From Deltaproteobacteria bacterium (lineage in GTDB: Bacteria; Myxococcota_A; Polyangia; HGW-17; SLPX01), in NCBI GenBank assembly GCA_021162935.1, contig JAGGXR010000146.1, positions 1 through 34,883 on the forward strand: a stretch of 34,883 nucleotides of DNA, written 5' to 3'. Shown here piece by piece: positions 1 to 34,883 of the stretch. Every line of letters starts with the position of its first letter. The stretch's first letter is position 1. The translations under genes and the position numbers were made by a program. Under the pieces are notes generated by a model. It made no database searches. It saw nothing but the letters and a program-made list of their open reading frames with translations, and was not told the origin of the DNA.

Positions 1-2564
1 GGTTGCTGGGTTTTGGATCGCTGGTTGCCTGGAGGGAACAGGTCGTCAGGTTCGAGGAGCCGGGAGGCCGCGTCCAAGACGAGGTCGGGCGTGCGGAAAC
101 TCCTGTCGAGGGACAACCGTGTGGCAGACGGGCGCCTGGTCACGAAGCGCTTGATGGCTTCTGGGTCGGCGCCACGGAATCCGTAGATGGACTGGTCCGG
201 ATCGCCGATCACCGTCACGTCGGCGTCGTCTGGGCCCAGTAGCTCCACGAGTCGTTCCTGCACCGGGCTCGTGTCCTGGTACTCGTCCACGAACAGATGC
301 GCGAAGCGATGGCGCAATTCGGACACGAGTTCGCTGTCTTTGGTCATGACTCGGACCGGGACGGTGACCAGGTCGTCCAGGTCCAGCAGGTGCAACCGGT
401 CCAGTTCTCGTTGATAGGCCAGGGCCGCGTCCCTTCGTTCGGCCACGCGGGCGGCGTCATTGGCCACGCGGGCGGCGTCATTGGCCACGCGGGCGGCGTC
501 ATTGGGATCGTGGGCGGCGTCATTGGGATCGTGGGTGGCGCCATTGGCATCGAACCCGACCGCGGCGGCCGTCCAGTCCTGAAACGGGATCATGGAGCGC
601 TTCAGTCTGGACACGAGGTCGAGCACGTCCTGACGTCGGCCTGCTGGAAGCTCGGGGCGCACCAGGTCCAGCAGGCCCAGGCCGGTACGGCGGTCCGCGA
701 TTTTTAGGGGGCCGTCCAGACCGAATCGTTCACCTTGGTCGTGAAGCAGGCCCATGCAGAAGCCGTGGAAGGTGGCGACCCGCACTTGATCGGACGCGGC
801 GCCAGCGAGCAGTGAAAGACGATGCGCCAGGCTCTGGGCTGCCTTGTTCGTGAAGGTGACCGCCAGGATGGAGGCCGGGTCAGTGCCCTGCTGGATCCGA
901 TATGCGATGCGACTCGTCAGGACGCGGGTCTTTCCCGTTCCAGGGCCGGCCACGATGCACAGGGGCCCAGGCGGGTGGGTCACCGCCTCTGCCTGCTCGT
1001 CGGTGAGCCCTGCCGTCAGGTCTGCTGGATCGGCCGGCGATTCGGCTGTGTCGTTGGCGACGAGGCGGGCGGGGCGATGGGCAGTCGATTCGTTCGGCCC
1101 TTTGGCGGCGATGTGGACGTCACCATGGTCCCCCGGGTCTCCAGGGCGGATCATGCCTGGCCCGGCGTCGCGGACTGGTCCCTCGCCTTTGGTTGCTGCC
1201 TCGAACAGGGGCATGGTGGTGGTAACGGCCGGGCTGGGCGGCTGGGTCGCGTTGGCATCCGACTGCGTGGGATCGACGGCGAAGAGGCTGCCCTGGCCGG
1301 ATAGTTCGCTTTGTTCGTCGCGGGCGAACACGCGGATTCGGCCGTACTGACCGTCGAACCCAGCCTCCTTGATCACCTGGCCGCGCCGTACGCGACCAAC
1401 CGCCTCGGCCACGAGGTCGCCGGCCACGCGTTCCAGGTCGTCTTCGGGAATGTCTTGCAGGATGGAGAGTTCCGGTCCGATCCGGTCGAGCAGGTCCTCG
1501 CAGATCCTGAGCACGCCCTTGGTCTGGGGGCCGCGACCAAGCACCTCTCCGACCAGCTCCGCCAGACCCACGAGGCTCGTGTAGTCGGATGCGTCGTCCG
1601 GACGAGCCCCGTCGGGTCGGTCGGCCAGTTCTTCGACCCGGTGCAGCACTCCGATGGTCACCTTCTTGCCGCAGACCGGGCAGATGCCGCCCAGCTCGCG
1701 CGCCTGTGCGGGCGTCAGTCGGACGCCGCACTTTCGGTGTCCATCCAAATGATATTTTCCTTCGTCGGGAAAGAACTCGATGGTGCCCTCGAAGCCCTGC
1801 CTCGTTTGCATGGCGGACTTGATGGCGGCGTAGCTCAGGTCGCAGGAGAATAGGTTGGCCTCCCGGGCGAGTTTCGACGGAGAGTGGGCGTCGGAATTCG
1901 ACACGAGGCAGTAGCGATCCAGACCGCTCAGCCTCCAGTTCATGGCCGGGTCCGACGACAGGCCCGTCTCTGCGGCGAAGATGTGGTCTGACAGGTCCTC
2001 GTAGCAGTCTTCGATGCGGTCGAACCCGCTTTTGGATCCAAGGACCGAAAACCACGGGGTCCAGATGTGCGCTGGAATGAGGTAGGCGTCGTCGTCGGTT
2101 TCAAGCACCATTTCGAGGAGGCTTCTGCTGTCCAGCCCGAGGATGGGTCTCCCGTCCGACTTGATGTTGCCCACCCGACCCAGCGCTTCGTCGAATTGGG
2201 CTGCTGCGTCCAGACTCGGCATGTAGACGAGGTTGTGGACCTTGCGGACCCGGTCGCCCTTTTTGTAGATGTTGCTGATCTCCACTTCGAGCATGAACCG
2301 TACCGGTCCGCGACAGGCTGCCGGGACCTGACGTTCCGCCTCTGCGGCCAGGTCGTCTCTCAATCGAAAGAGACCGGATTCCGCCGGCACGAGTTGGTCG
2401 GTGAGTTCGGCGAACCAGCCTGGATGGGTGAAGTCTCCGGTGCCCACCACGCGGATGCCTTTGCGTTGCGCCCACTGGTGCAGGTGGAACAGGTCGGCCT
2501 TGGGGCTCGTGGCCCGCGAGTACTTCGAATGGATGTGCAGGTCTGCGATGAAGGTGCCGGTCAT
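1..2564 (-). CDS. Endonuclease Q-like PHP nuclease fused to UvrD/PcrA-type helicase (C-terminus off window)
   Basis: An open frame begins at an ATG at 2564 and runs through the left edge (854 full codons), so the C-terminus is missing. Residues 1 to about 400 resemble endonuclease Q: DLHIHS near residue 8, GTGDFTHP, LEVE, SNSDAHSP (PHP metal-site motifs), then RKCGVRLTP and CPVCGKK (Zn-binding Cys) and GVLHRVEELADRP. A variable linker leads to a UvrD/PcrA superfamily 1 helicase with Walker A AGPGTGKT near residue 540, DEYQDT near 757 and VIGDPDQSIYGF near 786. EndoQ is known to nick 5' of deaminated bases and abasic sites; UvrD helicases unwind from nicks. The inference is a single polypeptide that nicks damaged DNA and displaces the strand, probably in the cytoplasm. 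The small lipoprotein gene upstream ends 73 bp before this start. A 21-bp tandem repeat interrupts helicase domain 1B. Helicase motifs IV to VI are not visible. Confidence 0.9.
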   Translation of the reverse strand, partial: MTGTFIADLHIHSKYSRATSPKADLFHLHQWAQRKGIRVVGTGDFTHPGWFAELTDQLVPAESGLFRLRDDLAAEAERQVPAACRGPVRFMLEVEISNIYKKGDRVRKVHNLVYMPSLDAAAQFDEALGRVGNIKSDGRPILGLDSRSLLEMVLETDDDAYLIPAHIWTPWFSVLGSKSGFDRIEDCYEDLSDHIFAAETGLSSDPAMNWRLSGLDRYCLVSNSDAHSPSKLAREANLFSCDLSYAAIKSAMQTRQGFEGTIEFFPDEGKYHLDGHRKCGVRLTPAQARELGGICPVCGKKVTIGVLHRVEELADRPDGARPDDASDYTSLVGLAELVGEVLGRGPQTKGVLRICEDLLDRIGPELSILQDIPEDDLERVAGDLVAEAVGRVRRGQVIKEAGFDGQYGRIRVFARDEQSELSGQGSLFAVDPTQSDANATQPPSPAVTTTMPLFEAATKGEGPVRDAGPGMIRPGDPGDHGDVHIAAKGPNESTAHRPARLVANDTAESPADPADLTAGLTDEQAEAVTHPPGPLCIVAGPGTGKTRVLTSRIAYRIQQGTDPASILAVTFTNKAAQSLAHRLSLLAGAASDQVRVATFHGFCMGLLHDQGERFGLDGPLKIADRRTGLGLLDLVRPELPAGRRQDVLDLVSRLKRSMIPFQDWTAAAVGFDANGATHDPNDAAHDPNDAARVANDAARVANDAARVAERRDAALAYQRELDRLHLLDLDDLVTVPVRVMTKDSELVSELRHRFAHLFVDEYQDTSPVQERLVELLGPDDADVTVIGDPDQSIYGFRGADPEAIKRFVTRRPSATRLSLDRSFRTPDLVLDAASRLLEPDDLFPPGNQRSKTQQ
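441..545. repeat. Five 21-bp in-frame tandem repeats inside the helicase gene
   Basis: Three identical units (441-461, 462-482, 483-503) are followed by two diverged units (504-524, 525-545). On the coding strand they encode seven-residue units NDAARVA (three times), NDAAHDP and NGATHDP. They fall between the Walker A region and DEYQDT, in the part of the 1B subdomain that varies most in UvrD-like proteins. Because the period is a multiple of three, copy-number change would alter protein length without a frameshift. Confidence 0.95.
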
Positions 2565-2637
2565 GGCGTGTCACGAAGGTGCAACGGGGGAATAAAGGCA
2601 GCCAGAATCCGTGTAGGCAGAGGCGGCCGGACCGGGA

Positions 2638-3255
2638 TCAGTGCTTGAGCCTTTTGAGCGAGGCGCCGATGATGGTCAGGATTCGGTCGTTTGCCAGGTT
2701 TGCATGCCAGTGGAACGCCACGATCCCCGATCCGGGAAGCCATCGCAAGAAGACCACGACCTTTTTCCCCACCACCTCGTCGGCAGCGAATTGCGGTTGG
2801 TCTTCGGACATGAACAGGCTGATCCGTTCCTGGTCGGGAAGGGTCGCCTTGGCGCCCTTGAGCATCTTTTCCACCTGAACCACGGCGCCGCGTCGGGTCG
2901 CGCCGTCGCTACGGACCATGTCGGCCACGTTCGTGACGGTTCCGACCGCCACCGTGTCTGAGAGTCGGATTCGGCCCTTGAGGTGCTCCATCGATTTTTG
3001 CACAAAGGGTTCGTCGGACTCGAAGGCCACCAGATATCGGTGGTCCAGTTCGTCGTCGAAATACACGGCGTAGGATTGGTGCCACGGGCCGGCTTGCCTC
3101 CGAGCGGCGATGACCCCCTTGCCTCCATGGGGGCAGCCGCCAAAAGCGACGGTCATGGCCAGGAGCCCCAGGGAGGTGGTCAGGATTCGGCCCGCCGTGG
3201 GGCTGCTGCTCCGTCTGCTCCTATCGAGACGAGGTATCCACGTTCCGTTCTGCAT
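2638..3255 (-). CDS. Small conserved-looking lipoprotein of unknown function
   Basis: This 205-residue protein starts at an ATG preceded by an AGGA-like ribosome binding site. A basic N-region is followed by a hydrophobic stretch and a lipobox ending AFGGC (Cys41), predicting a lipid-anchored periplasmic or outer-membrane protein. The mature part is mixed alpha/beta in character, with segments such as YAVYFDDELDHRYLVAFES and VVGKKVVVFLRW. I do not recognise a domain. It lies 73 bp upstream of the EndoQ-UvrD gene on the same strand, so the two could share a transcript, but nothing in the protein suggests DNA repair. Confidence 0.75.
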   Translation of the reverse strand: MQNGTWIPRLDRSRRSSSPTAGRILTTSLGLLAMTVAFGGCPHGGKGVIAARRQAGPWHQSYAVYFDDELDHRYLVAFESDEPFVQKSMEHLKGRIRLSDTVAVGTVTNVADMVRSDGATRRGAVVQVEKMLKGAKATLPDQERISLFMSEDQPQFAADEVVGKKVVVFLRWLPGSGIVAFHWHANLANDRILTIIGASLKRLKH

Positions 3256-3527
3256 CGTTGTCCTACCCTTTCAGTTCCATGGGGCACGAGAGACTGGTTT
3301 GCGCCAGTTCTTTGCCTGTTTGTACGCAGCGTTCCAGGCGCGCATCGACCGGGCAAGCCTACAATGTCGTCGCAAGGATTGCAAATCGACAATGAACGAG
3401 AATGAACAACGCAGCAGTGGAACAACGAACGAGAACGAGCCCACAAGGGTTCGGTCCAACCCATCCAACCCATATCGAGTTGGGTGGGCTGTCGGTTGTT
3501 TTTGCTGTGGGCCTGTTCGCGTGCGAG

Positions 3528-5807
3528 TCAGTTGATTGGATTGATGATCTGCTGGTTCAGGCCGCCTGGATAGGCATACGAATCGTATGCATCGTAGCCG
3601 AGCACCACGATGCCGAAGGGCTGGTCACTGTCCAGGACGTGAATGCCGTCGGGCGCTGTGATCCTGGAAACCGACCACTGTGCGGGGGTGTTTCCGTCCG
3701 TGATGTCGATGAAACCCGTGGCCGGCACCGGCGTGCCGTCCATGTTGATGGTGGCCCCCTTGGGTGCGATCAAGATGAAGTAATCATACACCCAGTTCGA
3801 AGGCACGAGCACGACGTAGCTGTCGAGAAATTGCTCCACCGGGACCATTTGGGTCATGGCCGGATCGCCCGCCTCGGCGGTCGATGCACCGCTCACGTTA
3901 TACGACGACGACAGATACTCCATGACGAGGATGGGCTTGTCTGCCGTGACCACAAAGTCACCTGGTTGCGCCGTGGTGCCCGAAACGGTAAGCTCGAGCA
4001 CTCCACCCTTCTGAAGGGTTTGGGGAGAGGCTGGCAGCCCCGTGACGCCGGGAGCGGCCAAGAAGCTGACATTGGTGTCATTTTCGGAGGCGAACACCTG
4101 CCAGATGGTTGGTTCGACGGCTCCATGGCTGCGCACGGGCATTCGGGCTGCGACGAACGTGTTGCCCCAGGTTTCCAGTCCGAAGAGCTGTTCTTCGAGG
4201 TGGTCGCAGCAACAGCCCATGCCGGGAACGTTGGCGCAGGTGTGCGCCGAGAAGACCACGATGGGCTTGTCCGAGGTGATGTACGTTCCATTGAACGGGG
4301 TCGAACCAGAAGCCTGGAGTTGGAGGTAGTCCCCTTCGTCGAGGGACGGGGCCTGGTACGGGGTGCCCGCGCTGAGCGCCGGCACTCCGCCTCCGGCGTC
4401 GGTGCCCACCGTAGAGGTGATGGTCACGGTGGTGTCGTCCTGGGTCGCAACGATGTTGATCTGAGGGCGACCGTACCCCACGCCCCAGCCGACGACATAG
4501 TAATAGGTGTCCAGCACGCCTTTGGGCAGAAGCAGTGAGGCGTCACTCGTGTAGCTGTTGACCCCGTCGATGGGCTGAAACTGGTAGGCGATCACGGGTC
4601 GGTCCGCCACGACCCGGTAGGCACCGGTGTGATTGATGCCCGTGTAGTTGATGTGTCGATCCGGAAGGTCGAATTCGTGGAGGCTCATGGGCCCTACGGT
4701 TGCCGTCTGGATGGTTTGCCAGGTGCCACCCGATCGTGTCTGTACCACTACGGTTGCCGTGTTCGTCGAATCCGTGTTGGACACGACCACGGCAAAGGGC
4801 ACCCTCGTGTCGTAGCTCTCGGCAGGATCGTTGTTGCAGTCCACGGCGTAATACACGCAGCCCACCGACGATCGGGTCAGGTCCGCCACGTCACAGGCGC
4901 TGAGACAGTTCTGATCGGTCAAGCCGTCGCAGTTGTTGTCCACGTTGTCGCCGCAGGTCTCGAAGACCGACGGGTTTACGTCCGGATTGTCGTCGTCACA
5001 GTCGCCGTTCGCCTCGGTCCATCCGTCCCCGTCGATGTCCTCGTCCACGAGGAAGTCGCAGTTGTCGTCGATGCCGTTACCGGCAATTTCCGGGGCTCCT
5101 GGGTACGCGTTTGGATTCGTGTCGTCGCAGTCTCCCTGGCAGGGGCCGTATCCGTCGCCATCTGCGTCTGGTTCGTCGCCGTCCGTGTATCCGTCGCAGT
5201 CGTTGTCTACCCCGTCGTAGCAGTTTTCCGGGATCCCAGGATTCAACAACGGATCGTGGTCGTTGCAGTCGCCGTCAGCCACGGTGTATCCGTCACCGTC
5301 GAAGTCTCCATCGATGATCCCGTCGCAGTCGTTGTCCACGCCGTCGCCGTCCAGTTCTTCGGCACCTGGATGCACGGATGTTTTCGTATCATCGCAGTCG
5401 CCGCGGCAGGGTCCGTATCCGTCGCCGTCCGCGTCGGGCTGATCGCCGTCCGTGTGACCGTCGCAGTCATTGTCGAGTCCGTCTCCGCAGATCTCGTCCT
5501 GCGCGGGGTGGACCGCTGGATCGCTGTCGTTGCAGTCTCCTTGATTTTCCGTGTAGCCGTCTCCGTCGTCGTCGCTGTTTGGGTCCGACGCGTCCACCGT
5601 CACGGCATCGTCGCCGGCTGCGCCGTCGCCCAGTCCGCCGTCACCAGACGTTCCGCCTGAAGTCTTTGGTCCACAACCGGTCCCAGCAAAGGCGACGAGG
5701 GCCACGGATATTAGGGCCATCAAGATGCCAACCCACATTCGGGCCAGCGTGGTTCGCCTTCCATCGCATGTCACTGTGCATGTCAGTTTGCTACAACGTC
5801 TTGTCAT
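3528..5807 (-). CDS. Surface lipoprotein: MopE-like repeats plus IgGFc-binding-like domain
   Basis: The start is ATG 5807, with GGGAGG a few bases upstream; a longer in-frame extension to 5894 lacks such a site. The product is 759 residues. A signal sequence ends in lipobox AGTGC (Cys45). An Asp/Gly-rich linker leads to five repeats (about residues 75-305) of the type DxDGDGY...GDCDD...PGA...DGxDNDCDG, matching the 'putative metal-binding motif' of MopE-like proteins. The rest (about 310-755) matches the IgGFc-binding N-terminal-like domain found in many myxobacterial surface proteins, with motifs AYQFQP, SDASLLLP, VVFSAHTCANVP and CCCDHLEEQLFG. The known pattern for these families is exported, Ca-stabilised adhesin-like proteins; the ligand is unknown. 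It appears to be transcribed alone, with a 432-bp gap upstream. Confidence 0.9.
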   Translation of the reverse strand: MTRRCSKLTCTVTCDGRRTTLARMWVGILMALISVALVAFAGTGCGPKTSGGTSGDGGLGDGAAGDDAVTVDASDPNSDDDGDGYTENQGDCNDSDPAVHPAQDEICGDGLDNDCDGHTDGDQPDADGDGYGPCRGDCDDTKTSVHPGAEELDGDGVDNDCDGIIDGDFDGDGYTVADGDCNDHDPLLNPGIPENCYDGVDNDCDGYTDGDEPDADGDGYGPCQGDCDDTNPNAYPGAPEIAGNGIDDNCDFLVDEDIDGDGWTEANGDCDDDNPDVNPSVFETCGDNVDNNCDGLTDQNCLSACDVADLTRSSVGCVYYAVDCNNDPAESYDTRVPFAVVVSNTDSTNTATVVVQTRSGGTWQTIQTATVGPMSLHEFDLPDRHINYTGINHTGAYRVVADRPVIAYQFQPIDGVNSYTSDASLLLPKGVLDTYYYVVGWGVGYGRPQINIVATQDDTTVTITSTVGTDAGGGVPALSAGTPYQAPSLDEGDYLQLQASGSTPFNGTYITSDKPIVVFSAHTCANVPGMGCCCDHLEEQLFGLETWGNTFVAARMPVRSHGAVEPTIWQVFASENDTNVSFLAAPGVTGLPASPQTLQKGGVLELTVSGTTAQPGDFVVTADKPILVMEYLSSSYNVSGASTAEAGDPAMTQMVPVEQFLDSYVVLVPSNWVYDYFILIAPKGATINMDGTPVPATGFIDITDGNTPAQWSVSRITAPDGIHVLDSDQPFGIVVLGYDAYDSYAYPGGLNQQIINPIN

Positions 5808-6239
5808 GATTGCCTCCCACAGGAAAACCGCGCTCTGTGAAGTGTTACGGATTTCCATTCGACCCTGCCATATTGAGTCGTCCACTCCAATCAATGATAT
5901 CGCGATGTGTCGTGACCGAAAAGAGATAGTTCCCCTCCCAACCGAAAAGAGATAGGTCGCATTCCAGAAGTCGGGTTTTGTGGGACCTCAGCGGGACCGG
6001 CCGGCGCTGGCGATTGGCGAAAGCAGCGCCGCGATTCGTACTCGACCGAGGAAATCATGCAGTTGGCGCAGCAGACGGGGTTCTTGCGCATTCCCCAGCT
6101 CTCGTCCCGGTGGTCTCGGCAGGTGATTCCGGGGAGAGTCCACGCTGAGCAGATGCGTGCGAGTCCGCCAGCACGTGTCGGGCCATGACCAGCAGGTTTG
6201 TCGCTGACGTCGTTCAGGGAACTCGGGTCATGCCGGTTA
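5808..6239. other. Intergenic region with possible mobile-element debris
   Basis: No convincing gene. The minus strand can encode a Cys-containing peptide (MRKNPVCCANCMISS...) and the plus strand a peptide reading STEEIMQLAQQTGFLRI, but neither has a clear ribosome binding site or a recognisable family. The fragments may be decayed transposase sequence; that is a guess. The promoter of the 3528-5807 gene must lie here, but I see no confident -35/-10 pair. Confidence 0.5.
5915..5955. repeat. 15-bp direct repeat, 26-bp period
   Basis: The sequence accgaaaagagatag occurs at 5915-5929 and again at 5941-5955, separated by a C-rich 11-bp spacer. It lies about 110 bp upstream of the lipoprotein gene that starts at 5807, so it could be a paired protein-binding site or the edge of a lost element. 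Confidence 0.85.
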
Positions 6240-7925
6240 TCAGTCGTCGGCAACGATGATCTGGTACGAGTATCCCTGCTCGGTGAGGAAGAGCTTGCGA
6301 TGGTGGGCGAACTCCTCCTCGCGGGTGTCGCGCGAGACGAGGGTGAAGAAGTGGGCGACGCGTCCGTCTGCTTTGGGCCGCAGGATGCGGCCGAGCCGCT
6401 GGGCTTCCTCCTGCCTGGATCCGAACATGCCCGATACCTGGATGAGCACGTCGGCGTCGGGTAGGTCGATGGCAAAATTTCCCACCCTGGAGAGCACGAT
6501 GCAGTGAAGCTCATTGCGTCGAAAACGCTGGTAGATCTGGTCTCGTTCGGCCTGCGGCGTCTTGCCGGTGACCAGAGGCGCGCCGATTTCGTTGGCGATG
6601 GCTTCGACCTGGGCAATGTACTCCCCGATGACCAGCACGCGGCCGTCCACGTGTTGGTCGAGGAGCTGCCGGAGTCGGGGTATCTTGGCCGGGTTCTCGG
6701 CGGCTATCCGGAATTGAGCCCTTCTGTTCGCGAGGGCGTACTCCATTCGCCGATCCGACGTCATTGGGATGCGTTCCTCCACGCATGTCGCGCTCGCGAT
6801 CCAGGATTGACGTTCGAGGTCTCTCCAAGGCACGTCGAATCGCTTGGGGCCGATGAGCGCGAACACGTCTCCTTCGCGGTTGTCTTCTCGAACCAAGGTG
6901 GCGGTGAGCCCCAGTCGTCGCCGCGCCTGCAGATGGGCGGTTGCGCGAAATACCGGGGCCGGCAGCAGGTGAACCTCATCGTAGATGACGAGCCCCCAGG
7001 AACGCGCTCGAAACAGCTCGAGGTGGGGGAACTCCGCCTCGCGATTCGGACGCCAGGTTAGGATCTGATAGGTGGTCAGTGTCACCGGCCCGGTGTTCTT
7101 CTGCTTACCCGTGTATTCTGCGATTTCATCCGGCCGTAGAGTCGTCTTGTCACAGATCTCACGGCGCCATTGCTCGATCGATGTCCTGCTCGTGGTGAGC
7201 ACGAGCGTTGTCTGCCCGACCATCTCCATGGCAGCGAGACCGACAATGGTCTTGCCCGCGCCACAGGGAAGCACGATGACCCCGCTGCCGCCGCGCGACG
7301 AGCCGGCGGCGAAGAACGCCTCGGCCGCCTGTCGCTGGTATTCGCGAACGGTGAAGGGTACGCCGGACGCCGTGCGATCACGAAGCGACATGGAAAGAGT
7401 ATCTCCGCTCACATAGCCGGCCAGGTCTTCAGCGGGATATCCGGCGGCGACCAAGGTTTGCTTCAGCATCCCTCGGTTGCCGGGAGCGACGCGGAAACTT
7501 TTCGCATCGATCCGGTCGGTGAGATAGGCCCCTGCAGCACGGTCCCTGTGCAGGAGCTCAGCTATCGCTTCGTCCGCGCAGGTGCATCGCAGAAGTCCGT
7601 CGTCTCGGGTGGCGTCGCGGGTGATGACCACACGGCCAAAGCGTTTTGCCCAGTCGAGGACCTCCTGCGCCACGCTTTCGGGTACGGGGTAGCGCGCGTG
7701 CTCCTGCAGCGCCGCCACCATCTGCTCGGCCGGTAGGCCCGCCGCGCGGGCATTCCAGATGGACAGCGGGGTCAAGCGGTAGGTGTGTACATGCTCGGGG
7801 CTCTTGACCAGCTCAGCGAACGGAGCAAGAGCCGCTCGGGCTTCATCGGCGCGCGGCGCTTGGACGTCCAGCAGCACGCTGAGATCGCTCTGCACGACCA
7901 AAGCATTGTCGGGATGCACGGTCAC
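6240..7925 (-). CDS. XPB/Ssl2-type DNA helicase
   Basis: This 561-residue superfamily 2 helicase is close to the length of mycobacterial XPB. The N-terminal ~130 residues match the XPB/Ssl2 N-terminal (Helicase_C_3-like) module (ALVVQSDLSVLLDV, YRLTPLSIWNARAAG). Then come FTVREYQRQAAEAF (Q-motif region), Walker A LPCGAGKT, DEVH in YDEVHLLPAP, LTATLVRED (motif III and the RED motif) and motif VI QRLGRILRPK. XPB unwinds DNA 3' to 5'; bacterial members are linked to repair, with incompletely known roles. It starts at GTG 7925, 3 nt after the stop of the helicase-associated gene, so it is the last gene of a tight operon. Catalytic motifs are intact. Confidence 0.93.
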   Translation of the reverse strand: MTVHPDNALVVQSDLSVLLDVQAPRADEARAALAPFAELVKSPEHVHTYRLTPLSIWNARAAGLPAEQMVAALQEHARYPVPESVAQEVLDWAKRFGRVVITRDATRDDGLLRCTCADEAIAELLHRDRAAGAYLTDRIDAKSFRVAPGNRGMLKQTLVAAGYPAEDLAGYVSGDTLSMSLRDRTASGVPFTVREYQRQAAEAFFAAGSSRGGSGVIVLPCGAGKTIVGLAAMEMVGQTTLVLTTSRTSIEQWRREICDKTTLRPDEIAEYTGKQKNTGPVTLTTYQILTWRPNREAEFPHLELFRARSWGLVIYDEVHLLPAPVFRATAHLQARRRLGLTATLVREDNREGDVFALIGPKRFDVPWRDLERQSWIASATCVEERIPMTSDRRMEYALANRRAQFRIAAENPAKIPRLRQLLDQHVDGRVLVIGEYIAQVEAIANEIGAPLVTGKTPQAERDQIYQRFRRNELHCIVLSRVGNFAIDLPDADVLIQVSGMFGSRQEEAQRLGRILRPKADGRVAHFFTLVSRDTREEEFAHHRKLFLTEQGYSYQIIVADD

Positions 7926-7928
7926 TTG

Positions 7929-9824
7929 TCACGCCCCGGCCGACTGTGACGTTGCCTTCTTGCGATCGGTTTCGTTGCGAGGCTTCACCGGTTTCGCCTC
8001 ACCCATGGCCACGATGTAGCCGACCTCGCGCAAGGTGCGCTTGAATGTCGCCTCCGAGGACGACGGCACGACCAGGTGCCGCTCCCCGGCCAGCAGGCAG
8101 TGCCTGCGGGTGCGTGAGTCGTTGGCGATGAGCGCTGCCAAGGCGGGGTCAGCGCACTCGACGAGCCGCGCAAGGCCCCGATCGTGAATCTTGGTACTTC
8201 GATCCGCGACGTCATCGAGCAGGCGTGTGACAGTATCGGGGACCGCGACGGCGCTGCGTGCGGTCACAAATTCCCGAATCTCGTCGATGGGACGGCCCTC
8301 GTCGACGGCAGCGAGCAGCTTGGTCTGCTCCAGCCGCCAGACCCGATCCGAGACCTGAGTCGCGTAGATGTCGAGGGCGAGCCGATCACCTGGCTCGAGC
8401 TCGGTACCGATGGCCGTGATTTCGAGGTTGGGGAGCACGCTGAGCACCGGCTTCGTCTTGACGGGAGGCGGCTGATAAGCGGCCTCAGTGCCCAGGCAGT
8501 AGGCTCCAAGGGCTGTGATGCGGAAGTACATCAGCCCATCGTAGCGGCTGAAGTAGACGAGGTGGTCCGCGCCCCAGAGGCTGCCGTAGTCGTACCGGGC
8601 ACCAGCGGGAGGGATGAGCGCGACGTCGATCACCCCGAGAGTGGCCGCATACTCGAGCAGGAACGCCAGGCAGTAGCGTTCATTCAGAATCTGAGAGCCG
8701 CCCAGGGCTCCGTACTGCCTGTCGCCGATGTAGAGGGCCCATACGTCACGCGCGACCGTGAAATCGTTGCCAGAGGCGCGTATGAACCGGTAAAACTCGT
8801 TCGTGGAGATCCAGGAGCCCGCCGGGCATTCGGCCAGGGTGTCGGCGATCGCGTGCCGTCGCGATTCTATCGCCGTGATCTGGCGCTTCCCCTTGCCGGT
8901 TCGTCCCTTGACGCACTCGATGCGTGAAAGCTCGTCGATGATGGGCGTGTCGATCCATTTGGACCAGAGTTTGCGTATCGTCTCGGCGGCCGGTTCCGAA
9001 AGCGCCTTTCGGCCCGCCGTGGTGAGCTGTAATTTGGAGCCGGAGAGCTGCGCAAGCTTTCCGGCCTGTACGATGAGCGGCCAGGCAAAGGCGCGGATCG
9101 GACCGGCATTTTCATTATGCCACTTGCTCTTGACGGGGAGGACCGGGTAGTAGTCGCCGTCCTCGAGGATGTTCGTGATGGTCTTGACGGTCGCCGCCGA
9201 TGGCCGTCGGGTCTTTGCGCTGACCTTGACCTTGCCCGAATCGACAAGACGCAAAACCGAGTGCAGCTCTCGCTGGGCGACCAACTCAGTCTGGTGAATC
9301 GCGAGCGGAATCTCCTCGGTGCCTTCTTCTGTGGTCCTGGTCTTCGAATTCCATCGGGAGTAGGGTAGGTCGTAGACTGCGGGAACCTCCGCAAGCGTTT
9401 TGATCTTCGCCGGGGCAGGCTTGGGAACGAAGGCAGCGAGCCGCGCCTTGAGATCGTCGGGCATCTCCATACCGTAAAAAAAGAAACCCAGCAGCGACGG
9501 GATGTGACGATATCCATACGTGTCGGCATGGCCCCAGTTGGGATGGCGACCGTACTTGGCCTGGAACTGATCGGCTTGAAAAAGGGTCGAATTCGAATGA
9601 ACCACCTCGGCCACGGCCGCCTGCTGCAGCTCGTCGAGGCACTGCCAGACCATCTGCAGTCCCTCTCCTTCGAGGTATCGCATGATCACGGCGGCGATGT
9701 CGGCCTTCCTCGTGGGGACCTTCTGCCTGGTGTGTTTGGCCAGCTTTTTGAGATCATCCGCGTTCATGCGTTCTAGTGCGGCCTGGAGCGTGTGGCTCCC
9801 TTCGTCAGCATAACATCGTTTCAT
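7929..9824 (-). CDS. Helicase-associated protein with XPB N-terminal-like module
   Basis: The start is ATG 9824, with GGAG about 5 nt upstream (ATG 9842 lacks one), giving 631 residues. The start of the protein (MNADDLKKLAKHT...VPTRKADIAAVI) looks like a SAP-like or helical DNA-binding element. The C-terminal third (VLSVLPNLEITAIG...VWRLEQTKLLAAVDEGRPIDEIREFV) matches the same Helicase_C_3/XPB N-terminal fold present in the adjacent XPB. In mycobacteria a gene of this type (Rv0862c) also lies beside XPB (Rv0861c), so the pairing is conserved across distant phyla. The role is unknown; a partner or loading factor for XPB is a reasonable inference. The stop lies 3 nt before the XPB start. Confidence 0.85.
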   Translation of the reverse strand: MKRCYADEGSHTLQAALERMNADDLKKLAKHTRQKVPTRKADIAAVIMRYLEGEGLQMVWQCLDELQQAAVAEVVHSNSTLFQADQFQAKYGRHPNWGHADTYGYRHIPSLLGFFFYGMEMPDDLKARLAAFVPKPAPAKIKTLAEVPAVYDLPYSRWNSKTRTTEEGTEEIPLAIHQTELVAQRELHSVLRLVDSGKVKVSAKTRRPSAATVKTITNILEDGDYYPVLPVKSKWHNENAGPIRAFAWPLIVQAGKLAQLSGSKLQLTTAGRKALSEPAAETIRKLWSKWIDTPIIDELSRIECVKGRTGKGKRQITAIESRRHAIADTLAECPAGSWISTNEFYRFIRASGNDFTVARDVWALYIGDRQYGALGGSQILNERYCLAFLLEYAATLGVIDVALIPPAGARYDYGSLWGADHLVYFSRYDGLMYFRITALGAYCLGTEAAYQPPPVKTKPVLSVLPNLEITAIGTELEPGDRLALDIYATQVSDRVWRLEQTKLLAAVDEGRPIDEIREFVTARSAVAVPDTVTRLLDDVADRSTKIHDRGLARLVECADPALAALIANDSRTRRHCLLAGERHLVVPSSSEATFKRTLREVGYIVAMGEAKPVKPRNETDRKKATSQSAGA

Positions 9825-9848
9825 ACTGTCTCCGTGTCCCATACCGGC

Positions 9849-10139
9849 TCAGCGGCCGGGCACACACTCCTGTAGCGGTTTGGGGCTGCGCTTGGTCACG
9901 ACGAGCCTGGCGATGGCGTGGCAGTCCTTTGCCGTGAGGCCGGTCTCTTCGGAGATGGCCACGTATGCCGCGACGTCTTTCTGGGCCGCGTAGAGTGTAC
10001 GCAGGACCTCGCCGCAGCGGCGACGAACGTAGTCGGGACGGTCCCGAATCTTTTCGTCATCCTTCGCGGCAGCATGACCGGCGGCGGTGCAGCTTCTTCG
10101 ACCCGGATGTGCATTTTTATCTCGGTGCTCTGCTCTCAC
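9849..10139 (-). CDS. Small putative winged-helix protein heading the XPB operon
   Basis: The favoured start is GTG 10139, preceded by an AGGAGGAA sequence; a start at 10157 is possible. The product is 96 residues. The first ~30 residues are low in predicted structure. The rest (RPDYVRRRCGEVLRTLY...YVAISEETGLTAKDCHAIARLVV) has the helix spacing of a small winged-helix DNA-binding domain, which is my reading of the pattern rather than a known match. It ends 24 bp before the helicase-associated gene. Position suggests a DNA-targeting subunit or a regulator of the XPB pair. Confidence 0.6.
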   Translation of the reverse strand: MRAEHRDKNAHPGRRSCTAAGHAAAKDDEKIRDRPDYVRRRCGEVLRTLYAAQKDVAAYVAISEETGLTAKDCHAIARLVVTKRSPKPLQECVPGR

Positions 10140-10572
10140 ATTTCCTCCTCGCGGCATGGCTCCATCAGTGGCTCAGGTGTAAGATGACAACGCATTCCGC
10201 GTCAACCCCGAGAGAGCCACCTCAATCGTCGGGTCGTCGGGTCATGGGGTGACGAGATCAGGGGCAAAGAAGTAAGAAGTGTCCGGGTGTGGGTAAAATA
10301 CTGGAGACGAACTGAAGTGTTCCGGTCACCGAGCGAAGAAGGAGCCACGACTCGGTGGAACGTTCGGTGTCACAATGAATTGGGTCCGACTTCATCGGAC
10401 AGAAATGTCGCGATCCCGACCGGACCAGCACCTCGCCCAGGACGCCACGAGGCGCTTGGACGTGGCCGTGGCTGCGAATCGAGGGCTCGACAGACTACGT
10501 GGCATCGTTCTTGCTCTACGTCTTGCTCCAGATGCCTACAATCGAACCGGATGCGCATCGAGGAGGTCCAAG
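10140..10572. other. Divergent intergenic region, no gene recognised
   Basis: This 433-bp spacer separates the minus-strand XPB operon from the plus-strand gene at 10573 and should hold both promoters. An in-frame extension of the plus-strand gene reaches 10375, but it lacks a ribosome binding site and reads as low-quality coding sequence. No strong hairpin, operator or tandem repeat was seen. Confidence 0.5.
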
Positions 10573-11676
10573 ATGAAACGTCAGACGAGGTCTTTGCTCA
10601 TGGTTCTTGCTCTTGCTGCGATGGTGACGGGCATGCTGGCTGCCTGTGACCACCATTCGACCAGGGTCACGGACGATTTGCAGTTCGAATTGTTTCAGGC
10701 CCACCTGCACACGCCCTATGTCGTGGGGGCAAAGCCGACCATCATGGTGACCCATGGCGGGGACAGCGTCGTCGGGTGGAAGGTGGAGTCGACTGATTCG
10801 TCCGTGATCTCGGTGGGGCAGGAAAAGCCGTACGAGGATCGAAACACCCTCTACGTGCCCATCGAGGCTGTTTCGCCCGGAACGGCGGACCTTCGTATCC
10901 TGAACAACGCGGGCAAGCTCGTGACCACCAGAACCGTCCAGGTCGAGGCTCCCGACCGCATCGAACTCGTCCATGCGGGCCTCAAGAAGATCATGAAGCA
11001 GGACGCCCCTGTGCTCACGGACGGCGATACGGTTCAGATTCTGATTCGAGGGACCGGCACCTTCGAGGTGCTCTACTATCACGAAGGGCATCGCGTGTTC
11101 GGCAACGGCGTCTTGGAGCCGGTCAGTTCCAGCGAGGACCTCACCGCCACTCCAAAGACGACGTTTCTGTTCGAGAACCGAGAGTGGCTCACCCTGTCTC
11201 CGAACCGGTTTGCCGAGACGAACAGCGTGGACCTCATGGTGGGGGGCGTCCGGCTGGGCAGAATCTCGGTGGAGTCAGTGGACGCGACCGCCATCGCCAG
11301 GGTGGAGATCGATGCGGAATCGACCGACGGTTTGAAAAAAGACGATACGTTCTATCTCATGGCGAGGGCTTTGGATGACCAGGACCGGGACATTTTCGGC
11401 GTGGATGCCCACTGGTCCGTGGATAACGTGGAACAAACAGGCGAAGGTGACCTGTTCGAGGCGACCTATGATTCGGGCAAGACGGCCACGGTCACCGCAC
11501 AGGTCGGTGATGTTCAGGATTCGGTCGAGGTCCATACCTCGGGAGGGACCGTACAGACTTCCAATACCATCGGCTGCAGCACGGTTCCGGTCACGGGGGC
11601 ATGGCCCCTGTTCCTGGCCCTGCTCGGCATGGCGATGATGGCGCGCCGCAGGCGTCGCCAGACCATGAGACGGTAG
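10573..11676 (+). CDS. Cell-envelope protein with both a lipobox and a MYXO-CTERM-like tail
   Basis: AGGAGG at 10561-10566 fixes the ATG at 10573, giving 367 residues. A signal peptide ends in lipobox LAAC (Cys25). The middle is beta-rich and Ig-like: one segment (VGWKVESTDSSVISVG...AVSPGTADLRIL) resembles a BIG2/invasin-type domain, and a later one (ALDDQDRDIFGVDAHWSVDN...GKTATVTAQVGD) resembles another. The C-terminus carries GCS, a hydrophobic segment (WPLFLALLGMAMMA) and RRRRR, the layout of MYXO-CTERM sorting tails, which are known to be cleaved and anchored at the cell surface. Having both signals in one protein is unusual. The function is unknown; a structural or adhesive envelope role is inferred. 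It seems to be transcribed alone. Confidence 0.85.
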   Translation: MKRQTRSLLMVLALAAMVTGMLAACDHHSTRVTDDLQFELFQAHLHTPYVVGAKPTIMVTHGGDSVVGWKVESTDSSVISVGQEKPYEDRNTLYVPIEAVSPGTADLRILNNAGKLVTTRTVQVEAPDRIELVHAGLKKIMKQDAPVLTDGDTVQILIRGTGTFEVLYYHEGHRVFGNGVLEPVSSSEDLTATPKTTFLFENREWLTLSPNRFAETNSVDLMVGGVRLGRISVESVDATAIARVEIDAESTDGLKKDDTFYLMARALDDQDRDIFGVDAHWSVDNVEQTGEGDLFEATYDSGKTATVTAQVGDVQDSVEVHTSGGTVQTSNTIGCSTVPVTGAWPLFLALLGMAMMARRRRRQTMRR

Positions 11677-11680
11677 TCTG

Positions 11681-11782
11681 CACCTGGCAGTCTTTCGTAC
11701 TTGGCTGTCTTTCGTACTTGGCTGTCTTTCGCACCTGGCAGTCTTTCGCATCTGGCTGTCTTTCGTACCTGGCAGTCTTTCG
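11681..11782. repeat. Six 17-bp tandem repeats (minisatellite)
   Basis: Six contiguous units (11681-11697 through 11766-11782) follow the pattern YAYYTGGCWGTCTTTCG; only the first few bases and one A/T position vary. The array starts 5 bp after the stop codon of the preceding gene, so it lies in its 3' untranslated region. Units 2 and 3 are identical, as are units 1 and 4, which suggests recent slippage plus alternating variants. Confidence 0.97.
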
Positions 11783-11967
11783 ATCGCACCCATCATTTCG
11801 ATCACCCCAACCATCTGGACCGTATCGGTGATCCGGAGCGCTTGGCCGTGCATGCCCGGAGCTTGTGACCCACACGACGTCCCTGCGTTTCATTTTTATG
11901 GTTTCAAGAACGGGGCACGCCGTGGTACGAAACGACGGTCTCTTTGGTTTGCTGCTGGGTGTCGTTC

Positions 11968-12684
11968 ATGCGTATTGCAGCCCTTTCTGATTTCCACATT
12001 GGTCCTTGGAAGCGTTCCGATATTTTCGGCCACAGAGAGGACGAGTTCCTCCGCTTCCTGGACGAACTCGAGGCCACCCACGATCGCATCGTGCTCATGG
12101 GGGACGTGTACCAGGCGCAGATGGGGCTCGTTTGGGGCTCAGCCTCCCAGCGCAGGCACCTCGCCCTCGCCCGCCGTCGTGTCCCGAAGTTGTCCGCGAG
12201 GATCTGCGAACCACCCTATATCCTGCTCTACGGCAATCACGACGAGGTGGCCGGACCGGTCCTGGGCGCCAGGGAGTCGGTGACCATCCGTGAGGACGGC
12301 TTCGGTCTGTTCTGCATCCATGGGCATCAGTTCGATGACGTGATGAACCGTCACATTACTTTGTCGCATATGAGCACTTGGACCGTGGGTCGACTCCGGT
12401 TCGCCGGTCTGGGTGTGCTGGCTGACTTTGGGGAGCGGATCGACGTGGCCGTCAAGCACCGATGGTACGCCGGACATCCCAATCCATACCTCGACGCGGC
12501 AGAACGGATCCTGACGAGCGAGGCTGTGGACCTGGTCTGCATGGCCCATACGCACGTGGCCCAGCACATCGAACTGGAATCAGGCCTGTTCGTCAACACG
12601 GGCTCGTGCAGCCGGGGGCGTTTCGAGTATCTGTCCGTGGACACGGCCCGCCGCAGCGTGGAACTGCACAGCCAGAAGCCATAG
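11968..12684 (+). CDS. Calcineurin-like metallophosphoesterase
   Basis: This 238-residue protein starts at ATG 11968, the first Met before the conserved first strand. It shows the full metallophosphoesterase motif series: SDFHIG (DxH), LMGDVYQ (GDxx), GNHDE, HGHQFD and AHTHV (GHxH-type). The NTGSCSRG segment near the C-terminus is typical of small cytosolic members, including UDP-2,3-diacylglucosamine hydrolase-like proteins. No signal peptide or membrane segment is visible. The substrate is not predictable from sequence. Its stop codon overlaps the ribosome binding site of the membrane protein gene that follows, so the two are co-transcribed and probably coupled. Confidence 0.88.
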   Translation: MRIAALSDFHIGPWKRSDIFGHREDEFLRFLDELEATHDRIVLMGDVYQAQMGLVWGSASQRRHLALARRRVPKLSARICEPPYILLYGNHDEVAGPVLGARESVTIREDGFGLFCIHGHQFDDVMNRHITLSHMSTWTVGRLRFAGLGVLADFGERIDVAVKHRWYAGHPNPYLDAAERILTSEAVDLVCMAHTHVAQHIELESGLFVNTGSCSRGRFEYLSVDTARRSVELHSQKP

Positions 12685-12694
12685 GAGTCGTTTG

Positions 12695-14158
12695 GTGACT
12701 CGAATCCATGATTCGATGCAAGGTCCCACAAGCTCCCGAAGGCGGGCGGCGGCCCGTTTTCTGGCCGCATCCCTTGTCGGTGCGCTGTTTTTCTTTGCAC
12801 CCGTATCCTACCGGGGTCGCAGCACGGTGCCCTTCGACGTGGCGGTCAAGGTGGTGCCCCATGGCTGGCCCACCGGCGTGTCCTTTTACGGCTTCTTGTT
12901 GATCCTGGTTGGTGCGCTCGCGACGCTTGCGGCCGTGGCGCCTGGTCCGGTGGGCGCGTCGGCGAAGCGGCTGCTTGGATCCAGACACAAGGATTTTGCA
13001 GCGTCACCGCTTTTCGTGGTGCTCAGGGTGGCAGGGGCGCTGGTCGCTGTTTCCATGTTTTTCAGAATCGGTCCTTGGTGGCTGACCGAACCTGCGGCCC
13101 GAACCCTCATGTGGAACATTCTGATGGCCTCGGTGGCGGTCATCATTCCTTTGGGCGCCGCGGCCCTCGCCTTGCTCGCCGGCTTCGGCGCCCTGGAGTT
13201 CGTGGGCGTGCTCGCAGAACCGGTCATGGGTCCATTGTATCACCTGCCGGGTCGGTCGGCGCTCGACGACCTGACGAGCTGGATGGGGAGCTATTCGGTT
13301 GGGCTCTACCTGACTCGGAACCTGATGCGGCAGGGGCTGTACACGAAACGTCAGGCCTTTGTCATTGCCACCTGCTTTTCCACGGTGAGCATGGGATTCG
13401 TGGCCGTGGTGGCCTCGACGCTTCACCTCCTGCCGTTGTTTGCGCTCATCGTTGGCACCTACTTCGTGGCCATTCACCTGACGGCCGTGATCATGGTTCG
13501 CATCTGGCCCACGAGTTCTATTCCAGAGCGGACTATCGACGGGACTGCGCCGTTGGCGGGCAGGTCGTCGAATGAACAGTTGACCAGGCATTCATCGACA
13601 GACCAAGATGACCTGGTCCCCTCTGGTTCGGCATCGGGTTCGTCTCGATGGCGTCGGGCCTGGTCGGCTGGGACGGCACGGGCAGGGCGCAGTCAGGGGA
13701 TCGTGCGGGCCATGGGCAGGTCCGCCGTCGACGGCCTGTTCTTGGCATCCACGATCCTGGGCACCATTTTGGCGGTGGGCACGGCCGCACTTCTTTTGGC
13801 CCGCCACACCCCGGTATTCCATTGGCTCGGTCGGCCCTTGGAGCCCCTCTATGCGCTGGCCGGGTTTGCGCATCCGTCCCTGCTGGCACAGGCGAGTCTG
13901 GCCGGGATCACCGAAATGTACATCCCCGCTTTGCTCGCACAGGGCGCGTCCATGCAGGGTCGATTTTTTATCGCGGTCCTGTCGGTTTCGCAGCTCATCT
14001 TTTTTTCCTCCGTCGGCCCCATGATGGTGGACATGTTTCGCGAGGTGCCCATCCGGTTTCGCCACCTCGTGGTCCTGTTTGTGATCCGGACAGCCGTGCT
14101 CATTCCTTTGCTCATGGGCTGGACGAAACTGTTGGCTCTTTTCGGGGTGTTTTCGTAA
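12695..14158 (+). CDS. YjiH/nucleoside-recognition (Gate) family membrane protein
   Basis: The start is GTG 12695: the AGGAG at 12683-12687, overlapping the previous gene's stop, is 7 nt away. A TTG three bases upstream is a weaker choice. The 487-residue product has about ten hydrophobic segments arranged as two halves around a hydrophilic, Ser/Arg-rich loop (roughly residues 275-335). Segments such as LTSWMGSYSVGLYLTRNLM and AGITEMYIPALLAQG resemble the Gate/nucleoside-recognition domain of YjiH-like proteins. These are known as inner-membrane proteins of unclear substrate, sometimes linked to nucleosides or spore maturation. Coupling to the metallophosphoesterase suggests a shared pathway, possibly hydrolysis and movement of a phosphorylated metabolite (inference). 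Confidence 0.8.
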   Translation: MTRIHDSMQGPTSSRRRAAARFLAASLVGALFFFAPVSYRGRSTVPFDVAVKVVPHGWPTGVSFYGFLLILVGALATLAAVAPGPVGASAKRLLGSRHKDFAASPLFVVLRVAGALVAVSMFFRIGPWWLTEPAARTLMWNILMASVAVIIPLGAAALALLAGFGALEFVGVLAEPVMGPLYHLPGRSALDDLTSWMGSYSVGLYLTRNLMRQGLYTKRQAFVIATCFSTVSMGFVAVVASTLHLLPLFALIVGTYFVAIHLTAVIMVRIWPTSSIPERTIDGTAPLAGRSSNEQLTRHSSTDQDDLVPSGSASGSSRWRRAWSAGTARAGRSQGIVRAMGRSAVDGLFLASTILGTILAVGTAALLLARHTPVFHWLGRPLEPLYALAGFAHPSLLAQASLAGITEMYIPALLAQGASMQGRFFIAVLSVSQLIFFSSVGPMMVDMFREVPIRFRHLVVLFVIRTAVLIPLLMGWTKLLALFGVFS

Positions 14159-14463
14159 GGCGCTCGAACCGGCACAGCAGGCGGGCCAGACGTTCATGTT
14201 TGGGGTGATGACCGCGGGGGATGACGTGCGGTACAGCCCGGACCGGCTCGGTGACCTGGGCTGTACGATCCTGCATGACACGAGAAACAGCGGAGCGCAG
14301 ATCTGGGCGCTGGACCTTGCCCCCCCCTGCTTCGAGAAGCATCGCGTCCTTGTCACCGCCTTGGGCAACCGGTACGATCACGACCCACGCCCATCCATTG
14401 TGGGCATCGGGTCGGCGGGACAACTCGACGTGCGGTGGAGTCCAAGCCTTCGCATGGTCGTCG
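14159..14463. other. Convergent intergenic region, ambiguous short frames
   Basis: The region lies between converging genes. Both strands hold open frames of about 100 codons (minus 14112-14423, which would overlap the end of the membrane protein gene; plus 14196 onward, running into the beta-helix gene). Neither has a ribosome binding site or a recognisable family, and a run of eight C residues at 14321-14328 makes the frames fragile. I see no clear hairpin terminator. Confidence 0.4.
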
Positions 14464-16134
14464 TTACTGGATCTCGATTGAGCCTGCGGTGCAGGCGGCC
14501 TGCCTGGATTGACCGCGCTGGTCCTTGGCTGGGCAGTCCTGCCCCAGGCCGATGGCAGGACTGTCGGATGCGGGCATCATGGTTTCGTTGGGCCCGCCAT
14601 TGTCGGCCAGGTCGCCGAGCTTCGGATCCTGAATGAGGGCTCCTGCGGCGCACAGGGCGTCCGGGTCGTCGGAGCCGCCTCCGGATCGTTCCACGGGCCA
14701 TTGGATGTTGCCGCCGCCGTCGTGCATTTCGTCGCGGCAGGTGATGGGATTCCAGCCGTTTCCTGCCACGCTGTACGCCATGACGCTGTTTTTGAGCACC
14801 ACGTTGGGTCCGCCTACGGTCGCGCCCGCAAAGGCCACCTCGCCGGGTGCTTCATTGCCCGAGAAGGTGCAGTTCAAAATCGTACCCTGGATGTCAGCGG
14901 ACATGAACAGGCCGCCGGCGAGGCTCGTCAGGGCCGTGTTGTTCGCAACGGTGCAGTTGGTCATGTTCAAGGTTGTCTGTCGGCTGATGAACATGCCGCC
15001 GGACCCTGATGCGCTGTTGCCCGAGATGGTCGTGGATCGGATGTCGATATTGAGGCCCATGAGGAAAAGGCCACCTCCCTGGGTTTTTTCGTCGCCCGAA
15101 GGGGGGCAGCTATTGTCCGAGATAGTGCAACGGTCGAAGGTCATGGTGCCCACGTTGTCGTTCGAGACGCGGAACATACCGCCGCCCGCCTTGTTCGCCT
15201 GGTTGTTCGTCAGGACCACGGCGCACAGGGACTCGTCTTGACTCGTGCCGTCGGAGTAGATGCCGCCGCCGTCGCCGCCGTTTCCCGGGTTGCCGCCCGT
15301 TCCCGTGGCCCGGTTGCCGGTGATGATCGTGTTGTAGATGGCAAGATCAGCGTGGAGCACGCCGATGGCCCCACCGTCGCTCGCATGGTTGTTTTCGAAC
15401 AAGGAATCGGTGATGGCTACCCGGCCGCTGCCCACGTTGTAGATGGCGCCGCCGGCCAGGTCCTGCCCCGTTTCGGGCGCCGAGTTGTTTCGGAACGTGC
15501 AGCCCACGATCACGATGTTTCCGCCTCGCGACCAGATGGCGCCTCCCCCCGAGTCCGTGTCGTCGTTGCCGCGGATGCTGTGGCCGTCGATGAGGGTCAG
15601 GTGTTGGACCGTCAAGGTGGGCGAGGCCAATTCGAACGACGAGGGAATTGCCAGGATTCTGGTGGCAGAGTTTCCGCTCAGGGTTACCAGGTCGCCGCCG
15701 TCGATGACCGTGTCCGCCGTCACTTCGAGTTGCGACGTGACCGTGATGGTGATCGGGGCCGATCCACAGTCGAAGGTGATGACGCCACCGGCGCTCACCG
15801 CGGAGCGCAGAGCGGCCTCGGTGCAACTCGTCGCCGAGCCGTCGCCCACCACGTGATCGGGTTGGGACACGTCAGCGGCGCCGAAGTCGGGCTCGCAGAC
15901 CGTGGGCAGGGGGCCGGCGTCGGGTGAGGTCTTGGCGTCTTCGAGGAGAGCTGCGTCCCCATCGTGGACCGTTGCGTCTCCTACGGCGGCGTCCCGATTC
16001 GTGGAGCTGTGCGTCCTGCTGTCGTTGCAGGCGGCACTGCCAACCAAGGCTGTCGCGAGCACAAGGGCGACCAGGGCCGTCCGTCCTGTGCGACCCGTAC
16101 GACACACACGGGGCGACCGGTCCGCCTGGGGCAC
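14464..16134 (-). CDS. Beta-helix lipoprotein of the choice-of-anchor Q type
   Basis: The start is GTG 16134, with AGGAGG 5 nt upstream and 22 bp after the stop of the upstream gene; longer in-frame extensions overlap that gene. The product is 556 residues. The signal peptide ends in GSAAC (Cys36), followed by an Asp/Ala/Gly-rich linker. Residues from about 95 onward form a right-handed parallel beta-helix with many turns of the type GGAI...NNxA..GGA (polymorphic outer-membrane protein-like). The C-terminus (LGDLADNGGPNETMMPASDSP...DQRGQSR...AGSIE) is the typical choice-of-anchor Q ending. Such proteins are exported and surface-exposed; substrates are usually unknown. It is likely co-transcribed with the anchored phosphoesterase upstream. 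Confidence 0.9.
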   Translation of the reverse strand: MPQADRSPRVCRTGRTGRTALVALVLATALVGSAACNDSRTHSSTNRDAAVGDATVHDGDAALLEDAKTSPDAGPLPTVCEPDFGAADVSQPDHVVGDGSATSCTEAALRSAVSAGGVITFDCGSAPITITVTSQLEVTADTVIDGGDLVTLSGNSATRILAIPSSFELASPTLTVQHLTLIDGHSIRGNDDTDSGGGAIWSRGGNIVIVGCTFRNNSAPETGQDLAGGAIYNVGSGRVAITDSLFENNHASDGGAIGVLHADLAIYNTIITGNRATGTGGNPGNGGDGGGIYSDGTSQDESLCAVVLTNNQANKAGGGMFRVSNDNVGTMTFDRCTISDNSCPPSGDEKTQGGGLFLMGLNIDIRSTTISGNSASGSGGMFISRQTTLNMTNCTVANNTALTSLAGGLFMSADIQGTILNCTFSGNEAPGEVAFAGATVGGPNVVLKNSVMAYSVAGNGWNPITCRDEMHDGGGNIQWPVERSGGGSDDPDALCAAGALIQDPKLGDLADNGGPNETMMPASDSPAIGLGQDCPAKDQRGQSRQAACTAGSIEIQ

Positions 16135-16156
16135 CTCGTCCTCCTGGTTTGTCTGT

Positions 16157-18934
16157 TCAGGAATTCCGTTGTTCTTCGTCCCGTGGTTGGTCGTTCCCCA
16201 AGGTGTCGTCATGCCCATGTCCTGATGCCTCCTGACCGGTGTCATTTCCATCCCGCCCATTATATCGTCTTTTTCTGCGCCAGACCACAACGACCAGCAA
16301 CCCGGCGGCGAGGGCAAGGAGAAGGGCCAGACCCGCTGGAAGAGCGGATCGAGCGGGCAATGCCGAACAACAGCCACAACCAGGCTTTCGGGGCGCCATG
16401 GCAGGCGCTTCAGCCAGGATGGTGACGTGCATCGACGATCTGGCGCCGCGATCGTCGTACAGGGTGAGCATGACCTGGTACGTCCCCAGTTGGCTGACGT
16501 GGAAGGCGATGCTTTTGGCACGGGAGTGCAACAAGGGAATGCAGACCGCAGCGGCCCGTTTCGGGCGAGGGTGCTTCGATTGCCCGGCCGCCGGCCGGGC
16601 CAGGGCCGGTGAGGCGGAGCCGGCCGGGCCGATTCGCGCGTTGTGGCCGGACGAGTCTGTCTGGTCGCGCGACGTCATGGTGGGCCTTTGGGGTTCGAGC
16701 GCGCAGACAGCCCATCGGTACGCGAGGAGCGGTCGGCCTTCTGGGTCCTTGCTGGCAGAGGCATCCAAGCGTATCGCGGTACCGGCGGGCAGGTGGATGG
16801 CGCGATCGGAACGGTTCGGTCCGATGGCCACGCTCCCCGTGGGCCGCGAGGTGAGCAGGACGACAGGCTTGGGAGGTCGGTTGTTCCAAGCCACCTTGGT
16901 GCGGACCTCCAGAGTTTTGTCCATGTGCGGCAACACGGGAAACCGGCCGTTCGTGTCGGGCAGGGCGGCGGCCACGAGGTAGGTCGCCAGGTTCGTGTTC
17001 GGGTCCACGAACAGGGATTCGAGTTTGAGTTCCCGGCCTTCGGCGGTCACGAACCGATACCCGCGATGGGCGCTGTAGGTGAGTCGGTAGCGCAGGGTCA
17101 CTTTCAAGGATCGAGGCAGCGTGCTGTGCAGGATGCGCGTCGGGGCCGGACGTGCGGGTCTGGTTTCGACCCAGAAGTTGCCCACGGGGACGGACGACAT
17201 GCCGAGCTTCCGGTCATAGGGCGACACGTCCAGGGTGCCCGCCGGCGATGCCTCCACGAGTCGGTAGCCCCAGTACCCGTCGTCGCGGACACCGGCGGCG
17301 GCGGTCGTGGTGCGGACGAATACGATTTGATGTCTGGCTTTGATCCCGTCGGCGATGTCGTCGCCTGGGCGAAAGAGCTGGACGTCGTCTTTGTGGATGT
17401 GGCCAGAAAAATAGTACGACCCGTATCGGGCCACGAGGCGGAGTAACTCGGTGGCGCTGTTGTGCCTGGGGGCCTCGACGCCTCGGGCGTCGTTGGGATT
17501 CGAGTCCCAACGTTTGCTGTCGTAGTTCCATTCTTCGAAATGGCCCGCGCTGATGGGGTCGGTGGGGAAGGGGTTGTTGACATCGTAGCGCCGACCGGTT
17601 CGGTTGCCCCTCGGGTCCTGGTGTCCGATGAACACGATGGTCTGGTGTCCGGCAGCGGCACGAGCCAGGTCTTTTTTGAGCCAGGCGAATTGTCGCAACG
17701 ACAGGTAGCCGCCGTAGTTGTCCACGGCCGGAGCCCCGAGTTTGAGGCCCCTGAACGGGATCCACAGGGAGAAGGCGTGGCGTCGTCGATTCGTGCCGTC
17801 ATAGGTGTTGAGGGCCACGAAGTGGTAGCGGCCCAGGTCGAACGAATAGTAGGGCGGCCCGAAGGTGCGCACGTAGCTCACCAGTCCGTCGTGGACCAGG
17901 TTGTCGAAGAGTACGTCTTTGATGTCCCGATAGAGACATGCGAGGTAGCGAAACACTGCGGTCCAGCTTCGATGGCGTGGGAAGACCGAGCGGCAGGAGG
18001 TCGCCGCCTGCGCCATGCGGATGAGGTTTCCTTTGAGTTTGATCGTGTAGCGCGCGTAGCCGTCGTGGTTGCCCGGCACCATGAAGCTCACGAACCGATG
18101 GTGCTTCCACCAATCGTGCATCATGGGATACTCGCGCGCATAGTCCAGACCGAACACCAGGTCGCCCATGTACAGGACGAAGGCCGGGTCGAGGAGTTCC
18201 ACCTCGGCGAACCCTTGGCGCGTGATGCGCTTGTTGAGGTCCTTCTGCCCCCAGGTGGGATAGGTGCCATTGTTTTTTTGGCCGGGCTTGAACTTCCAGG
18301 AGGGGTCCCAGAGTTGATGGTCCGCCATGATCACGAATCGAAAGTGTCGGGCAATGGGGCACAGCACGCGCACGGACCGATTCTGACGATCGTGTCGGCC
18401 CTGCGGGTCGGTCAGTTCGAGATGAAAGGCGTCGTCGGCCGTGTCGGCCGGCATGCGCACCGATATCTGATACAGATTTCCATGGACCCGCTGCACCGAC
18501 AGGACGGTGAGCCGGTAGCGCTGGCCACCTCGTTCGTTGGTCGCCAGGACGAGATGCCAGGCTGTGCGGTCGACGGCTCGTGATCGATCCGTCAGTCGAT
18601 CACGGATCCACACCTGAAAGCGACCACCGCAGCCCACGAGGACTGGAAATCCGATGGTCGGATACAGGATCCGATCGATCCGGCGCACCGGTCGTTCCTT
18701 CTGCGACGCGTAGGGCCGAAACGGGTAGAGCGGGTCGGGCAGGTGCGGCCGAAACCACGATGACGTCGAGAGGGCAGGGGAGCCGAGGGCCGATGGTGTT
18801 CGGTCTTCGCCGACCTTGGAAGTTGCTGCCCCGACGGCAGGACGGCTTCTCGCTCCTTTTTGCCCGATCGTTTGTGCCGGGGTCGGTGGCGCGATCGGGA
18901 GAAGCAGAGTCGCGACGAGGGTGAAGATGGTCAT
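16157..18934 (-). CDS. Large secreted, C-terminally anchored metallophosphoesterase
   Basis: The start is ATG 18934, 5 nt after an AGGTGA sequence; a TTG at 18979 is possible but has none. The 925-residue product begins with a signal peptide ending near PPTPAQ. The phosphoesterase core (about residues 190-530) shows MADHQLWD, MGDLVFG, PGNHDGY, FIGHQDP and SGHIHKDD, a complete dinuclear metal site. Later segments (HLPAGTAIRLDASASKDPEGRPLLAYRW...GTYQVMLTLYDDRG) form a PKD-like domain broken by a low-complexity insert. The tail GCGCCSALP, a transmembrane stretch, then WRRKRR resembles MYXO-CTERM sorting, but about 30 further residues follow the basic cluster, which is unusual. It acts outside the cytoplasm on an unknown phosphoester. 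The beta-helix lipoprotein gene follows after 22 bp. Confidence 0.88.
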   Translation of the reverse strand: MTIFTLVATLLLPIAPPTPAQTIGQKGARSRPAVGAATSKVGEDRTPSALGSPALSTSSWFRPHLPDPLYPFRPYASQKERPVRRIDRILYPTIGFPVLVGCGGRFQVWIRDRLTDRSRAVDRTAWHLVLATNERGGQRYRLTVLSVQRVHGNLYQISVRMPADTADDAFHLELTDPQGRHDRQNRSVRVLCPIARHFRFVIMADHQLWDPSWKFKPGQKNNGTYPTWGQKDLNKRITRQGFAEVELLDPAFVLYMGDLVFGLDYAREYPMMHDWWKHHRFVSFMVPGNHDGYARYTIKLKGNLIRMAQAATSCRSVFPRHRSWTAVFRYLACLYRDIKDVLFDNLVHDGLVSYVRTFGPPYYSFDLGRYHFVALNTYDGTNRRRHAFSLWIPFRGLKLGAPAVDNYGGYLSLRQFAWLKKDLARAAAGHQTIVFIGHQDPRGNRTGRRYDVNNPFPTDPISAGHFEEWNYDSKRWDSNPNDARGVEAPRHNSATELLRLVARYGSYYFSGHIHKDDVQLFRPGDDIADGIKARHQIVFVRTTTAAAGVRDDGYWGYRLVEASPAGTLDVSPYDRKLGMSSVPVGNFWVETRPARPAPTRILHSTLPRSLKVTLRYRLTYSAHRGYRFVTAEGRELKLESLFVDPNTNLATYLVAAALPDTNGRFPVLPHMDKTLEVRTKVAWNNRPPKPVVLLTSRPTGSVAIGPNRSDRAIHLPAGTAIRLDASASKDPEGRPLLAYRWAVCALEPQRPTMTSRDQTDSSGHNARIGPAGSASPALARPAAGQSKHPRPKRAAAVCIPLLHSRAKSIAFHVSQLGTYQVMLTLYDDRGARSSMHVTILAEAPAMAPRKPGCGCCSALPARSALPAGLALLLALAAGLLVVVVWRRKRRYNGRDGNDTGQEASGHGHDDTLGNDQPRDEEQRNS

Positions 18935-19149
18935 GGCTGTCACCTGCTGTCGGTTCGTTTCCGTCGTTTCGTTTTGCAATGGCGGCCCTAGGGAGGCTGG
19001 TCAGAATTAATCTTCCATCTGGAACGCCGATTCATCCCGCCTGGTTTTGTCGCTCCTCGGTTGCGTACCACCCGGTACGCGCCCTCGTCGCTTCGTGCCA
19101 GACGGGTGCCTCGACGCCCCAAATTGGCAACCCTATTTTGAACAGCTTC

Positions 19150-19632
19150 CTAATAGATATGGGTCCCCTTGGTGAGTTTGCCCTTCTGGCACGAGTACTT
19201 GCCGTTTGGTGGCCGGAGGCAGATGTCGCCGAGCGGACCCTTTTGGGCAAAGAAGCGTCTTCGGTCCTCCTGTTGGAGGATCGAATGCCTGTAATATTTG
19301 AGCACGAAGCAGGAGCTGTAGTTGTTGACGAGGTGGATGAGTCGATACTTGGTCGTATCTTTCGGCACATACCATCCTTCTGGGCACTTCTTGAGAAAGT
19401 CGGAGGGCAATGGTTTGGGATGTTTCCACTCCGGCTCTGTGAGGTTGGACGGCATGCCTGCATGGCCTTGGGCTGTCTTTGCTGCCTTGGCCGTCGTTGT
19501 CTGTGACGTGGTTGTGTGATTCGCGTTTTTCTTCTTCGATGAGCAGCCGCCTGCTGTCAGGCCCACGGTGAATGCGACGATGGTAACGAGTTTCCATGGG
19601 GTTGTTGAACGAGTTTTTCTGGAATTGAGCAT
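19150..19632 (-). CDS. Small lipoprotein, four-Cys mature domain, unknown function
   Basis: ATG 19632 is preceded by GGAGG 7 nt upstream. The 160-residue protein has a signal peptide ending in lipobox TAGGC (Cys30), a Lys/Thr/Ala-rich linker and a compact domain with four cysteines (KKCPEGWY, YSSCFVL, DICLRPP, YSCQKG) that could form two disulfides. No family recognised. The TTG/ATG start region of the large phosphoesterase gene lies about 170 bp downstream on the same strand. Confidence 0.75.
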   Translation of the reverse strand: MLNSRKTRSTTPWKLVTIVAFTVGLTAGGCSSKKKNANHTTTSQTTTAKAAKTAQGHAGMPSNLTEPEWKHPKPLPSDFLKKCPEGWYVPKDTTKYRLIHLVNNYSSCFVLKYYRHSILQQEDRRRFFAQKGPLGDICLRPPNGKYSCQKGKLTKGTHIY

Positions 19633-19740
19633 GATGACGCCTCCGTATCCGGAAATGGCTTTCGTCTCATATCGAAAAAAGCTTCATTTTGCAGCCTAAC
19701 GAAGTATCTGGGCCCTTGTCATGGAAAAAATGCAGTCAGA

Positions 19741-19840
19741 CAATCGACACGAATGCAGCGAAAGCGCGACGTCAGAGCGCCGAATCCTCCATGCAATCAG
19801 GGCGAGGGTACGAGGTCAGCGCTGCGGGTACGACCGTGGC
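19741..19840. repeat. 100-bp direct repeat, copy 1 (downstream of polyferredoxin gene)
   Basis: Matches 21628-21727 at 98 of 100 positions in the same orientation. This copy carries the reverse complement of the last codons of the SLC13-type transporter gene but is not part of any intact gene. Immediately after the repeat, 8 more bases (19841-19848) match an internal stretch of the transporter gene (22067-22074), so this copy may be a recombinant of two transporter segments. Confidence 0.97.
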
Positions 19841-19933
19841 TTCGAGCATTTCTCTTGACACAGAGTCGGTCAATCTCAAGTCGTACTTCGACGAGGGGTT
19901 CGATGTGGAAATAGAAGTCCAACCCAAGACATG

Positions 19934-19975
19934 CCTCAGGGACGATGTGACCTTCCTCAGGGACGATGTGACCTT
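19934..19975. repeat. Two identical 21-bp tandem units
   Basis: The unit beginning cctcagggacgatgtg occupies 19934-19954 and 19955-19975 without a mismatch. In the plus-strand frame it encodes a duplicated LRDDVTF heptapeptide within the possible remnant ending at 20009. Confidence 0.95.
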
Positions 19976-20049
19976 CGTGGTCGACTCTACCGTCAGTCTG
20001 TATGTCTAGCTCCCCCCTCGGCCGTCTCGCTCCCAACTCGAACGGCCCG

Positions 20050-21447
20050 TCACGCCGTCAGCCCCCACGAGACCAAGATCACCCCGAAGAGAAGAAGCCC
20101 GAGGAGCCATCCTCCCCTGGCAGGCGCCCTGTCCTGCTCTGGCAGTCTCCCGATCCAGCGCCAGGCCCACCACCCCACCGCAAGGAAGAAGGGCAGGACG
20201 AGCCGTCCCAACACACCCAAGCCGTAGAGGGGCCCCGGTGCCGACGTCGCCCCGACCGTGATGTCACGAAACGTCGTCAGTCCCGACGGATCCACCAAAG
20301 CGCCGGGCAGATACGCCGCCCAACCGCCTATCTTGGAAAGCGCCTTTGCCAAGTGGGCCATCGCTACGAGGGGAGCCGCCCCCGTGGCTGCAGCCCGAAT
20401 CGTCCTCCCCCAGGGTCCGCCCCCCCGGACCAACCGAACCGACACGACAACCGCCGTCCAGACGAACAATGGAAAGACGAACAGGTACCAGGCTCCCTCC
20501 ACCCAATGCCACGGGACGGAAGCCGGTGCAAGTCGGTGCGGCAGGGCCGTGAAGGCCCGATCCATCCAGGCGATGTGCTCTGTCGTCTCGTGGACCAGAA
20601 AACCTGCCGCCATCAAGATGAACCCCGCTTCGAACGGCTCCAACAAGCTCTTGCGGCGGATGGGAGCATCGGGCAAAACAAGCCCGAAGCCCACGTTGTC
20701 GTGGGGACATGCCTTGGCGCATTGGAGGCACACGAGACATCCGTCAGACGGCCCCCGATCGAACGGCTTTAGCAGAGAGGGACAGCTCCTGGCATCGAGA
20801 CGATACCTGTTCTTCTCTCGAATGCAGTCCTTGGTTTCACATCGTGCGCAGACGTCGTCGTCCCGGACTTCGAGCTGGACCGCCGTTTGCCGCCCGTAGG
20901 CAGAGAGCAGCGCCCCGACCGGGCAGAAAGCCCGGCAGAAGGATCGGGGATGCTTAAAGAAAAGACCCGATAGGAAGGCCGCCCCGATGAGGCTGACGAT
21001 CACCACCGCCGAATAGTGTGGCATCCTATGGAGGTCTACGACCACGACCAGGATTTGAAGGGTCACGTAGCCCGCGAGCATGATCCAACCCGCCCGCAGG
21101 AAGGGCCCGAGCGCCGCCCGTCGCCATCCCACTTTGCGGGCTAGGGCATCGGCGAACCTATTGACCAACTCTAAAGGACAGACGGCGCACCAGACCCGCC
21201 CCACAAGAACCACGGCCACGATCATGGCCGGCCACCACAGGCCCCAGACGAGCAGGGTCGCCAAGTTCGTCTTCCGGAAGAGGAGAAGTTCGCTGGCGTC
21301 CATCCCCACTCCACGTCCCCACCCGATTGCAGCCACCGCCAGCACGATCCCCAACACGAGGACCTGCACGCCCAGAGGAAAGAACTTCTTCTTGACGAGC
21401 CAGGCGACCGGTCGATACCGGAGCAGGTCCAAACGAAGCCGTTTCAT
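20050..21447 (-). CDS. Membrane polyferredoxin (NapH/NosR/CcoG-like 4Fe-4S protein)
   Basis: The preferred start is ATG 21447 (GAGG 8 nt upstream, ATGA overlap with an upstream frame); a GTG at 21456 is the alternative. The 465-residue product has several membrane segments. Cysteine clusters are VWCAVCPLELVNR and FCRAFCPVGALLS (paired CxxCP-type motifs of NapH/NosR-like proteins), VCARCETKDC, and CLVCLQCAKACPHDN (4Fe-4S ferredoxin-like). Homologues pass electrons across or along the inner membrane, for example to nitrate or N2O reductases or in copper-centre assembly. No such partner is in this window. The C-terminal half, with four or five extra membrane helices, is longer than in NapH. The gene is bracketed by a 100-bp direct repeat, which suggests recombination-mediated acquisition. 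Confidence 0.88.
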   Translation of the reverse strand: MKRLRLDLLRYRPVAWLVKKKFFPLGVQVLVLGIVLAVAAIGWGRGVGMDASELLLFRKTNLATLLVWGLWWPAMIVAVVLVGRVWCAVCPLELVNRFADALARKVGWRRAALGPFLRAGWIMLAGYVTLQILVVVVDLHRMPHYSAVVIVSLIGAAFLSGLFFKHPRSFCRAFCPVGALLSAYGRQTAVQLEVRDDDVCARCETKDCIREKNRYRLDARSCPSLLKPFDRGPSDGCLVCLQCAKACPHDNVGFGLVLPDAPIRRKSLLEPFEAGFILMAAGFLVHETTEHIAWMDRAFTALPHRLAPASVPWHWVEGAWYLFVFPLFVWTAVVVSVRLVRGGGPWGRTIRAAATGAAPLVAMAHLAKALSKIGGWAAYLPGALVDPSGLTTFRDITVGATSAPGPLYGLGVLGRLVLPFFLAVGWWAWRWIGRLPEQDRAPARGGWLLGLLLFGVILVSWGLTA

Positions 21448-21683
21448 GCCTTGCACCTCGAATCCGTCCCCAGGCCATCGTCCCTTTGCCCTTTCCTTTC
21501 AGCCCGTAGTGAATCACAGCCGACCGAAACGTACAACCCGAAGCCCCGGCGGCATGCCGTGGCGGGACGGCTGCCCGAGTGGCATAGCGCGCAGGTCTGC
21601 TTGGCGTTGGATGATGAGGGGGGGAAGCAATCGACACGAATGCAGCGAAAGCGCGACGTCAGAGCGCCGAATCCTCCATGCAG
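21444..21683 (-). pseudogene. Possible remnant of a CxxCH (haem c) protein overlapping the polyferredoxin start
   Basis: An open stretch of 79 codons follows a stop at 21684-21686 and ends at a TGA whose ATGA overlaps the polyferredoxin ATG. It reads ...NAKQTCALCHSGSRPATACRRGFGLY..., containing one CxxCH haem-c motif and a spacing seen in small c-type cytochromes. No ATG, GTG or TTG lies in frame before the motif, and the first part overlaps the 100-bp repeat, so at best this is the decapitated 3' end of a cytochrome gene. Chance is a real alternative. Confidence 0.25.
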
Positions 21684-21727
21684 TCAGGGCGAGGTTACGA
21701 GGTCAGCGCTGCGGGTACGACCGTGGC
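21628..21727. repeat. 100-bp direct repeat, copy 2 (spans 3' end of transporter gene)
   Basis: Same orientation as copy 1 at 19741-19840, with two mismatches. Bases 21695-21727 are the last 11 codons of the SLC13-type gene (AATVVPAALTS and stop, minus strand). The remaining 67 bp lie downstream of that gene. The copies are 1887 bp apart, start to start, and enclose the polyferredoxin gene. Confidence 0.97.
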
Positions 21728-23044
21728 AGCCCAAAGGGTGATGAGGAGGGCGGCGACCAGATTCATGGCCAGGCCTGCGGTGACCATGGTTCGGATGCGG
21801 ATGTGAGGGATGGATCCGAAGGCGAGGGCGTTGACCGGTGTGGCCAGCGGGCTCATGAAGGCGCAGGTGCTCGCCATGGACACGGCGATGGCCGTGGGGA
21901 CGGGATCGAGATGGGTGGTCGAGGCCAGGGCCGGCACGATGGGAAACAGGACCGTGGCGACGGTCGTGTTGTTCAGAATTTCGGTGGCGAACAGGGCCAG
22001 GGTGGTCAGCCCGAACAGGACGAGGTTGGGGGATGTGTTCGCAGGAAGCAGGTCTGCGACCGTGGCTTCGAGCAGCCGAGAACCTCCCAATTTGGCCACG
22101 GCGAACAGGATGGCGATGGCGAATCCGGCCAGCAACACGCCTCGCATGGGAAGGCCTCGCCACAGGTCGGTCGCGTGGATGAGGGTCTGCCGGTGGGTCG
22201 GCGTTGTCGGGGGGTGGTTGGGATCGGTCCGGAAGGGAATGCATAGAAAGACGATGGCCGTGGCGGCAGCCAGGATCACGGCGGCCAGGTCGGCGGCTTG
22301 GACGACGACGATGGATGCGCCGAGCGATTTCGGCAGGACGAGTCTGGCGAGAGGCTGCGGAAACCAGGCGGCAAGGAGGCCGATGGCGACGAAGTGGGTG
22401 GCCGCCAAGGCGCCGACGAGCAGGAGGCCGAGATGGCGGCGGTGCCTCGTGGCTTCGCTGGACGTGTCAGTGGGTGACGGCGGCCCTTCTCGGGAATGGA
22501 GGCGATGGCCGGCTGCAAGGGAATCGACCGACATGTTCGCCAGGGCCTGTCGGGTGGACGCCGGGGTCCAGGTCCACAGGATGCCCCAGGCGGCCAGGAC
22601 GAGGAGGGCCGCAAGCGGGATGCCGAAGATCAGCCAGGGAACGAACTGAACCGCCTGGCGCCCCGGGACGTCGAGGACCCCCAGGGAAACGAGCAGGTAG
22701 AGGTTTGCCGGTGAGCCGAGCAGGGAGCCTGTGCCTCCGATGTTGGCACCGTATAGCACGGCCAGCCCCAGGATGGTGGCGAGGCCTGCGTCGGTCCTTT
22801 GGTCGCCCTCGTTGTGCAAGAGCAGCGCCACGAGGGGAAGCAGGGTCAGCACGGTCAACGCATTGGGTAGCACCAGGGAAAGGGCCGACGATCCACCGAG
22901 GATCGCAAGGAGCAACAGGGCCGGCCGCCCTCGTGATCTCCGCACCAGGATTTCGAGCAGTTCGCGGTACAGGCCCAGGTGGACGAGGGCCTGGGAGGCG
23001 ACGTAGCCGGACAAGAGGATGGCGAGGGTCTGAATGAGCGTCAT
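21695..23044 (-). CDS. SLC13/DASS-type anion (dicarboxylate) transporter
   Basis: Starts at ATG 23044, 31 bp after the kinase stop codon; the product is 449 residues with about eleven hydrophobic segments. Two pseudo-symmetric substrate/sodium loops are visible: GANIGGTGSLLGSPANLYLL, corresponding to the SNT region plus the GTPPN-like motif, and EILNNTTVATVLFPI in the second half. A long hydrophilic loop lies between the halves. Members of this family usually import dicarboxylates, citrate or sulfate with sodium. Proximity to the dCache-bearing kinase suggests co-expression and possibly regulation by it (inference). The last 11 codons lie inside a repeat also found 1.9 kb away. Confidence 0.87.
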   Translation of the reverse strand: MTLIQTLAILLSGYVASQALVHLGLYRELLEILVRRSRGRPALLLLAILGGSSALSLVLPNALTVLTLLPLVALLLHNEGDQRTDAGLATILGLAVLYGANIGGTGSLLGSPANLYLLVSLGVLDVPGRQAVQFVPWLIFGIPLAALLVLAAWGILWTWTPASTRQALANMSVDSLAAGHRLHSREGPPSPTDTSSEATRHRRHLGLLLVGALAATHFVAIGLLAAWFPQPLARLVLPKSLGASIVVVQAADLAAVILAAATAIVFLCIPFRTDPNHPPTTPTHRQTLIHATDLWRGLPMRGVLLAGFAIAILFAVAKLGGSRLLEATVADLLPANTSPNLVLFGLTTLALFATEILNNTTVATVLFPIVPALASTTHLDPVPTAIAVSMASTCAFMSPLATPVNALAFGSIPHIRIRTMVTAGLAMNLVAALLITLWAATVVPAALTS

Positions 23045-23075
23045 GGCCGGCGGGTTGCCTCGTAGGTGGTTCGAG

Positions 23076-26000
23076 TCATCGGGCCTGATAGGAAGACTGG
23101 GCGGCACGGTTCCACACGGCCTGTGCGGATTCCGGGCTGAGCACCACGAGGGTCCAGTCCGGATGTCCAAGTGGCGCATAGGCTGCAAGGACAGGGCCGG
23201 TTTGCGTGTGGAGGACCTGAGCCTCGTTGTGCGGAATTCGGTGCGCGAGGGCGTCGGCGCCGTACCTGGCCAATGTCGGCTCCAGGTCGTAGACGTGCTT
23301 CATGGCGAAGGCCTTCTTCCAATGGGTCGATCCGGTCCAGTAGGTCGTGTCCACGAGGATGCTGCCGTCTCGAAGCAGGAGCAGCGCTCTGGTGATCGTT
23401 CGGGACGTTTGAGTCGTCCGGGCAGCACTGAGTGCCTTGGTGTTTTCAGTCGTCCGGGCAGCACTGAGCGCCTTGGTGTTTTCAGTCGTCCGGGTAGCAC
23501 TGAGCGCCTTGGTTTTTTCAGTCGTCCGGGCAGCCTGGTGCGTCCCGGTCGATTGGGCCTGTTGCGTTGGTCCCAGTTCATCGTCCTCGACGAGATGTTC
23601 TTGGATGGATTTCATGGTCAATTCGATCCCAACGACTCCGGCGATTCGTCCCGATCGTACGAAGTGCTGGACGCAGGTCACGAGCACACCGTGGCCCGCC
23701 GCGTCGATGTGGGGTCTGCTCCAGATCGGGTGTCCGGACCGGATTCCAGCACGGTACCAGGGCCTCTTGGTCGGGTCGTAGTCGGGATGGCGACCGTATC
23801 GACGAAACCCGGGAAAGGAGAGCAGCGCACCGGTCTTCGTGCCGAACACGGTCCAGACGATGTCCTTCCTGCTTGCATGCACCGAGGCGAAGAGGTTGGA
23901 CAGTCGGCTCAGTCGCCAGATATCATCGAGGGCTGCCTTGCGCAGGCGCCTGCGTCGTTGTGCCCATGGGGCCAGTTTGACCGTGCCGTGGGACAGAGAG
24001 ACGGCGCGGCCGTACCGTGGGTCCGCCACCATGTTATCTGGTCGCGTCCTGGACGAGGCATAGTCCTGGTCGAGATAGTACCCTTTGCGTTTCGCCCTGG
24101 TCCTGGGTCGGTACGGCACCTGATTGGCGGGCATGGAAAGGATGTGGCCGGCGATCTGAGCGTATTGGCTGTCGAGTTGTTCGATGCCTCGAAGGTATTG
24201 AGACAGGACCTTGGCCCTGGTCGCCACGGTTTTGGCGAAACTGGTCCGGCGCAGTCGGTCCGACAGAAGCAGAGCCTGGTGGATGGCTTTGACCCGCTGT
24301 CGACTCATGACGAGGTTGTTGCGGACGAGTCTGTTCTGTCGGCTCACCAGTCGGGCCTGGCGCAGGAGCAGGTACGAAATGATGGCGAGCCCGGCCAGGA
24401 TGGCGATGGTCATACTCGTGGCCAGCAGTCGGAGCCAGCGCATTCTGGCCCGCTGTGATTTTGTTCGGGCGACCTCTCGATCGAGCCGCTCCTGCATGGA
24501 TGCCATTCGATGGCGGTCCACGGTGTTCGTCTTGACGGAACTGGACGCGAGAGACTGTTTGAGTTCTTCCAAGGCGTGCCTGGCCAGGGTGAGGTCACCC
24601 TGTCGCACAGCGATGGTGAAGTGAAGCTGCAGACTCTGGATGAGTCCGCGGCGTGCCCGGAGGTTGTCGGTCCAAAGGGCCAGGGCCTGTCGAAAGGCGC
24701 CCGCACTCTGTCCTGCCAACGCATAGGCTTTGGCTGCCTCGCAATCATCCATGGGACGTGCGGCGACCGTCAGGAGCGCACGTTCGAAATCGTCCTTGCG
24801 TGTGCGAACGTGTTCCTTGCTCGCCACTGCTGGCCCGTCATGGACCGTGTCGGACTCGTGGGCATTGCCATCGCGACGGCTCGTCACATCAGCGCCGTGG
24901 TCGTGTCGCGCATCGGTGTCGTCATGCTTTCGATGCGTCTGGGTTGGTTCGCATGCCTCTGTCCAGCTTTGGGCGGACCTGTCGTGGTTCGTGGTCAGTG
25001 CGACGAGTTCATCGAGTTGCTGCGATGCGTTGTTTGTGATCCGCAGCGACTCGGAATGGGTGCGGTAGTCTGACAGGGCCTGTTGGAATTCGGGCACTGT
25101 TTGGTACCGATCGCGCATGTCGGTTGCCAGGGCCTTCATGCAGACGGCGGCAAGCTCCATGTCCACCTGTCGGTCGGGAAAGCTCCAGGGCGCCTTGACC
25201 TTGCCCGAAGCCGCATCGCGTACCGCATTCACAATGTTTCCGTTGGAGGAGTGGGGCGCCTCGCCCACCAGGAGGCGATAGAGGATGCCGCCCAGCAGGT
25301 AGACGTCCGTCGCCGGTCCAATCCTGTCCATGTGTCCCCGAGCCATTTCGGGCGCCATGTAGGCCGGTGTGCCGGCCAGCTTGACCTCTCGTTTCGGGTC
25401 CAGCACATAGGGGTTCTGTTTGCCGAAGGCAATGGCGAGGCCCCAGTCGGCGAGTAGCACCTCGCCGAATTCTCCCAGCATGACGTTTGCCGGCTTGATG
25501 TCCCGATGGAGAACCGACTTGGCGTGCGCATAGGCCACCGCGTTGCAGACCTTGTCCAGGATGGCCAGGTGATCTTCGAGGGTCATGGACGCGGCCTTGT
25601 CTTCCAATTCCTTGCGTTGCTTCGAGTCCTCTTCCTTCGTCGGGTCCAGCAGGTCCTGCCAACTCGTGCCAGGAACCATCTTCATGGTGTAAAATGGCTG
25701 CCCCGAGGCATCCACTGCGAGATTGTATACGGGAACCACGTTCGGATGGTCGAGCCGTCCGGTCATCTGCGCCTCGCTGATGAACCGCGCGACCCGCTGA
25801 CGTCCCTTGCGGTCGCCGGGCCTGGGGCGACGCATGAGTTTGAGGGCAACGTTGCGGCCCAGAGCCTGTTGGCGGGCCAGACACACGACCCCCATACCTC
25901 CCTGGCCCAGTACGGACACCACTTCATAATGCGCGCCTACGACAGGGGCTCCGGCTTCGATTCGACCTTCTGCCGTCACCTGTACGGCCCGACCATCCAG

Positions 26001-26501
26001 GGACACAATCTGAGCCGGCAGGGACTCGGGGCGTTCCTCGGGTTCCTCGACGATTTCGATCATGTCTTCGGGCAGCAGGGAACTCAACGAGTTGGCGGCA
26101 GAGACGTTCTGCATGGACATGAGATGGGACAGCAGGTTGGGGTTGACCACGTTGCCATCGTGATCGTGATGGCTCTTCCGGTCTTGTTGGTTGCTGTCGT
26201 GACCTCGCTGGTCGTCTCGGTTGTCCTGTCCGTCCGGTGTCAGTTGTGCCTCCCTGGCGGTCGGCCCGGAAGGATGTTCAGGAGCCGTGTCCACGGGGGT
26301 TCGTGGCGTATTCGCAGACCGAGGCGCGTCGGGCGCTTCCCCTTTTGGTTGGATGTCTTGTTTCGAATCCCTTGTTTCCATCACGCTGAACAGTAGGTCC
26401 CCTCGCGCCGGCTTGTCAACAGGGTCGGCGATCCGCGAAACTCCAACGAACCATGCCTGTTCCTGCTGCGTCTTTTTTGATCGGGTCCGTGACATGGCCA
26501 T
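23076..26501 (-). CDS. Ser/Thr protein kinase with transmembrane segment and dCache-like sensor
   Basis: ATG 26501 has GAGGGG 6 nt upstream; a shorter start at 26381 is possible. The product is 1141 residues. A His/Asp-rich N-terminal region precedes a PknB-type kinase domain (about 192-470) with GQGGMG, VALKLM, HRDIKPANVM, DWG in place of DFG, and APE. A linker with coiled-coil and TPR-like character (about 560-690) leads to one membrane span near 691-713. The extracytoplasmic part has a dCache-like sensor: WTVFGTKTGALLSFPG, YDPTKRPWYRAG, SRPHIDAAGHGVLVTCVQHF and GVVGIEL. A 36-bp repeat inserts about 40 residues into it. DWG also occurs in active bacterial kinases of this type. The inference is a receptor kinase that senses small molecules outside the cytoplasm. 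It is followed by the SLC13 gene. Confidence 0.93.
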   Translation of the reverse strand: MAMSRTRSKKTQQEQAWFVGVSRIADPVDKPARGDLLFSVMETRDSKQDIQPKGEAPDAPRSANTPRTPVDTAPEHPSGPTAREAQLTPDGQDNRDDQRGHDSNQQDRKSHHDHDGNVVNPNLLSHLMSMQNVSAANSLSSLLPEDMIEIVEEPEERPESLPAQIVSLDGRAVQVTAEGRIEAGAPVVGAHYEVVSVLGQGGMGVVCLARQQALGRNVALKLMRRPRPGDRKGRQRVARFISEAQMTGRLDHPNVVPVYNLAVDASGQPFYTMKMVPGTSWQDLLDPTKEEDSKQRKELEDKAASMTLEDHLAILDKVCNAVAYAHAKSVLHRDIKPANVMLGEFGEVLLADWGLAIAFGKQNPYVLDPKREVKLAGTPAYMAPEMARGHMDRIGPATDVYLLGGILYRLLVGEAPHSSNGNIVNAVRDAASGKVKAPWSFPDRQVDMELAAVCMKALATDMRDRYQTVPEFQQALSDYRTHSESLRITNNASQQLDELVALTTNHDRSAQSWTEACEPTQTHRKHDDTDARHDHGADVTSRRDGNAHESDTVHDGPAVASKEHVRTRKDDFERALLTVAARPMDDCEAAKAYALAGQSAGAFRQALALWTDNLRARRGLIQSLQLHFTIAVRQGDLTLARHALEELKQSLASSSVKTNTVDRHRMASMQERLDREVARTKSQRARMRWLRLLATSMTIAILAGLAIISYLLLRQARLVSRQNRLVRNNLVMSRQRVKAIHQALLLSDRLRRTSFAKTVATRAKVLSQYLRGIEQLDSQYAQIAGHILSMPANQVPYRPRTRAKRKGYYLDQDYASSRTRPDNMVADPRYGRAVSLSHGTVKLAPWAQRRRRLRKAALDDIWRLSRLSNLFASVHASRKDIVWTVFGTKTGALLSFPGFRRYGRHPDYDPTKRPWYRAGIRSGHPIWSRPHIDAAGHGVLVTCVQHFVRSGRIAGVVGIELTMKSIQEHLVEDDELGPTQQAQSTGTHQAARTTEKTKALSATRTTENTKALSAARTTENTKALSAARTTQTSRTITRALLLLRDGSILVDTTYWTGSTHWKKAFAMKHVYDLEPTLARYGADALAHRIPHNEAQVLHTQTGPVLAAYAPLGHPDWTLVVLSPESAQAVWNRAAQSSYQAR
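23412..23534. repeat. 36-bp in-frame tandem repeat in the kinase sensor domain
   Basis: Three full units (23412-23447, 23448-23483, 23484-23519) and a 15-bp partial unit. Each encodes 12 residues of the type RTTENTKALSAA on the minus strand. The units differ at one to three bases. They sit between GVVGIEL and the next strand (ALLLLRDGSILVD), i.e. in the loop joining two lobes of the dCache-like domain. Confidence 0.95.
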
Positions 26502-26672
26502 GCGTTTCCCCTCGGCTCGTGCCACGGCTTCCCGTGTCCATCCCGATCAAGGCTGAGGAGGAACGACTTGCGCCTTGCTGTGGACGGCTGGATTCGGTAT
26601 CCTCGTCGATGCAAACGACAGGATTCGCGTTCGGCGCTTTTGAATCGAGTCCAGGAGCCTGAATCGAGTACA

Positions 26673-26704
26673 AGAGCCATAGAGTGAAAGAGCCATAGAG
26701 TGAA
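26673..26704. repeat. Two identical 16-bp tandem units upstream of the GT87 gene
   Basis: The unit agagccatagagtgaa occupies 26673-26688 and 26689-26704; a nearby tgaatcgagt is also duplicated (26641-26650, 26660-26669). All lie in the divergent promoter region between the kinase and the GT87-type gene, ending about 30 bp before the latter's start. Confidence 0.93.
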
Positions 26705-26733
26705 AGAGCCGTCGAAGGACGGGACTTTGCGCG

Positions 26734-28305
26734 ATGCGAAACGATTCTCCACCAGACACGGGCAATGCAACGCCAATGGCTCCAGCGGAAGGTCGCCGGC
26801 CCATGGCAAAGCAGGCCACGTTCGGGATTGGCCTCTTCCTGATGGCCCTGGTCCTGATTCTGTGCAGCGTCCACCTCGTCGCCACCCAGCGTCGGGCGAA
26901 TGCGGGACACACAAAGGTGGATCTGAAGACCTTTTACGTGGCAGGCGCTGCAGCGGCCCACAGTCGAAACATCTACAAGGTCCATCTCAAGAGTAAGGCA
27001 TATCCCTATATCTATCCTCCGTTGCTGGCCTCACTGATTCGGCCTCTGATCCTGCTTCCATTACGCCAGGCGATTTTGGTCTGGAATCTGCTCCAACTCT
27101 TCTTGATCGTGGTGGGATTCGAACTGCTGCGGCGGCACCTCGCGACCTTTGATACACCGATGCCGGTCCTCCTTGCCGCCGCGATCATTTTCATCCACTC
27201 ATGGTCGCTCGTGGAGAACATCACGTGGGTCCAGATCAACTTGTGGGTTTGGGTGGCCATGCTGGGTAGCTTGTTGCTCCTGAGGCGGAATCGTCCATGG
27301 TCCTCGGGCGGCCTCCTTGCCGTGGCGGCATCCATCAAGCTGGTGCCCGTCCTTCTGCTCCTCCTCCTGCCATTGATGGACTGGCGCAACGCGGCCAAGT
27401 GGATCGGCGGATTCGCCATCGGCGTGGTCGCCTCACTGCTTCTGGTCCCGGCCTTGGTCGGCGGCCTCAGTTGGGCCATCGACATGAACGCTGCCTTCGT
27501 TTCGCTCCTGGTGGAGAATGCCAGAAACACGAAGCACAGCCTGCCGTGGGGTGAGAACTGTGCGAATCATAGCCTCCTGTTCGGATTGAAGCATATCATG
27601 GGGAAGTGCGCCAACCCACCATCAACGGGACATGCGGCGCGCATCCGATCCATCTACGGCGTCCTGCGAGGCATCATGGTGACGGGTACGACCGTGACGA
27701 CCCTGCTGAGCGGATGGGTCCACGTGAGTCTGATTCGGTCACGCAGGAGGTCGCGAGGCCACGAAGCCAAGTCCGACGCCGAGCAGGTGACCAGTGTTTT
27801 GTGGCTGCTGACCGTCGCCCAGACGATCCTTGTGATGCTCCTCGTCACGCCGATCAGTTGGATTCATCAGTGGGTTTTGGTCCTGATTCCTCTGGCCGCT
27901 CTGGCCGTCCTGGCGTTGGGCCCAAATTTCGCGACTGACGACCACCCGACCCTACTGCTCCCGAAACACATGAGGACGGCGACGATGGCCCTTGCCATTT
28001 ACCTGGCAGCCGTGACGATCGCGGGACATGAAATGGAATCGTATCGAGTGGGAACCGTTGCTTTTGCCTGGTATGCAGGCTGGATCGCCATCACCGGACT
28101 GCTGGCCACCGTGCAGGCATCGATTTTGTTGGGCGATCGCATCTGGACCGTTGCTCATCGCAGGGACCTGATGGATGCAAATTCCTCTTGGAATGAAGGG
28201 GGGCGGGCGCAAAGAGGGGATGTGAAGAAACCGGAGATAGAGGCCCCACCCCGGCAGGCGGGCCGGATAGCGGCAGGTAGGGTTGCCAGGTCGACGGCAC
28301 AGTGA
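26734..28305 (+). CDS. GT87-type (DUF2029) polyprenol-dependent glycosyltransferase
   Basis: ATG 26734 is the chosen start, with a GGGA-containing stretch upstream; a start at 26803 is also possible. The 523-residue product has ten or so membrane segments. The first extracytoplasmic loop carries KVDLKTFYVAGAA (Asp63), in the place of the catalytic Asp of the GT-C mannosyltransferase PimE, and YPYIYPPLLASLIRPL is typical of the GT87 family. These enzymes transfer sugars, often mannose, from polyprenyl-phosphate donors on the periplasmic face. The acceptor here is unknown. The last ~45 residues are polar and likely cytoplasmic. It is divergent from the kinase gene. Confidence 0.85.
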   Translation: MRNDSPPDTGNATPMAPAEGRRPMAKQATFGIGLFLMALVLILCSVHLVATQRRANAGHTKVDLKTFYVAGAAAAHSRNIYKVHLKSKAYPYIYPPLLASLIRPLILLPLRQAILVWNLLQLFLIVVGFELLRRHLATFDTPMPVLLAAAIIFIHSWSLVENITWVQINLWVWVAMLGSLLLLRRNRPWSSGGLLAVAASIKLVPVLLLLLLPLMDWRNAAKWIGGFAIGVVASLLLVPALVGGLSWAIDMNAAFVSLLVENARNTKHSLPWGENCANHSLLFGLKHIMGKCANPPSTGHAARIRSIYGVLRGIMVTGTTVTTLLSGWVHVSLIRSRRRSRGHEAKSDAEQVTSVLWLLTVAQTILVMLLVTPISWIHQWVLVLIPLAALAVLALGPNFATDDHPTLLLPKHMRTATMALAIYLAAVTIAGHEMESYRVGTVAFAWYAGWIAITGLLATVQASILLGDRIWTVAHRRDLMDANSSWNEGGRAQRGDVKKPEIEAPPRQAGRIAAGRVARSTAQ

Positions 28306-28366
28306 GTCCGATGGCGGGCAAGTCAGACTGCGTCGAAGGCCTTGGTATCGAGCCGGAGGACTCCCA

Positions 28367-28401
28367 GATCCGCAAGAAATAGGGCCAACTACATTTCCGC
28401 A
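28367..28401 (-). repeat. 35-bp transposase-derived repeat, copy 1
   Basis: Matches 30253-30287 at 32 of 35 positions, same orientation. On the minus strand it encodes LRKCSWPYFLRI, against MRKCGWHYFLRI in the truncated transposase at 30247-30846. It is therefore a fragment of a related transposase gene. Confidence 0.9.
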
Positions 28402-28450
28402 AGCGCCTTCCTGTCATCCGGACCCATGTGGGCCGTGAGTGCTTCGCCTT

Positions 28451-28581
28451 TTCTTGGGAGCAAGCCCCACATCCCACCTTACACATTGGTCCAAGAATTG
28501 GGCTCCACTTCACCTTTCTTCTTGGGAGCAAGCCCCACATCCCACTTTACACCCTGGTCCAAAAAGTTGGGGTCCACTTCA
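28451..28581. repeat. Two ~62-bp direct repeat units, 68-bp period
   Basis: Units at 28451-28512 and 28519-28581 begin with an identical 27 bp (ttcttgggagcaagccccac...) and end in tccacttca, with about ten mismatches and a 1-bp indel between. They lie in the leader region of the WD40 gene. Confidence 0.93.
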
Positions 28582-28614
28582 AGGTGGTCCCACCGAAGTC
28601 TCCATGCTATGTTT

Positions 28615-28654
28615 GGATTTTCACTTGCCAAACTGGATTTTCACTTGCCAAACT
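28615..28654. repeat. Two identical 20-bp tandem units before a ribosome binding site
   Basis: The unit ggattttcacttgccaaact occupies 28615-28634 and 28635-28654. The AAGGAG ribosome binding site of the WD40 gene begins 2 bp later, so the duplication lies in the immediate 5' leader or core promoter. Confidence 0.96.
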
Positions 28655-28669
28655 AAAGGAGTCTCCTTG

Positions 28670-30235
28670 ATGTTCGAACATTCAGTGCGCAGTCGGGCCC
28701 TGACATCAGAGCCCGACCGACAATCCCCCGCAACCGTTGCCCTGCGCCTGCTCGGGGCTATCAGTGCGGTTACCCTGGTGGGCACGGGTTCTGCGTTTGC
28801 CTGGATCCTGCTCGGCAAGGCCATGGCCTGGGCGGCGGTGGCCCTTTTCGGCCCCCTGGTCGCCCTCGAGGTCGTAGGCCTGCCCTTTGTGCGGCGCAAA
28901 GTCCGCGACAGTCTCTTTCTGCGATCCTTGACAGACGGTCTCTTCAAAGTGGCCGTCTACACGCTGGCCATGCAGGCCACTTTCTTCATGACTCTGATGA
29001 TGATAACGGTCTCCATGATCATGGGCCGTGGGAGCAGTGCCACCACCCCGTCCGCCTATGCGTACGAGTTCATGACCACGGCCTCGCTCGTGTTCGTCTT
29101 CCTGTTCGCTTTCGGAGGGTTGGGCACCGTGGGAGTGAACTTGGCCAACTACGATGAACCACAATGGCGGTTCGCCCACCGACTCTTTGGTTGGATCGTC
29201 ATCCTCATGGCCGTGGCGGTTTTGTTTCCAGGGTTGCTCTACCTGCCAAGATGGCTCGAAGCCTTGGGCACGAAAATCGGTCCCGCCCGGGCCGGACTCG
29301 TCGTGCTGGGTGCCATGGGCCTGACGTCCATATTAATGACCCACGGTTTCCTGATCTGGGTGACTCCCGGTATTTCCTCTCTCCATTTCCACGGACCCAC
29401 GGGCCTTGCCGCAGTGACCAAGAAGGGAGAAACGTCGGTCTGGAATCTGAAGGGCAATCAGGTCTTCAAACAACCCTTTGGCCGCTCGGTGGCGCTTTTC
29501 GACCAGGATGGGACGCTGCTGGCGGCAGCCGACGGCAACGGTGCCGTCTGGGTATGGCAAATCCCCGACGGCACGGTGGCAAACAAGATCGAAGGGCTCA
29601 AAAACGACCTGCAATCCCTTGCCTTCAGCCCGGACGCCCACAGGCTGGCCACCTTGGACGAAGACGGGTTCCTCCAGGTCTGGGCCCTTCCCGATGGCCA
29701 TCTGGAATGGGAAACCGACTGCGCCAAGACGGCCAACGATCCCAGGTGGCTGGCTTTCGATCCAAGCGGGGCGGCGCTCATGGTGGGCACCGGACAAGCC
29801 AAACTGCTGCGCTACGAAAGTTCGGGAGGCCGATTGCTGGGCAGCCCCACCGATTTCGCTCGGGATTTCGATGCAGACCGATTCGCCCAAGTGCGCCTTT
29901 CACCGTCCGGCCGCAGCCTCGTCTTGTTGGAAAACAGTGAGGCTTCGGTCTTTCGAATCGACGGGGGGATCCTGACCCGAGGAGCACAAGGAGGGGCGGA
30001 CGCTGCCATCCTCGTGCTGTCTACCTGTGACGACCGAGCCGAGGCTCTCGCCGTGGGTTATGAAAACAACATCCACGTCCACCTCCAATCCAAGCCGTCC
30101 TTCAAGCTCGATGTCGGCTCTGAAAAAATCCAAGCGCTATCCATGGATGGAGCGGGCCGTCGTCTGGCCACTGCCAGCAAAAAGCACATTTCGATATGGG
30201 ACTTGGAAACGAAGCAGCAGACCCGACTGGCGTGA
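28670..30235 (+). CDS. Membrane protein with C-terminal WD40 beta-propeller
   Basis: AAGGAG at 28656-28661 sets the start at ATG 28670; the product is 521 residues. The N-terminal ~235 residues contain about six membrane segments. The remainder is a WD40-type propeller with recognisable blades: AVWVWQIPDG, LAFSPDAHRLATLDEDGFLQVWALPDG and GAGRRLATASKKHISIWDLETK; others are diverged. I do not recognise the membrane domain. WD40 propellers scaffold protein complexes; the inference is a membrane-tethered scaffold, side uncertain. The gene is flanked by matching transposase-derived direct repeats. Confidence 0.83.
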   Translation: MFEHSVRSRALTSEPDRQSPATVALRLLGAISAVTLVGTGSAFAWILLGKAMAWAAVALFGPLVALEVVGLPFVRRKVRDSLFLRSLTDGLFKVAVYTLAMQATFFMTLMMITVSMIMGRGSSATTPSAYAYEFMTTASLVFVFLFAFGGLGTVGVNLANYDEPQWRFAHRLFGWIVILMAVAVLFPGLLYLPRWLEALGTKIGPARAGLVVLGAMGLTSILMTHGFLIWVTPGISSLHFHGPTGLAAVTKKGETSVWNLKGNQVFKQPFGRSVALFDQDGTLLAAADGNGAVWVWQIPDGTVANKIEGLKNDLQSLAFSPDAHRLATLDEDGFLQVWALPDGHLEWETDCAKTANDPRWLAFDPSGAALMVGTGQAKLLRYESSGGRLLGSPTDFARDFDADRFAQVRLSPSGRSLVLLENSEASVFRIDGGILTRGAQGGADAAILVLSTCDDRAEALAVGYENNIHVHLQSKPSFKLDVGSEKIQALSMDGAGRRLATASKKHISIWDLETKQQTRLA

Positions 30236-30246
30236 ACAATCCTCAG

Positions 30247-30846
30247 GCCCTTGATCCGCAAGAAATAGTGCCAACCACATTTGCGCATCTGCATCGCCGT
30301 GTGAGCTGACGTGTTTCCCGCATCGGTGGTCACCAAGCTGAACAGTCTGGTGTGGGCATACGCCCTGTGCAACATATCGAGCAGGTCGGGCAGTGCCCCA
30401 ATTTCATTGGTACTGCCCTCGAGGGGTCTGGTCAGCACCGGCCCGGTCGCCTTCGACGAAACCAGGGCCACATTGTGTTGGTGAATCACGGCGGAGACTT
30501 CCCCTTCCTCCGGCCTGTGGAGTTGGACCCATGGGGAGTCGTCCTTGAGCTTCTTTGCGATTTCGTCGACTGCGTTCGGGCTGTTTTCGACCTTGCACAG
30601 TCTGAGCAGGTCCTTGAAGTGCAGCGTGGCCACATTTTTGCCGTCGATGGCTATCGTCCCAATCCCCAAGTCGTCTGGCTTGAGATTGCCCCGCCGATGG
30701 TCGGTCTTGATGAGTTGCACGAAAGCTCGGCCCACTGAATCCACAGACAGGCCCGCAACTGCGCTGAGCATCGTGTTGTCCGCGATGCGGCTCGGAATCG
30801 ACAGCGCCTTCCTGATCCCGCCACTGAGCAATCCTAACGCCGTCAT
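30247..30846 (-). pseudogene. Truncated DDE transposase (IS4/ISAs1-like)
   Basis: The frame opens at 30846 (MTALGLLSGGIRKAL...) and carries IAIDGKNVATLHF (first catalytic Asp region) and LVTTDAGNTSAHTAMQMRKCGWHYFLRIKG (second Asp region). Homology stops at KG, where intact relatives continue with NQP and the third acidic residue; the frame then runs antisense into the WD40 gene. The enzyme is therefore inactive. No clear terminal inverted repeats are visible. The family assignment is approximate. Confidence 0.8.
30253..30287 (-). repeat. 35-bp transposase-derived repeat, copy 2
   Basis: Counterpart of 28367-28401 (32 of 35 identical, same orientation), inside the truncated transposase. The two copies enclose the WD40 gene. 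Both lose homology to each other right after the shared gatc edge. Confidence 0.9.
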
Positions 30847-30934
30847 GGGGCAATTGTCCTATGGTGGGAATTGTCGTATGCTGAAAAAAAGGATGACAAT
30901 GATGTGATCGCTGGCGTCAAGCGGAGATGGTGGT

Positions 30935-31046
30935 TCGTGCATCGCGATCCTCGTGCATTGCGATCCTCGTGCATCGCGATCCTCGTGCATTGCGATCCTC
31001 GTGCATTGCGATCCTCGTGCGTTGCGATCCTGGTGCGTTGCGATCA
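30935..31046. repeat. Seven 16-bp tandem repeats directly upstream of a lipoprotein gene
   Basis: Units run from 30935-30950 to 31031-31046 with the pattern tcgtgcRtYgcgatcc; the last unit has two changes. The array ends 2 bp before the AGGAGG ribosome binding site of the CAP-domain lipoprotein gene. The 16-bp period means that gain or loss of a unit rotates upstream elements by about one and a half helical turns. Confidence 0.97.
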
Positions 31047-31060
31047 TAGGAGGCGGGTTG

Positions 31061-32212
31061 ATGATGAAGACGTTGAAGGCTGGGACGAGACGAGGAACGA
31101 CGACGGCAGCGGCGGCGGGCCAGGCGATGTTTGCGGTGGTGGCCATGGTGGCAATGATCGGTTGGTCCATGGGGCTTGCGGCCTGCAACGATGGGCGCGC
31201 TCATCCATCGGGCGACGGTTCGGTGGGAAAGGACGTGGCGCTCAACGGTGATGCCACGACGAATGGTGACGGCTCGTCGTATCGAGACGGAACGCCGCAT
31301 CAGGACGGTCAAGTGCACGACGACGCGGCGCCGTCGCCCGACGGGGCAGCCCCGGGAACGGATCCCTGCAGCGGGAATGTGTTCACACCCACCACGGCGA
31401 GTACGGGTCAGGGCCAGGCGCCAGGCGATGCCTCATCGGTCCAGATCGAGGCGATGCATTACACCAACTCTTTCCGGAACCTCTGTGGACTCAACCCGAT
31501 CAACTTCAACTCAGCCCTCGATTCGGCGAGCCAGGCCCATTCGGACTACTGCTCCACGGATTCGAGTTGGTGTCCTGGGTGGCACCAGGAACAAGAGGGC
31601 CACCCTGGCTTTACGGGCGTAAACTTCTGGGAGCGGGATCAGTACGCCGGGTATTCGGGCCAGCCTGCGTCCGAGGTGATGGCCCCGGGGGGCACGCCCC
31701 AGTACGCCATCGACATGTGGATGGAGTCGGTCTATCACCGTTCGCCGTTTGTCAACCCGAAGATCCACGAGGCCGGGTTCGGGTCCGGGTCGAGCTACAC
31801 GACCATGGACTTTGGCTGCTGCGGCTCCTTCGACGCGAACCTTGTGACGAACTATCCGGTGCATGGACAAACCGGGGTGCCCACCGACTGGCTCGGAAAC
31901 GAGGGCCCACAGCCGCCCACCCCGCCCACCGGCTGGCCGTCCGGTCCGGTCATCAGCATCATCTTTCCGCCCGATGCAAACGTGAGTATCACGGCGCATC
32001 AGATTTATGATGATGCCTGCCAGACCATCGATCACGTGGCGGGCGGCCAGGGTATCCAGCCAGATCCTGGTTTCCAGGGTTCCTTTTTGGGCTCCATAGT
32101 GGCCATGTATCCCAACAACCCGCTCGCCTCGCACAAGACGTACACGGTCAACGTGGAGTACACGATGGGCGGCCAGCCCGGCCACCGGACCTTCAGCTTC
32201 ACCACCAAGTAG
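31061..32212 (+). CDS. CAP-domain (SCP/PR1-like) lipoprotein
   Basis: AGGAGG at 31049-31054 sets the start at ATG 31061 (a second ATG follows at once); the product is 383 residues. A signal peptide ends in lipobox GLAAC (Cys42), followed by a 70-residue Asp/Gly/His-rich linker. The CAP domain spans about residues 120-270: EAMHYTNSFRNLCGLNPINF, LDSASQAHSDYC, ASEVMAPGG, SVYHRSPFVNP and GFGSGSSYTTMDFG. A C-terminal Ig-like beta domain (VISIIFPPDANVSIT...HKTYTVNVEYTMGG) resembles the Ca-binding or Big-type extension found in similar proteins. CAP proteins are extracellular; bacterial roles are mostly unknown. It sits between tandem repeats on both sides. Confidence 0.9.
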   Translation: MMKTLKAGTRRGTTTAAAAGQAMFAVVAMVAMIGWSMGLAACNDGRAHPSGDGSVGKDVALNGDATTNGDGSSYRDGTPHQDGQVHDDAAPSPDGAAPGTDPCSGNVFTPTTASTGQGQAPGDASSVQIEAMHYTNSFRNLCGLNPINFNSALDSASQAHSDYCSTDSSWCPGWHQEQEGHPGFTGVNFWERDQYAGYSGQPASEVMAPGGTPQYAIDMWMESVYHRSPFVNPKIHEAGFGSGSSYTTMDFGCCGSFDANLVTNYPVHGQTGVPTDWLGNEGPQPPTPPTGWPSGPVISIIFPPDANVSITAHQIYDDACQTIDHVAGGQGIQPDPGFQGSFLGSIVAMYPNNPLASHKTYTVNVEYTMGGQPGHRTFSFTTK

Positions 32213-32248
32213 CGTTCACCACCAAGGAGCGTTCACCACCAAGGAGCG
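32198..32248. repeat. Three 17-bp tandem units spanning a stop codon
   Basis: Unit ttcaccaccaagKagcg at 32198-32214, 32215-32231 and 32232-32248. The first includes the last codons and TAG stop of the CAP lipoprotein gene; in the other two the T of the stop triplet is G. The repeat therefore grew from the coding end into the 3' flank. Confidence 0.95.
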
Positions 32249-32256
32249 GGCCCCCG

Positions 32257-32331
32257 GCCTCGCCGGTTTCTGCCTTGCCGGTTTCTGCCTCGCCGGTTTC
32301 TGCCTTGCCGATTTCTGCCTCGCCGGTTCCT
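32257..32331. repeat. Five 15-bp tandem repeats
   Basis: Units gccTYgccgRttYct run from 32257-32271 to 32317-32331, with alternating C/T at the fifth base. They follow the 17-bp array after 8 bp. No frame of either strand here looks like a gene. Confidence 0.94.
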
Positions 32332-32397
32332 GTCTCGTTCACCTGTCCTCTCCTTCTGGGTGGAGCGTCGTTTCGTGCTCCGTCATGGAGTCATCGG

Positions 32398-32523
32398 TGC
32401 TTTACCATGCAGTAAAGATAAAGCGGCGAAAGGGGCTCAAACAGGCATGGTAGGCCGAAAAACGCCTCAAATTGGTGGTTCCACATGGTCGTGCGCTCAA
32501 TGCTTTACCGTGCGGTAAAAGAT
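32398..32523. repeat. Pair of near-identical palindromes bounding a 126-bp segment
   Basis: The sites ctttaccatgcagtaaag (32400-32417) and ctttaccgtgcggtaaa (32503-32519) share the form TTTACCRTGCRGTAAA, an interrupted palindrome; TGC before and GAT after are also shared. Their centres are about 103 bp apart. They could be paired operators, a REP-like element, or the ends of a miniature mobile element. Confidence 0.85.
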
Positions 32524-32694
32524 GACGGGGCTCGACGTTCCCTTCATCCGTTCGACATGTGCCCCGTGCAGCCAGAAATATGGAGGTTCACGCTTCCCTT
32601 CAACGGGCGAGTCGCGTGACAGGGACAGGTCGTCGAGCAGGTTTGGCGGCGCCACTCGGGCGGAGGATCCGTCATCGTCACCTGGATTGCGAGT

Positions 32695-33573
32695 CTATTT
32701 GGAAAGGAACGAGAAGAGGACGAGAACGATGGCGATGATGATGACGCAGGCGATAAACACCTGCAGGAGCCAGTTGGACGTCGCTTCTTTTGGTGGCGGC
32801 TCGGCGGCCAATGCTTCGAGCCGCTTGTCCTGTTCGGCCCATTCCTCGGCTCGTGCTCGTGCCTTTCTTTGTTGCTTGGTGACGGATGTTTTTGAGGGGC
32901 CTTCGAAGCGAAAAAACCAGCGGCTTTTGATCTTGACCGGGTGGAGCCGTTTCCAGATGGCATCGGGCAGATAGACCTCTGCTCCACAGTAGGTGCAGGG
33001 CACGAGGCGTTGCTCGGCCGAAGTGAAGGTGAGGCCTGCGCCGCATTGTGGGCAGACCATGGCAATGGGTTTGGCTGCATCTTCGTCGAGTTTGACTTTG
33101 GTTGTCGCCTTGCCGTCGCGCGGCGGATCGATTCCGTAGACCTGACGGCAGGAGGGAAGCAGGGCTGTGAGCCAGTCAGGCGCCGGAAAGGTGGGGATCG
33201 TGGCGCCACAAGACGGGCAGGAGATGCTGCCTTGCGTGCCCACTTGAGTGTGGTCGGGCGGAAGGGCAGCGTGGCAGGTGGGACAGGTGGGTTGGCTCAT
33301 GAGACCGTAGGTGACCTTGGTGGCCGAGCCCCACATGCTTGTCGTGGACTGCTCGCCGTAGGCGAGTGTGTTGTACGCGTTGTCCGGATGGGACAGCAGA
33401 GTCTGCCAGGTTTCGGTGGAGACAGGGAACTCGTGGTTGCAGTTGTCACAGACCACGTTGGTTTCCAGACCGTTGACTGGAACCGGGTCGCCGCACTTGG
33501 GACATTCCACCAGGATTTCCACCCAGACGTATCGGAGCGCCTGGGCCGAATCTTGAGCCGTGTTCATGGGCAT
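32695..33573 (-). CDS. Zinc-ribbon protein with a C-terminal membrane anchor
   Basis: ATG 33573 has GAGG about 6 nt upstream; a TTG at 33618 is less likely. The 292-residue product has three paired CxxC zinc-ribbon modules: CPKCG with CDNC, CPTC with CPSCG, and CPQCG with CTYCG. A Lys/Arg/Glu-rich helical segment (VTKQQRKARARAEEWAEQ) leads to a single hydrophobic helix at the very C-terminus (LLQVFIACVIIIAIVLVLF), predicting a tail-anchored inner-membrane protein with the ribbons in the cytoplasm. No specific family recognised; such multi-ribbon proteins often bind nucleic acid or partner proteins. Confidence 0.8.
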   Translation of the reverse strand: MPMNTAQDSAQALRYVWVEILVECPKCGDPVPVNGLETNVVCDNCNHEFPVSTETWQTLLSHPDNAYNTLAYGEQSTTSMWGSATKVTYGLMSQPTCPTCHAALPPDHTQVGTQGSISCPSCGATIPTFPAPDWLTALLPSCRQVYGIDPPRDGKATTKVKLDEDAAKPIAMVCPQCGAGLTFTSAEQRLVPCTYCGAEVYLPDAIWKRLHPVKIKSRWFFRFEGPSKTSVTKQQRKARARAEEWAEQDKRLEALAAEPPPKEATSNWLLQVFIACVIIIAIVLVLFSFLSK

Positions 33574-33891
33574 CTCGACCTCGTGGTGCGCGACAGGTCG
33601 TTCGCGGACCGTTGCCAATGCACGGCCCCAAGAGTACGTTCGGCTCCACGGTGAGACAAGGTTTTTTGGTAACCGTTCAGGGCGGGTACTGGCACGCGCG
33701 GGGCATGGGCACTGAGTGCGTCCAGTACGTGACGGAGGGAGCGTAGGTTGGCCTGTCTGCGGTCAAAGGATCTTCACATCTGTGGAGCGAGGATCTGAAT
33801 GACAAGATTTCTCGTCGAAGGAAAGAATTTCTCGTCGAACGAAAGAACTCGAGCGCGTCATCGAGAAGCTGCAAGCAGCCGTTGAAACCCT
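33574..33891. other. Intergenic region with a 20-bp duplication and a coiled-coil fragment
   Basis: A 20-bp tandem (tttctcgtcgaaSgaaagaa) lies at 33808-33847 with one mismatch. From 33845 the plus strand reads ELERVIEKLQAAVETLQAENAALEQ, a leucine-zipper-like segment like the N-terminus of IS66-type transposases, but it has no proper start and its frame runs into antisense of the transposase remnant. No intact gene is seen. Confidence 0.5.
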
Positions 33892-34344
33892 TCAGGCTGA
33901 GAACGCAGCCTTGGAACAGCCCGTAGAAGAGGCCAAGGCGTACGTCCAACAGCACGCCATGGTCCACGCCTCCACGTCTCGTTTTGTCGAGTATTGCTCC
34001 TCCAGAATGTCATTCGAGACCTGCTCGATCGCGACCAGGCAGGGTTCGGGGTGGAACGTCTCATCCTGGCAGATCGTGATCGACCTGTGCGGCATCTGCT
34101 CGGCCAGTCGGCGCTTTCCCTCCTCACTGAACTCAACGACGGCCTGTTCCGCGAACAGGCGCTGGCTCATGCCACCCCCGCGGGCCTCCTCGTCCTTGTG
34201 CAGGTGTGCTGTGACTGGCGGGCGTTTCCATCTTCTTTGCCTTCTGCCCCAGTGGTGTGAGAATCTGGTTCCGACATCGATCGACTCCTGCCGTCCCGGC
34301 ATTAATCTTAAGATCTCGCCATGATAGCGGAGTCGAGCCGTCAT
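33892..34344 (-). pseudogene. Transposase fragment, unassigned DDE family
   Basis: The 150-codon frame includes QMPHRSITICQDETFHPEPCLVAIEQVSNDILEEQYSTKRDVEAWT, a pattern (DETFHPxxCLVAIExVSNFILxExY) that I recognise from transposase-like proteins of Geobacter-type genomes. Homology ends near 33967, where the frame becomes antisense to a coiled-coil fragment. About a third of the usual protein remains, so this is inactive debris. Confidence 0.65.
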
Positions 34345-34499
34345 TTGAATAGTCTTCGTGGCGTCGCCACTGCTCGGTGCCCCCCTCCTTTCCGTTCAGG
34401 CAGAACTGAACTTCTTGACTTGAAGTCGCAGGGGCTGTCAAAATGGATTCGTGGCCGAAACGATGACCGAGGCCCAAAGGGCGTTGTTGGAGGGAAGAA

Positions 34500-34883
34500 A
34501 TGATTGACGTGCGGTCCTGGACCTTTTTCGGGTCGTTGTTGATATTGGCCGGCTGCTCATTGGACTTTCCCTCTGCGATCGACGGCGGATGGATGGATGG
34601 TGGCGGCGACGGTGCGATCCAACAACCTCTGTGCCTCGACAATTCGGGGGCCACGACAGTGGGGCTTTTCATCACCCCTCAGCAGGGAGTGTTCGATGCC
34701 ATCTGGGAAATCATCCCCCAGGGCGACAAAATCGATGCCGTGGTGGGATTGACTCAGGGAATGCCCGATGAACAGGATTGGAGCAGCTTGGCCGTGACCG
34801 TCATGTTCAGCCGCGACGACCTGATCACCGGATACGACGCCGACACCTATGCGGCGGACGTCGAGTTCCCCTACGAAGCGGAC
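34500..34883 (+). CDS. Lipoprotein, N-terminal part (runs off right edge)
   Basis: GGAGGG at 34489-34494 sits 5 nt before ATG 34500; 128 codons are open to the window edge. A short signal peptide ends in lipobox LILAGC (Cys19), followed by a Gly/Asp-rich linker like those of the other lipoproteins here. The mature start (TTVGLFITPQQGVFDAIWEIIPQG...DAVVGLTQG) looks like the first strands of a LamG/concanavalin-type or similar beta domain, though I cannot assign it. The gene begins beside transposase debris, so its promoter lies in the ~155 bp between them. Confidence 0.8.
   Translation, partial: MIDVRSWTFFGSLLILAGCSLDFPSAIDGGWMDGGGDGAIQQPLCLDNSGATTVGLFITPQQGVFDAIWEIIPQGDKIDAVVGLTQGMPDEQDWSSLAVTVMFSRDDLITGYDADTYAADVEFPYEAD

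Follow-up and report, generated by a model that had tools for sequence, protein, structure and literature searches.

A direct repeat around a polyferredoxin gene in an uncultured myxobacterial genome is probably a repair scar and not a pair of mobile-element ends

We regard the 100-bp direct repeat that brackets a polyferredoxin gene in the DNA analysed here as a probable mutation scar of an ordinary kind, as opposed to the two ends of a mobile element. We consider it likely that one of its copies (copy 1) is templated filler DNA, which arose by microhomology-primed template switching at the scar of a lipoprotein gene; the other (copy 2) belongs to the 3' end of an SLC13 transporter gene. The whole stretch of DNA, referred to as the window, comprises 34,883 nt (contig JAGGXR010000146.1 of GCA_021162935.1) and is contig C15 of G000, a short-read MAG of 5.13 Mb in 168 contigs, within which stretches totalling about 783 kb served as the survey sample.

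Copy 1 (19741-19840, minus strand) and copy 2 (21628-21727, minus strand) are 100 nt long, lie in direct orientation with a start-to-start spacing of 1887, and agree at 98 of 100 positions, the two mismatches being at 19796/21683 (A/G) and 19808/21695 (G/T). The exact block between the copies reaches 55 bp, which is far above chance. The initial annotation, which had described two 98%-identical copies in the same orientation on either side of one gene, is borne out here, the gene in between being the polyferredoxin ORF. It was also right that one copy supplies the last 11 codons of the SLC13 gene and that the other is orphaned: copy 2 encodes these terminal codons, stop included, and continues for 67 bp downstream, and copy 1 is not part of any transporter gene.

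The ORF at 21695-23188 (minus strand) is assigned to the SLC13/DASS-type anion transporters (PF03600) by Pfam and by homologue alignment. Homologues in related genomes align through the C-terminus, including the residues encoded by copy 2, and this alignment identifies copy 2 as the native 3' end of the gene. The nearest relative belongs to another genus, and its SLC13 protein is 37% identical over 464 aa. The homologues begin at residue 49 of the ORF, which places the true start probably at 23044. The mismatch at 21695 falls on the last base of the SLC13 stop codon, which reads TAA in copy 2 and TAC in copy 1, fitting the expectation for an unconstrained copy.

The initial annotation had proposed searching the genome for further copies of the repeat; the 5.13 Mb of G000 hold these two only, the next match having an E-value of 0.45. 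A 38-bp exact core of the repeat had no match in the viral contigs searched, and neither a tRNA nor an Rfam family was found at the repeat. We rejected an RNA or terminator within the repeat, since it folds no better than shuffled sequences (z +1.0 to +1.7) and lacks an Rfam match. An insertion sequence with a target duplication was likewise rejected, as the window contains no inverted repeats of at least 30 nt and no transposase.

At its right edge, copy 1 has no clean end and runs on for 8 more bases. The resulting mosaic CGACCGTGGCTTCGAGCA (19831-19848, minus strand) is an 18-bp exact match to the SLC13 interior at 22057-22074 (minus strand), consisting of 10 bp in common with the end of the repeat and 8 bp past it. 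The 10-bp word CGACCGTGGC occurs twice in the SLC13 region, at 21718 and 22057, and the 339 bp between the two occurrences are skipped. In junction tests that were post hoc, being chosen after the sequence had been seen, a junction-spanning match of at least 18 bp arose in 3 of 30,000 simulated flanks (P=1e-4; whole window, both strands, copy 2 masked), and the observed match falls in the repeat-donor gene itself and on the same strand.

The left junction carries the patch ATGCAGTCAG (19730-19739, plus strand), which is identical to the copy 2 interior at 21678-21687. The same post hoc tests put its chance level at P about 6e-4 when both strands of copy 2 are compared and at 0.017 for 21457-23188, and the left patch on its own is weak. 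It shows G, the copy 2 base, at the mismatch site that reads A in copy 1, suggesting that copy 2 is the likely donor. In local alignments, neither flank showed additional homology to SLC13 or to the intergenic DNA (P 0.08-0.85).

Homology to a lipoprotein gene of the Polyangia begins at the right edge of copy 1 and extends to near a stop codon at 20009, indicating a 3' remnant of about 54 codons plus stop (19842-20009, plus strand). The lipoprotein-like family is present whole in the relatives G003, G002, and G014, and a profile built from these members, with the remnant excluded, recovers the remnant as its sole significant match in a six-frame search of the 783 kb of G000 (E 2.7e-4), the E-value being 0.0036 in the whole-genome search, a modest homology. 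The match scores 20.6 bits, compared with a maximum of 10.7 bits for shuffled fragments. Because the homology starts at the copy 1 edge, and opens there at model position 144 of 196, copy 1 appears to sit where the first three quarters of the gene were lost. The whole-genome search found neither a 5' part nor an intact copy of the lipoprotein gene elsewhere in the MAG. The 18-bp mosaic, the 10-bp left patch, and the truncated gene at the edge of copy 1 are all additions to the initial annotation.

The remnant also contains a perfect 21-bp tandem duplication (19934-19976). Proteins of the lipoprotein-like family (L140, L141, and L142) are about 170-210 aa long, and Pfam gave no match for the member tested. 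Directly left of the filler, CATGGAAAAA at 19719-19729 could be the lipoprotein start region (ATG GAA AAA), in which case the start and the end of the gene alone would survive.

We propose that a replication fork broke or stalled at this site and that repair may have proceeded by microhomology-primed template switching. The lipoprotein gene would have lost its 5' three quarters, and about 119 bp templated by the SLC13 3' region close by would have closed the gap, as three patches that all have one orientation. The first would be the left patch, templated within the repeat; the second would be the 100-bp repeat itself; and the third would be 8 bp of the SLC13 interior, reached via the 10-bp word that occurs twice in SLC13. 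The lipoprotein remnant follows the patches, and the source, copy 2, would have been left intact as the SLC13 3' end. We infer a single event in this direction, with the polyferredoxin gene already in place beforehand; the patches could alternatively stem from successive events. Viewed as a templated insertion, the filler has a nearby intact template, namely the native 3' end of SLC13, which lies 1.9 kb away and which it matches at 98 of 100 positions, and more than one patch at a microhomology, the 10-bp bridge having a P of 1e-4 and the left patch being weaker. The filler adjoins the truncated lipoprotein gene, the relatives compared belonging to other genera.

In E. coli, deletions and amplifications that do not depend on RecA are known, with microhomologies at their junctions and a complex structure, and template switching there, likewise RecA-independent, is primed by 3' ends at microhomologies and yields complex junctions (PMC2621351). 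At 10 bp, the microhomology falls inside the interval of 2-15 bp given for that species, the host here being uncultured. As in microhomology-mediated break-induced replication or fork stalling and template switching during E. coli Lac amplification (PMC2621351), short copied segments are joined at microhomologies, with several apparent switches around a single site, accompanied by loss of sequence. However, the Lac system involves kilobase amplicons in an assay, whereas we describe a 119-bp filler from 1.9 kb away, observed in a MAG as a scar. Short-range template switching in primates gives templated insertions of up to 128 bp (PMC7954356), and its clusters are comparable to our case in having a nearby template and a similar insert size. 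The primate templates are in reverse orientation and within 100 nt, whereas the template proposed here is in the same orientation, 1.9 kb away, and bacterial.

The interval between the copies carries only the lipoprotein remnant and the polyferredoxin gene (20050-21456, minus strand), which encodes a NapH/MauN-like membrane polyferredoxin. The protein is 46-52% identical to its relatives, with the cluster cysteines conserved. The gene is patchy in the Polyangia and also occurs in several other phyla, and it has no constant neighbour among the loci examined. In none of the relatives examined does it adjoin SLC13; in G002 the two genes are on separate contigs, and in the sole genome of the same family, which is 65% complete, the polyferredoxin was not detected. 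Its GC skew is opposite to that of its neighbours, but its codon usage, which ranks 29th among 161 genes, and its GC3 of 0.77 are within range, and a foreign origin by composition was therefore rejected. The initial annotation had noted the lack of an integrase, which agrees with the Pfam search, as none of the 26 window ORFs scanned matches a recombinase or transposase family. Its suggestion of a passively mobilised cassette is not supported by an interval with this composition and no recombinase. As the codon usage is not atypical, no recombinase was found nearby, and no relative has the SLC13 adjacency, the polyferredoxin gene is probably a bystander.

The main rival to template switching, which we regard as unlikely, is that a piece of about 1.8 kb (about 19849-21627), comprising the polyferredoxin gene together with the 3' end of the lipoprotein gene, was captured at a staggered break after SLC13. 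Fill-in of the long overhangs would double the 100 bp, and one end would gain 8 templated bases before joining. Such a capture explains why an interval is bracketed and why a gene is cut short at the edge of that interval, and it accounts for the 8-bp extension as a product of end processing. The patchy distribution of the polyferredoxin and its separation from SLC13 in all relatives examined are also in its favour. However, it requires overhangs of about 100 nt, it does not account for the left patch, and the insert is not foreign in composition. The left patch is also unaccounted for if a longer and older duplication of the SLC13 3' end was shortened to 108 bp by deletions that included one between the 10-bp words. 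A 339-bp gap flanked by direct 10-bp repeats is a classical deletion substrate, but the flanks lack the further homology that such a duplication would have contributed, and an identity of 98% allows little time for trimming on both sides, making this origin rather improbable.

The initial annotation had compared the copies to attL and attR of an element that targets a protein-coding 3' end, or alternatively to a duplication with later insertion. The duplication part holds, in that the SLC13 3' end is duplicated and copy 2 is native. The resemblance to an integrative element or a passively mobilised cassette with the SLC13 3' end as its target consists of direct repeats around one gene, one of which completes a coding 3' end. 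In contrast to such elements, no integrase was found at the locus, and the genome holds no third site, no second integration site, and no other insert. A search of 50,697 phage records gave no match to the polyferredoxin, its plasmid matches are all weak and partial, and nothing links it to a mobile element. The outer junctions are mosaic, with SLC13 and copy 2 patches, and a beheaded gene lies at the boundary at copy 1. Neither the junction patches nor the truncated gene is explained by clean attL/attR recombination, leaving the att part of the annotation unsupported and, in our judgment, very improbable. We give even less credence to an assembly artefact at the repeat. The MAG is a short-read assembly in many contigs and the copies have a 55-bp exact block in common, but the two differing sites and four unique flanks mean that two copies must exist in the sample, and ordinary reads span 100 bp, which confines any possible error to the linkage across the repeat. 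We see just as little likelihood in a lineage-specific, recombinase-free copying of gene 3' ends that brackets single genes as mobile one-gene cassettes, a reading that draws on a second, weaker 35-bp direct repeat with a near-equal spacing around another gene of the window.

Template switching, as the favoured origin of copy 1, implies that a direct repeat resembling attL/attR can be a repair scar. Such a scar can be recognised by junction patches copied from the donor, by the donor's base at a position where the copies differ, and by a gene at the edge that has lost its front part. Filler of this sort, about 100 bp long and still resolvable into several patches with unusual clarity, in the genome of an uncultured myxobacterium from nature would make a useful example without constituting a novel type of system.

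The approximately 783 kb of G000 surveyed contain few direct repeats that are local (<5 kb), not in tandem, at least 35 bp long, and at least 90% identical. The closest parallel to the main repeat is a 72-bp pair on contig C46 (97%, 361 bp apart), and a 42-bp pair lies inside a repetitive protein gene. Contig C90 carries a 296-bp direct repeat (95%; L117-L120) at 65480-65775 and 68641-68935, of which one copy is located directly before a transposase-like gene (68945-70054) and the other stands alone, 8 bp past a gene stop. The 35-bp direct repeat of the window (91%; 28367-28401 and 30253-30287) brackets a single WD40-type gene (28439-30235), and its upstream gene is an unrelated GT87. Its spacing of 1886, compared with 1887 for the main repeat, is probably a coincidence.

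The window also includes a MITE-like element of about 160 bp (18992-19151), which has at least 41 genomic copies (among them L087-L116) with 75-97% identity. Its ends are near-perfect terminal inverted repeats (TTAGGAGGCTG...CAGCCTCCTTA), and it folds as a full-length hairpin (z -4.1 and -5.7). A 3-bp TNA target duplication is identical in 14 of 32 copies (0 of 2000 shuffles). TNA target duplications are typical of some IS5-family groups. Short tandem arrays with units of 15-68 bp lie in and between genes at 441-548, 11680-11782, 23408-23534, 28451-28581, 30935-31045, 32198-32337, and 33807-33847; the array at 23408-23534 has a 36-bp unit and is found inside a protein kinase gene, where it encodes NTKALSAxRTT repeats.
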